In this document: one piece after another, positions 1-64,000 of the stretch
How the letters are laid out: the number at the start of each line of letters is the position of its first letter
Position numbering within the stretch: position 1 is the first letter of the stretch
Origin: an uncultured Candidatus Melainabacteria bacterium
GTDB lineage: Bacteria; Cyanobacteriota; Vampirovibrionia; Gastranaerophilales; Gastranaerophilaceae
Assembly: GCA_934692485.1 (NCBI GenBank)
Contig: CAKUTX010000003.1
Span: forward strand, 62,001 to 126,000
DNA: 64,000 bases
Direction: 5' to 3'
Notes under the pieces: model-generated
What the model saw: the letters and a program-made list of their open reading frames with translations, nothing else
What the model was told of the DNA's origin: nothing
The model's database searches: none
Position numbers and translations under genes: made by a program

Positions 1-377
1 CCTCTGCCACCTCTACCACCTTTTGCAACCAAAACTTTTTGTTCGTGTTCTGTTAAATCAGCAATGATATTACCAGTCTTAACATCTTTAACAACTGTTC
101 CGACAGGAACTTTTATATATAAATCTTTTGCACCACGTCCGTGCATATTTTTTATACTACCATTTTCTCCAGCCTCAGCTTTAAAAACAGATTTGTGCTT
201 AAAATCCATAAGAGTAGACATATTTTCATCACCAATAAGATAAACATCTCCGCCTCTGCCTCCATCACCACCAGCAGGGCCTCCTTTATCTACAAATTTT
301 TCTCTGCGCCAAGCAACCATTCCATTGCCTCCACGACCTGATACTACTCTTATTTTTGATTTATCTATAAATTTCAT
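1..377 (-). CDS. obg: GTPase Obg, N-terminal part (cut by window edge)
   Basis: This is the first ~125 residues of the ribosome-associated GTPase Obg/CgtA, which acts in late 50S assembly and stress control. The reverse strand reads [20 protein letters not shown] and continues through the glycine-rich Obg fold, with [18 protein letters not shown] and [10 protein letters not shown] segments typical of the family. The GTPase domain lies beyond the window. The start is the ATG at 377. A -10-like TTATAA lies about 20 bases upstream. It is divergent from tsaD, about 100 bp away. Identification is confident; the gene is incomplete only because the window ends. Confidence 0.95.
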
Positions 378-444
378 TTTACACCACTGCTTATAACTGA
401 CTAAGATACGTTTTTGCCGATTACTTATAAACAAATTTCAAATA

Positions 445-473
445 TAGACTTGTTTACTTGTTTATATTACAAT
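445..473 (+). promoter_or_regulatory. Candidate promoter of tsaD (leaderless)
   Basis: TAGACT at 445-450 and TACAAT at 468-473 are separated by 17 bases. The ATG at 480 follows the -10 by six bases, so transcription would begin at or next to the start codon. No Shine-Dalgarno is seen before the ATG. Confidence 0.55.
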
Positions 474-479
474 ACTACT

Positions 480-1535
480 ATGAAAAATATAAAAAATAAA
501 TTATTCTCTAAAGAACCTGTTACAATCGGACCGGAAAGCGGTTACGACAATTATATTATGGCTATTGAATCAAGCTGTGATGAAACGGCTTGCGCAATTG
601 TAAAGAACGGACGTGAAGTTGTCGCGAATGTTGTTGCATCACAAATTAAGACTCACGCTCAATTTGGTGGGGTAATTCCTGAAATAGCCGCGAGAGAACA
701 TCTTGATTCTATAAATATCGTTATTGAAGAAGCATTTAAACAAGCAAAAGAAAATATCGGGCTTTGTCCATCTGATATTACTGCGTTTGCCGGCACTGTC
801 GGCCCAGGACTTGTCGGTTGTTTATTGGTTGGCTTAAATGCTGCTAAAACGCTTGCGTTGACATATGACAAACCTTTTATCGGAGTTAATCACTTGAATG
901 CTCATCTTTGCGGAAATTATCTTGATACTGATTTGAAACCACCGTTTATGGCATTGCTGGTAAGTGGAGGTCATACTCAGATTATTGATGTCAAATCATA
1001 TTCAGAACAAACTATTTTAGGTGAAACAATTGATGATGCTGTAGGTGAAGCCTATGACAAAGTTGCAAGATTAATCGGACTTCCATACCCAGGAGGACCA
1101 AAACTGGACAAACTAGCTCAAGAAGGCAATCCTTTTGCTTTTAAGCTGCCTGAATCTCGCGTTGACGGATATAATTTTAGTTTTAGCGGCTTAAAAACTG
1201 CTGTATTAAGATTGGTTAAATCTTTTGACGGGAAAGAAATGCCTGTTAAAGATATATGTGCAAGTTTTCAAGAAACTGTATCATCTACACTTTTACATAA
1301 GTTAAAAAAAGCATTAATGGAGAATAATTATAACCAAGTTGTAATAGCTGGTGGTGTAGCCGCAAATTCAGAAATAAGAAAAAAAATCTTTGCACTGGAA
1401 AATGAAGGCTATAAAGTTTTTGCGCCACCAATGAAATATTGCACGGATAATGCGGCTATGGTTGCATCTTGCGCTTATTTTAACACTAATACTTTTGATG
1501 ATGTCAATATAGAAGTTTTCTCAAGAGTAAAATAG
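480..1535 (+). CDS. tsaD: tRNA N6-adenosine threonylcarbamoyltransferase TsaD
   Basis: TsaD transfers the threonylcarbamoyl group to A37 of ANN-decoding tRNAs (t6A modification), working with TsaB and TsaE in the cytoplasm. Visible family signatures are AIESSCDETACAIV near the N-terminus, the metal-binding HLNAHLCGNY (HxxxH), LLVSGGHTQI, and VVIAGGVAANSEIR near the end. The frame is open from 414, but the promoter-like hexamers lie inside that extension. ATG 480 therefore looks real, giving 351 residues, close to the family norm of ~340. ATG 558 would remove residues that normally precede the ESSCDET strand. About 25 residues before the core appear to be a lineage-specific extension. No neighbour in t6A synthesis is present in the window. 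Confidence 0.95.
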   Translation: MKNIKNKLFSKEPVTIGPESGYDNYIMAIESSCDETACAIVKNGREVVANVVASQIKTHAQFGGVIPEIAAREHLDSINIVIEEAFKQAKENIGLCPSDITAFAGTVGPGLVGCLLVGLNAAKTLALTYDKPFIGVNHLNAHLCGNYLDTDLKPPFMALLVSGGHTQIIDVKSYSEQTILGETIDDAVGEAYDKVARLIGLPYPGGPKLDKLAQEGNPFAFKLPESRVDGYNFSFSGLKTAVLRLVKSFDGKEMPVKDICASFQETVSSTLLHKLKKALMENNYNQVVIAGGVAANSEIRKKIFALENEGYKVFAPPMKYCTDNAAMVASCAYFNTNTFDDVNIEVFSRVK

Positions 1536-1563
1536 ATTATTAACTATTGTAAATTTTACACTT

Positions 1564-1569
1564 TATAAT
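1564..1569 (+). promoter_or_regulatory. Candidate -10 box upstream of kinase-like gene
   Basis: A perfect TATAAT sits about 35 bases before the ATG at 1604, in the short gap after tsaD. No good -35 is seen at normal spacing, so this is a weak call. Confidence 0.35.
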
Positions 1570-1603
1570 AGCAAAAAATTTTTTGTCAAGGATTTAAAAG
1601 TGT

Positions 1604-2650
1604 ATGTTAAATCTTGGGAATATAAACTATACTATGAAACCTTTTTGCGGAAACGGATGTAACAATCCGACTCCGCATTCTTATTTGGAAAAATCGAATT
1701 CTGTTTCTTTTTGCGGAGTAACAGAAGAATTGTCCAAAAAATTTACTAAAACACAAAAAGAGGTTATTGACGAATTTGTAAAAGATTCGGCTTCCAATTG
1801 GATTGCTGGAAATTTGCCTAAAGGATGGCTTGATAAAATAAGCTATTTGCCAATAGAAAAACAAAAAGAAGTTCAACAGGAAATCTTTTTATTATTTAGA
1901 GCTGCCATAAAACATTTAAAACCATATTGTGCACCAAAAGGTAGCCCTGAATACAACCAACATAGAGCCGATTTGGAAAACAAAAGGTTAAAAGAAGCAT
2001 CTCAGTTCTTAACAAAAGGATTAAGAAAATTTGGCATACTCCCAGAGACGAATTCTGTAAATTTTAAAAGATTGAAAGTCCAAGGTAGCTATACAAAAAG
2101 AGCATATTTATTGAGAGAAAAGGGCAAAAACCCAACTCTCGACAAACTTTTTATTAAAAAATTTAATGATAAATATAAACGAAATGGACTTGATACAAAT
2201 TATAATGGACCTTTTTCAGAAATTGCGCATGGTTTGTATTTGAATAAAAAATTAAAAAGCAGGTTTATGTGTGACATCTACTGGGGAGACATGGAAGCTG
2301 GCTACATGGCATCAGAATACCAAACACTACCTCTCAAAAAAAGTCCGGTGATAAAATTTAAAAAGACATACGCAAGCATTAAAAGCTTTTTTGATGAATT
2401 ATATGATAAAACCAATATAAAAATGAATGAATTAACCAAATATGGCATAAAAGCCGGAAAAATTACTCCTGATGGATTTCAACCGAATTCAAAAGAAGAC
2501 ATTATTCTTGGTTTTCTTCAAGCAGTGTTAAAGTCGCACGGGTTATATCACAATGACTTGCATAATATGAATGCAATTATTGGCTCTACGGCTAAGCATA
2601 AACCAATTGTAAAACTTGTCGATATTGGCGGATTATCTGAAATAAATTAA
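1604..2650 (+). CDS. Protein-kinase-like (PKL fold) protein, unknown target
   Basis: I do not recognise the family, but the C-terminal two thirds has protein-kinase-like landmarks. These are a possible ATP-lysine segment LFIKKF, a candidate helix-C glutamate in FSEIAHGLYL, a hinge-like YMASEYQTL, a catalytic-loop match GLYHNDLHNMNAII (HxDxxxxN), and a metal-binding VKLVDIGG in the DFG position. The first ~35 residues are cysteine- and asparagine-rich and contain NSVSFCG, which resembles NISFSG at the start of the small protein at 31638-31889. No signal peptide or membrane helix is seen. The stop codon overlaps the end of the convergent gshB by four bases. It could phosphorylate a protein, a small molecule or an antibiotic, or be a pseudokinase; the catalytic residues seem to be kept. 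Confidence 0.6.
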   Translation: MLNLGNINYTMKPFCGNGCNNPTPHSYLEKSNSVSFCGVTEELSKKFTKTQKEVIDEFVKDSASNWIAGNLPKGWLDKISYLPIEKQKEVQQEIFLLFRAAIKHLKPYCAPKGSPEYNQHRADLENKRLKEASQFLTKGLRKFGILPETNSVNFKRLKVQGSYTKRAYLLREKGKNPTLDKLFIKKFNDKYKRNGLDTNYNGPFSEIAHGLYLNKKLKSRFMCDIYWGDMEAGYMASEYQTLPLKKSPVIKFKKTYASIKSFFDELYDKTNIKMNELTKYGIKAGKITPDGFQPNSKEDIILGFLQAVLKSHGLYHNDLHNMNAIIGSTAKHKPIVKLVDIGGLSEIN

Positions 2651-3615
2651 ACATTACAAAGCACAAATTTTTCAGCTTTCTGTAATATGAAATTGGAGAT
2701 TTTCTTTTCCAATTCTGTATTAAAATGCCCGTTGATTTCCTTTATAAAATAACATGGACTCGTAACATTTATTTCTATAATTTTTTCATCAATTACATCC
2801 AATCCGACAAGAGGTAATCCTATGTTGTTTAACTCTTTTGCGACTGGCGCAAATTTTTCCTTTTCAGATTGAGAAAGTTCTGCTTTTACAATATTGCTAT
2901 CACAATGTTCGCAGAATTTAAAATCATCATTGGATGGAAGCTTTTTGACACAAACATCAAGAACTTCCTCTCCTAAAAATAAAACTCGCTTATCCCCAAA
3001 TTTAGCTTTAGAAATATATTTTTGAACCATTACTAATTGGGTTTGGTTTTTAGTCATTGTATTAATGATAACTGCCGTATTTTTATCTCCTTTTTTCAGA
3101 GTCATGACTCCAGAACCGAAACACGCATTTAACGGTTTTAAAACAATTTCTTCATTTTCGTTTAAAAATTCTATTATATCTGACTTTGACGCTGTAACAA
3201 TATTTTCAGGCATCAAATCAAGAAATTTACAAGCATGCATTTTTTCGTTGAAATTTCTAATCGCTTTTGGATTATTTAGAACTAAAGTCTTGCTTGTATC
3301 AACAAAATCAAATATGTAAGTAGCATTAATATAATCCAAATCAACTGGAGGATCTGGCCTAAACATAACTAAATTAAAAGAATTTATTTTTTTATAACAG
3401 TCCGTTTTGTCATAAAAAATATTACCATCTTTTTCATATGCTTTATAGCAATGAGTACACGGAACCCCAGAAACTAAGCCTAGTTTGTCAATTGTTGTAA
3501 TCCAAACATTTTTATTTTCTTTTAAAAATTCTTTTATTATCCAAAAATTTGTAACAAGATTATTAAATTCAAAATATTTTAGTTCTATTCTATCAATAAC
3601 AAATAATATATTCAT
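2647..3615 (-). CDS. gshB: Glutathione synthetase-like ATP-grasp ligase (GshB family, divergent)
   Basis: The 322 residues match prokaryotic glutathione synthetase in length and order. FRPDPPVDLDYINATYI is at ~86-102, NNPKAIRNFNEK at 114-125, ATP-grasp VLKPLNACFGSGV at 158-170, DKRVLFLGEE at 208-217, and GLDVIDEKIIEINVTSP at 271-287. GshB joins glycine to gamma-glutamylcysteine using ATP. Two things are odd. The usual Arg/Gly-rich substrate loop after ~residue 225 (RGN...GG in E. coli) is replaced by NDDFKFCEHCDSNIV. There are also two CxxC pairs, CTHC at 53-56 and CEHC at 235-238. The substrate may therefore differ, or a metal may be bound. No gshA is seen in the window. An SD-like GAGG precedes ATG 3615. 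Confidence 0.8.
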   Translation of the reverse strand: MNILFVIDRIELKYFEFNNLVTNFWIIKEFLKENKNVWITTIDKLGLVSGVPCTHCYKAYEKDGNIFYDKTDCYKKINSFNLVMFRPDPPVDLDYINATYIFDFVDTSKTLVLNNPKAIRNFNEKMHACKFLDLMPENIVTASKSDIIEFLNENEEIVLKPLNACFGSGVMTLKKGDKNTAVIINTMTKNQTQLVMVQKYISKAKFGDKRVLFLGEEVLDVCVKKLPSNDDFKFCEHCDSNIVKAELSQSEKEKFAPVAKELNNIGLPLVGLDVIDEKIIEINVTSPCYFIKEINGHFNTELEKKISNFILQKAEKFVLCNV

Positions 3616-3793
3616 TTTTCGCCTCTTTCTTATGAAAAGATTACTACCATAAAATCAAATATGCAATATTCTATGAGGTAATTTTATTTAACAAATCTTT
3701 ACAAATTTTCGTAAAAAAGGCAAAAAAATTTTTTTCAAAGTGTTATTATAAACATAGTAAGTGTGTTAAAAATTTATAGAAAGGTAGAAATTT

Positions 3794-4669
3794 ATGTCAG
3801 TAGACGCAATTGGAGCACAAAACGCTCAAGAAAGAAGAAGTAACCCAATTGGTAGCGCAATTGCTGGTGGAGTAGGTTTAGGCGCTGTTGCCGCAGCAGT
3901 AGGATATGTTGCAGGAAACAAAAGACCTGATTTAGAAAAAGTATTTACACAAGAGCCAGATTCATTCAAATCTGAAGCTGTAAAAGGTAAAGATGCTGAA
4001 GCTGCTAAAAAATTGCAAGATGCAGTTACAGAATATAAAAATGCTGGAGATAATGAAGCAAAAAAATGGTTAAGTGCTCAGCACGAAGTTGGTGAGGCTA
4101 TCGTAAATACATCTGTTGATAACAAAGATTTAGGCAAAGCAATTACTGAAGCTCAAGCAAAATTGGATACTAAAAAAGTAAAAATTGGCGAAAAAGAATA
4201 TACTCGTTCTGAGTTAAAACAAGCTTTCAAAGAAGCTAAAGCTGAAGTAATTAATGCAGCTGACGATAGTGCCAAAGCATCAGCAAAACAAAAATTGAAG
4301 ACTGCAGCAGACAATATTGCAACTTTTAACAAAGAAGCAAAAGGCGAAATTAATGCTTTAAATGATGCAAAAAAAGCATTAAGAAATGCTCAAAACGATG
4401 CGTTTAAAAAGGCTGCAGAAGTCGCAGACTCAGAAGCAATGAGAAAAGTTAAGGCTGCAAATGATGCAAAATCTGCATATGCAAACGTTAAAACAACCAA
4501 ACTATCTGAAATCCTAGGTAGAGACGAAATCAAACAAGCTTTTGAAAAAATCAAAGAAGGAATTCCTAAAAAAGGTGGCTTGAAATGGGCAGGAATTGCT
4601 GGTGGTATCGCAGCAGCAGTCGGCTTGATTGCAGGTTACGTAATGGGCAAAGGCGGAGACAACGCATAA
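3794..4669 (+). CDS. Alanine/lysine-rich coiled-coil protein with glycine-rich membrane segments
   Basis: No known family is recognised. The 291-residue protein has an N-terminal glycine/alanine-rich hydrophobic segment (about residues 17-43), then KRPDLEKVFTQEPDSF, a long Ala/Lys/Glu-rich helical region likely to be coiled coil, and a second hydrophobic glycine-rich segment near the C-terminus (GIAGGIAAAVGLIAGYVMG). There is no cleavable signal peptide. The protein at 27213-27632 has the same plan and the same signature, LEQLLTQKPDVF, after its first hydrophobic segment, so the two are probably paralogues. An AGGTAG-type SD precedes ATG 3794, and a strong terminator follows. A membrane-anchored, lineage-specific structural protein is a guess. 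Confidence 0.75.
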   Translation: MSVDAIGAQNAQERRSNPIGSAIAGGVGLGAVAAAVGYVAGNKRPDLEKVFTQEPDSFKSEAVKGKDAEAAKKLQDAVTEYKNAGDNEAKKWLSAQHEVGEAIVNTSVDNKDLGKAITEAQAKLDTKKVKIGEKEYTRSELKQAFKEAKAEVINAADDSAKASAKQKLKTAADNIATFNKEAKGEINALNDAKKALRNAQNDAFKKAAEVADSEAMRKVKAANDAKSAYANVKTTKLSEILGRDEIKQAFEKIKEGIPKKGGLKWAGIAGGIAAAVGLIAGYVMGKGGDNA

Positions 4670-4696
4670 TTTCACTTTCTAATATCATATAATAAC

Positions 4697-4731
4697 AAAA
4701 ACGACTGTAATTAACACATACAGTCGTTTTT
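4697..4731 (+). terminator. Rho-independent terminator, bidirectional
   Basis: A 13-bp perfect stem, AAAAACGACTGTA with TACAGTCGTTTTT, encloses a nine-base loop. T runs on either strand let it serve both the gene ending at 4669 and the convergent hydrolase ending at 4756. Confidence 0.9.
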
Positions 4732-4755
4732 ATTTATTAAACCTTAATACTATAA

Positions 4756-5415
4756 TTATATTTTTTCAGGATCAAGTATCAAACAGTTGGAATTGTTGAC
4801 CTGAACCAATTGCAAAAATCTTTGCAAATCCGCCTGAATTTCCGGAAAAGTATTATAATGCATCGGAATAACAGTCTGTGCTCCCAGCCAATCAGCAGCA
4901 ACTGCAGCATGCTCAACATCCATTGTGTAATTTCCGCCTATCGGCAACAACGCAATATTAGGCCTATACAACTCTTTTAATGTTTTCATTTCTCCTGTCA
5001 AACAAGTATCACCGGCATGATAAATTTTAACATTTTCTATCTCAAAAATTATGCCGGCAGCTTCGCCAGCGTATCTTCCGTCAGGCAAAGAACTGGAATG
5101 AAATGCCGGAACAAAAACAACTCTGCCCCATTCATAATTAATCCATCCGCCAAATCCGACAGAACGAACATTACATCCCTGCTCCTTTAAATAATTTGCA
5201 AGCTCAAATGCTGCAGTAATTGTGGCATTTTTTTCTTTTGAAATCTCAATTGCCTCTCCTAGATGATCTCCATGCGCATGTGTTAAAAATATATCAGTAA
5301 TATTTCTTTCATGCCAATTATATTTTGGATTAATACTTACATAAGGATCAACCAAAATACATCTATCTCCTATTTTAAATTCGAACGCACTATGTCCGAT
5401 ATATTTCATATCCAT
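4756..5415 (-). CDS. Metal-dependent hydrolase, UPF0173 (metallo-beta-lactamase fold)
   Basis: This is a 219-residue member of the UPF0173/UlaG-like branch of the metallo-beta-lactamase fold. It has the N-terminal MKYIGHSAFEF, the zinc motif THAHGDH (HxHxDH), further ligands in PAFHSSS, YHAGDT and PMHYNT, and a length matching the family. The substrate of UPF0173 proteins is mostly unknown. It is probably cytoplasmic, as no signal peptide is seen. A very strong SD, GGGAGG, lies six bases before ATG 5415. It is divergent from ribD and shares a ~70-bp intergenic region with it. Confidence 0.88.
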   Translation of the reverse strand: MDMKYIGHSAFEFKIGDRCILVDPYVSINPKYNWHERNITDIFLTHAHGDHLGEAIEISKEKNATITAAFELANYLKEQGCNVRSVGFGGWINYEWGRVVFVPAFHSSSLPDGRYAGEAAGIIFEIENVKIYHAGDTCLTGEMKTLKELYRPNIALLPIGGNYTMDVEHAAVAADWLGAQTVIPMHYNTFPEIQADLQRFLQLVQVNNSNCLILDPEKI

Positions 5416-5450
5416 AAAAACCTCCCATTATAATTATTAACAACTCAATC

Positions 5451-5478
5451 TTTACTCTAACAGACTTTATTATACAAT
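5451..5478 (+). promoter_or_regulatory. Candidate promoter of ribD (leaderless)
   Basis: TTTACT at 5451-5456 and TACAAT at 5473-5478 have a 16-base spacer. The ATG at 5485 is six bases after the -10, and no SD is present. The -10 and the six-base distance match the tsaD promoter. Confidence 0.6.
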
Positions 5479-5484
5479 ATAAAT

Positions 5485-6525
5485 ATGAATTTTGAATATT
5501 ATATGCAAAAATGTATAGAATTAGCCAAACTCGGCGAAGGACAGACTTCTCCAAATCCAATGGTAGGCTGCGTTGTGTTAGATAAAGACGGGAATGAAAT
5601 TTCAACTGGTTATCATCATAAATATGGAGATAATCATGCAGAAAGAGATGCACTTTTGAAACTTAATAATGGAGAAGAAAAAGATGGAACGCTTATCGTT
5701 AATCTTGAGCCGTGCTCCCATTTTGGAAAAACTCCGCCTTGTGTAGATTTAATTATCGAAAGAGGCATTAAACGTGTTGTTATCGGAATGCAAGATGTTA
5801 ATCCTATTGTCGCAGGAAATGGCATAAGAAAGCTCCAAAATGCAGGCATAGAGGTTATTGAAAACATTCTTGAAAAAGAATGCAAAAAACTTAATGAAGT
5901 ATTTATAAAAAATATGACTCAAAACAAAATTTTTGTTGCGATAAAAACAGCCACAACTCTTGATGGTAAAATTGCGACATACAATGGTTCTTCAAAATGG
6001 ATAACATCTGAAAAAGCAAGAGAAGAAGTAAAAAAAATAAGAAATCGCTATGATGCAATTATGACATCTTCTTCAACAATTTTGGCTGACAACCCGACAA
6101 TGGCTCATCGAAAAAAAATAATTTTAGATCGAGAATTAAAAACTAATCTGGAAACCCCGATTTACAAAAACGGAGAAATATATCTTTTTAACGAAACTCT
6201 TGATATGTTTGAAGGTGGCATCAATTTTATTAAAACACCTGTAAAAAATAAAAAACTTGATTTTGAATTTATTTTAAAAAAAGCTTATGAACTAGGTATA
6301 AAAAGTGTTTTAATAGAAAGTGGAGGGCATTTAAACGGCACTGCTTTAAAATATTCAGATAAAATATATCATTTTATTGCACCAAAAATTACAGGCGATA
6401 ACAAATCATTGTCGTGTTTTGAATTTCAACAAATAGAAAATATTAACGACAGCTTGAATTTTAAAATAACTGCCGTTGAACATTTTGAACCAGATATTTT
6501 ATTAACTTATTATCCTATTCAATAA
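5485..6525 (+). CDS. ribD: Bifunctional riboflavin biosynthesis deaminase/reductase RibD
   Basis: RibD deaminates the GTP-derived pyrimidine and then reduces its ribosyl side chain, two early steps of riboflavin synthesis. The N-terminal deaminase shows TSPNPMVGCVV, the zinc ligands NHAERDAL (HAE) and EPCSHFGKTPPC (PCxxxxxxPPC), and NPIVAGNGI. The reductase half starts near residue 150 with VAIKTATTLDGKIA and has KWITSEKAREE, TSSSTILADNPTM and ESGGHLNG. The length of 346 residues is normal. The end overlaps the convergent dnaX by 11 bases. ribF, which makes FMN and FAD, is at 42061-42939; the other rib genes are not in the window. Confidence 0.95.
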   Translation: MNFEYYMQKCIELAKLGEGQTSPNPMVGCVVLDKDGNEISTGYHHKYGDNHAERDALLKLNNGEEKDGTLIVNLEPCSHFGKTPPCVDLIIERGIKRVVIGMQDVNPIVAGNGIRKLQNAGIEVIENILEKECKKLNEVFIKNMTQNKIFVAIKTATTLDGKIATYNGSSKWITSEKAREEVKKIRNRYDAIMTSSSTILADNPTMAHRKKIILDRELKTNLETPIYKNGEIYLFNETLDMFEGGINFIKTPVKNKKLDFEFILKKAYELGIKSVLIESGGHLNGTALKYSDKIYHFIAPKITGDNKSLSCFEFQQIENINDSLNFKITAVEHFEPDILLTYYPIQ

Positions 6526-8401
6526 CTTTGCCGTCAAAAAGCTCCATCACCATATTTACATTGTCAGAATGCATGGATGCTTCAATTTTTGAAGCAGCAC
6601 CTGATTTAACATTTTGTGTTGCATTTGCCTCTGATTGCAGTTCTTCAACTTCTTCAGGAGAAACTTCCGCAACTTTTTCAGTCGACTTCATTATTGGAGA
6701 ATCTTTTAGCTGTGGCTTTGGTTGAGATTGCCTGACAGGTTGAGAAGTAGTAGTCGATGGCTTTACCTGAACATCTCCTGGATGAGGAAGTCTAACCGTT
6801 ACGTTTGAATTCGTTTGTCCAAACAAACTATCTAAAGCTTCAACAATTGCATGTTTTTTATTCCCATTTTGAACTTGATTTAAGAAAATTTCATTTTTCA
6901 TTGTCAAAATTGTTTCATCAGGAGCTATTTTAACAGGATTTGCCCATTGTTTAAGCAACGCTCTTGTAGGTGGACTTTGAATTAGAGATAAAAGCTGTCC
7001 CCAAAGAACTGATATATCATTACTATCAGAAGCTTTTGCCTTTGGCATTGGAGAAAAGTCCTCATTTGATGAATGCTCACTTACTTTTTCTTCAATAACA
7101 GGAGGAACTTCTTTTCTTTCTTCTTTAACAATCGGTTTAACTTCTTCTTTTTGCTTCACAATATCCGGTTTGGCATGACCGATTTCCGGTTTCAATACAG
7201 GAGCCGGTGCAGTTTTATAGGCTGCAACTTTTATTGGTTGAACATTCCCACCTTCTAATCTTGCTATCCTATTCTGTAATTCCACAAGAGAGGTGTTCTC
7301 TGTCAAGTTCGCTAAATCTATAATTGAAACTTCCAGCCACAAACGAGGATTATTCGTTAACTTTAACTCTTTAATGTATTCAGAGCATTTATCTATTAAA
7401 AATACTATTTGATGGGCTTCCAAATTTTCTGCTTGTTCTGATAATGACTTAATTTGTGCATCGTTCGCTTGAGTCAATTCAAAAGCAATCTCTTTTCTGC
7501 AAGTTTTTACAATTAACAGATTTTTCAAATAATCCATTAAGTTTGTTAGGATTTGGACAGGCTCATTCCCAGAATTATATATTTTTTCTAAATCTTCTAT
7601 CGCTCCTTGAGGATTTGATTTTACAATTTTATCCGCAAGAGAATTCAACGTATCAAAAGACAATCTGCCAAGCAAATTGTTTATATCATCAGTCGAAATA
7701 GCCTCGTCCCCGTCCAATACACTTAATTGGTCCAAAAGAGCTATACTATCTCGCATTCCACCTGCTGAATTTTTCGCAATTGTAAATAATGCATCATCTG
7801 TTATATTAATTTTTTCATTATCAGAAATATAACGTAAATGTTTAACAATATCATCAGTTGTAATACGTTTAAAGTCAAATCTTTGACAACGGCTTTTTAT
7901 TGTGTCAAGAACTTTGTGAACTTCTGTTGTTGCCAAAATAAATATTACATTTTTAGGAGGCTCCTCAAGAGTTTTCAATAACGCATTAAAAGCAGTTGTT
8001 GACAGCATATGAACTTCATCTATTATATATATCTTGTAACGACTATTAACAGGGGCATACATAACCTTTTCAAGAATATTTTGAGCATCTTCAACTTTTC
8101 TATTGCTTGCAGCATCAATCTCTATTACGTCCATTGGTGTTGAATTCGTAATATCAATACAATTTTCACAAACTCCACAAGGGTTAACAGTCGGTCCCTC
8201 TTTGCAGTTTAAAGATTTAGCAAAGATACGCGCTGTAGACGTTTTTCCGGTACCTCTTGGCCCCGTAAAAAGATAGGCATGCGAGATTTTATTTAACTCA
8301 ATCGCGTTTCTTAATGCTTTTTTAATATGTTCTTGTCCAACAACTTCTTCTAATTTTTGTGGACGATATTTTCTGTACAAAGGTATATATTTTTCGTTCA
8401 T
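6515..8401 (-). CDS. dnaX: DNA polymerase III subunits gamma/tau
   Basis: This is the clamp-loader ATPase of the replisome. The N-terminal ~370 residues are typical: RKYRPQKLEEVVGQEH, Walker A GPRGTGKTS, zinc cysteines in NCKEGPTVNPCGVCENC, Walker B YIIDEVHML, sensor ILATTEVHKV, and the SRC motif KSRCQRFDF. A Lys/Pro/Glu-rich linker (~400-470) follows, then a C-terminal tau-like region. I see no obvious slippery A-tract programme for a short gamma form. ATG 8401 lacks an SD but has an extended -10 six bases upstream. It is divergent from ldcA by 40 bp. Confidence 0.95.
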   Translation of the reverse strand: MNEKYIPLYRKYRPQKLEEVVGQEHIKKALRNAIELNKISHAYLFTGPRGTGKTSTARIFAKSLNCKEGPTVNPCGVCENCIDITNSTPMDVIEIDAASNRKVEDAQNILEKVMYAPVNSRYKIYIIDEVHMLSTTAFNALLKTLEEPPKNVIFILATTEVHKVLDTIKSRCQRFDFKRITTDDIVKHLRYISDNEKINITDDALFTIAKNSAGGMRDSIALLDQLSVLDGDEAISTDDINNLLGRLSFDTLNSLADKIVKSNPQGAIEDLEKIYNSGNEPVQILTNLMDYLKNLLIVKTCRKEIAFELTQANDAQIKSLSEQAENLEAHQIVFLIDKCSEYIKELKLTNNPRLWLEVSIIDLANLTENTSLVELQNRIARLEGGNVQPIKVAAYKTAPAPVLKPEIGHAKPDIVKQKEEVKPIVKEERKEVPPVIEEKVSEHSSNEDFSPMPKAKASDSNDISVLWGQLLSLIQSPPTRALLKQWANPVKIAPDETILTMKNEIFLNQVQNGNKKHAIVEALDSLFGQTNSNVTVRLPHPGDVQVKPSTTTSQPVRQSQPKPQLKDSPIMKSTEKVAEVSPEEVEELQSEANATQNVKSGAASKIEASMHSDNVNMVMELFDGKVIE

Positions 8402-8407
8402 GGTAAC

Positions 8408-8418
8408 ATGATAGCATA
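8408..8418 (-). promoter_or_regulatory. Extended -10 promoter of dnaX (leaderless)
   Basis: On the reverse strand TATGC is followed by TATCAT (8413-8408), then six bases, then the dnaX ATG. TGn before the hexamer makes it an extended -10, the same form as the element before the gene at 24361. No SD is seen. Confidence 0.55.
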
Positions 8419-8441
8419 ATCAAACAAATTATGGATAGAAT

Positions 8442-9236
8442 ATGAATATTATTAAACCTTCTTTACTAAAATCTGGAGATACAATTGGCATTCTTGCTCC
8501 ATCTGGCGCAATGCAAGATGATACAAACCTCAAAAGAGGAATTTCTTTTTTTGAAAATCTCGGATACAAAATAAAATTATCAAATAATGTTTATCTAAAA
8601 AACAGATATTTAGCTGGCTCTGACGATGAAAGACTGGATGCATTACACAAAATGTTTTCAGATAAAACAGTTAATGCAATAATATGCTTGCGCGGCGGTT
8701 ATGGCGCAATTCGGTTGGTAAACAGAATTGACTACGATTTAATTAGAAAAAATCCAAAAATATTTTGCGGATATTCCGATATTACAGCTTTAAACACAAT
8801 GTTTTTAAAAAAAGCAGGTTTAACAACCTTTTCAGGCCCAATGATTTTAAGTGACTTTGGCGCTGAAAATCTATGCGATTTCACAATAAACAAATTTTTC
8901 CAAACCGTAAAAGATGGAAAATTTGATTATAACGGCCGTTTTTGGGGTGGAAATCTTTCTACACTTGTTTCTCTTTGTGGACTAGACTTTATTCCCGACT
9001 TTAAATTTACGCTATTTTTAGAAGATTTGAATGAACCTGCGTACAAAATTGACAAAATGATTACGCAATTATTTAATATAAAAGATTTTCGTCAAAAAGT
9101 AGAGGCAATTGCTGTCGGGGATTTTATTGATGTTGACGAAGACATAAATTATATTTTTGAAGAATTAAAAATACCCATTATTAAGAATTTTCCGGCATCA
9201 CATTCAGAAAAAAAGGCGACCATTCCAATAGGTTAG
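8442..9236 (+). CDS. ldcA: LD-carboxypeptidase (peptidase family S66)
   Basis: S66 peptidases remove the terminal D-alanine from murein tetrapeptides in the cytoplasm during cell-wall recycling. Visible landmarks are KSGDTIGILAPSG at the start, CLRGGYGAIRLV, the nucleophile segment FCGYSDITAL (Ser), a catalytic Glu in LFLEDLNE, and the His in PASHSEKKATIPIG. At 264 residues it is shorter than the usual ~300 and stops right after the PIG motif, so it lacks the customary last strand. It may still be active. No signal peptide is seen. With anmK and dacB it suggests active peptidoglycan recycling and remodelling. Confidence 0.88.
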   Translation: MNIIKPSLLKSGDTIGILAPSGAMQDDTNLKRGISFFENLGYKIKLSNNVYLKNRYLAGSDDERLDALHKMFSDKTVNAIICLRGGYGAIRLVNRIDYDLIRKNPKIFCGYSDITALNTMFLKKAGLTTFSGPMILSDFGAENLCDFTINKFFQTVKDGKFDYNGRFWGGNLSTLVSLCGLDFIPDFKFTLFLEDLNEPAYKIDKMITQLFNIKDFRQKVEAIAVGDFIDVDEDINYIFEELKIPIIKNFPASHSEKKATIPIG

Positions 9237-9350
9237 GGGTGTTTTCCAAAAAATTTACAAAATAATTAAATTTATATTAATTTACTATTCCCACATTTTT
9301 TTTTAGGATAAAATATAATTATCGTATTAGATAATATAAGGATATAAGAT

Positions 9351-10199
9351 ATGTGGGATTATTCAGATAAAGTTATAGATCATTATAGAAACCCTAGAAA
9401 TGTTGGGAAAATTGATAATGCAGATGCAATTGGGGAAGCAGGCTCTTTGGCTTGTGGAGATTCATTGAAAATATACTTAAAAATAAAAGATAATATTGTA
9501 ACAGATGCGAAATTCCAAACTTTTGGTTGTGGTTCCGCAGTAGCAAGCTCTAGCATTTTGACAGAAATGATTATCGGAAAAACCGTCGATGAAGTAAAAA
9601 AAATCACTAATAAAGATATTGCAGACCAGTTAGGAGGCCTGCCTCCCGAAAAAATGCATTGTTCTGTAATGGGTTATGAAGCGTTGGAAGATGCTCTCAA
9701 AAACTGGGGAGATTATACTGACCTTGATGATTTGAGAGATGAAGAAGCAAAAACTCAATCTTCTGAAAAAATAGTTTGTACATGTTTTGGCGTTACTGAA
9801 AATGTTATTTGGGACGCTATCAAAATTAACGGTTTAAAAACAGTAGAAGAAATAACTAATTACACAAAAGCTGGTGGAGCTTGCGGAAAATGTAAAGCCG
9901 CAATCCAAGACATTATTGACACTTATTACAAAAAAGAAGAAAAAGAAGAAGCCAATAACTCATTGACTCCTGCTCAAAAAATCTTAAAAATTAATAATGT
10001 TATTGAAAACCAAATTTCACCTGAGTTAAGAAAAGATGGTGGAGATATTACATTGGTAGACATTCAAGATAACAAAGTTTTGGTAAAACTTCGTGGAAAA
10101 TGTTCTGGATGTAAAAATTCGCACTTAACTCTTAAAGTATTTGTTGAATCAACTTTAAGAAACATAGTTGATAAAAATATTGAAGTTGTAGAGGTATAA
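9351..10199 (+). CDS. nifU: Fe-S cluster scaffold NifU (three-domain form)
   Basis: NifU assembles [2Fe-2S] and [4Fe-4S] clusters for transfer to client proteins. All three domains are present. The IscU-like N-domain has cysteines in LACGDSL, FGCGSAV and MHCSVMG. The central [2Fe-2S] ferredoxin-like domain (~140-190) has VCTCFGV and GGACGKCKAAI. The C-terminal NifU domain has GKCSGCKNS. The length of 282 residues is typical. A SD-like AAGGAT precedes ATG 9351, and nifS follows after two bases, so they are one operon. No nitrogenase genes are nearby, so it probably serves general Fe-S assembly. A -10-like TATAAT lies about 40 bases upstream. Confidence 0.95.
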   Translation: MWDYSDKVIDHYRNPRNVGKIDNADAIGEAGSLACGDSLKIYLKIKDNIVTDAKFQTFGCGSAVASSSILTEMIIGKTVDEVKKITNKDIADQLGGLPPEKMHCSVMGYEALEDALKNWGDYTDLDDLRDEEAKTQSSEKIVCTCFGVTENVIWDAIKINGLKTVEEITNYTKAGGACGKCKAAIQDIIDTYYKKEEKEEANNSLTPAQKILKINNVIENQISPELRKDGGDITLVDIQDNKVLVKLRGKCSGCKNSHLTLKVFVESTLRNIVDKNIEVVEV

Positions 10200-10201
10200 A
10201 A

Positions 10202-11395
10202 ATGAGTTTAATATATTTAGATAATAATGCAACTACTAAGGTAGATTCTCTAGTATTGGAAGCAATGCTACCTTATTTTAAGGAAGAATATGCAAACCCC
10301 TCAAGCGTATATGAATTTGCAAAACAATCCAATCATGCTGTTAGAGATGCACGAGGAGTGATTAAAGATTTTTATAATGCAGAGAATGAAAACGAAATCA
10401 TATTCACTTCTTGCGGTTCTGAAAGCGCAAATACAGCTATTCGTGGTGTTCTTAACATGAATAAAAACAAACGTCATATTATAACGACAAAAGTTGAACA
10501 CCCGTGTGTTTTAAATCTATACAGAGCGTTAGAAAAAGAAGGATATAAGGTTGATTATATCGGGGTTAATTCTAACGGAGAATTAGATTTGGCTCAGTTG
10601 GAAGCTTCAATTAACGATGATACAGCTCTTGTTTCTGTAATGTATGCGAACAATGAAACAGGTGTCATTTTCCCTATTCAAAAGATTTCAGAAATTATTA
10701 AATCAAAAAATAAAGAAACAAAATTCTATGTTGATGCTGTGCAAGTAACAGGGAAAATACCTATTAATGTTCAAGAACTCGGTGTTGACATGATGGGGAT
10801 TTCAGGACATAAATTTCACGCACCAAAAGGGATAGGAGCTTTGTATGTAAATTCTAAAACGATGATTTCTCCGTTAATAATCGGAGGCCATCAAGAACGT
10901 GGCAAACGAGCTGGGACCGAAAATGTTCCGTACATTGTCGGAATGGCAAAAGCTGCCGAACTTGCAATGGATAGTCTAAAATACGAATCAACCGAAATCA
11001 AAAGACTTCGTGACAAACTGGAACAAAGTATTATGAAAAATGTATTTAATGCGAGATTAAATGCAGGAATTATAAACAGAGTTCCAAATACGACTAACAT
11101 CGGTTTTGAATATATTGAAGGCGAATTAATCCTATTACATTTAAGTGATTTAGGCATTTGTGCAAGCTCAGGTAGCGCTTGTACATCCGGCTCACTTGAA
11201 CCTTCTCATGTTCTAAGAGCTATGAATGTGCCATTTACTGCCGTTCACGGAAGTATCAGATTTTCTTTGAGCAGATTTACTACAGAAAAAGAAATCGATT
11301 ACGTTTGTGAAAAAATGCCTGGAATTATTGATAAATTAGTTAAGATTTCTCCATTCCAAGATGAATTGGAAGCTTTGAGAAAGTTGAAACAATAA
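10202..11395 (+). CDS. nifS: Cysteine desulfurase NifS
   Basis: This PLP enzyme takes sulfur from cysteine and hands it to the NifU scaffold. It starts MSLIYLDNNATTKVD, has the PLP-lysine segment SGHKFHAPKGIGALYV at ~197-212, GGHQERGKRAGTENVPYIVG, and the persulfide-forming cysteine in CASSGSACTSGSLEPSHVL at ~320-338. The length of 397 residues is normal for NifS. The start codon lies two bases after the nifU stop, so translation is probably coupled. A SufS-type enzyme is unlikely given the sequence style and the NifU partner. Confidence 0.95.
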   Translation: MSLIYLDNNATTKVDSLVLEAMLPYFKEEYANPSSVYEFAKQSNHAVRDARGVIKDFYNAENENEIIFTSCGSESANTAIRGVLNMNKNKRHIITTKVEHPCVLNLYRALEKEGYKVDYIGVNSNGELDLAQLEASINDDTALVSVMYANNETGVIFPIQKISEIIKSKNKETKFYVDAVQVTGKIPINVQELGVDMMGISGHKFHAPKGIGALYVNSKTMISPLIIGGHQERGKRAGTENVPYIVGMAKAAELAMDSLKYESTEIKRLRDKLEQSIMKNVFNARLNAGIINRVPNTTNIGFEYIEGELILLHLSDLGICASSGSACTSGSLEPSHVLRAMNVPFTAVHGSIRFSLSRFTTEKEIDYVCEKMPGIIDKLVKISPFQDELEALRKLKQ

Positions 11396-11407
11396 GAAGA
11401 TAGTCTT

Positions 11408-12541
11408 ATGGGCAAGATAATGAAAAAAATATTATTTCTATTTGTTTTAATTTTTTGTTTTATTGTACCGGCAAATGCAATTGACAAACCAATTTTACCT
11501 TCTGAAACAGGTATTGTTGAAAATATAAAATATGAGGATGCACAAAGCATAAATCAGGGCGAAGAAACAACAAAACAAATTGTTACAGTTAAAGTATTGT
11601 CAGGCAAATTTAAAGGTTCTGAACGAATTATAGACAATATGCTAACTGGAAATCCTGCTTATGACATAAATTTGTCAAAAGGGGATAAAGTTGTGTTGCA
11701 TATGGAAGCTTTAAATGACACAGTTTCAACACCTGATGATGTTGATATTTTTATTGCCGACGTACAAAGAGACAATCAGATATATATATTTACGGGAATA
11801 TTTTTTGCATTACTTTTGCTTATAGGAAAGAAAAAAGGAGCAACGAGTATTATTTCCATAATATCAACAATAGGTTTAATATTTTTTGTACTTATGCCAA
11901 TGATTTTGCACGGTTTTTGCCCTATTGCATCAGCAGTTTTAGTCGGAATTTTATCTACTATAATCACGATATACTTGGTTGGAGGTTTTAATTCCAAAAG
12001 TTCTGCCGCGATTATCGGAACAGCCGTCAGTTTAATTTTTGCAGGCGGTTTTTCAATGCTTGCAATATATTTTGCTCACTTAACAGGTTTTGCTGGCGAA
12101 GAGAATATGTTTTTGTATACAGCTAGACCGGATTTGAGTTTTACCGGTATTTTGGCTGCATCAATGATTATTGCCGCACTTGGAGCTTTGATGGATACAG
12201 CTGTTTCTATTGCAAGTACTGTTAACGAAATTTACGAAACGGACAAATCATTGACAGTTAAACAACTCTTCAAGTCTGGAATGAATGTAGGTCGAGATAT
12301 TATAGGAACAATGTCAAACACTCTAATCTTGGTATATTTAGGAAGCTCACTACCGCTAGTTCTTTTATCCAGCAACATTGATATGAATAAATTTTTTAAT
12401 CTTAACCAAGTTGCAACAGAAATTTTGTCAGCTCTTATTGGAAGCATTGCAATACTTTTCTGTGTTCCAATAACTGCAATTATAGCTGCATATTTAATAA
12501 AAAGAAGTTATGCAAATAAGGTTGATTTTTCAAATTTGTAA
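11408..12541 (+). CDS. YibE/F family membrane protein
   Basis: The protein has a signal-peptide-like N-terminus (KKILFLFVLIFCFIVPANA), an extracytoplasmic region of about 100 residues with IVTVKVLSGKFKG and NMLTGNPAYDINLSKGDKV, then about seven hydrophobic helices from residue ~125 onward. GALMDTAVSIAS and NTLILVYLGSSLP are characteristic of YibE/F. The role of this family is poorly known; transport has been suggested. The start may be ATG 11408 or ATG 11420; neither has a strong SD. It lies 12 bases after nifS, so it may be co-transcribed, and a weak terminator follows at 12559. Confidence 0.85.
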   Translation: MGKIMKKILFLFVLIFCFIVPANAIDKPILPSETGIVENIKYEDAQSINQGEETTKQIVTVKVLSGKFKGSERIIDNMLTGNPAYDINLSKGDKVVLHMEALNDTVSTPDDVDIFIADVQRDNQIYIFTGIFFALLLLIGKKKGATSIISIISTIGLIFFVLMPMILHGFCPIASAVLVGILSTIITIYLVGGFNSKSSAAIIGTAVSLIFAGGFSMLAIYFAHLTGFAGEENMFLYTARPDLSFTGILAASMIIAALGALMDTAVSIASTVNEIYETDKSLTVKQLFKSGMNVGRDIIGTMSNTLILVYLGSSLPLVLLSSNIDMNKFFNLNQVATEILSALIGSIAILFCVPITAIIAAYLIKRSYANKVDFSNL

Positions 12542-12558
12542 CCGTTATAAGAGAATAA

Positions 12559-12591
12559 AAAATAGGATTGAAAATTTTTCAACCCTATTTT
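12559..12591 (+). terminator. Terminator between YibE/F gene and metK
   Basis: AAAATAGG pairs with CCTATTTT, with an inner TTGAA/TTCAA stem and one mismatch. It sits between convergent genes, and A/T runs on both sides suit both directions. Confidence 0.65.
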
Positions 12592-12619
12592 AACTTTTAT
12601 TTATTTGTCTTTTATCGTG

Positions 12620-13903
12620 CTATTTGCAAGAGCAAGAACCGCATCCACAAGTACAAGCTTGAGATTTCAAAGCATCAGCTTTGTCAATATGTTCCCAAGG
12701 AACATCAATATCAGTTCTACCCATATGACCGTAAGCAGCTAATAGCTGATAGAATTTACCACCATTTTTAGCAGGTAAATTTCTCAAATCAAAGTTTTTG
12801 ATAATAGCAGCTGGTCTAAGATCGAAGTTTTTAGAAACAAGTTTAGAGATTTCATCATCAGAAATTTTACCTGTTCCAAAAGAATCAACCATAATTGAAA
12901 TAGGTTCAGCAACACCAATAGCGTATGCCAACTCGATTTCGCATTTTTCAGCCAATCCTGCAGCAACAATGTTTTTAGCAACATAGCGAGCCGCATAAGC
13001 TGCTGATCTGTCAACTTTTGTTGGATCCTTTCCTGAGAAAGCACCGCCACCATGACGAGAATAACCGCCGTACGTATCAACGATAATTTTACGACCTGTC
13101 AAGCCAGCATCCCCTTGAGGACCACCAACTACAAAACGTCCTGATGGGTTAACAAGAATTTTTGTTTCAGCATCAAGCTTAATAGCTTCAGTTTCAAACA
13201 CGTAATCTATTACATATTTTTTAATATCTTCTCTAATTTTAGCTTGAATTTGTGCATTATCAGAAATTCCGTCAATAACGTCATCATGTTGAGTAGAAAT
13301 CAATACAGTGTGAATTCTTGAAGGTTTTCCATCTACATATTCAACAGTAACTTGAGATTTTCCATCTGGTCTTAGATATGACAAAATACCTTCTTTTCTC
13401 ACTTGAGCCAATCTGTAAGAAAGTCTGTGAGCCAAGCTAATTGGCAAAGGCATCAATTCTGGAGTTTCGTTACAAGCATAACCAAACATAATACCTTGAT
13501 CGCCAGCCCCAATATCTTCTGTTTCTGAAACAGATGTATCAGCGTTGTCAGAACGAGATTCAAGAGCTTTGTTTACACCACCAGCAATATCACAAGATTG
13601 TTCATCAATACTTGTTAAAACTGCACAAGTGTTAAAATCAAAGCCACCGCCTTCACTTTCAGTATAACCGATATTTTTAATAGTATTTCTTACAACTGAA
13701 GGAATATCAACATAACAATCAGATGTAATTTCCCCACAAACAAGTGCCATGCCTGTAGTAACAGTTGTTTCTGCAGCAACACGAGATTGCGGATACTTAG
13801 TCAAAAATTCGTCTAAAATTGCGTCAGAAATTTGATCGCAAACTTTGTCGGGGTGTCCTTCCGTAACTGATTCGGAAGTAAACAAAAAGTTTTTTTGTGT
13901 CAT
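12620..13903 (-). CDS. metK: S-adenosylmethionine synthetase with Cys-rich tail
   Basis: MetK makes SAM from methionine and ATP. It shows [20 protein letters not shown] at the start, [12 protein letters not shown], and [19 protein letters not shown] in the C-terminal half. It is 427 residues, longer than the ~385-400 usual. The extra tail ends in [12 protein letters not shown], with five cysteines in the last eleven residues, which could bind a metal or be redox-active. SD AAGGAG lies seven bases before ATG 13903. The 5' leader holds two compact hairpins (13928-13985), suggesting RNA-level control. Confidence 0.96.
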
Positions 13904-13927
13904 CTTTTTCTCCTTAATTTGTTTTTA

Positions 13928-13985
13928 GGGTCCAGCGAACCTATCACTGTCAACCCGCCGGTAAGGTTTTTAATTCCGACCCGGC
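13928..13985 (-). ncRNA. Candidate cis-regulatory leader RNA of metK
   Basis: In the metK transcript two hairpins lie back to back. The first (13985-13957) closes with GCCGG/CCGGC. The second (13956-13928) closes with GGGTT/GACCC and has an inner CAGTGA/TCGCTG stem with a five-base loop. GC content is much higher than the surroundings. CCUUA on the 3' side of the first hairpin (13966-13962) could pair with UAAGG of the SD (13916-13912), so translation control is plausible. It does not match the SAM-I, SAM-II, SAM-III or SAM-VI sequences I know. A ligand of SAM is inference from position only. Confidence 0.5.
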
Positions 13986-14000
13986 AATGTACTAATAAAG

Positions 14001-14029
14001 AGTGTACACCAGACAATTTTCAAAAGCAA
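14001..14029 (-). promoter_or_regulatory. Candidate promoter of metK
   Basis: On the reverse strand TTGCTT (14029-14024) and TACACT (14006-14001) are 17 bases apart. Transcription would start near 13994, just before the leader hairpins. A 10-bp perfect inverted repeat, ATGTACTAAT at 13987-13996 and ATTAGTACAT at 14053-14062, brackets the promoter and could be an operator or an alternative leader stem. Confidence 0.4.
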
Positions 14030-14104
14030 ATTATTAACTGATATGTATTAACATTAGTACATACAAAGCGAATAATCTGAAAAGGGACTATTCTTTTAAA
14101 TTGA

Positions 14105-16425
14105 TTAGTTGAATGATACGTATTTCTTAAAAAACTCTACAACGAATTGATCAGCTGTGTAATTACGATATATATCTTTTTGCATTTCTTCAATAGCCAA
14201 ATCTACCAATGCAAGCTTCGTTGGAGCATCTGCATTTGGAATATTTTCTAAAATTGAGTTAATTACTTGTTTCTCTGGAGATTCATTTATTAATTTTGCA
14301 CTAAGTATTCCTCTCCTTTTACTTTCAACTTCTTTTAAATTCTTCTCATATCTTTCATAATCGACAAGAGCATCCACATAATCAATATCTGCTTGGTTGT
14401 ACTGATTAGCCTTTTTAAAATAATAATCATTCGGATTTGTATTTTTAGGATATTTTGTTCCATTTAAAACATCTGAGTAATCATTTGAGTAACCCTCTTT
14501 ACCAATTTTATACAAACTATTATAAAATTGATTAGCTTCTGCTTGTGTTTTAATTTCACCAGTTCGTATTTCTTCTTTGAGAAGACGAACAGCGTCATTA
14601 TTTGCAACAATATCAACTCCATTACCAGTAATTAGTTGTTCTTTAAATTGTAAATAATGATTTAATTCATGGGTTATTACCTCTACAGAGTCTCCATTAT
14701 AATTCATATTAAATTCAACAGTTTTACTCGCAGGAATAAAAGCTCCTCCGTATCTAATGTCCTCATCATTTACCAATTTTAAGGAGACATTTTCAATATC
14801 CATTTCTTTACATATAAATTTATATAAGTTGCTCAAATACCCCTTTTTATTACCTGTCACGCGATATTCTGCTTGCATTTGCAATATTTTGTACTTATTT
14901 TTATTAATCATTGCAGCAAACGCTTCATCTGTCTCTGCAAACTTTGATGACGGTGCTTTTAACTTTCCTTTTGGAATAGATATACCACCACCACCTAAAG
15001 AAACTTTATTTCCTTGTGCCATTTTTTGTTTTAGCAGCATTCGCTTATTTTCAATAACTTCTTTTCCGTGGGTTACGAATTTTTTGCCAATACCTCTGGA
15101 TATAGCAAAACCTGTGCCTTTCATCCCTAAACCAACGAGAGGAGCGAACAAAGCACCTTCTCCTGACGCTTTTGCAACATCTAAAAGAGAGCCGCCATTC
15201 ACGGCTGTCCTAAACCCGTTATCTATTCCACCGTTAATAACACCATCTGCGAGAACTTCTGAACCGTAAGCAAGAGTCTTTTTGCCTACACCCTCTCCAA
15301 CAAATTTGAACGCTCCTGGGCTCATTAGGGATGTTTTTAATGTTTGTTTAAAACTATTTTCAACAACATCTTCCGCGATTTCTTTCCCAATTGTTTTGAC
15401 TGTCTGTAATCCCAACTTGGTTGCGACAGTTTTTCCTACAGCTCCGCCAAAACCACTTGTTACAGGTGCCAAAATTCCGGATACTGCGCCTGTTGCAGAA
15501 TCTTTTTTGGCATCGTCCAATGTATATTTTCTTCCGCCCGAATATGCATCAGCAGCTTTCACTCCTGTTTTCACAGCAGCGCCGACACCTGCGGCTACTG
15601 CAACTCCAACAGCAATACTTGCACCTCCTGTAAATGGAGATGCGGCAACCGCCAAAGAATAAACCCCAAAAGACGTTATACCTGATGCAACATCTGCGAC
15701 TACGTCTACAGCCATTTCTTGACCTTCTTTGTAACCTTCTATTTTCTTTGAGGCTTGAGAAAATTCTCCTTTTTTAAATTTTTCTAAATTAGCTTTTGTA
15801 AATTTTTGACCGGTGATTTTTTCAAATTGTTCCGGATTAATTTTGGAATTTGGTTGGCGCAATTGTTTTAAAAGCTCTCGTTCCTCATTAATTTGGTGTT
15901 GAGCTTTATCCGAGCCGTCCCCAATTTCTGTTTTGTTTTTAAACCAGTCCCAGCTTTTTCCAATAAAACCTTGTTCTTTTTTTATTTTATTTAATTTTTT
16001 TTCTTGATTATTCAGTTTTACTATATTTTGGTCAATTGCACCCAAAGTAGAATTTTTAGCTTTTATTGGTTTAGATTTTTTACCATTTTTTGTAATAGAA
16101 TAAGAACTTCCATCCGGAGAAATTGCAATTTGACCTTCTACTTTTTTGAAATACTCCGGTTTAATTTGAGTTCCGTCTGCGCCATAATATTTGCATGCCA
16201 AACGACCGTCTTTCAGTTTTGTGTAAACGACTTTTCTTCCGGATTGCAAATAAATTGTTTGAGCTTGTTGCTTTTTAGCAGAGTGCTCTAGTGTAACGCC
16301 TTTACCTGACGGGCTATTGCCCCCCCCCCGAACAGCAATCCTATAGCTTTTTCACGAGAAATCTGAGGATTTCTCTTTAAATACAAGTTTAATTGTTGCT
16401 GTTGTTGTACGCTTAAATTTGACAT
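14105..16425 (-). CDS. Large HELNH-motif (zincin-like) protein, out of frame at a G10 tract
   Basis: The gene starts at ATG 16425 behind a good SD (GTAGGAG) with MSNLSVQQQQQLNLYLKRNP. After 33 codons it enters a run of ten G (16329-16320). With ten G the frame ends at TAG after 45 codons. With eleven or eight G it runs on into the long frame to 14105, giving a 773-residue protein. Seen in that protein: an N-terminal Gln-rich segment, a charged region, a glycine/alanine-rich hydrophobic stretch (~242-289) like membrane-inserting toxin regions, and THELNHYLQF (~585-594), an HExxH zinc-protease motif. A signal peptide is absent. Expression is probably ON/OFF by slipped-strand change. The family is not recognised; a secreted effector, toxin or adhesin-processing protease are possibilities. 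An assembly error in the tract is the main alternative. Confidence 0.75.
16320..16329 (-). repeat. G10 homopolymer in 5' coding region (contingency tract)
   Basis: Ten consecutive G on the coding strand lie at codons 34-37 of the HELNH gene. Such a run is very unlikely by chance in AT-rich DNA. One more G, or two fewer, joins the start to the long frame; one fewer gives a stop at CAA TAG. Confidence 0.9.
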
Positions 16426-16492
16426 TATAATTCTCCTACTTTTAATCATTCGGAAGAATTTCTTTGTTTCTTTAACAAAAAACAACTTTTTG

Positions 16493-16651
16493 TTACATTT
16501 CGTAAGAAATACTAATAACTAAATCGTTTCCCTGAATATCTACAATCGCCCAACGCACAACTGATTTATATAGTTTTTTTAATTCGTTTTCTATATAAAG
16601 ATTATCAAATTTATCTATTTTTTTTATTCTTATAACATCTGATTTAATCAT
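16493..16651 (-). CDS. Small protein of 52 residues, unknown function
   Basis: The reverse strand encodes a 52-residue frame starting MIKSDVIRIKKIDKFDN and ending DLVISISYEM. It is not in any family I recognise. It has balanced composition, an amphipathic helix-like centre (ENELKKLYKSVVRWAIVDI) and a C-terminal beta-strand pattern, unlike a random frame. A TAAAAT hexamer lies six bases before the ATG with no clear SD, the same leaderless layout as other genes here. It is divergent from tlyA and lies just upstream of the HELNH gene on the same strand. Confidence 0.6.
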   Translation of the reverse strand: MIKSDVIRIKKIDKFDNLYIENELKKLYKSVVRWAIVDIQGNDLVISISYEM

Positions 16652-16657
16652 AATCCA

Positions 16658-16663
16658 ATTTTA
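16658..16663 (-). promoter_or_regulatory. Candidate -10 of the 52-residue gene (leaderless)
   Basis: TAAAAT on the reverse strand is followed by six bases and the ATG at 16651. TTAGCA, a weak -35, lies 16 bases upstream. Confidence 0.45.
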
Positions 16664-16694
16664 CTACAAATATATTTTATGCTAATTTAAAAAT

Positions 16695-17507
16695 ATGAAA
16701 GAACGATTGGACAAATATTTAACGGATTTAGGTTACTTTGACACAAAAAGCAAAGCATCAGCTGCAATTCTTGCAGGACACGTAAAAATTAATGATGAAT
16801 ATATTACAAAAGCAGGATTTCAAATAAATCCGACAAAAGAATATGAAATTGTTGTAAAATCAATGCCTTACGTTTCTCGAGGCGGATTTAAACTAAAAAA
16901 AGCCTTAGACACATTCCCTATTAAAATAGAAGGGAGAATATGCATTGATGCCGGTGCTTCAACTGGAGGTTTTACGGATTGTCTTTTGCAAAACGGAGCA
17001 AAATTTGTATACGCGGCAGATGTCGGTTATGGGCAATTAGACTGGAAAATTCGTTCTGATAACAGGGTTAAACCTATTGAAAGAACAAATCTTAAAAACT
17101 GTAATTTCGAGGATATTTATTCGATAAATGAACCCGTGGCAAACCTATTAGTCAGCGACATGTCATTTATTTCTTTAACAAAAGTACTGCCAAATTTAAA
17201 AACTCTTTTATCACCAGATTTTCACGAAATGATTTTACTAATCAAGCCTCAATTTGAAGCAGGAAAAGAAAAAGTTGAAAAAGGCGGAGTTGTCAGAGAT
17301 AAAAAAGTTCATGAAGAAGTTATCGAAAATGTTATAAATTGCGCAAAAGAGTTGAACTACGCAATTAATGACCTAACTTTTTCATCAATAAAAGGGCCGT
17401 CAGGGAACATTGAGTATCTTATTTGGATTTCTACCCAAGGCGATGACAAAATAAACATTGATATTAAATCAATTGTTGAAAGCGCTTTTGAAACATTAAA
17501 CAAATAG
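16695..17507 (+). CDS. tlyA: TlyA family rRNA 2'-O-methyltransferase
   Basis: TlyA-type enzymes methylate 16S and/or 23S rRNA at cytidine 2'-OH positions; they were once called hemolysins. An N-terminal S4 RNA-binding domain (KERLDKYLTDLGYF, KASAAILAGHVKIND) is followed by an FtsJ-like methyltransferase with the SAM motif CIDAGASTGGFTDCLL at ~96-111, AADVGYGQLDWKIR, LVSDMSFISL and LLIKPQFEAGKEKVEKGGVV. The length of 270 residues is normal. An extended -10-like TGCTAATTT lies just before ATG 16695, with no SD, so it too may be leaderless. Confidence 0.93.
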   Translation: MKERLDKYLTDLGYFDTKSKASAAILAGHVKINDEYITKAGFQINPTKEYEIVVKSMPYVSRGGFKLKKALDTFPIKIEGRICIDAGASTGGFTDCLLQNGAKFVYAADVGYGQLDWKIRSDNRVKPIERTNLKNCNFEDIYSINEPVANLLVSDMSFISLTKVLPNLKTLLSPDFHEMILLIKPQFEAGKEKVEKGGVVRDKKVHEEVIENVINCAKELNYAINDLTFSSIKGPSGNIEYLIWISTQGDDKINIDIKSIVESAFETLNK

Positions 17508-17510
17508 GTT

Positions 17511-17933
17511 TTATATTTTAGTCAAGTTATAAACTGGAGTAGCTCCGTTTAAATCAATATATCTAAACACATTCAATACAATCCCTGGAGCAAAAAAGTA
17601 GTTATTATTTGTTGGCGTAATTTTCAACATTGATTTATTTGAATCTACCTTAACAACACTTGCCAAATACTGTCTATTTACAGCCGTAAACAATATATAA
17701 CCCGTTTTTGATTGCATTTCATCTATAGTAAAACGATTTGCGTTAATACTTGCCAATGCCATAAAAAATAACTTTTCAGGTGTTAAAATATAATTTCTCG
17801 TACAGATATTATAATCAATATTTTGAGGAGAAATTAAGGTGCTTAAAGAAGTGCCGTCATCTGCTAAAACAGGGCAACCAAAACTCAAAAAAATTAAAAA
17901 TAAACTTATAATATATTTTATTGTTCTTTCCAT
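17511..17933 (-). CDS. Small secreted protein, unknown function
   Basis: This 140-residue protein starts with a classic signal peptide (KYIISLFLIFLSFGCPVLA, cleavage near ADD), so it is exported, probably to the periplasm. The cysteine within that leader is not followed by typical lipoprotein residues, so I do not call it a lipoprotein. The mature part has beta-rich stretches (GYILFTAVNRQYLASVVKV, MLKITPTNNNYFFAPGIVL). No family is recognised. Its ATG lies inside the last codons of polA (16-base overlap), so translation is probably coupled to polA. Confidence 0.75.
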   Translation of the reverse strand: MERTIKYIISLFLIFLSFGCPVLADDGTSLSTLISPQNIDYNICTRNYILTPEKLFFMALASINANRFTIDEMQSKTGYILFTAVNRQYLASVVKVDSNKSMLKITPTNNNYFFAPGIVLNVFRYIDLNGATPVYNLTKI

Positions 17934-20773
17934 GATTCACCTACATTCACATCTACAACAAGAGGAACCGATAATGGCTGATTTAGCTCCATTGCCTCTT
18001 TAACCAGTCTTGTAACAATGTCCAGTTCTGACTTTAGAACCTCTAATACGAGTTCATCGTGAACCTGTATTATCATTTTAGACTGAAGATTATTTTCTTT
18101 CAATTTCTTAGAAAAATCAATCATCGCAATTTTCATTAAATCTGCGGCTGTTCCTTGCATAGGCTGATTAATAGCAGCACGTTTACCAAATTCTCTAATC
18201 ATTACGTTTGAGCTGGCAAGTTCAGATTCCAAATACCTTTTACGTCCAAAAACAGTTTCAACAAAGCCTTTTTGTTCAACTTCAATAATAGTGCCTTCCA
18301 TATAGGCTTTTACACGAGGATAAGTCGCAAAGTACTTGTTAATAAAGTTTTCAGCCTCTGTTTTTGAAATCCCTAGAGCTTTTGCAAGACCATATTTGCT
18401 CTGACCATATATTATTCCAAAATTTACAGCCTTTGCTTTATAACGCATTTCTTTCGTAACATCTTCAACTGGCACTTCAAAAACCTTTGAAGCTGTTAAA
18501 GTATGAACATCTACTCCACTATTAAAAGCTTCCATCAAATGTTTGTCTTGTGAAATATGCGCCAAAAGTCGTAATTCTATTTGAGAATAATCCGCGGATA
18601 ATATTACGGCATTTTCTTTGTCTTTTGGGGCAAAAGCGTTGCGAATTTTGTTTCCTTCTTCTGTACGAACAGGAATATTTTGTAAATTAGGATTTGAGGA
18701 TGATAACCGTCCTGTTGCAGTAATTGTTTGGTTGTAAGTCGTATGAATTCGCCCATCCTTTGGATTAACTAATTCTGGTAATGCATCAGTATACGTAGAT
18801 TTTAATTTTGCATATTTTCTGTAATCAATAATCAACTTCGCAATTTCATATTCTTCGGCCAACTCCTCTAATACAGCAGCCCCAGTAGAATAAGAGGATT
18901 TTCCGCGTTTTTTCTTTGGCTTTATCCCCATTTTTTCATATAATATTTCGCCAACTTGTTTTGGAGAATTTATATTAAATTTTTCTCCGGCAGACTCGTA
19001 TATTTTACATTCAATATTTTCCAACTCTTTGTCCATATATTGAGTCAGCTCTCGGAGACAATTTTCATCAACCGACACTCCATTATATTCCATATCAGCT
19101 AACACAAATGTCAACGGAACTTCAATATCATAAACCAGTTTTAATTCTTGATTATCTAAATTATTTATCCAATATTTGGTTAATTCAAGCACAACAGCAA
19201 TTTCTACAAACGCATATTTTGATGCTTGCTCTAAACTTATATCCGCGAATTTAATCTTTTTCCTTTTTTCGTTTTCAACTGAAGCAAATGGAGGAATTGA
19301 ATAATCCAAATTTTCCAATGCCTGAATATCAAGAGCATGATTTCGGTTTGTATCTTTTACGTAACTTGCCAAAACGGTGTCAAAAATTATACCTTTTGGT
19401 TTTATTCCAATACATCTCAAAACGTTATATTCTGTTTTTGCATCATAAGTTGTTTTTTTAATTTTTTCATCTTCAAAAACACTTTTTAAAGGTTCGATAA
19501 CACTCTCCAAATTCAATTGTTCTGCAATATTAGAATGATTTATTGGAATATAAAATGTTTTTATATTTTCACAATTTGCTACCATAATTTTGTCAGTAGC
19601 GCTAACTCCTTTTTGATATGCAAAAGAAAGCCCTACTACAGATGAACTGACCGCATCCTTTACATCTGCATAAACTTTAAATGCTATCAAAGATTGTTCT
19701 TTAAGCTCTTTAACCAAATCATTCAATTCATCAGGATTAGAGATACACTTTCCATCAAATTCAATATTTGATTTTTTGTTAATTTCTTCATTAACAGCTT
19801 CTGAAAAAAATCCTAGCTGCATTGATGCATCATTATTATCTTCTTTTTTTTCGACAGGAATTGAATGTTCAACTTTATCAAAAGAATACAAAATTGAATT
19901 TATATTTTTGATAAAAGTATAAAATTGCATTTTTTTCAAAAACTCAGTTACAATTGAAACATCAGGCAATTCAACCTTTGTTTTATCAAAATCAAAATTA
20001 ACATCCAAATTCCTAACAATAGTCGCCAAATACTGGCTTAATTTAGCCTGATCAATTCCACTACAAATCTTTGCTCTGACTGATTTTTCTGGAATATTCT
20101 CACAATCTGCCAAACAAGCATCCAGCGTTCCATAGCGAGCCAAAAGCTTTTGAGCAGTTTTTTCACCAATCCCTTTTATCCCAGGAATACAATCAGAAGT
20201 ATCGCCGCGCAACCCTTTATAGTCAATAACTTGATTTGGATAAACTCCTAGTTTTTCATAAATCTTATCCCAATTATACTCAACAAGTTCACCTTTTGTC
20301 GGCAAAATCACCTTTACACAACCGTTTTTATCAACAAGTTGAAAAGCATCTTGGTCACCTGTCAAAATTAAAACTTTGTGTCCAAGCTCACAGGCTTCTC
20401 GCGAAATTGTACCAATTACGTCATCAGCCTCATAGCCTTCCTTCGTATAAATAGGAATACTAAAAGCCTTAAGCCCTTCATAAATCAACCCCATCTGAAC
20501 CCTCATCGGGTCTGGCATGGCAGAACGATTACATTTATAATCTGCAAATTTTTCTGTTCTGAACGTTTTATGACTAACATCAAAAGCCACAGCTATTGCA
20601 TCAGCTTTAAGATTTTTATTTTTTAGCAAATCAAAAATAGCCTTAAAAAAACCATAAACAGCCCAAGTTGGAGTACCGTCAGAAGTTTTCATATTAGTTC
20701 TTTCAAGTGCATAATACTGCCTAAAAGCCAGTGCGTGTCCATCTATTAAAATTAAAGTTTTACTATTCCCCAT
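17918..20773 (-). CDS. polA: DNA polymerase I
   Basis: Pol I removes RNA primers and fills gaps. The 5' nuclease domain (1-~300) has LILIDGHALAFRQYYAL, YEADDVIGTI, LTGDQDAFQLV and GLRGDTSDCIPGIKGIGEKTAQ. The polymerase domain has SADYSQIELRLLAH, RYKAKAVNFGIIYG and VHDELVLEV. The middle exonuclease fold is present, but its metal ligands look lost: the DTE position reads FKVYAD, NLKYD reads DAKTEY, and the last aspartate region reads YAFVEIAVVL. Proofreading is therefore probably absent, as in Taq and Bacillus enzymes. The length of 951 residues is normal. The promoter directly precedes the ATG, so it is leaderless. Confidence 0.96.
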   Translation of the reverse strand: MGNSKTLILIDGHALAFRQYYALERTNMKTSDGTPTWAVYGFFKAIFDLLKNKNLKADAIAVAFDVSHKTFRTEKFADYKCNRSAMPDPMRVQMGLIYEGLKAFSIPIYTKEGYEADDVIGTISREACELGHKVLILTGDQDAFQLVDKNGCVKVILPTKGELVEYNWDKIYEKLGVYPNQVIDYKGLRGDTSDCIPGIKGIGEKTAQKLLARYGTLDACLADCENIPEKSVRAKICSGIDQAKLSQYLATIVRNLDVNFDFDKTKVELPDVSIVTEFLKKMQFYTFIKNINSILYSFDKVEHSIPVEKKEDNNDASMQLGFFSEAVNEEINKKSNIEFDGKCISNPDELNDLVKELKEQSLIAFKVYADVKDAVSSSVVGLSFAYQKGVSATDKIMVANCENIKTFYIPINHSNIAEQLNLESVIEPLKSVFEDEKIKKTTYDAKTEYNVLRCIGIKPKGIIFDTVLASYVKDTNRNHALDIQALENLDYSIPPFASVENEKRKKIKFADISLEQASKYAFVEIAVVLELTKYWINNLDNQELKLVYDIEVPLTFVLADMEYNGVSVDENCLRELTQYMDKELENIECKIYESAGEKFNINSPKQVGEILYEKMGIKPKKKRGKSSYSTGAAVLEELAEEYEIAKLIIDYRKYAKLKSTYTDALPELVNPKDGRIHTTYNQTITATGRLSSSNPNLQNIPVRTEEGNKIRNAFAPKDKENAVILSADYSQIELRLLAHISQDKHLMEAFNSGVDVHTLTASKVFEVPVEDVTKEMRYKAKAVNFGIIYGQSKYGLAKALGISKTEAENFINKYFATYPRVKAYMEGTIIEVEQKGFVETVFGRKRYLESELASSNVMIREFGKRAAINQPMQGTAADLMKIAMIDFSKKLKENNLQSKMIIQVHDELVLEVLKSELDIVTRLVKEAMELNQPLSVPLVVDVNVGESWKEQ

Positions 20774-20779
20774 AAAACT

Positions 20780-20808
20780 ATTTTCTCATAAATACCAACT
20801 TTTGACAA
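20780..20808 (-). promoter_or_regulatory. Promoter of polA (leaderless)
   Basis: On the reverse strand TTGTCA (20808-20803), a 17-base spacer, and GAAAAT (20785-20780) preceded by TGA (extended -10). Six bases follow, then ATG 20773. No SD is present. This is one of the best-formed leaderless promoters in the window. Confidence 0.6.
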
Positions 20809-20846
20809 ACATGTTAAAAGCTTGTCATAATATAACCATTAATAAA

Positions 20847-20876
20847 AAAAATAAGCCTCAAAAGAGGCTTATTTTT
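20847..20876 (-). terminator. Terminator after clpX
   Basis: A 13-bp stem, AAAAATAAGCCTC with GAGGCTTATTTTT, and a four-base loop. On the reverse strand it is followed by a run of T. The clpX stop codon overlaps the stem. Confidence 0.9.
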
Positions 20877-22176
20877 ACGCACTTATTTCTTTATTGTTAC
20901 CATCTTTGGTTGGCAATTGCACAACCTCAGCATTTTTCCGATTTCGAACCATATCTGCCGTAACAACAAATTTCTTTATGTCATTTTTTGTTGGAACATC
21001 ATACATAACATCAAGCATGATTTCTTCTACAATAGAACGTAAAGCTCTTGCTCCCGTTTTTCGTTTAATCGCTTCCTGTGCAATCAAATCAATTGCTTCA
21101 GGTTCAAATTCTAAATCAACACCGTCCATTTCCAATAAGCATTTATACTGTTTTACAACGGCATTTTTAGGTTCAGTCAAAATCATTTTCAATGTCTTTT
21201 CGTTCAACTGATCCAAAACTGCATACACAGGAACACGACCGATAAATTCAGGAATTAAACCAAATTTTAGCAAGTCCTCAGGTTGTAATTTCTTCAACAT
21301 TTTTGCAGCCGCAGCTTCTTTTTCAACCTGTGTCATAGGGGCTTTAGCTCCAAATCCGACAGAAGTACCTTCTCCTGCTCTGTGTTCAACGATTTTGTCT
21401 AATCCAACAAAAGCTCCACCAACTATAAACAAGATATTCTTTGTATCAATTTCAATAAATTCTTGATGTGGATGCTTTCTTCCACCCTGAGGCGGAACAT
21501 GTGCAACAGTACCTTCAATCATTTTCAATAATGCTTGTTGAACACCTTCACCTGAAACATCTCTTGTTATAGAAGTATTTTCTGACTTTCTTGAAATCTT
21601 ATCAATTTCGTCGATATAAATAATGCCTCGTTCAGCCTTTGCAGAATCAAATTCAGCATTCTGATAAAGCCTTAGCAAAATATTTTCAACGTCATCGCCA
21701 ACATAACCAGCTTCAGTTAATGTTGTTGCATCAGCGACAGCGAACGGAACATCCAACATCTTAGCCAAAGTTTGAGCCAAAAGAGTTTTTCCAGATCCTG
21801 TAGGCCCAACCAACAAAATATTTGATTTTTGAATTTCTACAGCATCTTTATTTTCTTTATTGTGTTTCAAACGTTTATAATGGTTGTAAACTGCAACAGA
21901 AAGAACTTTTTTTGCATCATCCTGTCCAACAATATATTCATCTAAATAAGCTTTGATTTCATGAGGTTTTGGGATAGGTTTTTCTTCTGCAGAATTACCT
22001 TCTGCTTCCCCTTCTTTGTCTTTACCTTCAAAAAATTCTTCATCCAGAATTTGATTACAAAGTTCTACACACTCATCACAAATATAAACCTCAGGGCCTG
22101 CAATTAATTTTTTTACTTGGTCCTGTGATTTTCCGCAAAATGAACATTTTAATATACTATCATCATGTTTTGGCAT
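20875..22176 (-). CDS. clpX: ATP-dependent Clp protease ATPase subunit ClpX
   Basis: ClpX unfolds substrates and feeds them to ClpP. The N-terminal zinc domain has C4 cysteines in [12 protein letters not shown] and [10 protein letters not shown]. The AAA+ core has Walker [15 protein letters not shown], Walker [12 protein letters not shown], the pore loop GYVGDDVE, and the ClpP-binding IGF-type loop, seen as FGL in [16 protein letters not shown]. The length of 433 residues is normal. It follows clpP on the same strand with a stem-loop between them, completing the classic tig-clpP-clpX order. Confidence 0.97.
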
Positions 22177-22196
22177 ATTTTCATTACCCTACACAC

Positions 22197-22228
22197 AACC
22201 TCTCTAAATATCTATAAATAGAGAGGTT
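22197..22228 (-). other. Stem-loop between clpP and clpX
   Basis: AACCTCTCTA and TAGAGAGGTT form a perfect 10-bp inverted repeat with a 12-base loop. In the direction of transcription no T run follows, so it is more likely an mRNA processing or stability element than a terminator. Confidence 0.6.
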
Positions 22229-22250
22229 TGTGCATAATCCTTTCTTTTAA

Positions 22251-22841
22251 CTATTTAATAGCATCTCTTGATACAACTTTGTCAATCATACCATATTCCA
22301 ACGCTTCAGCTGGAGTCATGATATAATCTCTATCTGTATCTTTTTCTATTTTCTTAATTGATTGTCCTGTATTAGAAGCCAAAATTTCATTCAATGATTT
22401 TTTAATTCTAATAATTTCGGCAGCTTGAATTTCAATATCTGTAGCTTGACCTTGTGCGCCACCTAAAGGTTGGTGAATTAACACTCTTGAATGAGGCAAA
22501 GCCATTCTTTTACCTTTTGTACCTGATGACAACAAGAACGCGCCCATAGATGCAGCTTGCCCCAAACAAATAGTAGAAACATCTGCTCTAATATGCTGCA
22601 TAGTATCGTAAATAGCAAAACCAGCTGTAACTGAACCACCAGGGCTGTTAATATACAACATAATATCTTTTTCAGGGTTTTCACTATCCAATAACAATAA
22701 TTGTGCTACAACTAAATTTGCGACCATATCATCAATCGGAGTGCCTAAGAAAATAATTCTTTCTCTCAACAATCTTGAAAAGATGTCGAACGAACGTTCG
22801 CCTCTGCTTGATTGTTCTACTACTACAGGTACAAAACTCAT
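22251..22841 (-). CDS. clpP: ATP-dependent Clp protease proteolytic subunit ClpP
   Basis: ClpP is the serine-protease barrel that degrades proteins delivered by ClpX. The catalytic serine is in [14 protein letters not shown] and the histidine in [12 protein letters not shown]; the aspartate follows in the [15 protein letters not shown] region. The length of 196 residues is typical. The start [20 protein letters not shown] is standard, and an SD-like AAAGGAT precedes ATG 22841. It lies between tig and clpX. Confidence 0.97.
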
Positions 22842-22911
22842 CTTTTTATCCTTTCGTTAATTAAAATATCTCTTTCTTCAATTATACAATTTATTCTATA
22901 TTAATCAAATA

Positions 22912-22936
22912 ATGTGCCGTAGTAAATACGGCACAT
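22912..22936 (-). other. Stem-loop between tig and clpP
   Basis: ATGTGCCGTA pairs with TACGGCACAT over a five-base loop. In the tig-to-clpP direction the following bases are TATTTGATTA, not a clean T run, so it could be a partial terminator that sets relative clpP/clpX levels, or a processing site. Confidence 0.6.
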
Positions 22937-22960
22937 ATATTATTTTTTTGTAAAATTTAT

Positions 22961-24253
22961 TTATTTGATTTCTACTTTGTTATTTTCCATCAAAAATTCT
23001 TTTACTTTATCATTCATTGCTTGTTGAGAAATAGAAGCCAATATTTCAGGATTTTGACCTAATTGTTTAATCAAATCTTGAGGTTTCAAGCCATAAGCAG
23101 CGCCTAATTGAGCGAACTTAGCTTCCATATCTTTTTGTTCAAGTTTTAGATTTTCTTCTTTTGCAATTTTATCAATAACTAAAGAATTTTTAATTCTAAT
23201 TTGAGCGTCTTCTGTTAAATTTTTCAATAATTGGTCTTCACCTTGAGATTGAACCAATGCATCCCAGTTAATACCCTGTGCTGCCAATCTCTGTTTATAT
23301 TCTTCTCTTAATGAGTTTGATTCTCTATCAACCATTGATTGAGGAATATCAACTTTCGCAGCATCAATAACTGTTTTAAATACTTCGTTTTCTGCATTCA
23401 TTTTATTTGTTCTTTCTCTTTGAGAATCCAAATATTTTTGAATGTCAGCTTTCAATTCATCAACATTTTTGAAAGAACCTACTTTTTGAGCAAATTCATC
23501 ATTCAATTCAGGTAATTTTTTTTCTTTAATTTCATTAATTTTAATTTTAAAAGTTGCAGGTTGACCTTTTAATTTTTCATCGTGGTAATCTTCAGGGAAG
23601 TTTACCTTAATATCGAATTCATCATTCAAATTTTTGCCAACCAACTGTTCTGCGAACCCAGGAATAAAGTTTGAATGTCCTAAATCAAGCGGATAATTTT
23701 TTGCATCTCCACCTTGAATTTTTTCACCATTTGAAGTTCCCTCAAAATCAATTACAGCAATATCTGTATCTTTTGTAGGTCTGTCAATAACAGTTTCTTG
23801 AGTACTGTGTTGTTCAAGAAGTCTATCAATTGATTTTTGCATAGCATCTTCTTCAACAGGAGTATCTTTAACTTCAAGAGTTAAGCCTTTGTATTGGCCA
23901 AGAGTTACTTCTGGTCTTAATTCTGCTTTTGCAGTTACTGTCAAATCTTCACCAATATTAAAATTGTAATTTGTAACATACGGCTGAGCAATCAAATCAA
24001 GGTTATTATCAACTACAGCTTGATTGATAGCTTTTGGCATTAAGTTTTCAATAGCTTCTTGCTTAATTCTTTCTGTTCCAACATGTCTTTCTACAACAGC
24101 GCGTGGAGCTTTTCCTTTTCTAAATCCGTCAATATTTACATATTTTGAGATTGTATTCACTGCTTTGTTATAAGCATCAGCTGCGTCTTTTGCCGGAATA
24201 GTAATATCCAACTTAACTACATTTTCTTTTTCTTTTTCTAAAGTTACTTTCAT
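22961..24253 (-). CDS. tig: Trigger factor (ribosome-associated chaperone)
   Basis: Trigger factor binds at the ribosome exit tunnel and shields nascent chains. The ribosome-binding motif DGFRKGKAPRAVVE is at ~39-52, the FKBP-type PPIase domain is in the middle (DIAVIDFEGTSNGEKI, FIPGFAEQLVG), and a long helical C-terminal domain follows. The length of 430 residues is normal. SD AAAGGA precedes ATG 24253 and a TATAAA-like -10 lies just upstream. First gene of the tig-clpP-clpX cluster. Confidence 0.96.
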   Translation of the reverse strand: MKVTLEKEKENVVKLDITIPAKDAADAYNKAVNTISKYVNIDGFRKGKAPRAVVERHVGTERIKQEAIENLMPKAINQAVVDNNLDLIAQPYVTNYNFNIGEDLTVTAKAELRPEVTLGQYKGLTLEVKDTPVEEDAMQKSIDRLLEQHSTQETVIDRPTKDTDIAVIDFEGTSNGEKIQGGDAKNYPLDLGHSNFIPGFAEQLVGKNLNDEFDIKVNFPEDYHDEKLKGQPATFKIKINEIKEKKLPELNDEFAQKVGSFKNVDELKADIQKYLDSQRERTNKMNAENEVFKTVIDAAKVDIPQSMVDRESNSLREEYKQRLAAQGINWDALVQSQGEDQLLKNLTEDAQIRIKNSLVIDKIAKEENLKLEQKDMEAKFAQLGAAYGLKPQDLIKQLGQNPEILASISQQAMNDKVKEFLMENNKVEIK

Positions 24254-24345
24254 TTTTCATTTTCCTTTATATACATTAATACATGTGCCTTAATCATATC
24301 GCAAAAAAGATTTTGTGCAAGTTTAGCAGAATACTTTAAATTTTA

Positions 24346-24354
24346 TGCTATAAT
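24346..24354 (+). promoter_or_regulatory. Extended -10 promoter of LPLAT gene (leaderless)
   Basis: TGC followed by perfect TATAAT (24349-24354), six bases, then ATG 24361. No SD is seen, nor a good -35; extended -10 promoters often lack one. Confidence 0.6.
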
Positions 24355-24360
24355 CAGAGC

Positions 24361-25041
24361 ATGGTTAAACTTGTAAATGAAAAAAATTTGGATTTTCTTG
24401 CAAATACTGCATATTCTCTAATGAGGTTGCAAGAAATCTTTACGCATATCCATGAGCTGAATAATCCAAACTTAAAACCTTGTATTTATGCAATGTGGCA
24501 TGCTAATCAATTTTTGGTACACGGAATTGAGGATAAAGCTAACATGAGCATATTGGTAAGCAATTCCACCGATGGAGAAATTGTAGCAAGAGCGGTAGAA
24601 AAATGGGGGTTTAAAGTTGTAAGAGGCTCCTCCGGCAAAAAAGGTGCTGTTGAGTCTACAATGCAAATGATTCATAGACTAAAAAACGGAGAATGTGTTG
24701 GAATTATGGTTGATGGGCCAAGCGGTCCATTACATAAAGTTAAAAATGGAGCAATAAAACTTGCTCAAATGTCAGGTGCTCCGATTGTACCTGCTTTTTG
24801 GTATTCACCACAAAGAACATTCATTAGTTTGCCGTCATGGGACAAAATGAAAACTCCATTCGGAGATTGTAAAATTTTGAATATTTATGGAGAACCGATT
24901 TACGTAAAATCGGATGCTTCGTCGGAAGAACTTGCTCAGGCAAGAGAAAACATTAAAACTCAGCTTCTTGAAATCGAAGCAAATGCTCCAAAATTGTATA
25001 ACGAGGCTAAAAAACAAAAATTATGGGACAAAAAGAAATAA
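24361..25041 (+). CDS. DUF374-type lysophospholipid acyltransferase-like protein
   Basis: The 226 residues follow the DUF374/LPLAT plan: YAMWHANQFLVH, LVSNSTDGEIVARAVEKWGF, VVRGSSGKKGAVES, GIMVDGPSGPLHKVKNGAIKLAQMSGAPIVP. The family is related to lipid A and phospholipid acyltransferases and is often found in diderms, but the acceptor is not known here. No clear membrane helix is seen. It overlaps the following nitrilase gene by 19 bases, and that gene overlaps dacB, so the three form one operon. It could be a lipid A acyltransferase of a reduced type. Confidence 0.82.
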   Translation: MVKLVNEKNLDFLANTAYSLMRLQEIFTHIHELNNPNLKPCIYAMWHANQFLVHGIEDKANMSILVSNSTDGEIVARAVEKWGFKVVRGSSGKKGAVESTMQMIHRLKNGECVGIMVDGPSGPLHKVKNGAIKLAQMSGAPIVPAFWYSPQRTFISLPSWDKMKTPFGDCKILNIYGEPIYVKSDASSEELAQARENIKTQLLEIEANAPKLYNEAKKQKLWDKKK

Positions 25042-25841
25042 ACATATCTGCAATTCAGATGTGTGCAAAAATTGGGGATAAAAAAAATAACTTTAAAAAA
25101 GTAGAAGAATTAATTAAAAGAGATGTTCCGCAAAACGTTGATTTAATTGTCTTACCTGAAGTTTGGACTGTTGGTTGGTCCCCAAAACATTTCAGAGAAA
25201 GTGCGGAAGAAATTCAAACCAGCGAAACTATTGAATTCCTTTCAAATATAGCAAAAACATACAAAAGTTGGATTATCGGTGGCAGCTTCATTTCAAAAAT
25301 TGATAACCATTATTTTAATACTTGCCCTGTTTTGAACAGGCATGGAGAAGTGATTGCAACTTATTCTAAAAACCATTTATTTTCATATTACGGATGCAAT
25401 GAAGGCGAATATGTTGAAGTCGGCAACTCTCCCGTAATGGTTGATATTGAAGGTGTAAAAACAGGATTAACAATATGCTATGACATAAGATTTCCTGAAA
25501 TATACAGAGCTTATAGAAAAGCTGGTGCAGATTTGTTTATCAATTGTGCCGCCTGGGGTTTAAAGAAACCTATTCCATGGGAATGTATGACCAGATGCAG
25601 AGCTGTTGAAAATCAAACATACATGGTCGCATTAACCCAGTCTGGATATATTGAAGATGGCGAGTGGAATATCGGTCATTCAAGATTTATTGACTATAAA
25701 GGTGATACTATTTCTGAAATTAAAGAGCAAAAAGAAGGCGCTATGAATGCGGTTTTGAAATTCGCTCCAATGTATGATTTTAGAGAAAAATGTACTTGTA
25801 TGAACGATATAAGAAATTCTTATGAGGTAAAAACTATATGA
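25023..25841 (+). CDS. Carbon-nitrogen hydrolase (nitrilase superfamily)
   Basis: The Glu-Lys-Cys triad is visible: Glu in VLPEVWTVG, Lys in YSKNHLFSYYG, Cys in GLTICYDIRFPEIYR. A second conserved Glu is in YGCNEGEYVEVG. The length of 272 residues fits the omega-amidase/YafV and related amidase branches, which deaminate small amides such as alpha-ketoglutaramate. The exact substrate cannot be fixed from sequence reading. It overlaps the LPLAT gene upstream by 19 bases and dacB downstream by four (ATGA), so it is translated within an operon. Confidence 0.87.
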   Translation: MGQKEINISAIQMCAKIGDKKNNFKKVEELIKRDVPQNVDLIVLPEVWTVGWSPKHFRESAEEIQTSETIEFLSNIAKTYKSWIIGGSFISKIDNHYFNTCPVLNRHGEVIATYSKNHLFSYYGCNEGEYVEVGNSPVMVDIEGVKTGLTICYDIRFPEIYRAYRKAGADLFINCAAWGLKKPIPWECMTRCRAVENQTYMVALTQSGYIEDGEWNIGHSRFIDYKGDTISEIKEQKEGAMNAVLKFAPMYDFREKCTCMNDIRNSYEVKTI

Positions 25842-27193
25842 AAAAAATTTTTAGTTTATTAGCTTGTTTTATCACGGTTTTATCAATACAAAGTTTAGCT
25901 TATGCTAATCAAATAGACAAAACTATTAACAAATCCGAAATCAACAAAAGTAGCGTGTCAATTTCATTGAAAGATATTGACTCCGGAAAAGTTGTATATA
26001 AGTTAAATGACAAACAACCGACAATGCCAGCTTCTACACTAAAAGTTATTACCCTTGCTGCGTCTTTAAACCAGCTTGGAAATGACTATATGTTTTCAAC
26101 AGAATTATACAAAAATACGAATAATGAATTGTTCGTAAAATTAGGCGCAGACCCATATTTAAAATCATCAGAACTAAAAAAAATGTTTAAACGAGCTGTT
26201 GCCAATAAACATATCGTTTCTCCAAAAGCCATCTATATCGACAATTATATTTTTGACGATACAGAATGGGGAGAAGGTTGGCAATGGGATGACGACTTAA
26301 ACCCTCTTATGCCAAAGTTTAGCTCGTTCAACATTGATAGAAATTTACTTGGAATAATTATTATTCCGACAACACAAGGTTCTCCTGCGAATATATTTAC
26401 GTCAGAATTCTATCCGACAACTTTTATGAACCTGGTCACAACTTCAAATACAGAAAAAAATAATATAAAAATTGGCAGAAATAATAATATTTCACCAACC
26501 ATGCTAACAGTAGAAGGAATTGTGAAAAAACAAGAAGAAATTTTCATTCCAGTTAACCACCCGAAAAGATACTTCTTGCTAAGACTTGATGAAGCAATAA
26601 GCGGTGCTAAAATGGGATATTACGGAAAATATTCTCAAAAGAAATTACCGACAACAAATGTTTATTTGGTTGATAAAGTTGAGCACTCTATAGATGAAGC
26701 AATTCCAGATATTTTAAAAAACAGTAACAATTTTGTTGCAGAAACAATTTTCAAATTAGCTGGAGGAGCATTTGTTAAAAATACAGGTTCTTTAAATAAC
26801 TCAGTAAAAATGCTAAATAATTATTTTGACAAATTAGGACTTGATTATAAAGACATAAAAATTGTTGACGGAAGCGGTGTTTCTAAAAATAACATTATGA
26901 CTGCTGACTTTATGACAGAATTCTTATCTAAAAAAGAAGTTGCAGATGTCCTTAAACCGATTTTAGCAACTCCCGGCGAAGGAACTTTAAGAACAAGAAT
27001 GTTATATTTTCAGAACAATCTTAGTGCCAAAACCGGAACATTAAGTGATGTTAGCGCAATAACCGGCTACATTACAACAAGAAGCGGTAAAAATTATGCA
27101 TTTGATATTATGATAAACGACCCTAAAACAAAATCGGGAGATAAAAAATCCCTCGAAGAATACATCTTGAGGGATATTTATACAGAGTATTAA
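25838..27193 (+). CDS. dacB: D-alanyl-D-alanine carboxypeptidase/endopeptidase (PBP4, S13)
   Basis: A periplasmic peptidoglycan hydrolase that trims or cuts peptide cross-links. A signal peptide (KKIFSLLACFITVLSIQSLAYA) is followed by the penicillin-binding motifs SxxK in PASTLKVIT (~67-75), SxN in NSNNFVAETIF and KTG in LSAKTGTLSD. The length of 451 residues fits DacB. Its ATG overlaps the stop of the nitrilase gene. The pairing of lipid-, amide- and wall-active enzymes suggests envelope work. No defect is seen in catalytic residues. Confidence 0.92.
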   Translation: MKKIFSLLACFITVLSIQSLAYANQIDKTINKSEINKSSVSISLKDIDSGKVVYKLNDKQPTMPASTLKVITLAASLNQLGNDYMFSTELYKNTNNELFVKLGADPYLKSSELKKMFKRAVANKHIVSPKAIYIDNYIFDDTEWGEGWQWDDDLNPLMPKFSSFNIDRNLLGIIIIPTTQGSPANIFTSEFYPTTFMNLVTTSNTEKNNIKIGRNNNISPTMLTVEGIVKKQEEIFIPVNHPKRYFLLRLDEAISGAKMGYYGKYSQKKLPTTNVYLVDKVEHSIDEAIPDILKNSNNFVAETIFKLAGGAFVKNTGSLNNSVKMLNNYFDKLGLDYKDIKIVDGSGVSKNNIMTADFMTEFLSKKEVADVLKPILATPGEGTLRTRMLYFQNNLSAKTGTLSDVSAITGYITTRSGKNYAFDIMINDPKTKSGDKKSLEEYILRDIYTEY

Positions 27194-27212
27194 ATAAATA
27201 ATTAATAGCTTA

Positions 27213-27632
27213 TCAATAATTATTTGTTCCAAAAATAATCTTGCCCATAGTTCCTACTAGAGCACCTATAAAGCCTAAAACGATTGCCGTCTGAACTCTG
27301 GCTTTTGGAAGAAAGCCTTTTATCTCTCGATAAGCTTTAGAATATGCAGGAGTATCTGTCAATTCGGAAAGTTTTGCCTCTAAAACATTTGATTTTGCAG
27401 CTTTTTCCATAATCTTTCGTCCATCAGTTAGCAAATCATAAGCACTCTTTTGTTCTTCAGTCGCTTTTTCAATAACCATTTTTGGAATAGTTTTTTCAAA
27501 CACATCAGGTTTTTGAGTTAACAACTGTTCGAGATTGTATTTTCGCGGAGCTAAAGTATAACCAATTCCGGCTCCAATCATGCCTGACATAATACCGGAT
27601 TCCGCAGGCGAAATAGAAGTATACTGACTCAT
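27213..27632 (-). CDS. Small glycine-rich membrane protein, paralogue of 3794-4669
   Basis: This 139-residue protein has a glycine-rich hydrophobic N-terminal segment (SGIMSGMIGAGIGYTLAP), then RKYNLEQLLTQKPDVF, a helical middle, and a second hydrophobic glycine-rich segment at the C-terminus (TAIVLGFIGALVGTMGKII). The signature after the first segment matches LEKVFTQEPDSF in the larger protein at 3794-4669, and both end in a second hydrophobic segment. Function unknown. SD AGGAGG lies before ATG 27632. It is convergent with dacB. Confidence 0.72.
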   Translation of the reverse strand: MSQYTSISPAESGIMSGMIGAGIGYTLAPRKYNLEQLLTQKPDVFEKTIPKMVIEKATEEQKSAYDLLTDGRKIMEKAAKSNVLEAKLSELTDTPAYSKAYREIKGFLPKARVQTAIVLGFIGALVGTMGKIIFGTNNY

Positions 27633-27785
27633 AATAACCTCCTATACTCTTAATAGACCATCATATACATTTAAACTCATAATAGAACTTTTTGTTGTAG
27701 TTTTGCAACATATTTTACATTTCGTAACAATTAGCCAAAAAGCAGATAATATGCTATTATCAAGAGGAATTATAAGGATAGAAAA

Positions 27786-28649
27786 ATGGCAGAACCTTTT
27801 GTTACAATAATCACACCAACTTACAATTTAATAGAGAATAATTTGGCTGATGATTTTAATTTGTTAATCTCATTATTGGATATTCAAACATATCCAAACA
27901 TTGAACATTTAGTTATTGATAATGCATCAAATGATGGAACTGTTGAGATGTTGAAAGCTTATAAAAATAAAGGCTTTTTTAAATTTTTCTCAGAACGGGA
28001 TACTGGAAAATTTAATGCCTATAACAAAGGAGTTATGAGGGCAAAGGGTAAATATGTAACTTTTCTCAGTTGCGATGATTTTATTCATGACATAACAGCA
28101 ATAACAGATATTGTAAATCTAATGGAAGCAAATGACTCTGATTTTACATTCGCGCCTGCATATTGCAGACATCCAGAAGGGTTTGTATTTCTATTTGCGC
28201 CATCAATGCATAATGCGTTTCAGGTGATGCCTTGCGCAAGACAAGCTATGTTTTTCAAAAAATCAATGATTGAAAAAGAAAATTATTTTGATGAAAAATT
28301 TAAAACCATGTCAGATTTTGATTTTATCATGCGGATTATTATGAAAGGTTACAAACCGACATATTTTGACACCAATTACGTAACATATAAACTTGGAACG
28401 AAACCATTGGAAAATCTTGAACGTTCTGAAAACGAAACGAAAGGAATCTACTTTAAGAATTTCAGATCTATATACCCTATAGATGATGATACTTTAGACA
28501 AGATGGCAAAATATTCGGATTTTCCACAACCGTTATTGGAAAAATTATCCAAATTTTTTCCAGAAGCGGATAGAGATTTATTTTTCGAAAAATGCGAACA
28601 AATGCATCAATTAAGATTAAGAGCGTTGGAGCAGCAACAACAAAAATAA
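27786..28649 (+). CDS. Glycosyltransferase family 2
   Basis: A GT-A fold transferase starting MAEPFVTIITPTYNLIEN, with HLVIDNASNDGTVEML (nucleotide-sugar binding), SERDTGKFNAYNKGVMRAKG, and the DxD-like LSCDDFI. No membrane segments are seen, so it is cytoplasmic. The sugar is unknown. The C-terminus ends in a glutamine run (EQQQQK). Extended -10 TGCTATTAT at 27752-27760 and SD AAGGAT precede ATG 27786. It leads a same-strand group with the following oxidoreductase, so surface-glycan synthesis is possible. Confidence 0.87.
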   Translation: MAEPFVTIITPTYNLIENNLADDFNLLISLLDIQTYPNIEHLVIDNASNDGTVEMLKAYKNKGFFKFFSERDTGKFNAYNKGVMRAKGKYVTFLSCDDFIHDITAITDIVNLMEANDSDFTFAPAYCRHPEGFVFLFAPSMHNAFQVMPCARQAMFFKKSMIEKENYFDEKFKTMSDFDFIMRIIMKGYKPTYFDTNYVTYKLGTKPLENLERSENETKGIYFKNFRSIYPIDDDTLDKMAKYSDFPQPLLEKLSKFFPEADRDLFFEKCEQMHQLRLRALEQQQQK

Positions 28650-28742
28650 ATTTGCAAAAAAATCTTTGAGTAGTATGATAATAATATAATAATGAGAGTT
28701 GAGGATTTTTCCTCTTGTATACAATAGAATTAGGGAAATAAA

Positions 28743-29741
28743 ATGAAGAAACAAAAAGTTGCAGTTATCGGCTGCGGAGTATGGGGCAGAAACATAGTAC
28801 GAAATTTTTACAACCTAAATGTACTTGATACTGTTTGCGATATTGATGATGAAAATTTAAGGAAGGTTACTGAGCAATACCCAGGAGTAAAAGTAACGAA
28901 AGATTTTCACGAAATAATTAATAATCCTGAAATAACAGGAGTTTGCGTTGTAACACCAAGCCATACTCACTACAAAATGGTAAAGGCTATGCTTGAAGCT
29001 GGAAAAAATGTTTATGTTGAAAAACCGATTTCAACAGTTGCAGCAGAAGCTAGAGATTTATCTCAAATGGCTCATGACAAAGGGCTTGTATTAATGGTTG
29101 GCCACTTGTTATTGTACCATCCTGCGGTTAATCGATTAAAAATGCTTATCGAAGAAGGAGTTTTGGGCAAAATAATTTATGCACAAAGCGATAGATTAAA
29201 TGTAAATTACTTCAAGAATGACAGAAGTGTTATGTGGGATTTAGCTCCGCATGATGTATCTATGATTAGTTATGTAATAGGGAAAGCTCCTGTTCATGTA
29301 GTATCTGCAATGGGCTGTTCTTCTGATCAAAATGAGATTATGGATATTACACATGTCGGAATTCAGTTTGAGGACGGCATTTTAGGGCATATTTCAGAAA
29401 GCTGGATTACTCCGAGAAAACACGTTCAATTGCTGGTTAGAGGAACTAAAGCTACAGCTATTCTAGATGACACAGTTCCAGAAAACAAACTTGTAATTTA
29501 TGATAATTTCGTAAAAGATAACACGCAAAATATTAAACTTGATTATTTAGAAATAGAACCACTTAAACTTGAATGCCAACACTTTATCAGCTGTTGCGCG
29601 ACAGGCAAAAAAGCTCGTTCTGACGGAGATAATGGGTTTATGGTTACGCAAATTCTTGAAGAAGCAGAAAAAACAATGCTTGGTGATAAAGTAAAAAAAC
29701 TTGATGAAGTTAATTTTGCGTTATCTAGAACAAAAAAATAG
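28743..29741 (+). CDS. Gfo/Idh/MocA family oxidoreductase
   Basis: The N-terminal Rossmann fold (VAVIGCGVWGRNIVRNFYNL) and the catalytic EKPIST lysine motif mark an NAD(P)-dependent sugar dehydrogenase of the Gfo/Idh/MocA family. HLLLYHPAVNRLKMLI and DLAPHDVSMISYVIG resemble UDP-N-acetyl-D-glucosamine or related nucleotide-sugar 3-dehydrogenases of surface-glycan pathways, but that substrate is inference. The length of 332 residues is usual. It lies between a GT2 and a CDP-alcohol transferase on the same strand. A GAGGATTTTTCCTC hairpin lies in the gap upstream. Confidence 0.87.
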   Translation: MKKQKVAVIGCGVWGRNIVRNFYNLNVLDTVCDIDDENLRKVTEQYPGVKVTKDFHEIINNPEITGVCVVTPSHTHYKMVKAMLEAGKNVYVEKPISTVAAEARDLSQMAHDKGLVLMVGHLLLYHPAVNRLKMLIEEGVLGKIIYAQSDRLNVNYFKNDRSVMWDLAPHDVSMISYVIGKAPVHVVSAMGCSSDQNEIMDITHVGIQFEDGILGHISESWITPRKHVQLLVRGTKATAILDDTVPENKLVIYDNFVKDNTQNIKLDYLEIEPLKLECQHFISCCATGKKARSDGDNGFMVTQILEEAEKTMLGDKVKKLDEVNFALSRTKK

Positions 29742-29758
29742 GATTATGGAGAAAACAG

Positions 29759-30376
29759 ATGAATATAAAAAATAATCTTGCAAATATAGTATCAATATCC
29801 AGAATATTTGTTGCATTTATTGCGATTGCTTGTTTGTATGAAAAAACAACATGGGCATATTTAATTGCTTTTGTGTTAACTATAATTGCATTTGCAATGG
29901 ATGGTTTGGATGGATATTTAGCAAGAAAATTGAACCAATCTTCCGAATGGGGCTCCGTTCTTGATATTTTAGGTGATAGAATTGTTGAAGTTTCATATTG
30001 GATTGTTTTTGCAGTAATGGGTTGGTTAAATATTTTATTCCCATTAATCTGTGTTGCAAGAGCTTTTACAACAGATGGAATTCGAAGTGTAGCTTTATCA
30101 AAAGGCATGACTGCTTTCGGGGATAAAACAATGCAATCAACATCTTGGGGAAAATTTATTTGTGCTTCAAGATTTATGAGAATAAGTTATGCAGTCGCTA
30201 AAGTTTTAGCATTCTTATTATTAATAGTTGTTAACACACCAGGCATGGAATTATGGCACGGAACTCCAATTTTGCACACTGTCACTATGATATTTGCTTG
30301 GGCTGCTATAATTTTTTGTGTAGTTAGAGCAATTCCTGTTGTCGTAGAAAGTCCAAAATTATTCAATAAGGATTAA
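29759..30376 (+). CDS. CDP-alcohol phosphatidyltransferase (PgsA-like)
   Basis: The signature MDGLDGYLARKLNQSSEWG followed by SVLDILGDRI matches the family pattern (DGxxAR, then Gx3Dx3D). Four to five hydrophobic helices make it an inner-membrane enzyme. Such enzymes transfer a phosphatidyl group from CDP-diacylglycerol to an alcohol such as glycerol-phosphate. PgsA is the most likely role, but the residues do not exclude another alcohol. The length of 205 residues is normal. It starts 17 bases after the oxidoreductase and is seven bases before trmL, so it is co-transcribed. Confidence 0.85.
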   Translation: MNIKNNLANIVSISRIFVAFIAIACLYEKTTWAYLIAFVLTIIAFAMDGLDGYLARKLNQSSEWGSVLDILGDRIVEVSYWIVFAVMGWLNILFPLICVARAFTTDGIRSVALSKGMTAFGDKTMQSTSWGKFICASRFMRISYAVAKVLAFLLLIVVNTPGMELWHGTPILHTVTMIFAWAAIIFCVVRAIPVVVESPKLFNKD

Positions 30377-30382
30377 GAAGTT

Positions 30383-30832
30383 ATGGCAAAGTTAAATATA
30401 GTTTTATATGAGCCTGAAATACCTCAAAATACAGGAAATATTGCAAGATTATGCGCTTGTACCGGAGCTAGTTTATATCTTGTGGGGAAGTTAGGATTTT
30501 CTCTTTCAAGCAAGTATACAAAACGAGCAGGGCTAGATTACTGGGATAGTGTTGACTTGCACAAAATTGACTCAATGGAAGAATTGCTAAATGCGAATAA
30601 ATGTGCGAACTTTTATTATCTGACAACTAAAACAAAACGATTGTATACAGATATAAAATTTCAAGACGGAGATTTTATTGTATTTGGTCCCGAAACAAGA
30701 GGGCTCCCAGAGCAGTACGTAAAAGATCACAATGCTTTGACAATCCCGATGAAAGAAGGGCAAAGAAGTTTAAATTTATCCAACTCTGTAGCAATTGTTG
30801 CATATGAGGCAATTAGACAAAATGGGTTATAA
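30383..30832 (+). CDS. trmL: tRNA (cytidine/uridine-34 2'-O)-methyltransferase TrmL
   Basis: A SPOUT methyltransferase of the wobble base of tRNA-Leu. Landmarks are LNIVLYEPEIPQNTGNIARL at the start, FGPETRGLPEQYV and IPMKEGQRSLNLSNSVAIV at the knot. The length of 149 residues is typical of the minimal SPOUT enzyme. The following nnrD starts inside its last codons. Identification rests on clear family motifs. Confidence 0.93.
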   Translation: MAKLNIVLYEPEIPQNTGNIARLCACTGASLYLVGKLGFSLSSKYTKRAGLDYWDSVDLHKIDSMEELLNANKCANFYYLTTKTKRLYTDIKFQDGDFIVFGPETRGLPEQYVKDHNALTIPMKEGQRSLNLSNSVAIVAYEAIRQNGL

Positions 30833-31655
30833 ATTACCACAATTACCGATTAGAGAAGAAAACTCAAACAAAGGAACATTTGGAAAAATTCTAAACGTTT
30901 CAGGTTCAAAATATATGACAGGAGCTGCAGTATTATCATCTCTTGCAGCTTTAAGATGTGGCGCCGGATATATTGAAGTCGCAAGCGACGAAGAAGTTTT
31001 ACGGGCTGTATCTTTTCATATTCCAGAAGCAGTGCTTGCAAAAATAGACAAAATTTCAGATATACTAAAGACAGCAACTGTTTTGTTGATTGGTTGCGGG
31101 CTTTCAACAGAAAAAAATTCTGTAGATTTATTTTTTAATACAATTTCGTTATCAAAAAATATTCCCACAGTTATAGATGCAGATGGGCTTAATATTTTGG
31201 CAAAAGAAAGTTTGTATAATCGTGTCAAATTACCTGAAAATGTTATATTGACCCCACACCCAAAAGAAGCTGCGCGCTTATTAAACTGTGAACTTAATGA
31301 AGTTCTTAATGACACGTTATCTGCAGCTAAAAAAATTTCAACAATGTATAAGTGCATAACAGTTTTAAAAACTCACAAAACAATTGTCACGGATGGCAAT
31401 GATAAATTATACATAAACACAACAGGAAATAGCGCTCTTGCAAAAGCTGGAAGTGGAGATGTTTTAGCCGGTATGATAGCTGGACTGATAGCTCAAAAAA
31501 TGAATTTATTTGACTCTGCCGTTTTAGGAGTATATTTGCACGGTTTAGCTGGAGATTTAGCAAAAAATGACCTGAGTGCATACGGTGTTCTTGCAACCGA
31601 TACAATCAGGTACATTCCTTTAGCTATAAAAAAATTCTTAAGCGTTCAAGTTTAA
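30822..31655 (+). CDS. nnrD: ADP/ATP-dependent NAD(P)H-hydrate dehydratase
   Basis: NnrD repairs damaged NAD(P)H hydrates. The carbohydrate-kinase-like YjeF C-domain is present: KGTFGKILNVSGS, LRCGAGYIEVA, VIDADGLNIL, LTPHPKEAARLL and TGNSALAKAGSGDVLAGMIA. The NnrE epimerase domain usually fused at the N-terminus is missing, so this is a stand-alone dehydratase. ATG 30822 (MGYKLPQLP), rather than the earlier in-frame start at 30795, fits the family; it overlaps the trmL end by 11 bases. It ends overlapping the convergent small gene at 31638. Confidence 0.93.
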   Translation: MGYKLPQLPIREENSNKGTFGKILNVSGSKYMTGAAVLSSLAALRCGAGYIEVASDEEVLRAVSFHIPEAVLAKIDKISDILKTATVLLIGCGLSTEKNSVDLFFNTISLSKNIPTVIDADGLNILAKESLYNRVKLPENVILTPHPKEAARLLNCELNEVLNDTLSAAKKISTMYKCITVLKTHKTIVTDGNDKLYINTTGNSALAKAGSGDVLAGMIAGLIAQKMNLFDSAVLGVYLHGLAGDLAKNDLSAYGVLATDTIRYIPLAIKKFLSVQV

Positions 31656-31889
31656 TACAGAGCCAACTTTTTGAAAAACTTCAGTTGGAGCATATGGGCT
31701 TGTATAAACATCACTAGGCATTACAGGTTGTTTTGCAGCCTTAGCTTCTATTTTTGGAAGTAACACAGAAGAAGATACGGCAAATCTTGAGTTTTGAGCT
31801 GCTTCTTTTGCAACTTCTTTTGCAGCTTTTTCCATTAATCCTGCTGTTAGCATTCCTTCACGTCCTGAAAATGAAATATTGTTAATCAT
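31638..31889 (-). CDS. Small protein with N-terminal NISFSG motif
   Basis: An 83-residue protein starting MINNISFSGREGML, behind SD AAAGGAG. The frame is open further up to 31931, but the SD fixes ATG 31889. The middle is alanine/lysine-rich and helical, and the end is proline- and valine-rich. No family is recognised. NISFSG at the N-terminus resembles NSVSFCG in the kinase-like protein at 1604-2650, so this may be a lineage-specific sorting or binding motif. The 3' end overlaps nnrD by 18 bases in convergent orientation. Confidence 0.65.
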   Translation of the reverse strand: MINNISFSGREGMLTAGLMEKAAKEVAKEAAQNSRFAVSSSVLLPKIEAKAAKQPVMPSDVYTSPYAPTEVFQKVGSVLNLNA

Positions 31890-32021
31890 ATTTTCTCCTT
31901 TATTTTGTAAATAACATCTTGTTGAATACATGCATTAATGTTCATAAATTAAATTTTTGCTATTTAAAGTAAAAATATCTTTACAAATATTAACAATATT
32001 ATAATAGTACAGAATAACAAA

Positions 32022-33152
32022 TTAACAATTAGCCAGTTTACCTAGGACAACTCGTTTAGAAGCGCCTGTGCAAGAAGGAAGATTGTTAGGAATATTATAA
32101 TAAGAACAATATCCAAGCAATGCGAAAGCCATGACTTCTTTAAAATTATTTGAAATACCATATGCCTCATGTGTTTTTAAATTTACATGTTTTGGCAAAT
32201 AATGTCTGAGATATTTCATAAGAGTAGGATTATAGGCACCACCACCACCGACAATAACTTCTTCAACATCAATATCTGGATAAATAAAGCTTTCGTATGC
32301 TTTAGCTATTGATTTTGCAGTCAAAGCGGTAGCCGTTGCAACAATATCTTCCGGCACTTTTGGACCAAACTTAAGAGCATTTTCAATATATTCAGGAGAA
32401 AAATATTCTCGACCAGTAGTTTTTGGTGGAATTTTAAAATAATATTCTTCTTGCATAAGACATTCAAGCCAGCTTTCAGAAACTTTTCCTGAATTTGCGA
32501 CTTTTCCATCTTTGTCGTATGGAAGATTGAAATACTTATTCATACAATAATCAATCATTATATTTCCAAGTCCGGTATCAAACCCAAAGGTAGGAAAATC
32601 ATTTGAGATAACCGTTACATTCGAAATACCACCTATGTTTTGAATAAGCATATTTTTTTTCATAGGCTTAAACCATTTTTCATCAGCAAAACATACCAAA
32701 GGCGCACCTTCTCCACCAACAGCAATGTCAGCTTCCCTAAAATTTGAAATAGTTAAACAGCCTGTTTCTCTAGCAATAACAGAGCTTTCTCCAATTTGCA
32801 AAGTACTTTTTAGAGAAATTTTATCCAGTTTTTCTTCAATTGGATAATGATAAATCGTTTGCCCATGACTTGCAATAAAATCAGGTTTTCCGTGTTCCGA
32901 AATTAACATTTTACATGCATCCGCAAAACAATGTCCTATTGCAAAATTCATTTGGCAAACATCTTTAATTGTCGCATCACCAGAAAACAATTGAAAAATT
33001 TTTGCTCTTATATGCTCTGGATACTTATAATTAATCCCTGAAATTAGCTTTACGGTCATGTCAGGATGGACCTCACAAAGGCCAGCATCTATACTATCAC
33101 AAGAGGTTCCAGACATTAACCCTATAACAAGTTTTGTTTCTAATTCATCCAT
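32022..33152 (-). CDS. anmK: Anhydro-N-acetylmuramic acid kinase
   Basis: AnmK opens and phosphorylates anhydroMurNAc during cell-wall recycling. It shows KLVIGLMSGTSCDSIDAGL, FIASHGQTIYHYP, GEGAPLVCFAD, NIGGISNVTVI, FDTGLGNIMID and VIVGGGGAYNP. The frame extends upstream to 33188, but a terminator stem overlaps that extension, so ATG 33152 is taken, giving 376 residues as expected. A TATTAT hexamer lies seven bases before this ATG and no SD is seen. The ldcA and dacB genes belong to the same recycling and remodelling theme. Confidence 0.93.
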   Translation of the reverse strand: MDELETKLVIGLMSGTSCDSIDAGLCEVHPDMTVKLISGINYKYPEHIRAKIFQLFSGDATIKDVCQMNFAIGHCFADACKMLISEHGKPDFIASHGQTIYHYPIEEKLDKISLKSTLQIGESSVIARETGCLTISNFREADIAVGGEGAPLVCFADEKWFKPMKKNMLIQNIGGISNVTVISNDFPTFGFDTGLGNIMIDYCMNKYFNLPYDKDGKVANSGKVSESWLECLMQEEYYFKIPPKTTGREYFSPEYIENALKFGPKVPEDIVATATALTAKSIAKAYESFIYPDIDVEEVIVGGGGAYNPTLMKYLRHYLPKHVNLKTHEAYGISNNFKEVMAFALLGYCSYYNIPNNLPSCTGASKRVVLGKLANC

Positions 33153-33159
33153 ACAACAT

Positions 33160-33165
33160 ATAATA
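33160..33165 (-). promoter_or_regulatory. Candidate -10 of anmK (leaderless)
   Basis: TATTAT on the reverse strand, seven bases before ATG 33152, directly after a terminator for an upstream unit. The -35 match is poor (TTGCGT at 17 bases). Confidence 0.4.
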
Positions 33166-33166
33166 T

Positions 33167-33193
33167 AAAAAAGCTTGCAATAACGCAAGCTTT
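33167..33193 (-). terminator. Terminator reading toward anmK
   Basis: AAAGCTTGC and GCAAGCTTT form a 9-bp stem with a six-base loop; on the reverse strand six T follow. It would end transcripts starting from the promoter at 33479-33507. Confidence 0.8.
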
Positions 33194-33348
33194 GTAATAA
33201 TCAACTATCTCCTCATCCCCTGTAATTCTTTTTTTATTCCCAAATAATCTCTATACTAACAAGAAAAATCCCTAATCATTTCGCACTTCTTAAAATTTTT
33301 TCACTTTACATAATCTTTTTTTGTTACAATATAGTTTAATTAAAATCT

Positions 33349-33471
33349 TTACAATCTCCTCGCGTTCCAACTATGAACTTTTGCCATCACCTCTTTTTCT
33401 TTTCCAGTTATATCTCTTGTAGGAACTTGCTTTCCAAGCTTTTTACTCTCTTTTGGATTTGTCCCCTCCAT
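33349..33471 (-). CDS. Possible 40-residue basic protein
   Basis: The reverse strand has a 40-codon frame starting MEGTNPKESKKLGKQVPT and ending VMAKVHSWNARRL. It is lysine/arginine-rich, and no family is recognised. A promoter (TTGTCA-17-TACATT) lies seven bases before the ATG and a terminator about 155 bp after the stop, so the frame sits in its own ~300-base transcription unit. Codons such as AAG, GAG and AGG are commoner than in neighbours, a caution. The unit could instead be a regulatory RNA. The rest of 33194-33717 shows no other gene. Confidence 0.4.
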   Translation of the reverse strand: MEGTNPKESKKLGKQVPTRDITGKEKEVMAKVHSWNARRL

Positions 33472-33478
33472 GTTTATT

Positions 33479-33507
33479 AATGTAAATCTAAGTTAAAAGT
33501 TTGACAA
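33479..33507 (-). promoter_or_regulatory. Candidate promoter of small unit
   Basis: TTGTCA (33507-33502), a 17-base spacer and TACATT (33484-33479) on the reverse strand. The same TTGTCA appears in the polA promoter. Confidence 0.45.
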
Positions 33508-33717
33508 GTAAAGAAAAATAAAATAAAATTTACAATTGACCATGCCCCCTGATATAACAAGCAAAAATTCAAGTTCTTAAATCTTAATGAAGAAATCTTA
33601 ATGAAATTAAGTAAAAATCATACAAATTTTAATTGACAATAAAACTTGTTCGTTGAAATTCTTTGTATACATAGAAGAACTTTTATTGTAATATATTTTT
33701 GACAGGGAAAGAGGATT

Positions 33718-34665
33718 ATGAAACAGTTTATTAAAAACCAAAAAGTTACATATAATTTGATGTCTTTTACAGGTTTTAAGGCTTTAATCATTTTTAGTTT
33801 ACTTGCAGAAGGTCCGAAATCATATGAAGAAATAAGCGAATACATACTTAATCATCCTTATTTAAGAGAAAAAATATCAATTGATACGTTAAGAGTTTAT
33901 ATAAATTCATTAAAAAGATTAGGGTGCGAAATCAAACGGTTCAGAGGAGATGATAAAATATCAAGATATATGATAGTTACGCATCCTTTTGAGTTAACCC
34001 TTAGCAATGAAGAAAAACAAAGTGTCCTTAAAGTTTACAGAAATATTGTCAAAAACATGGATATACAAGAGCTTTTGGCTATGGACAGTTTTTTTGAAAA
34101 ACTAGGAAGATACCTGAAAGATAACGAATTTATTTCGACTCTTAAAAAATATTCTCCGCTAAAAGAAATTAATCCGAAACTTACACGAGATTTGTTAGAT
34201 TATTGCAACAGGAAAGATCAAATTATAATCACCTATAATTCTCCCAACTCGGGCGAAAAACATATTGAAATTATCGTAGATAAAATCGACGTATCTAACG
34301 GAAAATTATATTTGTATGGAACAGGGTTGGAATACAATCAATACGGAAGCTTCCTTTTAAGCCGTATTAAAAGCGTTGATAGCATAAAACTTGAAAAAAC
34401 AATCCCAAACGCATTAAACGAAATACATATAAAGTATGAGCTGACTACAGATAATTCAGAATTAAAACTTGATGAAAATGAAAAATTATTAGAACAAACT
34501 GATAAAAAAGCCATTATTGTACTTACAACATCAAACGAATTTCTCGCAAAACAAAAATTGTTAGAATTTGGTCCAAAATGTAAAATCATTGAACCCGAAA
34601 GTTTCAGAAATGATTTTATTAACTTGCTGAAAAACATGAAAGCGAGGTACTACTGTGGCAAATAA
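33718..34665 (+). CDS. WYL-domain transcriptional regulator, first of a tandem pair
   Basis: The 315 residues have an N-terminal winged-helix-like region (SYEEISEYILNHPYLREKIS, TLRVYINSLKRLGCEIKR) and a WYL-type ligand domain (IIITYNSPNSGEKHIEIIVD, KLYLYGTGLEYNQYGSFLLSR with the family arginine), then a C-terminal extension. WYL proteins often sense DNA damage products or nucleic acid. The next gene is a second such protein overlapping by 11 bases, and a Y-family polymerase is convergent beyond it. An SD AGGAT region precedes ATG 33718. Confidence 0.75.
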   Translation: MKQFIKNQKVTYNLMSFTGFKALIIFSLLAEGPKSYEEISEYILNHPYLREKISIDTLRVYINSLKRLGCEIKRFRGDDKISRYMIVTHPFELTLSNEEKQSVLKVYRNIVKNMDIQELLAMDSFFEKLGRYLKDNEFISTLKKYSPLKEINPKLTRDLLDYCNRKDQIIITYNSPNSGEKHIEIIVDKIDVSNGKLYLYGTGLEYNQYGSFLLSRIKSVDSIKLEKTIPNALNEIHIKYELTTDNSELKLDENEKLLEQTDKKAIIVLTTSNEFLAKQKLLEFGPKCKIIEPESFRNDFINLLKNMKARYYCGK

Positions 34666-35587
34666 ACCTACAGAAAAATACAATGATGCTTGTATTAAAT
34701 TATTTACATTTATAAAAATGTTATATGAAGGAGATGTTGAATTTAAAAAGGTTATAGATTTATTTTCTGACGGCAAATATGATGGGACATCAAATACACA
34801 TGTAACCCTCAACAAATATTTGAATGCTTTAAAAATATTTGGGATTAAAGTAAAGAAAAATCATGGCAAATATCACATGTACAGTTCTATTTACAAAATT
34901 AATTTTAGTCTTGATGATATGAAAGCTATTGAATTACTAAGAAATGCCGACATTATGCTTCCTGAGGGGAAAACAAAAAATAATTTTGATGAAGTTTTAA
35001 GAAAACTAGAAATAAGATTTGATGAATCCGCTCAAAGTATAGACCAAATTTTCGACAACACAAAAAACCTTCATTTAGGGTTTTATCACTCTGAAATGGT
35101 AGAACAAGTAAAACAATGTCAAAAATATTGTCAAGACAAACAAAAGCTGGAGATTATATTTTCTACAGAAAAAGGAGAAGAATTAAACCTTATTTGTTCT
35201 CCAATAGAACAAACTTATATAAAGAGAAAAATATGCCTTAAAGTTCTCGGCAATAGCGGAAGTAGAGTGTACGAAATTCCTATTGAAAATATCAAATCAA
35301 TAAAACAATTACCAATAGCTGCAACATCTGCGTCTATTCCAACTACTGTTGTTTTTAAAATAAAAAATCGTCTTGCTAAAAATTATAAAATGCGTGATTG
35401 GGAAAGATTGGACAAAATAGAAGCAGACGGAAGCCAAATTATTGTTAATAAAAGTGAAGATTTAGAACAACTTGTAACTAGAATTATGCGATATGGCACA
35501 GAATGCGAGATTTGTTCTCCAAAATTTTTGAGAGAAGAAATTGTAGAAAGAATAAATCGCACATTAGAAAATTATGTTTTAGATTAA
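34655..35587 (+). CDS. WYL-like transcriptional regulator, second of tandem pair (divergent)
   Basis: A 310-residue protein with the same layout as its upstream partner: an N-terminal DNA-binding region (SNTHVTLNKYLNALKIFGIKV), a middle linker, and a degenerate WYL-type domain (KLEIIFSTEKGEELNLICSP, IENIKSIKQL) that lacks the W-Y-L triplet itself. The C-terminal part (CEICSPKFLREEIVERI) matches the WCX-like region of the first (CKIIEPESFRNDFINLL). The start overlaps the first gene by 11 bases, so they are made together and probably form a heterodimer, as PafB-PafC do in actinobacteria. Confidence 0.7.
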   Translation: MANKPTEKYNDACIKLFTFIKMLYEGDVEFKKVIDLFSDGKYDGTSNTHVTLNKYLNALKIFGIKVKKNHGKYHMYSSIYKINFSLDDMKAIELLRNADIMLPEGKTKNNFDEVLRKLEIRFDESAQSIDQIFDNTKNLHLGFYHSEMVEQVKQCQKYCQDKQKLEIIFSTEKGEELNLICSPIEQTYIKRKICLKVLGNSGSRVYEIPIENIKSIKQLPIAATSASIPTTVVFKIKNRLAKNYKMRDWERLDKIEADGSQIIVNKSEDLEQLVTRIMRYGTECEICSPKFLREEIVERINRTLENYVLD

Positions 35588-35602
35588 CAAAATCTTTTCT
35601 TC

Positions 35603-36832
35603 CTAAATATCTTTTTTTACAAAACCTGTTTGGATAATATCTTTCCCAAAACGAGCTTCCAATTTGTCAAAACATTTTGAGAGTTTTTCATGTTTTTCGA
35701 CAACACTAACATCCGAAAAAAGCGACATTTGAGCCTCATGATTAAAAACAAAACTATCCAAAATTACACCAGTACTTCTATATAATATTTTGGGGTTATA
35801 TATCTTATCTAATAATTCAAAAACAATATCCGAAATTACCAATTCAAAATCTGTACCCGAATTCAAAACTTTCTTTTCAGAAAATATTCTAAAATCTTTA
35901 GTCCTCAAAAAAATAGTAATCCCTTTACATTTTGCATTTATTTTTCTTAGTTTTACACAAGCTCTATGAATATGATAATTCAATGAATTTTTCAAATAAT
36001 CCTTATCTGACGAAAATTTTGCAAGTGCACTTGTTTTTTGGATAGATTTTGGCAATTTTTCATCATTCGATACAGGTGAAACCATTTCTCCCAAAAGTTC
36101 GTGCTTCATTTCTAACCCACGAATTCCTATTTGTTTGTTTAGCCATAAATCATCTTGACTAACAAGCTCATATGCAGTTAAAATTCCGTTTTTTCGCAAA
36201 AGAATTGACAAATTTTTTCCAATCCCCCAAATTTCATCAATACTGGTTTTTTGGAGAACAGGAATAATTTTTCGAGCACCTATCAAAAAAACACCTTCAT
36301 TCATCTTTTTTGCTTTGTCCGATGCAAGTTTTGCTAAAGATTTTGACGAACTTACCCCGATTGAAACAGGAATATCAACTTTATCAAGAACTTCTTGTCT
36401 TATCATTTGTGCAATTTCAAGATAATTCTTATTATAAAGCCTTTCCAAGCCTGTCAAATCAACAAACGCTTCATCAATAGAATATATTTCAACATTAGGG
36501 CTAAAAGATTTTAAAACAGACATTACTTTTTGGGAAATTTCATAATATAAGTCATGATTAGCATTAATATAAGTAGCTTTCTTCATTTGTCCTTCTATTT
36601 GAAAATATGGCATTCCCATTCTTATGCCAAGTCTTTTAGCCTCTTTCGAACGAGAAATCACACACTGGCCGCGTCCTGACATAACGCAAACAGGTTTCCC
36701 TTTTAATTCAGGGTTTACAACCTGTTCACAAGATACAAAAAACGAATCACAATCAACTAAAGCTATAATATTTTTTCGAGCCATAGTAATATTTTCATCT
36801 TTATTTTCTTTTTCGTCAAAAAAATTATTCAT
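35603..36832 (-). CDS. Y-family DNA polymerase (DinB/UmuC type)
   Basis: A translesion polymerase. It has ALVDCDSFFVSCEQV, GQCVISRSKEAKRLGI, the catalytic YSIDEAFVDLTGL, VSIGVSSSKSLAKLASDKAK, and an HhH region (EIWGIGKNLSILLRKNG). The style is closer to UmuC than DinB, and no UmuD is seen nearby. QMSLF at ~368-372 is a clamp-binding motif. An earlier in-frame TTG at 36841 exists; ATG 36832, just after the stop of rqcH, is preferred, while MARKNII at 36784 is another option. The tandem WYL regulators lie convergently next to it. Confidence 0.88.
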   Translation of the reverse strand: MNNFFDEKENKDENITMARKNIIALVDCDSFFVSCEQVVNPELKGKPVCVMSGRGQCVISRSKEAKRLGIRMGMPYFQIEGQMKKATYINANHDLYYEISQKVMSVLKSFSPNVEIYSIDEAFVDLTGLERLYNKNYLEIAQMIRQEVLDKVDIPVSIGVSSSKSLAKLASDKAKKMNEGVFLIGARKIIPVLQKTSIDEIWGIGKNLSILLRKNGILTAYELVSQDDLWLNKQIGIRGLEMKHELLGEMVSPVSNDEKLPKSIQKTSALAKFSSDKDYLKNSLNYHIHRACVKLRKINAKCKGITIFLRTKDFRIFSEKKVLNSGTDFELVISDIVFELLDKIYNPKILYRSTGVILDSFVFNHEAQMSLFSDVSVVEKHEKLSKCFDKLEARFGKDIIQTGFVKKDI

Positions 36833-36833
36833 A

Positions 36834-38246
36834 CTAGTCAATAATTATTTCTTGTTCGCTCTTATATGTTACGTAACCTAAATTGGCTTTAGGCGGCTTT
36901 TTTAAATATTTTCTTTTTGTGTAAATAACGCCGACTTTCGAAGAATTAGCTCCTTTTGAATATTTTTTTGCAAGTTTTGCACATTCAAACAATAATTTTT
37001 CAGAAGGATTTTCACATTTCAAAAGCACGTGAGAACCTGCACAGTCTTTTGTATGAAACCAATAATCTTCATCTTTTGACAATTTTGAAACGATATAATC
37101 ATTTTGTCTATTGTTTTTTCCAACAAAAACCTTAAAACCATCAAACTCTAACTCAGTTGGCTTCAATGCTGAGGCAGATATTTTCTTTTCTTTTTTAGCT
37201 GGCTCTATTTCATTTCCAATATCTTGAAGTTCATCTATAGTTGTAGCGACCTCTAATGAATATAAAATTTGCTCATAGTAATCAATATCTTTTTTTAATT
37301 CAGATGTTAATTCTGTTAATTTTGCAACTGATGTCTTTGCTTTATTATATAATTTGTAAAAGATATTGGCATTTTCTTTAAGAGTCTTAGTTTTGTCTAA
37401 TTCAATAGATATTTCTTTATTATTTTCATAGTCAAAAACTTTTATAAATTTCGAATAATCTTTGTTATTATAAAGATTTGCCATTATCAAATCGCCATAT
37501 AACCTGTATTTGTCACATTCCACTTCTTTCAGCAACTTATAATCCATTTTTTTTAAAGAATTTTTATCTTTTTTTAATTTAGAAAGAATTAACTGGACAT
37601 ACTTGTCTTTAAAACGTTGGATTTTATCTCTATTAATAACCTCAGCGTAATAATCATCAACCGCAAGATTTACATTATCCGCATAAGCTAAAGTATCAGG
37701 CGCAACATACCATTCTTTTGGTCGGCCTGCTGGATATACGTACGGCAAACCGCCTGCCATTTCGCGTTCTCTACTTTTTTCGGCACCAACATTGTGAGCA
37801 CAACCAACTATCATATTTGTATCATAATTGTATAAAATTACGTTTGAATACTTGCCCATTAATTCTACTGCCAAGCAAAGATATATTTTTTCTGACAACT
37901 CATTAAATGTTTCAATATAAATTTCTAAAATTCTTTCATACTGGGGTTGTTCAACTTTTGCAACAAGAGAATTCTCAAGATATTTTCTTAATAACATACA
38001 AAACATCGGCGGTTTAGATGGAATTTCAATGAGTCTTTTGTGTTCATTTTCTTTTGTCATAAATGCCACATGATAAAACTGAGGATTAATATTTATATAT
38101 AACTTTCTTGTTTCTCCTTTATTTCGAAACGAAATAACAAAATCACGTCTGGTCGGTTGTTGAATTTTTTGAATTCTTGCTCCAGTTAGGTAATCTTTAT
38201 TTTCATCAAGCCAGTTTTTTAATGTTAATGAATCATAATTTTTCAT
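36834..38246 (-). CDS. rqcH: Ribosome quality-control factor RqcH (NFACT family)
   Basis: RqcH recruits tRNA-Ala to stalled large subunits and adds alanine tails to the nascent chain. The NFACT-N domain starts with NYDSLTLKNWLDENKDYLTG and has KIQQPTRRDFVISFR. A coiled-coil middle follows, and the NFACT-R domain shows KVFVGKNNRQNDYIVSKL, DYWFHTKDCAGSHVLLKCEN and KVGVIYTKRKYLKKPP. At 470 residues it is shorter than the ~570 of Bacillus, mainly because the C-terminal part is brief. ATG 38246 is chosen because TATTAT lies six bases before it; an open frame extends to 38288. Confidence 0.9.
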   Translation of the reverse strand: MKNYDSLTLKNWLDENKDYLTGARIQKIQQPTRRDFVISFRNKGETRKLYININPQFYHVAFMTKENEHKRLIEIPSKPPMFCMLLRKYLENSLVAKVEQPQYERILEIYIETFNELSEKIYLCLAVELMGKYSNVILYNYDTNMIVGCAHNVGAEKSREREMAGGLPYVYPAGRPKEWYVAPDTLAYADNVNLAVDDYYAEVINRDKIQRFKDKYVQLILSKLKKDKNSLKKMDYKLLKEVECDKYRLYGDLIMANLYNNKDYSKFIKVFDYENNKEISIELDKTKTLKENANIFYKLYNKAKTSVAKLTELTSELKKDIDYYEQILYSLEVATTIDELQDIGNEIEPAKKEKKISASALKPTELEFDGFKVFVGKNNRQNDYIVSKLSKDEDYWFHTKDCAGSHVLLKCENPSEKLLFECAKLAKKYSKGANSSKVGVIYTKRKYLKKPPKANLGYVTYKSEQEIIID

Positions 38247-38252
38247 ATACCC

Positions 38253-38258
38253 ATAATA
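38253..38258 (-). promoter_or_regulatory. -10 box of rqcH (leaderless)
   Basis: TATTAT on the reverse strand, six bases before the ATG at 38246; no SD. A weak TCGTCA lies 18 bases upstream. Confidence 0.5.
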
Positions 38259-38326
38259 CAACAAAATCAATATTATTGACGAACTCAAAAAAATATGTTA
38301 AAATTACTCAAAAAAGGAGTTAGTTA

Positions 38327-38752
38327 ATGATTTTATGTGAAATTTTTGCAATACTTGGTTTGGTGTTTTTAATTCTTGAAATGCTAGTACCGTCAATGTT
38401 CTTTTTAAATTTGGCTCTTGCTGGTTTTGCAACTGCAATTGTAGCTCTTTTAATAAAAAGTTGGGTAATTTTAACGTTTATATTCGTTATTTTATCAATT
38501 ATTTCAATTTTATTATTAAGACCTGTTTTACTAAAAAACAAAGTATCCAAAGAACAAGAGACTGGCATGGAAGGCAAATATATAGGCCATATAGTAAAAG
38601 TAATAGAACCTGTTACAAAGTTTTCAGGTGCAATTACAATCTACGATGAACGTTGGGAAGCCAGATGTGAAACAGAAGAAACAATTCCAACGGGAAGCGA
38701 AGTTAAAATTGTTAAATACAATAGCTTAGTATTAACAGTAGAAAAAATATAG
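38327..38752 (+). CDS. NfeD-like membrane protein
   Basis: A 141-residue protein with hydrophobic helices in the first ~75 residues (EIFAILGLVFLILEMLVPSM, then VILTFIFVILSIISILLL) and a C-terminal OB-fold-like domain (GHIVKVIEPVTKFSGAITIY, RCETEETIPTGSEVKIVK). NfeD proteins partner with SPFH/stomatin proteins, and the very next gene is one, nine bases on. The pair likely organises membrane domains. SD AAGGAG precedes ATG 38327, with an extended -10 (TGTTAAAAT) upstream. This gene has a normal leader, unlike several neighbours. Confidence 0.88.
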   Translation: MILCEIFAILGLVFLILEMLVPSMFFLNLALAGFATAIVALLIKSWVILTFIFVILSIISILLLRPVLLKNKVSKEQETGMEGKYIGHIVKVIEPVTKFSGAITIYDERWEARCETEETIPTGSEVKIVKYNSLVLTVEKI

Positions 38753-38761
38753 GAGAAAGAG

Positions 38762-39733
38762 ATGTCAATATTATTATTAATTTTACTTGTAGCGCTTTTG
38801 ATTTACGTATTCAAAGGTATTATAATTGTTCAACAACAACAAGAAGTTATTATTGAAAGAATGGGTCGTTATGAAAAAACTTTGAGAGCTGGTCCAAATT
38901 TTATTTTCCCAATACTTGAAGCTCCTCGTGGTATTTTGAAAAAAATGACTCAAAAAGGAATAGATGGAAGAAGTTTTTATTACATTAAACCCGTAGAGCG
39001 TATTGATTTGAGAGAACAAATGTACGATTTCCCTCGACAAAATGTAATCACAAAAGATAACGTATCCATTACAATTAATGCTTTAATCTATTTTCAAATC
39101 GTAGATGCAAAAAGTGCGGTTTACGAAATTGAAAACTTGCCTGAAGCTATAGAAAAATTAACTCAAACTACATTAAGAAACTTGGTTGGTCAAATGGATT
39201 TGCAAGAAACTTTAACATCTCGTGGAAAAATTAATGATGAATTGAGAACAACTCTTGATGATGCTACAAACAAATGGGGTGTAAAAGTTAACCGTGTTGA
39301 ACTTCAAGATATTTTCCCTCCTGCTGATATTCAAGCATCAATGGATAAATTAATGAAAGCAGACAGAGAGAAAAAAGCTACAATTACTGAAGCAGAAGGT
39401 CTAAAAGAAGCTGCAATCCGAAAAGCAGAAGGTGAAAAAGAAGCCGCAATTCAAACCGCAGAAGGGCAAAAACAAGCAGAAATTTTACGCGCACAAGGTA
39501 TTGCTCAAGCTCGTGTAATTGAAGCGAATGCAGAAAAAGAAGCTATTCACAGAATTATAGATGCGTTAGCAGACAAAGGTCAACCTGACAAATACTTGAT
39601 TGCAATGAAATATCTTGAAACAATGACCGCAATTACAAGTGGTGAAAACAACAAAGTTGTTTATATGCCATATGAAGCAACTGGAATTTTGTCCTCTGTT
39701 GACGGTATTAAACAAATGTTTGATAAAAAATAA
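38762..39733 (+). CDS. SPFH/stomatin-like membrane protein (QmcA/paraslipin type)
   Basis: One N-terminal membrane anchor (ILLLILLVALLIYVFKGIII) is followed by an SPFH domain (EVIIERMGRYEKTLRAGPNF, DLREQMYDFPRQNVITKDNV) and a long Ala/Glu-rich coiled coil (KEAAIQTAEGQKQAEILRAQ) that drives oligomer rings. The length of 323 residues matches QmcA/stomatin. It is co-transcribed with the NfeD-like gene and followed by a terminator at 39738-39770. Such pairs are linked to membrane fluidity or protease control; the exact role here is inference. Confidence 0.93.
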   Translation: MSILLLILLVALLIYVFKGIIIVQQQQEVIIERMGRYEKTLRAGPNFIFPILEAPRGILKKMTQKGIDGRSFYYIKPVERIDLREQMYDFPRQNVITKDNVSITINALIYFQIVDAKSAVYEIENLPEAIEKLTQTTLRNLVGQMDLQETLTSRGKINDELRTTLDDATNKWGVKVNRVELQDIFPPADIQASMDKLMKADREKKATITEAEGLKEAAIRKAEGEKEAAIQTAEGQKQAEILRAQGIAQARVIEANAEKEAIHRIIDALADKGQPDKYLIAMKYLETMTAITSGENNKVVYMPYEATGILSSVDGIKQMFDKK

Positions 39734-39737
39734 AATC

Positions 39738-39770
39738 AAAAAAGCCACAGGATTTTTTCCTGTGGTTTTT
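39738..39770 (+). terminator. Terminator after stomatin gene
   Basis: CCACAGG/CCTGTGG core extended by A/T pairs, a loop of A and T, and a run of T after the stem. Confidence 0.88.
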
Positions 39771-39793
39771 AATAATGAAAATGGAAGTAACAA

Positions 39794-40096
39794 ATGATTG
39801 AAAAATTACCCAAAATTCAAATTTTAATTACTACAAACGACCAATATATTGAAGGTGAACTTATAATCCCTGAAAATATTAAAATTAACGGTTCTGAACC
39901 TGATAATATTTTATTTTATGTTTTAAACAGCGGATTTCAATTTGTAACACTTAGAAATGTTGAAGTTAAAGACCGCAAAAATCTGTCTTTTAGACCAGAT
40001 AAGTCTATTCAGATACACGTAAATATTTCAAGTATAATTTCTGTACAAATTTTAGATGTTTTATCTGACGACGACGAAACTCAAATTGGTCAATAA
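39794..40096 (+). CDS. Small protein of unknown function
   Basis: A 100-residue protein starting MIEKLPKIQILITTNDQYIE. Predicted strands (ILITTNDQYIEGELII, FQFVTLRNVEVKD, IQIHVNISSIISVQIL) suggest a compact beta-barrel, and the tail is acidic (SDDDETQ). No signal peptide, membrane helix or known motif is seen. A weak SD (GGAAG) precedes ATG 39794. It follows the stomatin terminator and precedes aspS by ~90 bp, where a TTGTTAAAAT -10-like element lies. I do not recognise its family. Confidence 0.7.
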   Translation: MIEKLPKIQILITTNDQYIEGELIIPENIKINGSEPDNILFYVLNSGFQFVTLRNVEVKDRKNLSFRPDKSIQIHVNISSIISVQILDVLSDDDETQIGQ

Positions 40097-40188
40097 ATTT
40101 AACCTTTTTTTACTTAAGTGTTTTATTTTTTTTTTGTTTTTGTTAAAATTGGATTAAATCTATACTGTTAATAGAAAAGGAAGATAAA

Positions 40189-41976
40189 ATGATTAAAACA
40201 AAACTTAAAGACCATAATTGCGGAGAGCTTAATCTTAACAATTTGAATGAAGAAGTTACTTTATCAGGTTGGGCTTCTACAATCCGTGATTTAGGCGGTA
40301 TTTTATTTGTAGAACTAAGAGATAGAACAGGATTTTTCCAATTGGTTGCAAATCCACAAATCAATCCTGATGTTCACAAAGTTTTTGAAAAATTAAGATC
40401 AGAATACGTTATTACAGTGAAAGGTAAAATTACACGTCGTCCGGAAGAAACTTATAATGAAAAATACGCTACTGGACAAGTTGAAATGTACCCGACTTCT
40501 GTAGAAATTCTTTCTGAAGCTAAAACATTACCATTTGTTTTAGATGATGAAAATGTGTCAGAAGATGTTCGTCTTAAATACAGATATTTAGATATTAGAC
40601 GTGAAGGAATGCTACACAACTTAACTTTGCGCCATAAAATTTGTCAAGCAGCAAGAAATTACTTGAATAATCAAGATTTCTTAGAAGTAGAAACACCTAT
40701 TTTGATTAAAACAACTCCTGAAGGCGCTAGGGATTATCTTGTACCTTCACGTGTTCAAGAAGGAAAATTCTACGCACTTCCTCAATCTCCACAAATCTTT
40801 AAGCAATTATTGATGGTAGGCGGTATTGAAAGATATTATCAAATCGCAAAATGCTTTAGAGATGAAGATTTGAGAGCTGATAGACAACCTGAATTTACTC
40901 AAATTGACATTGAGATGTCATTTGTTGAACAACAAGACGTTATCAAATGCGTTGAAGGTTTGATTGTTGATACATTCAAAGCTGCCGGTGTTGAAGTTAA
41001 ACCTCCGTTTATTCAAATGCCTTGGCAAGAAGCAATGGATAGATTTGGTTCTGACAAACCTGATACTCGTTTTGGATTAGAATTGTTTGATATTGGCGAT
41101 ATTATTTTGCAATCAGAATTTAAAATCGTAAGAGATACTCTTGAAAACGGCGGAATTGTCCGTGGTATTAGAATTCCTGGCGGTTCTAAATTCTCAAGAA
41201 AAGATATTGATGATATTACAAAACTTGCAGTATCATTTGGAGCTAAAGCTCTTGCTAACATCATATACAATGAAGATGGTACAGCAAAATCTCCTGTTCT
41301 AAAATTTGTTACAGAAGAACAAGCTCAAGCAATTAAAGAACGTGCAGGCGCTGAAGATGGAGATATTATTTTCTTCGTTGCAGATAGACCTAAACTTGTT
41401 TATGACATTATGGGCAGATTAAGATTGTATTTCGGCAAAAGATTAAACTTAATCGACGAAAGCAAACACAATCTTCTTTGGGTAGTTGACTTCCCAATGT
41501 TTGAATGGTCAGATGAAGAAAACAGATTTATGGCAATGCATCACCCATTCACATCTCCATGTATTGAAGATTTAGACAAATTAAAAAGCGGAGATTTAGG
41601 AAATGTAAAATCAATCGCTTATGATATTGTTTATAACGGAACAGAATTAGGTGGCGGCTCTGTCAGAATTCACTCATCTGAAGTTCAACGTGCCATATTT
41701 AAAGCTTTGGGATTGACTGAAGATGAAGCAAAAGAAAAATTTGGATTTATGGTTAACGCTTTGCAATACGGTACACCTCCTCATGCAGGTTTAGCTATTG
41801 GTCTTGACAGATTAGTTGCACTACTTTGCAGAACAGATAGTATTAGAGATGTAATTGCATTCCCTAAAAACTCTGGCGCAAAAGACTTGATGAGCGATGC
41901 TCCTGGAGAAGCTTCTTTACAACAACTTAGAGAACTTCACCTAAAAAGTACTGTACAACCTCATCACAAAAACTAA
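40189..41976 (+). CDS. aspS: Aspartyl-tRNA synthetase, bacterial type
   Basis: A class II synthetase charging tRNA-Asp. The N-terminal OB anticodon domain (VTLSGWASTIRDLGGILFVE, LRDRTG) is followed by motif 2 (IAKCFRDEDLRADRQPEFTQ), the GAD-type insertion (~290-420) and motif 3 (AGLAIGLDRLVALL). The length of 595 residues and the presence of the insertion mark the bacterial form. SD AAAGGAAG lies before ATG 40189, with a normal leader. A strong terminator follows. Whether it is discriminating (Asp only) or also charges tRNA-Asn cannot be said without knowing other genes of the genome. Confidence 0.97.
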   Translation: MIKTKLKDHNCGELNLNNLNEEVTLSGWASTIRDLGGILFVELRDRTGFFQLVANPQINPDVHKVFEKLRSEYVITVKGKITRRPEETYNEKYATGQVEMYPTSVEILSEAKTLPFVLDDENVSEDVRLKYRYLDIRREGMLHNLTLRHKICQAARNYLNNQDFLEVETPILIKTTPEGARDYLVPSRVQEGKFYALPQSPQIFKQLLMVGGIERYYQIAKCFRDEDLRADRQPEFTQIDIEMSFVEQQDVIKCVEGLIVDTFKAAGVEVKPPFIQMPWQEAMDRFGSDKPDTRFGLELFDIGDIILQSEFKIVRDTLENGGIVRGIRIPGGSKFSRKDIDDITKLAVSFGAKALANIIYNEDGTAKSPVLKFVTEEQAQAIKERAGAEDGDIIFFVADRPKLVYDIMGRLRLYFGKRLNLIDESKHNLLWVVDFPMFEWSDEENRFMAMHHPFTSPCIEDLDKLKSGDLGNVKSIAYDIVYNGTELGGGSVRIHSSEVQRAIFKALGLTEDEAKEKFGFMVNALQYGTPPHAGLAIGLDRLVALLCRTDSIRDVIAFPKNSGAKDLMSDAPGEASLQQLRELHLKSTVQPHHKN

Positions 41977-41998
41977 ATCTTATTAATTAGAATAAACA

Positions 41999-42031
41999 AA
42001 ATCCCTTTAGAAATATCTAGAGGGATTTTTT
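41999..42031 (+). terminator. Terminator after aspS
   Basis: AAATCCCTTTAGA pairs with TCTAGAGGGATTT (one G-U) over a four-base loop, followed by T. The ribF promoter lies directly downstream. Confidence 0.9.
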
Positions 42032-42048
42032 ATTCTTTAATTTTTGTA

Positions 42049-42054
42049 TATAAT
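42049..42054 (+). promoter_or_regulatory. -10 box of ribF (leaderless)
   Basis: Perfect TATAAT, then six bases, then ATG 42061. No SD. The -35 region is a T-rich stretch. Confidence 0.55.
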
Positions 42055-42060
42055 TAGGTT

Positions 42061-42939
42061 ATGCAAATATTTTCAAAATTAAATATAAATCCAAACTTAT
42101 CATTAGCACTTGGTTTTTTTGATGGAGTACACTTAGGTCACAAAAAAGTTATAGAAGAAGCTGTCAACTATGCTCGCAATAATGGGGTAAAATCAGCAGT
42201 CATAACTTTTTCTGAACATCCATGTTGTTATCTTTCAAAAGTTGCCCCTCAATACATAATGACAAAAAATCAAAAAAGAAATGCTATTGAGAAATTAGGA
42301 ATAGATTTTATTTATGAATTAGATTTTCCAAAACTGTCAAATTTATCTGCTGATGAATATTTAAGAGATGTTCTTGTAAAAAATTTTTCTCCTGTTGCAA
42401 TAACTACAGGATGGAATCATTATTTTGGAAGCAAAAAATCAGGAGATGTAAAATTTTTACGTAATTATTCTGAAAAATATCATTACAAATATTTTGAACT
42501 TCTTCCGCAAAAAATAAACAACAAAATTGTAAGTAGCACAGCTATTCGAACTCTTTTATCTCAGGGAAAAATTGAAGCAGCCAATCAAATGCTTGGTCGA
42601 AAATTTGAAGTTAGCGGAGAAATAATAAAAGGAAATCAAATAGGAAGAACAATTGGATTTCCTACTGCAAATTTAATTTATCCACAAGAATTGACCAAGC
42701 TTCCGCATGGAGTTTATTCAGTTGAAACCAATTTTGGAAAAGGAATTGCAAACTTTGGAACCAGACCTACCGTAAACGGTGTTGGAGAAATCTTGGAAGT
42801 AAACATAAAAAGTTTCAACGAGAATATATATGGACAAAATTTAATCGTTAAATTCGATAAAATGCTAAGACCTGAACAAAAATTTCCATCACTCGATGAG
42901 TTAAAAAAACAAATTGAAATAGATATAAAATCAATTTAA
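42061..42939 (+). CDS. ribF: Bifunctional riboflavin kinase/FAD synthetase
   Basis: RibF makes FMN and FAD from riboflavin. The nucleotidyltransferase half has ALGFFDGVHLGHKKVI and VITFSEHPCCYL; the kinase half has GQIIGRTIGFPTAN-like GNQIGRTIGFPTANLIYP (~193-210) and LPHGVYSVETNFGKGIANFG. The length of 292 residues is typical. Start ATG 42061 is set by the -10 box six bases before it. ribD lies elsewhere in the window, so the pathway is not clustered. Confidence 0.95.
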   Translation: MQIFSKLNINPNLSLALGFFDGVHLGHKKVIEEAVNYARNNGVKSAVITFSEHPCCYLSKVAPQYIMTKNQKRNAIEKLGIDFIYELDFPKLSNLSADEYLRDVLVKNFSPVAITTGWNHYFGSKKSGDVKFLRNYSEKYHYKYFELLPQKINNKIVSSTAIRTLLSQGKIEAANQMLGRKFEVSGEIIKGNQIGRTIGFPTANLIYPQELTKLPHGVYSVETNFGKGIANFGTRPTVNGVGEILEVNIKSFNENIYGQNLIVKFDKMLRPEQKFPSLDELKKQIEIDIKSI

Positions 42940-43021
42940 AGCTATTTCACAAAAATGGTCCGCTCATCTCAAAAAATATTATTATCTTTGCCACCAATTT
43001 AAAGTATAAAAAGCAAAATGA

Positions 43022-43726
43022 CTACCACGGATAATCATTTTTTATCTTCCATCCATCGCGGAGAATTTTAGCAGCACAAGATATTCCATCTCCAGATTTA
43101 CTACAACTGTTATTAATAGCAAATTCACTTGAATTATTGCCACCTGGTCTAACTATTCCATTTTGAAAATCAATTTCAAAAACAAAAACATCTTTTCCAA
43201 ACATATTTGGCTTTTTCATTCCATTAATATCAATATATACAGTCTGCTTGGAAGCGAATAAAGCTTGTCCTAAACCTTCCTCAGAATCTTTATTTCCACT
43301 CCAAGTCATTAGATTAACAAAATATGCGACTCCATCTTGAGTTGTAAAAAACACCCTACCAAAATCATAAGAAGTAAAAATTTCGACTCCGGTTGGATTT
43401 CCATTTCTAAATGAATAAAAATCAGTTCCAAGAGCTCCCTTATATATATTAGGAGAATTAAAATATGGAAACCAGTAAGTTTGAAAGAAATCTTTTACTT
43501 TACTTGCATATAGAACATCTCCAGCACCAAGTTCTGCAGACGAATTATCGGCAACAGATTTTTGCATAACTTGCACTAAGATAGAATACGACTTTTTCAA
43601 TTTTGCAACCGTTTGCTGTTTTTGATAATTAGCAATTACAGTAGGTAAAGTCATAGCAGCCACTACACCAATAATGCCTAAAGTTATTAATACCTCTGCA
43701 AGAGTGAAAGCAAACAATTTTTTCAT
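43022..43726 (-). CDS. Type IV prepilin-like protein (pseudopilin)
   Basis: The N-terminus MKKLFAFTLAEVLITLGII has a prepilin leader: cleavage expected between Ala6 and Phe7, with Glu at +5 and a long hydrophobic helix. The remaining ~200 residues contain VFFTTQDGVAYFVNLM, DINGMKKPNMFGKDVFVFEI and CAAKILRDGWKIKNDYP. The broken prepilin at 61419-62197 has the same domain end to end, so these are paralogues. SD GAGGAG is before ATG 43726. It is divergent from an XRE regulator 132 bp away. The role could be in a pilus, a type II secretion-like system, or surface display; no pilus machinery is in the window. Confidence 0.87.
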   Translation of the reverse strand: MKKLFAFTLAEVLITLGIIGVVAAMTLPTVIANYQKQQTVAKLKKSYSILVQVMQKSVADNSSAELGAGDVLYASKVKDFFQTYWFPYFNSPNIYKGALGTDFYSFRNGNPTGVEIFTSYDFGRVFFTTQDGVAYFVNLMTWSGNKDSEEGLGQALFASKQTVYIDINGMKKPNMFGKDVFVFEIDFQNGIVRPGGNNSSEFAINNSCSKSGDGISCAAKILRDGWKIKNDYPW

Positions 43727-43858
43727 ACTATACTCCTCGTATCTACATAAACATTATATACTAAAAACATGTTTTTATATACATACACCAATGTTTTATA
43801 ACATTTTCGTTACTTATTGTATGTGTTACTAATAGTAACATTAATATAATATAATCCA

Positions 43859-44077
43859 ATGAACACAAAAATATTAAAAAATTTTGGCGAAACTCTAAAA
43901 AGAAAACGAAGAGAAGCAAATTACTCACAAGAAGAATTTGCTGAAAAATTAAACATTCACAGGACATACATGAGTTTTTTAGAAAGAGGACAGAGAAACC
44001 CAAGTCTAATAATGTTATTTAAAATATCAAGAGCATTAAAGATAAAATTACCGGAATTATTTGAATTTGACAAATAA
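43859..44077 (+). CDS. XRE family helix-turn-helix regulator
   Basis: A 72-residue protein that is nearly all HTH_3 domain: NFGETLKRKRREANYSQEEF, then AEKLNIHRTYMSFLERGQRN, PSLIMLFKISRALKI. It resembles controller proteins and phage-type repressors. TATAAT lies three or eight bases before the ATG and there is no SD, so it is probably leaderless. It is divergent from the prepilin gene and may regulate it; that is inference. No restriction-modification gene is adjacent. Confidence 0.87.
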   Translation: MNTKILKNFGETLKRKRREANYSQEEFAEKLNIHRTYMSFLERGQRNPSLIMLFKISRALKIKLPELFEFDK

Positions 44078-44078
44078 A

Positions 44079-44102
44079 AAAGCTCTCAAAATCGAGAGCT
44101 TT
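44079..44102 (-). terminator. Terminator after isochorismatase-like gene
   Basis: AAAGCTCTC/GAGAGCTTT stem with a six-base loop. On the reverse strand a T6 run follows; the forward strand has only three T, so it mainly serves the minus-strand gene. Confidence 0.8.
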
Positions 44103-44106
44103 AAAA

Positions 44107-44652
44107 CTATTTAATTAATGCTTGAACTTCTTTAAATTTAGGGTTTTTAGCACCTTTTAACCATTCAAACAATGCTATTTCAACACAAGATGGTTTAACT
44201 CCGTTTGCAACCATTGCCTCAATACCCTGTTTAAATTCATATTTGTTGCGACTTGCACAAGCATCTTTTATTACATATACATCAAACCCTGCTTCTATTA
44301 ATGCAGAAGCTGTTTGGTGCACACAAATATGTGTTTCAATCCCAAAAATAACGATTTGTTTTTTGCCAAAAGATTTTATTTTTTCTAGTAAACCATCTTC
44401 CAACAAAGCGTTGAAATATGTCTTTTCTACAACTTCGCTACCTTCAGGCAATGCTGCTTGAAGTTCAGGAACAGTGTGCCCCAACCCTTTTGGGTATTGC
44501 TCCGTTAAAAGAACAGGTATTTCTAATGATTTAGCTGCACTTGCGATTTTGACAGCATTTCCTACTATTATATTTTTTTCTAATGCTCCGACCAATCTTT
44601 CTTGTATATCGATTATTAGTACCAAACTGTTTTCTGCTGATAATGTATTCAT
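44107..44652 (-). CDS. Isochorismatase family cysteine hydrolase
   Basis: The catalytic triad positions are seen: Asp in VLIIDIQERL, Lys in VVEKTYFNALLE, Cys in FGIETHICVHQTA, followed by the conserved AL(I/L)EAGFDVYV. The length of 181 residues is like YcaC and related hydrolases, whose substrates are often unknown. SD AAGGAG is at 44659-44664 before ATG 44652. It lies downstream of the degenerate REC-GGDEF gene, on the same strand, 11 bases away, and may be co-transcribed. It could also be a nicotinamidase, but the zinc-ligand set is not clear. Confidence 0.87.
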   Translation of the reverse strand: MNTLSAENSLVLIIDIQERLVGALEKNIIVGNAVKIASAAKSLEIPVLLTEQYPKGLGHTVPELQAALPEGSEVVEKTYFNALLEDGLLEKIKSFGKKQIVIFGIETHICVHQTASALIEAGFDVYVIKDACASRNKYEFKQGIEAMVANGVKPSCVEIALFEWLKGAKNPKFKEVQALIK

Positions 44653-44663
44653 TTTTTCTCCTT

Positions 44664-45893
44664 CTAAACTGATGTATATTTAAAATCTTTTATAAAATCT
44701 TCTACAATAACAACCAATTCCTTTTGACTAATTTTGGTCAAAGGCAACTGAATTTCCTTATTTTCTGGACTATCTAATCCTTCATGCGTTTGGGCAATAA
44801 TAATTTTTGCAAATCCAGGATAAATAATTCGCAAAGTACTGTCCTGTTTTTCATTTTTTAGATGGAACACACATTGCTCTCCATCAGTATATTGCTCTAT
44901 TTCTGTCTTAAATAATTTTTCTTCCCATGTTTTTTGCAAACGATAAAAAACTGGAGTTATAACTTTTTCCATTTTTTTATTAAAAATTTGTCTAAAAATT
45001 TTGTAATTTTTCGGCTGGTCGGAACAATCATCTAACCATTCGTCCAATGTATCATCATTTTTTTCTTCCGCAAACACAAATTCTGCATTTGTTGCAACTG
45101 CATCTGAAAGAGCCTGCAATACATCTCGTTCCATCTCACTAAACGATTTATGAGCAATTCCAGAAATTCCAGCACATATATCAAGATTACCATCATAATT
45201 ATCTTTAATTTTATTCAAAACAACAATAGCTGAATTAAAATCAGTTTTTGGCAATAAAATATAAAACTTTGCTCCACGACCCAATGTTGGAACATCATCA
45301 ACTCTAATCGATGCTAATATTGCTTTTGCCATCTTTTCAACAGAAAAAACAGATTTTGCACTTTCCGAAGGAGCAAGCGCAACAAGAACACCGCTATCCA
45401 ACAAATTATCATCAATAACATTTTCGATAACTTGTTCAGCATGACTATAATTATATAAACCAGTTAAATCATCTATAACTTTTAATTGCTCCAATAATTT
45501 ATTATTTCGCAATGCCGCTAATTTAATTGAATTATGCTTTATGTTATTAACAGCTCTTATTACCAACTCAAAATCATCTGCTGAGGCAAATGCAAAGTCA
45601 TCCGCTCCATTGTCATAAGCTGCTAAAATCAGACCTTTATTGTAAGAATTCACCAACAATATAATACATAAATTATTATTTACTCGGAGTTTTTTAATAA
45701 GTTCTACCGTGTCTTGCGCAGAACCACTTTCATGTACAAATATCAATTCCGCACGAGTAAGCTCCTGCGTTGATAATGCTTCTTTATAATCAGACAAAAC
45801 AACCGCATCATCTTTTCTCAAAAACAATAGTTTTTCTCGTAATGCTTTCGAAACAGTTTCATCATCCGATATTAAAAGAATATTATTTTCCAT
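44664..45893 (-). CDS. Degenerate receiver-GGDEF protein
   Basis: Residues 1-~120 look like a response-regulator receiver (ILLISDDETVSKALREKLLF), but the phospho-accepting Asp is replaced: the third strand reads ELIFVHESG. Next comes a GGDEF-like domain with DDLTGLYNYSHAEQVI, yet the signature loop reads LGRGAKFYILLP instead of GGDEF. A C-terminal ~130 residues (NKKMEKVITPVFYRLQKTWE) match nothing I know. It is thus probably catalytically inactive and a binding or sensing protein. It starts three bases after ftsX, in the ftsE-ftsX operon, so a link to cell division is plausible. Confidence 0.75.
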   Translation of the reverse strand: MENNILLISDDETVSKALREKLLFLRKDDAVVLSDYKEALSTQELTRAELIFVHESGSAQDTVELIKKLRVNNNLCIILLVNSYNKGLILAAYDNGADDFAFASADDFELVIRAVNNIKHNSIKLAALRNNKLLEQLKVIDDLTGLYNYSHAEQVIENVIDDNLLDSGVLVALAPSESAKSVFSVEKMAKAILASIRVDDVPTLGRGAKFYILLPKTDFNSAIVVLNKIKDNYDGNLDICAGISGIAHKSFSEMERDVLQALSDAVATNAEFVFAEEKNDDTLDEWLDDCSDQPKNYKIFRQIFNKKMEKVITPVFYRLQKTWEEKLFKTEIEQYTDGEQCVFHLKNEKQDSTLRIIYPGFAKIIIAQTHEGLDSPENKEIQLPLTKISQKELVVIVEDFIKDFKYTSV

Positions 45894-45896
45894 TAA

Positions 45897-46805
45897 CTAT
45901 ACCTGCAAATGTTTTTTGATACATAAGAAACTTCCACCAGCACCAAATAGAATTGCCATAGCGAACATTACACCTATTACAAAATTTTGTGCATACAAAG
46001 GAGTTGGAACCATAAAAAATTGGTGCATATGATTTAATCCGTTTTGAACACAATTTAACGGCAACACCGCGATTGCAGCCCCTGAAAAGCCATAAAAAGC
46101 TCCTTGCATAATGAGTGGAAATCTAATATACCAGTTTGAAACACCCATCAAACGCATGATTTCAATCTCATCTTTTCTCGATTGAATAACCAGTTGAATG
46201 GTATTATTAATAATAGTAACAGTTAACATTGCCATTATTATCACAACCAAAACCGTAATAACATTTACAACATGATTTAAAGCCTCAATCTTTTTGGCCA
46301 AGTCTTGAGCATAACTCATATCTTCTACAGATTTTAGTTGTTTAATATTTTTAAATACAAACTCAATATTTTCTGGTTTGTCAACTTTTACATGAAGCGT
46401 ATCAGGTAAAGGATTGTCTATATCAGGTAAATCCATCTCCCTTTTTAAATTAGCCCAAGAAGAAGCTTTTGGAACAAGAGTAACCCCTTCGACATGCTCA
46501 AAGTCTTTAATTCTTGTTTTAGTAACATTAGCATCAGCATTGTCTTTTAAATAAACAGAAATTTCCAAGACATTTCCAAGTTCATGCGCAAATGACGAAA
46601 TAGATATTGCTGAGCGGAAAAATGATGCAAATATCGTCAATATTGCAGCCATAGTCGTAATTATCACAAGATTTACAATTCCAGTTCTGTGAATATCGTG
46701 AATAGTTTCTTTGGTTAAACGGTATAATATCCTAAGTTCACATAACCAATCTTTCGGAATGTGTTTTTTCACTTTTTTCTTTATTTCAACTTTTGAATTA
46801 TTCAT
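45897..46805 (-). CDS. ftsX: Cell-division permease-like protein FtsX
   Basis: FtsX, with FtsE, activates peptidoglycan hydrolases at the division site. One membrane helix near residue 40-60 (LVIITTMAAILTIFASFFRS), an extracytoplasmic loop (~70-170), then three helices in the C-terminal half with the FtsX motif DEIEIMRLMGVSNWYIRFPL. The ATG 46805 overlaps the end of ftsE by eight bases, so translation is coupled; the open frame reaches 46847, but the overlap start is standard. The length of 302 residues is normal. Confidence 0.95.
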   Translation of the reverse strand: MNNSKVEIKKKVKKHIPKDWLCELRILYRLTKETIHDIHRTGIVNLVIITTMAAILTIFASFFRSAISISSFAHELGNVLEISVYLKDNADANVTKTRIKDFEHVEGVTLVPKASSWANLKREMDLPDIDNPLPDTLHVKVDKPENIEFVFKNIKQLKSVEDMSYAQDLAKKIEALNHVVNVITVLVVIIMAMLTVTIINNTIQLVIQSRKDEIEIMRLMGVSNWYIRFPLIMQGAFYGFSGAAIAVLPLNCVQNGLNHMHQFFMVPTPLYAQNFVIGVMFAMAILFGAGGSFLCIKKHLQV

Positions 46806-47475
46806 ATGTACCTGCTTGTATATCTCTAACAACTTCACCTTTATCAAGAGTTATAACCCTCTTACGGAAATAATCTACCATTGCGTTATCATGCGTAGAT
46901 ACAATTACGGTTATACCTCTTTGATTAATTTGATCCAAAATCTGCATGATTTCCATTGAATTTTTTGGGTCCAAGTTTCCAGTAGGCTCATCCGCAATCA
47001 ATAATGGAGGACCATTTACAATTGCTCTGGCAATACCTACTCTTTGTTGTTCACCACCTGACAATTCTGACGGAAAAGCATTCATTTTGTCATATAATCC
47101 AACAATCTTCAACGCTCCTGATACTCTTGCATTTATTTCTTTTGAACTTATTCCAAGAGTTCTGATTACATAAGCGACATTGTCATAAACACTTTGATTT
47201 TGAAGCAACTTATAATCTTGAAATACAATTCCCATGCAACGTCTAAGGTTAGGAATTTTTTCACTTGGCAAATTAGCGACATTAATTCCTCCAATTGTAA
47301 CGGTTCCGCTAGATGGGCGTTCTTCGTTATACAATAGTTTCATTAACGTTGATTTACCTGCACCTGATGCCCCTACAATAAAAACAAATTCGCCAGACAT
47401 TATATCCAGATTAATGTTTTTAAGAGCATAGTTATCATTTTTATATTTTTTTGTTACTTCTCTAAATTGAATCAT
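46798..47475 (-). CDS. ftsE: Cell-division ATP-binding protein FtsE
   Basis: An ABC ATPase starting MIQFREVTKKYKNDNYALKN, Walker A GASGAGKSTLMKLL, Q-loop FQDYKLL, signature LSGGEQQRVGIARA, Walker B PLLIADEPTGNLDP, and the H-loop VSTHDNAMVDYF. The length of 225 residues matches FtsE. The start ATG 47475 has SD GGAG; an in-frame GTG at 47487 is less likely. It is followed by ftsX with overlap and then the degenerate REC-GGDEF gene. Confidence 0.95.
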   Translation of the reverse strand: MIQFREVTKKYKNDNYALKNINLDIMSGEFVFIVGASGAGKSTLMKLLYNEERPSSGTVTIGGINVANLPSEKIPNLRRCMGIVFQDYKLLQNQSVYDNVAYVIRTLGISSKEINARVSGALKIVGLYDKMNAFPSELSGGEQQRVGIARAIVNGPPLLIADEPTGNLDPKNSMEIMQILDQINQRGITVIVSTHDNAMVDYFRKRVITLDKGEVVRDIQAGTYE

Positions 47476-47499
47476 GTCATTCTCCACTACATAAATTTA

Positions 47500-48450
47500 T
47501 TATTTATGAGATACAAAATCTTTTATACTTTTTTCAAGCTTGCTGGCACTTAATCCGTAAAAATCAAGAAGAATATCAGAATTTCCACTTTGCCCAAATT
47601 GGTCGTTTACACCAATTCTTTTTACAGGAACAGGATATTTTTCTGACAATACTTCACAAATAGCACTTCCTAGCCCGCCTATTACGGAATGGTTTTCCAC
47701 AGTTATAACTTTTTTTGTTTTCTTTGCGCATGCCAAAATTGTTTCTTCATCAATTGGCTTTACAACCGGAACATTAACCACTTGAACAGAGTATCCTTCT
47801 TTTTCAAGTGAATTTGCAGCATCAAGAGCTTCAGCCAATGTTTCACCATTCGTAAACACTGTAACATCTGCTCCATCTTTAACAATATTTGCTTTATGAA
47901 AATCAAATCTGTAGTTATCGTCAAATATTTCACAAACATTACTTCTCGGAATTCTTATATACATAGGGCCGGCATGCTCTGCCGCATACTTAAGAACTTC
48001 CTCACACTCTTTGCAATCAGACGGAACGATTACAGACATGTTAGGCAATCCTCGCATTAAAGAAACATCTTCCAAAGCTTCATGACTTGCGCCATCTTCT
48101 CCGACCGTTACACCACCATGAGTCCCGATTACTTTTACGTTAAATTTCGGATAACAAACAGAATTTCGAACCTGATCATATGCCCTACCTGTTATAAAAA
48201 CGGCAAAACTAGCTGCGAATGGGATTTTTCCAGTAGATGCCAATCCAACAGCAGTCGTAATCATATCTTGTTCCGCAATCCCACAATCGAAAAATCTTTC
48301 AGGAAATTCTTTTGCGAAAAATTTAGTTTGAGTTGAGCATGACAAATCTGCGTCCAACACAACTATATCTTTGTTGTTTTTCCCTAATTCTGCTAAAGTT
48401 TTACCAAAAACAGATCTGATAGATTTCTTCTTAGTTCTGTCAATAATCAT
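47500..48450 (-). CDS. Transketolase C-terminal subunit
   Basis: A ~316-residue protein equal to the pyrimidine-binding and C-terminal domains of transketolase: FDCGIAEQDMITTAVGLAST with the TPP glutamate, GGVTVGEDGASHEALEDVS, PNMSVIVPSDCKECEEVL and GPMYIRIPRS. Split transketolases need an N-terminal partner, but no such gene is adjacent in this window. ATG 48450 is preferred over an in-frame TTG at 48459. It could belong to 1-deoxyxylulose synthase-like relatives, but its size fits a split transketolase half. A TATAAA-like -10 lies upstream. Confidence 0.88.
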   Translation of the reverse strand: MIIDRTKKKSIRSVFGKTLAELGKNNKDIVVLDADLSCSTQTKFFAKEFPERFFDCGIAEQDMITTAVGLASTGKIPFAASFAVFITGRAYDQVRNSVCYPKFNVKVIGTHGGVTVGEDGASHEALEDVSLMRGLPNMSVIVPSDCKECEEVLKYAAEHAGPMYIRIPRSNVCEIFDDNYRFDFHKANIVKDGADVTVFTNGETLAEALDAANSLEKEGYSVQVVNVPVVKPIDEETILACAKKTKKVITVENHSVIGGLGSAICEVLSEKYPVPVKRIGVNDQFGQSGNSDILLDFYGLSASKLEKSIKDFVSHK

Positions 48451-48645
48451 AATATCCAATCCCGTTTATAACTTAAGTACTACAATAGTATAGCACAAAC
48501 AAAATTTAATCAAATTTTTGAAAACTTGTTACAAATTTGTTAAGAATTATTAAAATATTTTTTAATTTTAGCAATTTTCTTTCTTGAGGGATATTTAAAC
48601 AGTAGAATAAAAATATGGAAGATTTTATCGAAAGGAAGAAATTAA

Positions 48646-49779
48646 ATGATTCAAGCTCCAAATTTAGTAAATCCTTACATGCAACCCCAAATGCAGCCAT
48701 ACATGCCGCAACAGATGCTGCAACCTGCACCTAATTACAATGCTGTAAAGATTGATGTTCTCAACCCGACTGTTAGCGCTCCTGCTATTGGACAGCCAGC
48801 TCAGTATGCACCTCAATATGCCCAGCCGACAGCTCCATATTACGCTTATCCGCAAGCGCAATTATATAACTATCCGCAGGCTCAAACACAACCTTATTAC
48901 CCACCGGTAGTATCACAGGTTCCACAAATGCCGCAAATGCCTCAAGCACCTCAAGCGGTAACTCCGGAAGCAGTGCAATCTGTAGCTCCTCAACAAGTTA
49001 TTCAACAACAAAACATTAATACACCGGCTCCGGTTGTAACTCAACCGACTGCAACTCCTCAACAAGTTGCAACTCCAAAGGTTGAAGTTGAACAACCTGT
49101 TCCAATGACACCACAAGTTGATTTGAATTCATTCATTGCAAAATTGTCAAATCCGGACTATGAAGTTCAAGCAAATGCAATGGAAGAAATTGCAAATATG
49201 GTAAAAGATGAACCGCAAAAAGCTACTGAATTGCTTGATGAAAAAATTGTTAATTCATTAAATAATATCATTAATGCTGATTCTAGCAAACTTGAAGGTC
49301 CAACTGCAGAACAAATTGCAGCTAGACAAAAATTGATGAAAGGTGAACAACTTTCAGAAGCTGACAAAAAATTAGCAACAACTATCACTCCGATGGAACA
49401 AGCTGAAAGAAATAAAAGCTATGCAATGTTCACTTCTTCAATAATGCAAAAATTATATGGTGATGAAGTAGCAAAATTGACAGGTTCTACTGTTCCTCTA
49501 ACAGAATTACCTGGAGCTGTTCCGATTGTTGAACAATTAAAGAACAACCCTAACCCAATGGTTAGAACCTCAGCAATCGAAGCGTTAAGCTATATTCAAC
49601 AACCAGCTTACAAACAAGACTTGACAACATTGTTTACAATCGCTAAAAACGACCAAGACAAAACCGTTCAAGAAGCAGCAACAGCAGCTTTGGCAAAATT
49701 AGAACAAATGCCAGCAGAACAAGTTGCAAAAAAAATAGAAATGGAACCACAAAAACAACAACCAGCTCAAGCTGCATAA
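48646..49779 (+). CDS. Pro/Gln/Tyr-rich protein with HEAT-like domain
   Basis: The first ~150 residues are low-complexity and rich in proline, glutamine and tyrosine (VNPYMQPQMQPYMPQQMLQP, APYYAYPQAQLYNYPQAQ), likely disordered. The last ~220 are helical repeats resembling HEAT: NSFIAKLSNPDYEVQANAME, NPNPMVRTSAIEALSYIQ, TVQEAATAALAKLEQM. No signal peptide or membrane helix. No family is recognised; a scaffold is plausible. SD AAAGGAAG precedes ATG 48646, and a strong terminator follows. A short IR-free gap of ~185 bp lies upstream. Confidence 0.75.
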   Translation: MIQAPNLVNPYMQPQMQPYMPQQMLQPAPNYNAVKIDVLNPTVSAPAIGQPAQYAPQYAQPTAPYYAYPQAQLYNYPQAQTQPYYPPVVSQVPQMPQMPQAPQAVTPEAVQSVAPQQVIQQQNINTPAPVVTQPTATPQQVATPKVEVEQPVPMTPQVDLNSFIAKLSNPDYEVQANAMEEIANMVKDEPQKATELLDEKIVNSLNNIINADSSKLEGPTAEQIAARQKLMKGEQLSEADKKLATTITPMEQAERNKSYAMFTSSIMQKLYGDEVAKLTGSTVPLTELPGAVPIVEQLKNNPNPMVRTSAIEALSYIQQPAYKQDLTTLFTIAKNDQDKTVQEAATAALAKLEQMPAEQVAKKIEMEPQKQQPAQAA

Positions 49780-49808
49780 TCTAATATAATTTCTTTCTTC
49801 ATATAATA

Positions 49809-49837
49809 AAAAAGGCCTCAAAACTTGAGGCCTTTTT
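49809..49837 (+). terminator. Terminator after HEAT-like gene
   Basis: A 12-bp stem AAAAAGGCCTCA/TGAGGCCTTTTT, five-base loop, and T run. Confidence 0.92.
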
Positions 49838-49911
49838 ACTTTTTTTTTAAAATAATTATAAATTTAATATAATATAATTTAACATTCATTTTTTTTATAA
49901 CCGACTTATGA

Positions 49912-49917
49912 TAAAAT
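49912..49917 (+). promoter_or_regulatory. Extended -10 of dnaE (leaderless)
   Basis: TG A TAAAAT: the hexamer at 49912-49917 lies seven bases before ATG 49925, preceded by TG. No SD. The -35 area is a T run. Confidence 0.5.
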
Positions 49918-49924
49918 TTTAACT

Positions 49925-52900
49925 ATGGACGAAAAACAATTTGTACCGCTTCATTTACACAGCGAATTTTCCCTTTTAGACGGGGCTATAAAACTCAAAA
50001 ACTTATGTAATTTTGCAAAAGAACATAACATGCCAGCCGTTGCCGTTACCGATCACGGGGTCATGTACGGAGTTCTTGACTTATATTTAGAAGCAAAAGC
50101 TGCTGGAATAAAGCCAATTATCGGTTGCGAATTTTATATGCATAATGGCGATTTGTCAGAAAGAAATCCAAATAACAACCCAAGATACCACTTGGTATTG
50201 CTGGCAAAAAACAATACTGGTTACATGAATATGGTTAAATTGGCCTCAGATGCAGCTTGTAAAGGTTTTTACATGAAACCGCGTATAAACTTTGAACTTC
50301 TTGAAAAACACCACGAAGGAATTATATGCTGTTCTGCTTGTTTAGGTGGAGAAGTTTTACAGCACTTGCTAAAAGGGGATTATGACGGTGCAAAAGCTGT
50401 AGCAAAAAGATTTAAAGATTTATTTGGAGAAGATTATTATATAGAACTTCAAGATCACGGCATGGAAGAACAAAAACGGACAAACCCAGATTTGATAAGA
50501 CTTGCCAAAGAACTTGATATAAAAATGATTATTACTAACGACTCTCACTATCTTAAAAAAGAGGATGCTGACTGGCATGATACATTGCTTTGCATGCAAA
50601 CTCAGTCAATGAAAGATGAAGAAAATCGTTTTCATTTCCCAAATAATGAATTTTATGTAAAAACTGTTTCAGAAATGAGAGATGCTTTCAAATGGATGGA
50701 TTCTGAAACATTTGATCAGTGTATTCAAAATACTGTTGATATTGCAGAACAATGCCACGTAACCATAAAATGGGAAGCTCCTTTACCTGACTTCAAAGTT
50801 CCACCAAATCATACAACAGACTCATATCTTGAAGAACTTGTTATGCAAGGACTAAAAAGAAAATACGGTGAGGAAAATATTACATCTGAATTAAAAGAAC
50901 GTGTAAAGTATGAGCTCGGAATTATCGAAAAAATGGGTTTTTCAGCATATTTCTTAATTACGTGGGATTTTATCCATTTTGCAAAAACTCATGATATTCC
51001 GGTTGGCCCTGGTAGAGGTTCCGCCGCCGGCTCTGTTGTTGCATATGCCTTAGACATAACAGATCTTGACCCTATCCGTCACCATCTGTTGTTTGAAAGA
51101 TTTTTAAACCCTGAACGATTTAGTATGCCTGATATTGATACCGATTTTTGTATTGAAAAACGTGGTGAAGTTATTGACTACGTTGTAGAAAAATATGGGG
51201 CGGATAAAGTTTGTCAGATTATTACTTTTAACACTCTTGCTGCAAGAAATGCATTCAAAAGTGTTGCCAGAGTGTTCGGCATGGAGTATGCAAAAAGCAA
51301 CAAAACTGCTTCTTTAATTGAAGATACTATTGAAGGTTCAATGATAGAAGGCTCCGAACTCAAAAAGTTATACGATGAAGATTCTGAAATAAAAAGAGTT
51401 ATTGATACTGCGAAATGCGTTGAAGGTATAAAATGCGGTATTGGTATGCACGCAGCTGGAGTTATCATTTCGTACAAGCCTTTAGACCAAATCGTACCGG
51501 TTCAGCCATCTAAAGATGGGATTATTATCACACAATATCACCGAGAAATCTTGGAAAAAATGAAGCTTTTAAAAATGGACTTTTTGGGGTTACGCAACCT
51601 TACAATGATTCATAAAACAGTTAAGCTTATAAAAAAATGCCAAGGCATTGATGTTGATATTAACCATATTCCTTTAGATGACAAACCTACATACGATATG
51701 CTTGTTCGAGGCGAAACAGTTGGGGTATTCCAATTAGAATCCTCTGGCATGACAAGTTTGGTAAAAAAATTAAAACCCGACGTATTTGAAGATTTGGGTG
51801 CCTTAGTAGCACTATTCAGACCAGGCCCTTTGGGCTCTGGCATGGTTGATGACTTTGTAGAAAGAAAACATGGACGTCAAGCTATCACTTATGCTCATCC
51901 AAGACTAGAACCAATTCTTAAAGATACCTACGGGACAATGGTATATCAAGAACAAATCATGCAGATATTTCAAGTTATGGCAGATTACTCTCTTGGTCAA
52001 GCCGATCAGGTTCGTCGTATGATGGGGCACAAAGATCCGGAAGCTATGGCTGCTCAAGAAGGAAAACTTATTGAAGGTTCTGCAAAATACGGAATGAAAG
52101 CAGAAGATGCAAAAAAATTGTTTAATCAAATTCAAAACTTTGCAGCTTATTGCTTTAACCGTGCGCACTCATCAGCTTATGCATTTGTTGCGTATCAAAC
52201 GGCTTATTTAAAATGCCATTATCCTGTCGAGTATTTATCAGCACTTTTATCCAGTGTTGCTGGCGACCAAGAAAAAACTCAAGCTTATATTGAAGAAGCA
52301 TTAAAATATGGAATAAAAGTACTTCCTCCTGATATAAACAAATCATATCTAGAATACGCTCCGGATGGTAAAAACATTCGCTTTGGTTTAGCTTCAATTA
52401 AACAGGTTGGAGAAGCTGTAATTGAAGAAATTATTAAAGAAAGAGAAGAAAATGGAGATTTTAAGTCTATTTACGATTATATCAAACGACTTGATACAAA
52501 GTGCTCCAATAAAAAAACTTTAGAAGGATTAATTAAAGCCGGAACTTTCTCATCAATAGAGAAAAGCAGAAAACAATTGATGAACAACATTGAATACATA
52601 ACGGCAACAGCCTCAAAAGAATCTAAAGCAAAAGAATCAGGTCAGGGGAGTTTGTTCGACATGCTCGGAGATACTTCTGCGATTGAAGATGCGAAATTCC
52701 AACTATCAGGCTCTGACGAAGAATATGATGCTAGAACTTTGCAAAACTTTGAAAAAGAATTTTTAGGTTTTTATGTTACGAGCCACCCTCTATCTACTAT
52801 TAGGAGCAAATTGCCATTTTTAATGACCCATAAAATCACAGAAATTCCAGAATTGGCAAACGATAAAATAGTTACAATTTGTGGACTTATCACTGCAGTA

Positions 52901-53404
52901 AAACAAATTCCAACCAAAAAAGATCCGACAAAGTTTATCAGATTTATAACTGTTGAAGATTTATCTGGGAAAATTGAAGTTATTGCGTTCAATAGAACAA
53001 TTCAAGAATATGGCGATTTCTTGCAAAACGAACAAAGAGTTATTATATCAGGAAAAGTTAGCAGAAGAAGTGACGACGAGCCGCCAACACTTTTGGTTGA
53101 AAGCGTAAAAACCGTGGATAATTCAAATATATTTACGATAACTTTGCACGATGATTTAAAGTTTGAGGAATTTGTATTCTTGAAAAATCTATTGTGCCAG
53201 CATGCTGGCTCAGATCCAGTTACTTTCAAACTAAAAGATTTAGAGGGGCAAGATGTAAAAGTTCTTGCGGCATCAATGTTTTGGGTAGACAGTTCAAACG
53301 AACTCGTAAATATATTAAAAAAACAATTTGGAGAAAAATTAGATATAAACATCCGTTCTTTGGATAGTAACGAAAAAGAAGTTAAAGAAGAACAAGTTGT
53401 ATAA
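49925..53404 (+). CDS. dnaE: DNA polymerase III alpha subunit
   Basis: The replicative polymerase. The N-terminal PHP domain shows PLHLHSEFSLLDGAI and AVTDHGVMYGVLD. The core has VGPGRGSAAGSVVAYALDIT, the catalytic PDIDTDFCIEKRGEVIDYV, NRAHSSAYAFVAYQTAYLK, an HhH segment, and a C-terminal OB fold (KIVTICGLITAVKQIPTKKD). QGSLF at 907-911 is the internal clamp-binding motif. The gene is 1159 residues, continuous, with no intein, unlike the split intein dnaE of many cyanobacteria. No SD; the -10 box is seven bases upstream. Confidence 0.97.
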   Translation: MDEKQFVPLHLHSEFSLLDGAIKLKNLCNFAKEHNMPAVAVTDHGVMYGVLDLYLEAKAAGIKPIIGCEFYMHNGDLSERNPNNNPRYHLVLLAKNNTGYMNMVKLASDAACKGFYMKPRINFELLEKHHEGIICCSACLGGEVLQHLLKGDYDGAKAVAKRFKDLFGEDYYIELQDHGMEEQKRTNPDLIRLAKELDIKMIITNDSHYLKKEDADWHDTLLCMQTQSMKDEENRFHFPNNEFYVKTVSEMRDAFKWMDSETFDQCIQNTVDIAEQCHVTIKWEAPLPDFKVPPNHTTDSYLEELVMQGLKRKYGEENITSELKERVKYELGIIEKMGFSAYFLITWDFIHFAKTHDIPVGPGRGSAAGSVVAYALDITDLDPIRHHLLFERFLNPERFSMPDIDTDFCIEKRGEVIDYVVEKYGADKVCQIITFNTLAARNAFKSVARVFGMEYAKSNKTASLIEDTIEGSMIEGSELKKLYDEDSEIKRVIDTAKCVEGIKCGIGMHAAGVIISYKPLDQIVPVQPSKDGIIITQYHREILEKMKLLKMDFLGLRNLTMIHKTVKLIKKCQGIDVDINHIPLDDKPTYDMLVRGETVGVFQLESSGMTSLVKKLKPDVFEDLGALVALFRPGPLGSGMVDDFVERKHGRQAITYAHPRLEPILKDTYGTMVYQEQIMQIFQVMADYSLGQADQVRRMMGHKDPEAMAAQEGKLIEGSAKYGMKAEDAKKLFNQIQNFAAYCFNRAHSSAYAFVAYQTAYLKCHYPVEYLSALLSSVAGDQEKTQAYIEEALKYGIKVLPPDINKSYLEYAPDGKNIRFGLASIKQVGEAVIEEIIKEREENGDFKSIYDYIKRLDTKCSNKKTLEGLIKAGTFSSIEKSRKQLMNNIEYITATASKESKAKESGQGSLFDMLGDTSAIEDAKFQLSGSDEEYDARTLQNFEKEFLGFYVTSHPLSTIRSKLPFLMTHKITEIPELANDKIVTICGLITAVKQIPTKKDPTKFIRFITVEDLSGKIEVIAFNRTIQEYGDFLQNEQRVIISGKVSRRSDDEPPTLLVESVKTVDNSNIFTITLHDDLKFEEFVFLKNLLCQHAGSDPVTFKLKDLEGQDVKVLAASMFWVDSSNELVNILKKQFGEKLDINIRSLDSNEKEVKEEQVV

Positions 53405-53429
53405 AGAATAAAAAAATTAGAAAAAAGAC

Positions 53430-53458
53430 TTGCAAAAAAAAATCTTTCATGTAATAAT
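53430..53458 (+). promoter_or_regulatory. Promoter of tRNA-Gly
   Basis: TTGCAA (53430-53435), 17 bases, AATAAT (53453-53458). The tRNA begins 15 bases further on. Confidence 0.55.
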
Positions 53459-53473
53459 AAAAAAGTACCCGAT

Positions 53474-53545
53474 GCGGGGGTAATTCAGTGGTAGAATGCT
53501 TCCTTGCCAAGGAAGATGTCGCGAGTTCGAGCCTCGTCTCCCGCT
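53474..53545 (+). tRNA. tRNA-Gly (anticodon GCC)
   Basis: A complete cloverleaf of 72 bases: acceptor GCGGGGG pairs with CTCCCGC (one G-U), D arm with TTCAGTGGTAGAA, anticodon loop TTGCCAA (GCC, glycine), T-loop GTTCGAGCC. The CCA end is not encoded; the discriminator is T. It has its own promoter and terminator. Confidence 0.96.
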
Positions 53546-53549
53546 AATT

Positions 53550-53579
53550 AAAAAGACTCACTATTTGGTGGGTCTTTTT
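53550..53579 (+). terminator. Terminator after tRNA-Gly
   Basis: AAAAAGACTCAC pairs with GTGGGTCTTTTT (one G-U), six-base loop, T5. Confidence 0.92.
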
Positions 53580-53624
53580 AATTTGTAGAGATAGTGGTGA
53601 GAAGCTCGGATTTCAAGTTTGAGC

Positions 53625-53659
53625 GACCTATGAGCAGAGGGCGAAGACTTGAATGTGAA
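53625..53659 (+). repeat. 35-bp direct repeat, copy 1
   Basis: GACCTATGAGCAGAGGGCGA begins a 35-bp unit ending TTGAATGTGAA, repeated at 53913-53947 with one change (A to G at base 24 or so). Confidence 0.9.
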
Positions 53660-53717
53660 TAAATGAAATTTATGAAACATTCAATCGTAGACCCGTTTAA
53701 TGCGAACAGGTCAAGAC

Positions 53718-53733
53718 AGCCTCGTCTCCCGCT
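53718..53733 (+). repeat. Duplicate of tRNA-Gly 3' end (att-like)
   Basis: AGCCTCGTCTCCCGCT is identical to the last 16 bases of the tRNA (53530-53545), 188 bp downstream, and like the tRNA is followed directly by a terminator. Confidence 0.85.
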
Positions 53734-53737
53734 CCAT

Positions 53738-53770
53738 AAAAAAGGATTGGATATATTCCAATCCTTTTTT
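53738..53770 (+). terminator. Terminator following the tRNA-end duplicate
   Basis: AAAAAAGGATTGGA pairs perfectly with TCCAATCCTTTTTT over a five-base loop. No gene is directly upstream except the partial tRNA copy. Confidence 0.92.
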
Positions 53771-53912
53771 ATTTTGTGTGAAAAACGGATAATAACGAGC
53801 GACAAAATAAGTTGCGTGAGCGAGCTGAGGCTGGAGTGCTTTTGCTTAAAGTGCTATTAGCACAAAAGCAAAACACGAAATTGCCGTTAAACGCGAGCGA
53901 ACAAGAGCGAGT

Positions 53913-53947
53913 GACCTATGAGCAGAGGGCGAAGGCTTGAATGTGAA
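53913..53947 (+). repeat. 35-bp direct repeat, copy 2
   Basis: Second copy of the repeat at 53625-53659, 288 bp away, in the same orientation. Confidence 0.9.
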
Positions 53948-54080
53948 AACACTATGATTGACAAAATTTTTACAATATGGGGTTGGATAATAAGAAACTA
54001 TTGGTGTTTTCGTTTCAATTTCTTAAACTTTAAACATATTAAACTTATACATGATATAATATAGTAGAAGATTAGGGCTT

Positions 54081-55382
54081 ATGAAAAAGATTTTTATTGT
54101 ACTACTTATTATATTTGCAGGACAGACTTGCTTTGCTGAAAACGCTATTGAAAAATTATCTCTTAGCGAAGCGGTTGAACTTGCGGTCCAAAATAATATC
54201 GATTTTCAAGCCAATAAATTAAATATTGAAATCGCTAAAAATAACATAAAAATTGCAAATAGATTAAAAAACCCTGACTTTGACGTTTTTTATAACATAG
54301 GTAGCGCTGGAAAAGGAAACCCTCAATTATTTGGCTTAACAGAAACTATAGAAATTGCCAAAAGAGGAGCTCGAAAAAAACTTGCTAAAGCAAATTTAGA
54401 ATTAACAAAAGAGAACCTTAAATATTATGAATTTGACTTAAAAATGGATGTTAGAGAAGCATACATTAATCTTGTCGCTGCCAAATCAATATTAAAAAGC
54501 TTACAAGAGCAACAAATACTTTTACAAGAATTATTGGCTATCGCAAAAAAACGTTATGATGCTGGTGCTGCCCCTGAAATGGATGTTATACAAGCTGAAA
54601 TCGCCCTTAATCAAATGACAACCCAAGTGAACACAGCAAATGTGAACGTAAAAAGTGCAGCTTTTGAATTTAACAAAATAATAAATCCAAAAGACAAATC
54701 ATATATAAAATACGATACAACTGACAGATTATTGGAAAATAAATTTATGGATTTAGAAACTCCAAATCCGTTAAATATCATGCCAAACTTTGAGTCTATT
54801 GCAGAAGACAGTTTAAAAAATCGATTTGATATAAAAATAGCTAAACAACAAATTGACGTAGCCGAGAAAAATCTTAGTGTTATTACAAGACAAATTGTTC
54901 CTGATTTAGAAATCCAAGGTGGTTATGGTTATCAATCAAAAGGAATGAGTGATGACGGACGATTTAAAGCTGGAGGATATATTGGTGCAAGTTTAGTCAA
55001 TATTCCAATTTTTTATGCATACAGACCTGAGATTAAAAATGCAAAACTTGAAGTTGAAAAAGCTGAATTAAATTATATGTCTACTCAAAATAAAGCTCTT
55101 AAAGACTTAAACAGTGCATATGATAAATTTGTAACAGCGCAAATGAACCTAAATTTTTACAACAATAAACTTCTAAAAAGTTCTGATGAAATGATAAAAG
55201 TTTCAAAAAGAAGTTACGAAGTCGGAAAATCAAATATAACAACACTTATAGTCATGGAACAGTCATACAAATCAATAATAATCGGCTATACGTATGCTCT
55301 TGCCGAGTACTATAATTGCTGGATAAACTTTTTGAGAGAAGTAAATCAAGAGGAGCTAAAAATAGACAATGATGCTGTTTGA
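54081..55382 (+). CDS. TolC/CusC-like outer-membrane efflux protein
   Basis: The outer-membrane channel of a tripartite pump. A signal peptide (KKIFIVLLIIFAGQTCFA) is followed by two tandem OEP repeats with long helical coiled-coil stretches (ELLAIAKKRYDAGAAPEMDV, MIKVSKRSYEVGKSNITTLI). No lipobox is seen. It is 433 residues, similar to CusC/CzcC. It overlaps the RND pump gene by 14 bases, so the three genes (channel, pump, adaptor) form one operon. A TATAAT-like -10 is ~25 bases before ATG 54081. Confidence 0.9.
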   Translation: MKKIFIVLLIIFAGQTCFAENAIEKLSLSEAVELAVQNNIDFQANKLNIEIAKNNIKIANRLKNPDFDVFYNIGSAGKGNPQLFGLTETIEIAKRGARKKLAKANLELTKENLKYYEFDLKMDVREAYINLVAAKSILKSLQEQQILLQELLAIAKKRYDAGAAPEMDVIQAEIALNQMTTQVNTANVNVKSAAFEFNKIINPKDKSYIKYDTTDRLLENKFMDLETPNPLNIMPNFESIAEDSLKNRFDIKIAKQQIDVAEKNLSVITRQIVPDLEIQGGYGYQSKGMSDDGRFKAGGYIGASLVNIPIFYAYRPEIKNAKLEVEKAELNYMSTQNKALKDLNSAYDKFVTAQMNLNFYNNKLLKSSDEMIKVSKRSYEVGKSNITTLIVMEQSYKSIIIGYTYALAEYYNCWINFLREVNQEELKIDNDAV

Positions 55383-58300
55383 TAAACTGATTAAACTTGC
55401 TATAAAAAAGAAATTTATATCTGCAACAATTGCTCTGATATTAATTCTAATAGGAGTTTATTCTCTTAAAACCCTAGATATTGAAGCCTATCCAGACTTT
55501 ACAAATCCGATAGTGCAAGTTATTACTCAAATGCCAGGGAAATCAGCCGAAGAAGTTGAACGTTTAGCTACAATTCCACTAGAAAAAAACTTAAATGGAA
55601 TTCCAAATGAACAAAAATTATATTCTAGTTCTCTTTTTGGCTTGTCTGTAATTAAAGTTGTTTTTGCCGACGGCTTACCATCTTCATTAATTAGACAACA
55701 AGTTTTGGAAAGAGTTTATCAAACAGAATTGCCCGATGGGGTTAAACCTGTTTTAGGCCCAGATGCTTCTCCAATTGGAGAAATTTATAGGTATACATTA
55801 GAATCAGATTACTATAATTCAATGACGCTTAAAGCTATTGAAGATTGGCAAATGGAAAAAGCTTTTAAACAAGTTCCTGGAATTATAGAAGTTAATAGTT
55901 TTGGCGGTCCTGTAAAAACATATAAAGTAATTCTCAATCATGAAAAAGTTCGTTTTTACAATCTTGATGTTGGAGAAATTTTTGACGCAATTAAGGCATC
56001 AAATTCTACTGGTGGAGGGCATTATATCTCGAATAATGATCAAGCGTATATTGTCAGAGGCTTAGGACTTTATTCGAATATAGAAAGTATTGAAAATACA
56101 GTTATCACTTCTCGAAACGGAATTCCGATAAGGGTAAAGGATGTAGGAGAAGTTATTATCGATCCAGCGGTCAGAATAGGTCAAGTTGGCAAAAATTTAG
56201 ATAATGATGTCGTTGAAGGGATTGTTTTGATGAGAAAAGGAGAAAATCCGACAAAAACAATTCAAAACTTAGAAAACGGTCTTGCAAATATAAAATCTAT
56301 TTTACCTAAAGGAATACATTTGACTCCTTTTTATGAAAGAAGTGAACTAATTCACAATACAATGCATACAATTGCACATAACGTTATTTGCGGAATTGTA
56401 TTTGTCATAATTATACTATTTGCATTTATATTAGATTTACGAATAACACTGATTGCATCTTTAGTTATTCCACTTGCTTTGAGCTTTGCCTTTGCACTGT
56501 TTAAACTTTTTGGCATACCGGCAAATTTGTTAAGTATGGGAGCTGTTGATTTTGGAATTATTGTCGACGGAGCAGTAATTCTAATGGAAAATATTTTTAG
56601 ATGTCTTGCTCAATATAAAGGAGAACTGACTCAAAACAAAAAAGAGCTTTTAATTTTCAAAGCAGTAAAAGAAGTTGGAAGTGTAATAACTTTTTCAACA
56701 ATAATAATTCTATGTTGCTTTTTGCCAATATTTGCATTTGACGGAGTTGCTGGAAAATTATTCCACCCGTTAGCATTTACCATGGGCTTTTCATTGATTG
56801 GAGCGGTTATTGCGTCTTTATTCTTTTTACCAGCTATTGCTGCAATATATGTACCAAATTCAAAAATTACCGAAAAACAAAATTTATTACTTGGAAAAGT
56901 CACAAGATTATATAAACACTTTCTAAATAAAGTATTTAGAAATTCTAAAAAATTTCTATTTTATACTGGTTCACTGGTTTTAGTTTCAATATCTTTGTTC
57001 TGTTTTATAGGCTCCGAATTTTTACCAAACTTGGACGAAGGGAATATATGGCTTCGAGCTACCGTTCTGCCAAGAAGTACAACAATAGAACATTCCGTAG
57101 AAGTTGCAAGACAAATCAGGGAAGTTTTATTACAATATCCTGAAGTAAAAAATGTTATATCTCATGTTGGTTCTGCTGACGACGGAACAGACCCTAATTT
57201 GCTAAGTAATATTGAAAACATGGTGGATTTGAAATTAGCTAAAGATTGGCGTCCTAAATGGCACAAAAATAAGCAAAAATTAATCCAAGACATGTCTGAA
57301 AAACTATCCGATATTCCGGGGATTACAACATATTTCACTCAGTACATTCAAGATAACGTTGAAGAAGCTGTATCTGGTTCAAAAGGTCAAGTTGTCGTAA
57401 AAATTTATGGTTCTGATTTGTATAAATTACAAAAATTACAAGATGAGACCATAGCTATTCTATCCGGAGTAAAAGGGATTGTAGACCTTTCTTATGATCA
57501 AATAATCGGTCAGCCTCAGTACCAAATTAAGATAGATAGAGTAAAAGCTGCTCGTTACGGACTTAGAAGCGATGATATTCAAAAAGTTGTAGAAATTGCT
57601 ATCGGGGGGAAAAATGCAACTCAAGTTTTGGAAAATGAAAAACGCTTTGATGTATTCTTGCGTTTAGAAAAAAAAGACAGAGATACATATCGCAAAATCC
57701 AAAACATTATCGTAAAAACACCGGAGGGAATATCTGTTCCATTGAGTAACGTCACGGATATTACAACAGATAACGGAGCTATGATTATAACCCGAAGCGA
57801 AAATTCCAGAGTTGCAATCGTTCGTTTTAACATAAGAGGAAGAGATTTGGGTTCAACGGTAAAAGATGCTCAAAATAAACTTGATACAAAATTACAATTG
57901 CCAGAAGAATATCAGGTTAAATGGGCTGGACAATCAGAGAGCCAAAAAAGCGCAAATACTAGACTTGCTATTATTTTGCCGATAACTTTAATACTAATAG
58001 CTATAATATTGCATCTAAATTATAGAAATAAAAAAGATGTACTTATTGCAATGTCGACAATTCCTGTAACTTTATCAGGTTGCATAATTGCTTTATTTAT
58101 AACTGGAACATATTTTTCAATTTCAGCCGGAGTCGGCTTTATTGCTGCAATTGGTGTTTCTATTCAAAATGGGGTAATATTACTTTCATCAATAATTAGA
58201 CAATATAGTCTTAACAAAAAGAATTTAACCCAAACAGTAATTACAGGAGCATTAGAGAAATTCAGACCTGTTCTGACCGCGTCACTTGTTGCCATTTTAG

Positions 58301-58461
58301 GGCTACTGCCAGCAGCTCTTTCAAACGGGATTGGTGCTCAGAGTCAAAAACCTTTTGCAATTGCAATTATTGGTGGATTGTCTTTTGGTACAATATTTAC
58401 AATATTCTTAATTCCATTATTATATAAACTTACAGGGGAACATAACAATGAAAATCTTTAA
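55369..58461 (+). CDS. Heavy-metal-type RND efflux pump (CusA/CzcA family)
   Basis: A 1030-residue inner-membrane proton-driven pump. It has the N-terminal helix and LDIEAYPDFTNPIVQVITQM, and TM4 with VDFGIIVDGAVILMENIFR, the acid-bearing helix that marks the metal-exporting HME branch. EFLPNLDEGNIWLRATVLP and a C-terminal set of helices follow. Which metal (Cu/Ag or Co/Zn/Cd) cannot be read with certainty; the CusA methionine pair is not evident. It overlaps both flanking genes. Confidence 0.93.
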   Translation: MMLFDKLIKLAIKKKFISATIALILILIGVYSLKTLDIEAYPDFTNPIVQVITQMPGKSAEEVERLATIPLEKNLNGIPNEQKLYSSSLFGLSVIKVVFADGLPSSLIRQQVLERVYQTELPDGVKPVLGPDASPIGEIYRYTLESDYYNSMTLKAIEDWQMEKAFKQVPGIIEVNSFGGPVKTYKVILNHEKVRFYNLDVGEIFDAIKASNSTGGGHYISNNDQAYIVRGLGLYSNIESIENTVITSRNGIPIRVKDVGEVIIDPAVRIGQVGKNLDNDVVEGIVLMRKGENPTKTIQNLENGLANIKSILPKGIHLTPFYERSELIHNTMHTIAHNVICGIVFVIIILFAFILDLRITLIASLVIPLALSFAFALFKLFGIPANLLSMGAVDFGIIVDGAVILMENIFRCLAQYKGELTQNKKELLIFKAVKEVGSVITFSTIIILCCFLPIFAFDGVAGKLFHPLAFTMGFSLIGAVIASLFFLPAIAAIYVPNSKITEKQNLLLGKVTRLYKHFLNKVFRNSKKFLFYTGSLVLVSISLFCFIGSEFLPNLDEGNIWLRATVLPRSTTIEHSVEVARQIREVLLQYPEVKNVISHVGSADDGTDPNLLSNIENMVDLKLAKDWRPKWHKNKQKLIQDMSEKLSDIPGITTYFTQYIQDNVEEAVSGSKGQVVVKIYGSDLYKLQKLQDETIAILSGVKGIVDLSYDQIIGQPQYQIKIDRVKAARYGLRSDDIQKVVEIAIGGKNATQVLENEKRFDVFLRLEKKDRDTYRKIQNIIVKTPEGISVPLSNVTDITTDNGAMIITRSENSRVAIVRFNIRGRDLGSTVKDAQNKLDTKLQLPEEYQVKWAGQSESQKSANTRLAIILPITLILIAIILHLNYRNKKDVLIAMSTIPVTLSGCIIALFITGTYFSISAGVGFIAAIGVSIQNGVILLSSIIRQYSLNKKNLTQTVITGALEKFRPVLTASLVAILGLLPAALSNGIGAQSQKPFAIAIIGGLSFGTIFTIFLIPLLYKLTGEHNNENL

Positions 58462-59635
58462 ATTAATTATAATATTTTGTTTTTTAATAATATTGAGCGG
58501 ATGCGGCAATAAAACCTCCGAACAATCTCACAATAAACAAATTGTGTTAACAGAAGCGCAAGAAAGAAATGCAAAAATTCAGACAGAACCATTATCTGTT
58601 ATGGATATTGAATTACAGATAACTATCCCTGCTCAATTCAAAGCAAGAAATCAATCAATAGAAAGAGTATATTCCCCTATTGACGGAAAGATTACGGATG
58701 TTTACGTAGAACCAGGAACAATATTAAAAATAGGTCAACCTATAGTTAAAATAAAATCAGATGAAATTAGCCAAATTCAGCTTGAATTTTTGGAAAAAAT
58801 TCTTGATATAGATGCAAATTATAATGAGTTAAAAGCTCAATATAATCTATCAAATCAGAATTATAACCGAGAAAAAACACTGTATAATGAGAAAATTTCT
58901 TCCAAAGCAGAATATGAAGCAGCTTATGCTCAATTACGAAAGGACAAAGCAAATATTGAAGCACTCAATTTAAAACGCAGTTCTTTAATAAATGTCTACA
59001 GACAACGGCTTGCTGTATATGGCGGAAGCATAGACAATGTTATCAAAACAAGACAAATATATCCTTATATAACAATTAAAGCAACAAAAAACGGGGTTTT
59101 GCTGGAGAGAAAAGTAAATCCTGGAGAAATAGTAGAAAAAAATAGAGAATTATTCAATCTTGCAGATTTAAAAACTATATGGCTGGTTGGCTACGCTTTT
59201 GAGAAAGATTCACCATACCTGCATTTAGGAGAAGCCGTCACTGGAACAATAGAAGGAAGCTCTAGCACTATTAATGGTGTGCTTTCATATGTTTCGCCTA
59301 TTTTGGATAACACAACCAAAACTCTTGAAGTTCGAGCAGAAATTCCAAACAAAGATTTTAAAATCAAACCGAATATGTATGCAGAAATGTTTGTAAATAC
59401 AGGGGTTGCACATGTTTTAGCTATTCCAACCGATGCTGTCGAAAAATTTGGAGATTACAACTTTGCGTACGTAAAAGTAGCTCCTCATACTTACGAAGAA
59501 CGAAAAGTTGAAACCGGAAAGAAAAATGACAAGTATACCGAAATAATTTCCGGAGTAAAAGCAGGCGAAGAAGTAGTTACTACAGGTTCTTTCGAGCTAC
59601 TAGGTGAAAGTATAAAAAAACAAGAACAAGAATAG
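58448..59635 (+). CDS. Efflux periplasmic adaptor, lipoprotein (CusB/CzcB family)
   Basis: The adaptor linking pump and channel. Its N-terminus has a lipobox (FLIILSGCGNKTS) so it is anchored by a lipid. It has a lipoyl/barrel-sandwich region (YSPIDGKITDVYVEPGTILK), a coiled-coil hairpin (~115-180), GVLLERKVNPGEIVEKN and a C-terminal beta-barrel and membrane-proximal domain (LAIPTDAVEKFGDYNFAYVK). It overlaps the pump gene by 14 bases. Gene order is channel-pump-adaptor. Confidence 0.9.
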   Translation: MKIFKLIIIFCFLIILSGCGNKTSEQSHNKQIVLTEAQERNAKIQTEPLSVMDIELQITIPAQFKARNQSIERVYSPIDGKITDVYVEPGTILKIGQPIVKIKSDEISQIQLEFLEKILDIDANYNELKAQYNLSNQNYNREKTLYNEKISSKAEYEAAYAQLRKDKANIEALNLKRSSLINVYRQRLAVYGGSIDNVIKTRQIYPYITIKATKNGVLLERKVNPGEIVEKNRELFNLADLKTIWLVGYAFEKDSPYLHLGEAVTGTIEGSSSTINGVLSYVSPILDNTTKTLEVRAEIPNKDFKIKPNMYAEMFVNTGVAHVLAIPTDAVEKFGDYNFAYVKVAPHTYEERKVETGKKNDKYTEIISGVKAGEEVVTTGSFELLGESIKKQEQE

Positions 59636-59749
59636 TTCAATCTATCTCCTCCAAATGGATGATATTAATTCTTTTTACTAAATATTAATATAATTTATAT
59701 CGTTATAAGAAAAGTAAAAAAATAATACACATCTTATTGGAGCTCATTG

Positions 59750-61408
59750 ATGTCAGAACAAATGTTACTTCAGCCGATAAAAGCGGCTAATACAAATAAA
59801 GCTAAAGAATCACTAGAAAAAGCCAGAATAGCACACGAAAAATATCTTATTCGTCAACAAAACACAGATTTACAAGAGGCGATTGAGTACTATATTGACG
59901 CGGTAAAATATGACCCTTCTATGCCAGAATCATATTACCGCTTGGCAACATTAATGTTTGAACAAGGGCAGATTAGTCTTGATACTGCAATTGAACAATG
60001 TAAGACAGCTGTTTCTTTAGCTCCAAAGAACATCAATGCTCATTTATATACCGGATTTTTCATGAAGCTTGCTCAGGATTTTAAATCCGCAGAACAAGAA
60101 TTCAAATCAGCAATAAAAATGGGGAAATTAAACTCTGCAAGACCGAGATTAATTCTATCTCAATCCATTTTACAAAAAATTAATTCTAAAAATGGAAATA
60201 TCAGCGATTATTTAAGCTTTGTGTATTACTTTTTATCTGGAAGCTTGATGTTGGCATGGGATAGACCGTCAATGAAAATGTTTTATAAAAACATGTCAGA
60301 CGATTTTTCTGTGTTTACGTATAATACTGTTGGAAAATTTTTAGAAAAATTTAAAATGTACCCGTCTGCAGAAAATATTTACAAACAAGCTATTACTGCG
60401 ACGAAACATAGCGAAATTTTTTATGACAAAATGGGAGATTTAGCTCTTAAAAATAAAGAAATGGATTTGACTGTAGATTGTTATAAAAAAGTTTTGGAAG
60501 CAAATCCTCTTAATAGAGATGTTTTAGTAAAACTTGCAACAGTTCTTCAAACTTATTTCCCTGAAAACACAGATGAAACAATAGATTGCTACGAAAAGCT
60601 TTTGGAATTTAATATTGATACTCCACAAATTTATTATGAATTGGGACATCTTTATTTGAAAAAAGAAGATAAAATTAATTCCATAAGCGCGTTCAAACTC
60701 GCATTAGAAAAAGATGCCGAAAATCCTTTTTATAACAACTCTTTGGCATACGCATATTCAAAAGCTCAACTTTATGATGAAGCTATTGAACACTATCAAA
60801 AAGCTATTCAAATTAATCCGGATAAAGAATGGACATCAATTGTTTGTGAAGCTTTAGGTACTATTTATGCGGAAATAAAGGGAAATATTGATGCTGCCGT
60901 GTCAACATATCAGGCTGGAATTATTTTAGACCCAAATAACTACAGCTTATATTTATCTTTGGGTGATGTACATATGGCATCATATGATTTAGATAACGCT
61001 ATAAGGGCTTATTGCGATGCAATAATGCTTAAGCCTGACGATTATAGAGCTTATTCGAAAGCAGGAATTGCTCTTTGGGAAAAAGACTATTTGGAAGAAG
61101 CATTGGTATCTTTCCACAAAGCAATTGATTTGAACCCAGAAAACGAATACGCACAAAACAACTTGGGAATTCTTTATCTTGACGGACTTGGAGATGCTGA
61201 AGAAGCTCTTGAGTATTTTGAAACAGCTATAGAACTTAATCCTAGTTATACATTAGCATATTTCAATGCCGCAAGAGCATCGCAAGCGATGGGATTTACC
61301 AATGATGCCGCAAATTATTACCAAATGTCAATTGATTTAAACAAAATCACACAAGACCTAGATGAAGACGACATTATATCAAGATTACACAAGTTATTTG
61401 AAATATAA
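59750..61408 (+). CDS. Tetratricopeptide-repeat protein
   Basis: A ~552-residue protein made largely of TPRs: ALEKDAENPFYNNSLAYAYS, AIEHYQKAIQINPDKEW, AIMLKPDDYRAYSKAGIALW, ALVSFHKAIDLNPENEYA, ALEYFETAIELNPSYTLAYF. No signal peptide is seen, so it is probably a cytoplasmic scaffold. SD GGAG is before ATG 59750 (TTG 59747 is an alternative). The next gene, the broken prepilin, starts 11 bases after its stop with the SD overlapping, so both are in one operon; a link to prepilin export or assembly is possible. Confidence 0.88.
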   Translation: MSEQMLLQPIKAANTNKAKESLEKARIAHEKYLIRQQNTDLQEAIEYYIDAVKYDPSMPESYYRLATLMFEQGQISLDTAIEQCKTAVSLAPKNINAHLYTGFFMKLAQDFKSAEQEFKSAIKMGKLNSARPRLILSQSILQKINSKNGNISDYLSFVYYFLSGSLMLAWDRPSMKMFYKNMSDDFSVFTYNTVGKFLEKFKMYPSAENIYKQAITATKHSEIFYDKMGDLALKNKEMDLTVDCYKKVLEANPLNRDVLVKLATVLQTYFPENTDETIDCYEKLLEFNIDTPQIYYELGHLYLKKEDKINSISAFKLALEKDAENPFYNNSLAYAYSKAQLYDEAIEHYQKAIQINPDKEWTSIVCEALGTIYAEIKGNIDAAVSTYQAGIILDPNNYSLYLSLGDVHMASYDLDNAIRAYCDAIMLKPDDYRAYSKAGIALWEKDYLEEALVSFHKAIDLNPENEYAQNNLGILYLDGLGDAEEALEYFETAIELNPSYTLAYFNAARASQAMGFTNDAANYYQMSIDLNKITQDLDEDDIISRLHKLFEI

Positions 61409-61418
61409 GGAGAAAAAG

Positions 61419-62197
61419 ATGAAAAAGCAACGGCTTGCCCCCCCCCCGAGAACAAATTAGCATATAAAAACCACGCTTTTACTTTAGCAGAATGCTTAAT
61501 AACTCTTGGAATTATTGGAGTAGTTGCAGCTTTAACATTACCTCCCGTTATTCAAAATTACAAAAAACATGTATTAATTACAAAACTAAAAAAAAGTTAT
61601 TCTATATTAGGGCAAGTCGCTCAAAAATCCATAAACGATAATGGAGCAATTGATTTACCAAGCGGCGACAGGATAAATGGAAACGAAGAAATAACTGAAA
61701 AGTTTTTTCAAACTTATTGGTTGCCATATTTTGATGGAGTAAAAGTTTCTCCAAATGGTGAAGATATAAAATTAAATAATGATAATATCCCATCATATAA
61801 ACAGCAAAATAATGAATATTTAATAGGAGTAGTTAAAACGTTGTATAACAGCGGTAGAATTTTTTTTACAACAAAAGATGGTATGACGTATTTTGTGAGT
61901 GTTAAAGCAACCAAACACACCTATGATGAAAATGGGAATATTACTTCATCAGAACAAGTATTTGCGACGAAACAAAGTGTTCTTGTCGATATAAACGGGC
62001 TACAACCGCCAAATACATATGGGAAAGATGTTTTTAGCTTTGTTATTGACTTTGAAGAAGGAACTGTTAAGCCGCTAACAGAAGAAGCAATGACTCCTAA
62101 CTCAATAAATATCAATTGCCAAAAAGTTGGACTATTCTGTGCTGCTAAAATTATGCAAGATAATTGGCAAATAAAAAAAGATTACCCTTCTTTATAA
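61419..62197 (+). CDS. Prepilin-like protein, out of frame at a C10 tract
   Basis: ATG 61419 has a strong SD (AAGGAG). The first codons read MKKQRLA and then meet ten C (61438-61447). With ten C the frame stops at TAG after 13 codons. With eleven or eight C it continues through ENKLAYKNHAFTLAECLITL, a prepilin leader with cleavage before Phe and Glu at +5, to a 259-residue protein ending in KKDYPSL. The mature part matches the prepilin at 43022-43726 (FFTTKDGMTYFVSV, DINGLQPPNTYGKDVFSFVI, CAAKIMQDNWQIKKDYP). The gene is therefore probably switched ON/OFF by tract length, and is OFF in this assembly. Confidence 0.8.
61438..61447 (+). repeat. C10 homopolymer in prepilin 5' end (contingency tract)
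   Basis: Ten C at codons 7-10 would code PPP when in frame. One more C, or two fewer, restores the prepilin frame. Confidence 0.9.
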
Positions 62198-62200
62198 AAA

Positions 62201-62884
62201 CTAAAACAAACTTAATTGTTCTTGTTTTGCAAAATGTTTTCTTAAATATGACGGCCTATGGAAAGGTGATATTCCATACTTGTCAATTAATGTCATATGT
62301 TCTTTTGTCAAATATCCAGCATTTTCTCTCCAATTGTATTGAGGGTACTTTTCGTCAAGACTCAACATATATCTATCACGACTAACTTTTGCCAAAATAC
62401 TTGCAGCGGCAATTGAAGCTGATGTGCTATCACCTTTAATAATAGACCGTTGCGGATAAGAAAAATTTCTAATAGCTCGATTGCCATCAACCAAAACTTC
62501 TAACTCTTTTGTTTTTAGACTGTCAGGTAAACGTGAAATAACATCCGTACAAGCTATATTCATTGCTTTTAAAGAAGCATTCAAAATATTTATACGTTCA
62601 ATTTCTTCAACCTCAATACAAACAACAGAATTAATCGTTTCTGATTTAACAATCTCAAATAATTCTTCCCTATGCTTTTTAGATAATTTTTTGCTATCAT
62701 TCAAAATTGACAATTTTTCAATTAATCTGTCCGAAATATTATCAAAACAAACCGCTGCCGCAAACACTCCTCCTGCGCCACAGCCCCTTCCAGCTTCGTC
62801 TGTTCCAATTACAAGCTTTTGGGTACTAAAGTCATAATCAAATAATTTTTTTGATTTTATTTCAGTGTTTTTGCAAACCGCCAC
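62201..62884 (-). CDS. rnhB: Ribonuclease HII with C-terminal clamp-binding motif
   Basis: RNase HII cuts RNA in RNA-DNA hybrids and misincorporated ribonucleotides. Active-site acids are seen in IGTDEAGRGCGAGGVFAAAV, LVDGNRAIRNF and KGDSTSASIAAASILAKVSR. The length of 227 residues is normal. The last five residues are QLSLF, the canonical beta-clamp binding pentamer. The start is GTG 62884 with SD GAGGAG overlapping the rbgA stop. It is in the rplS-rbgA-rnhB order common in bacteria. Confidence 0.95.
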   Translation of the reverse strand: MAVCKNTEIKSKKLFDYDFSTQKLVIGTDEAGRGCGAGGVFAAAVCFDNISDRLIEKLSILNDSKKLSKKHREELFEIVKSETINSVVCIEVEEIERINILNASLKAMNIACTDVISRLPDSLKTKELEVLVDGNRAIRNFSYPQRSIIKGDSTSASIAAASILAKVSRDRYMLSLDEKYPQYNWRENAGYLTKEHMTLIDKYGISPFHRPSYLRKHFAKQEQLSLF

Positions 62885-62886
62885 AA

Positions 62887-63741
62887 CTACTCCTCACAAG
62901 GAATTTCGTCCAAAATAAATTTTCCGATTTTTCCTTCCCTAAAATCTCGTAAAAGATAAACAGAAGTTCTTTCAATATCAGGTTTTCCACCAGAAATTAT
63001 CCAATTTCTAGACTTGGCAATATTTTCCAAAGTCAATTCTTCAACATTATAGTAATCTTTCACTTTTTGAGAATATTTTTCAGAAAGAAGCCCCAAAAGT
63101 TCGATTGCAACAGCTTCGCTAGAATATGCATTTTCTGAAACAGCATTTACAAATGCCAACTTTTTAGCCCTGTTTTGATCCTCTTGTTTCATCGGAATAA
63201 TACCTGGAGTATCTAATAAATCAAGCTGCGGATTAATTCTAACCCACTGTTGCTGTCTGGTAACTCCGGCTTTTGCACCTGTTTTTGTCTTAGATGATTT
63301 TGTTAATTTATTTATAATACTTGATTTTCCGACATTTGGCATTCCAACAACCATGACTCTTGCTGGACGACGTAACAAACCTTTTTTGATAAGTGCTTGA
63401 ATTTTAGGTTCAGAAAGTTCTACTGCTTTTTTCACAATAAAATTCAAATCTTTAGAATTCTTCGCATCAGAAACAACAACAGGAAATCCTGTTTCTGCTT
63501 CAATAACTTTAATAAATCTTTTTAATTCATCAATATTGACTAAATCCGACTTATTAAGCAAAATTAAACGCGGCTTTTCACCTAAAAGCCGCGTAATATC
63601 ATCATAACTGCTTGAAAGAGGCAATCTCGCATCAATAACTTCTACAACGGCATCCACTAATGAAAGTTGTTCCCTTAGTTTTTTTTCAGCTTTTGCAATA
63701 TGACCGGGATACCAGTGTATGTGAAGCTTATCTTTTTTCAA
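62887..63741 (-). CDS. rbgA: Ribosome biogenesis GTPase YlqF/RbgA
   Basis: A circularly permuted GTPase that matures the 50S subunit. G4 comes first ([11 protein letters not shown]), followed by G1 [18 protein letters not shown]2 [13 protein letters not shown] and G3 [11 protein letters not shown]. The N-terminal [18 protein letters not shown] is characteristic. The start is TTG 63741, within the last codons of rplS and behind AAGG. The length of 284 residues is normal. Confidence 0.94.
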
Positions 63742-64000
63742 TTTTTTCCTTAATACGAGTTGCTTTACCAGAACGTTCTCTCAAGTAGTAAAGTTTAGAA
63801 CGTCTTACATCACCTTTTCTAAGAACAGTAATTTTGTCGATTCTTGGAGAGTTTAGCAAGAATACACGTTCTACACCAACACCTTGGAATACTTTTCTAA
63901 CTGTAATAGTTTTATTAACACCAGAACCATGTTTTTTGATAACAGTACCTTCAAAAGCCTGAATTCTTTCTTTGTTACCTTCAACAATTCTTACAAAAAC
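63728..64000 (-). CDS. rplS: 50S ribosomal protein L19, C-terminal part (cut by edge)
   Basis: The last ~90 residues of L19: [60 protein letters not shown], and [20 protein letters not shown]. The N-terminus lies outside the window. The stop overlaps the start of rbgA by 14 bases. Confidence 0.95.

What the first reader, a model, noticed from the sequence alone, without database searches (positions are those of the whole stretch)
16320..16329. Phase-variable switch in a large HELNH-motif protein gene
A G10 run sits at codon 34 of a gene with a strong SD at 16425. With ten G the frame stops after 45 codons. With eleven or eight G it opens into a 773-residue protein. A ten-base G run in AT-rich DNA within an otherwise intact gene, one base away from full length, is the classic mark of a contingency locus.
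Basis: seen in the sequence. Interest (0 to 1): 0.9.

Follow-up and report, generated by a model that had tools for sequence, protein, structure and literature searches.

The report
Default-off poly-G switches before pilin genes
A gut bacterium related to cyanobacteria appears to keep dozens of surface-fibre genes, and here one large protein gene, switched off by a run of ten G's that always lies on the same replication strand, which looks like a genome-wide bank of slippage switches.

Summary
The G10 run at 16320-16329 sits near the start of a gene whose start frame closes after 45 codons while a 737-codon frame stays open past the tract. These are the only C/G runs of 7 or more in 64 kb.

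The window is Candidatus Gastranaerophilales. Relatives carry up to 176 runs of 9 or more per genome. In the window plus 2.6 Mb of three close relatives I examined 138 tracts: 117 lie before a prepilin signal and 127 are exactly 10 long. At 106 of 108 ten-base pilin loci the long frame is off by the same amount, and at 98 of those 106 a stop follows within four codons. In 138 of 138 the G run lies on the GC-skew-positive strand, so genes facing the other way carry C10.

Best reading: slipped-strand phase variation with a built-in OFF default, over a pilin archive and, recently, this effector-like metallopeptidase gene. Natural full-length copies with other tract lengths exist in the same species. 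Switching in living cells is not shown. Programmed frameshifting is the main rival.

The parts
16320..16329 (-). G10 tract (C10 on +) in the 5' part of gene 1
16433..16437 (-). Shine-Dalgarno AGGAG of gene 1
   Evidence: read
16288..16425 (-). start-frame ORF of gene 1 from ATG 16425: 45 residues, ends TAG nine codons after the tract
14105..16249 (-). long frame of gene 1 as listed from a TTG (714 aa); the frame is open from the tract on (737 codons). Conserved trunk, then a C-terminal metallopeptidase-like domain with HELNH
61438..61447 (+). C10 tract in the leader of a type IV pilin-like gene
61407..61412 (+). Shine-Dalgarno AAGGAG of the pilin-like gene
   Evidence: read
61419..61460 (+). 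start-frame ORF of the pilin-like gene from ATG 61419: MKKQRLAPPPRTN then TAG
61448..62197 (+). long frame of the pilin-like gene after the tract (249 codons and stop), with the prepilin signal FTLAECLITLGIIGVVAALT
43022..43726 (-). second pilin-like gene of the window, without a tract (contrast)

Best explanation
The G10 at 16320-16329 is one of a genome-wide set of homopolymer switches. Each sits between a strong start site and the body of a gene, mostly a type IV pilin-like gene. At the usual lineage-specific length (10 here) the start frame is out of register and meets a stop just past the tract, so the gene is OFF by default. Slippage of the tract during DNA replication occasionally brings start and body into one frame, so a minority of loci and cells are ON. 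The G run lies on the strand with positive GC skew (the leading strand, by the usual convention) whatever the gene's direction, so replication rather than transcription sets its orientation. Shown from sequence: the tracts, frames, stops, strand rule, and natural copies in other frames. Inferred: that slippage happens at a useful rate in cells, that OFF means no product, and that the benefit is a changing set of pili and, for gene 1, of an effector-like protein.
For: Both window tracts are 10 long and frame-breaking. Gene 1 has natural full-length copies in the same species with two other tract lengths, and three frames among 120 listed homologues. In G035, G047 and G005 (2.60 Mb) there are 136 runs of 8 or more against 0.5-1.2 expected per piece; with the window, 117 of 138 are before FTLAE-type prepilin motifs and 127 are exactly 10. 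Frame offset is the same at 106 of 108 ten-base pilin loci, through three different upstream/downstream phase pairs (59, 41, 6) and in 41 of 43 leader clusters. A stop follows within 4 codons in 98 of 106, median 2, while the third frame has median 9 and background 5-8. Seven of 117 pilin loci are in frame; four of five 11-base and the one 8-base tract are among them. The G run is on the skew-positive strand in 138 of 138 (99 co-directional genes with G, 39 head-on genes with C) and flips where GC skew flips in G005 and G035; runs of 3-6 G show only 53-58%. G068, a more distant species with usual length 11, shows the same plan in 10 of 10 regions, again out of frame with a stop 1-2 codons after the tract. 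A tested precedent for a G-tract pilus switch is Bifidobacterium breve (PMC9187656; abstract and sections on pilus assembly and InDel analysis read).
Against: No reads or expression data. Tract-length variation is inferred from predicted proteins, not from DNA of sister strains. Lengths are unusually uniform for a fast switch. MutS1 (19 of 20 genomes over cut-off) and MutL (20 of 20) are present, so no repair defect explains slippage. 29 of 30 distant gene-1 loci lack a tract. 48 of 164 pilin-like ORFs have no tract, and 19 of 117 tract pilins have a possible internal start with SD past the tract, so those may not need the switch. The one G168 ten-base tract examined had another offset, beside N-masked letters, and G001 carries mixed-strand tracts with no prepilin motif.
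Confidence: 0.72

Rival explanations
1. Programmed recoding: the DNA tract stays fixed and the ribosome (or RNA polymerase) shifts frame on the G or C run, with the stop just past it helping, so that a fixed share of product is made without any DNA change.
For: Near-constant length (127 of 138 exactly 10), constant offset (106 of 108) and a stop right after the run (98 of 106 within four codons) are what a recoding site would show.
Against: The needed shift goes the other way in G068 (length 11, another offset in 10 of 10). The run is G in some messenger RNAs and C in others strictly by replication strand, 138 of 138, which an RNA-level mechanism does not ask for. Natural copies in all frames exist for gene 1 and in-frame pilin loci exist (7 of 117). 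The strand rule could also mean selection for stability, which would leave this rival standing.
Confidence: 0.15
2. Silent reservoir: the tract-bearing pilin genes are kept out of frame and serve as donors for recombination, the tracts marking or helping the exchange; slippage is secondary.
For: Mature pilins swap leaders: 25 of 115 have their nearest neighbour in the other tract class, 12 of 27 for the C class. The constant orientation to replication recalls strand-dependent recombination signals (recalled, no call).
Against: Each examined pilin locus has its own start site with an SD and a built-in stop tied to the frame, not expected of pure donor cassettes. Gene 1 is not a pilin. No separate expression locus was sought or found.
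Confidence: 0.08
3. Artefact: the tracts are longer or shorter in the cell and the assemblies miscall them.
For: All lengths come from assemblies and long G runs are hard to read; 10 is very common.
Against: Usual lengths differ by lineage: 9 (43 of 88 in G058), 10, 11 (70 of 89 in G320), 12 (38 of 64 in G113). A/T runs up to 15 are called in the same contigs. Frames and stops after the tract follow the called length.
Confidence: 0.04

Closest known systems
Bifidobacterium breve UCC2003 sortase-pilus G-tract switch (PMC9187656; abstract and two results sections read)
   Same: Gut commensal; pilus gene split by a G10 or G11 tract between a translated upstream ORF and the body; annotated length is OFF; slippage in the population and opening the frame gives pili; G10 locus 93.4% G10, 6.5% G9.
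   Different: Sortase pili, two loci in one genome. Here type IV pilin-like genes, a median of 63 runs of 9 or more per genome over 33 genomes of one genus, one shared frame offset with a built-in stop, and a replication-strand rule.
Campylobacter poly-G contingency loci (PhasomeIt, PMC6321876; passages read)
   Same: AT-rich genome, poly-G/C tracts in ORFs, lengths around 9-10.
   Different: C. jejuni 18-39 phase-variable genes per strain with 53% 9G and 26% 10G over all Campylobacter genomes, and ON share near neutral drift in one dataset. Here 80% exactly 10 in the genus, 7 of 117 pilin loci in frame, mostly pilins. Whether Campylobacter tracts follow a strand rule was not tested here.
Neisseria phase- and antigenically variable type IV pili (recalled)
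   Same: Type IV pilus components changed by repeat slippage or by recombination from silent copies.
   Different: Recalled as few switch loci plus gene conversion; here many complete pilin-like genes each with its own start and tract.

Membership tests
Slipped-strand (simple sequence repeat) contingency locus | Homopolymer tract beyond chance in the coding part | tested here: met
Slipped-strand (simple sequence repeat) contingency locus | Tract length decides whether start and body share a frame | tested here: met
Slipped-strand (simple sequence repeat) contingency locus | Tract length differs between strains of one species | tested here: met
   gene 1 by protein inference only: P0001, P0107 and the window; not seen at DNA level in sister strains
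Slipped-strand (simple sequence repeat) contingency locus | Reversible switching within a clone, seen in reads and product | not testable with these tools
   no reads or cultures
Type IV prepilin (second tract's gene) | Prepilin signal G/A-F-T-L-A-E followed by a hydrophobic stretch | tested here: met
   Pfam N_methyl hits natural copy P0122 at E 0.0021, 18 bits, under its 21.2 cut-off; TIGR02532 over cut-off for the G047 relative P0132
Type IV prepilin (second tract's gene) | Processed by prepilin peptidase and built into a fibre | not tested
   no search for the assembly genes was made
Sortase-dependent pilus switch (B. breve kind) | Sortase gene and LPXTG pilins | tested here: not met
   the window's switched pilin has a prepilin signal; no sortase was sought, so only the pilin side was tested
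Programmed frameshift site | Same direction of shift at the same kind of site in relatives | tested here: not met
   offset differs in G068 (10 of 10) from the window's relatives (106 of 108)
Zinc metallopeptidase of the HExxH kind (gene 1 C-terminal domain) | HExxH helix in a metallopeptidase fold | tested here: inconclusive
Polymorphic toxin or effector (gene 1) | Conserved N-terminal trunk with exchangeable C-terminal domains | tested here: met
   22 natural proteins share an invariant-rich trunk to residue 438, then several different tails
Polymorphic toxin or effector (gene 1) | Export route, immunity partner, toxic activity | not tested
   none sought

The most novel reading that the evidence does not exclude
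This is a strand-addressed, default-OFF pilin archive: replication orientation, not gene direction, dictates where the G run lies, and the fork-dependent slip rate is what keeps each of dozens to over a hundred loci OFF in most cells and ON in a few, so that every cell shows a different small set of pili. The module has begun to capture unrelated genes such as gene 1.
Probability: 0.4. Interest if true: 0.85.

Novelty: new variant of a known kind. Interest (0 to 1): 0.75.

Why it matters
It would add the non-photosynthetic gut relatives of cyanobacteria to the users of poly-G phase variation, on a scale (up to 176 runs of 9 or more in one genome) above the range quoted for C. jejuni strains. 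The shared OFF frame, the stop just past the tract and the strict strand rule are clean, testable features that could show how replication direction sets slippage. It also warns that gene callers truncate or misstart these genes, so pilins and gene-1-like proteins are under-annotated in gut metagenomes.

Tried and rejected
Chance or GC-rich local composition: rejected. Loss of mismatch repair as the cause: rejected, MutS1 19 of 20 and MutL 20 of 20 genomes, tract-rich and tract-poor alike. General G-run strand bias as the cause of the strand rule: runs of 3-6 reach only 53-58%. A solved-structure relative of gene 1 by sequence: best E 0.7, DNA polymerases, taken as chance. NCBIfam and PHROGs on gene-1 proteins gave only weak hits (NCBIfam best E 0.002 to a T6SS effector family, 17.4 bits against a cut-off of 300; PHROGs best E 0.003), not used. 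Promoter scan of 16300-16700 gave no more than shuffles. Third protein search with an in-frame G047 pilin: among 120 listed of 7984, 6 have a Gly or Pro run inside the leader, 11 begin at the run, 58 have a short leader and 36 a longer one without a run, 9 have no motif in the first 140 residues: little weight. Counts of runs in 383 genomes do not tell gene context. Five tracts in short pieces of G168, G027 and G066 were left out of the 138: all five before a prepilin motif, offsets 2, 2, 1 and two without a found start. A 14-kb G280 piece had none. Eight tracts of G001 were also left out: no prepilin motif, lengths 8-11, both strands mixed; there the rules of this report do not hold.

Full report
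What is there. On the minus strand a gene starts at ATG 16425 with SD AGGAG and runs into ten G's at 16329-16320. At this length the start frame ends after 45 residues, while another frame is open for 737 codons after the tract and ends at 14105. The window has exactly two C/G runs of 7 or more, both 10 long. The second, C10 at 61438-61447, lies 19 bases after ATG 61419. The start frame gives MKKQRLAPPPRTN and stops, while the long frame carries the prepilin signal FTLAECLITLGIIGVVAALT. Chance is excluded (0 of 100 shuffles reach the count seen).

Whose genome. No whole genome is held for the window. Relatives of gene 1 in named contigs are Candidatus Gastranaerophilales metagenome-assembled genomes. 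By DNA polymerase III alpha, the closest of 383 genomes searched in the order are 91-92% identical; 33 genomes are held for that genus. That the window belongs to this genus is inferred.

The genome-wide set. Runs of 9 or more G/C occur in 315 of 383 genomes of the order, up to 176 in one. In the genus of 33, there are 2019 such runs, 1621 exactly 10 long (80%), median 63 per genome, and 27 of 33 genomes have 20 or more (counts). I read 2.60 Mb of three species: G035 C2, G047 C1, C2 and part of C3, and G005 C11. They hold 136 runs of 8 or more against about 0.5-1.2 expected per piece. With the window there are 138: 127 exactly 10, and 117 directly before a prepilin motif. In G035 C2 it is 32 of 32. 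The other 21 include genes with glycosyltransferase, AAA ATPase, histidine kinase and a weak M91 effector match (E 0.0043, under cut-off) and several spots with no long frame.

The frame rule. For each pilin locus I took the best SD start upstream and measured its register to the long frame. At length 10, 106 of 108 loci have the same offset and 2 are in frame. Three different upstream/downstream phase pairs give this same offset (59, 41 and 6 loci), and 41 of 43 leader clusters with ten-base members are uniform, so shared descent of one leader is not enough to explain it. In these 106 loci the start frame meets TAA or TAG within 4 codons of the tract in 98, median 2; the third frame has median 9 and the background inside pilin bodies 5-8. 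OFF therefore looks built in. Of all 117 pilin loci 7 are in frame: two at length 10, one at 8 and four of the five at 11. In 87 of 117 there is no internal start between tract and prepilin signal; 19 have one with an SD and 11 one without.

The strand rule. With tracts masked and GC skew taken over 50 kb each side, the G run is on the skew-positive strand in 138 of 138: 99 genes along that strand carry G, 39 against it carry C. In G005 C11 the tracts change from G to C where the skew changes sign near 760 kb (16 then 5), and in G035 C2 the one C tract lies where skew turns negative. Runs of 3 to 6 G show 53-58% only. Mature pilins of one class often have their nearest relative in the other class (25 of 115), so the leader type follows the strand, not the pilin. 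That the skew-positive strand is the leading strand is the usual convention, not tested here. Listed positions in more distant genomes agree in part: G130 C22 10 of 10 on one strand, G068 C2 5 of 5 and C3 4 of 4, but G068 C1 is mixed at its end. G001 does not follow the rule (8 tracts).

Other lineages. The usual length differs: 9 in G058 (43 of 88), 11 in G068 (34 of 51) and G320 (70 of 89), 12 in G113 (38 of 64), 13 or more in G018 (62 of 115). Ten 500-base regions of G068 show 11-base tracts before prepilin signals, all out of frame by another offset, with a stop 1-2 codons after the tract in 10 of 10. These leaders are alike, so the ten are not independent. The plan is the same although length and offset differ.

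How it most likely works. Shown: position, length, frame, stop, strand, and natural copies in other frames. Inferred: replication slippage opens a locus now and then; the OFF transcript is translated only as a short leader peptide; and the population carries many different small sets of pili. The B. breve work shows such a switch at two sortase-pilus loci with G10 and G11 tracts, including the low slippage of G10 (PMC9187656; abstract and two sections read). The near-fixed length and offset also fit programmed frameshifting, but the opposite register in G068 and the strand rule speak against it. The strand rule might instead mean selection for tract stability, which I cannot exclude.

Known or new. 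Searches for Gastranaerophilales with phase variation, Melainabacteria with phase variable, and contingency loci with poly-G and leading strand found no paper. Gastranaerophilales with pili or homopolymer, Melainabacteria with pilin, Vampirovibrionia with hypervariable, homopolymeric tract with leading strand and phase variation, and a pilin/phase variation/poly-G set gave listings in which I saw no report of this; of these I read passages of two Melainabacteria papers and the B. breve paper. The library holds open-licence papers only. For Campylobacter I read passages: 18-39 phase-variable genes in C. jejuni strains, tract lengths 53% 9 and 26% 10 (PMC6321876). So this is a new variant of a known kind of switch: the mechanism is known, the host group, scale, shared OFF frame and strand rule appear new.

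Noticed in passing
window 13904-14080 (-): The leader of the S-adenosylmethionine synthetase gene folds better than shuffles (z -3.4) and matches no Rfam family at gathering score; E-value search gave only weak unrelated hits. It could be an undescribed riboswitch.
   Followed up: partly
G001 pieces L161-L163: Eight poly-G/C tracts in 60 kb with lengths 8-11, mixed strands and no prepilin motif: a different, more classic-looking set in a rabbit lineage.
   Followed up: no
G047 contigs (20 non-pilin tracts): Of 20 non-pilin tracts 18 are exactly 10 long and all follow the strand rule, several without any long frame beside them. The fixed length therefore does not come from the pilin frame alone.
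   Followed up: partly
P0011, P0012, P0107, P0119: Some gene-1 homologues carry an extra module of roughly 380 residues after the conserved trunk, before or instead of the usual tail.
   Followed up: no
L035-L064 and L065-L204, pilin-like ORFs: 48 of 164 pilin-like ORFs in the five pieces have no tract and mostly a very short leader, perhaps constitutively made.
   Followed up: no
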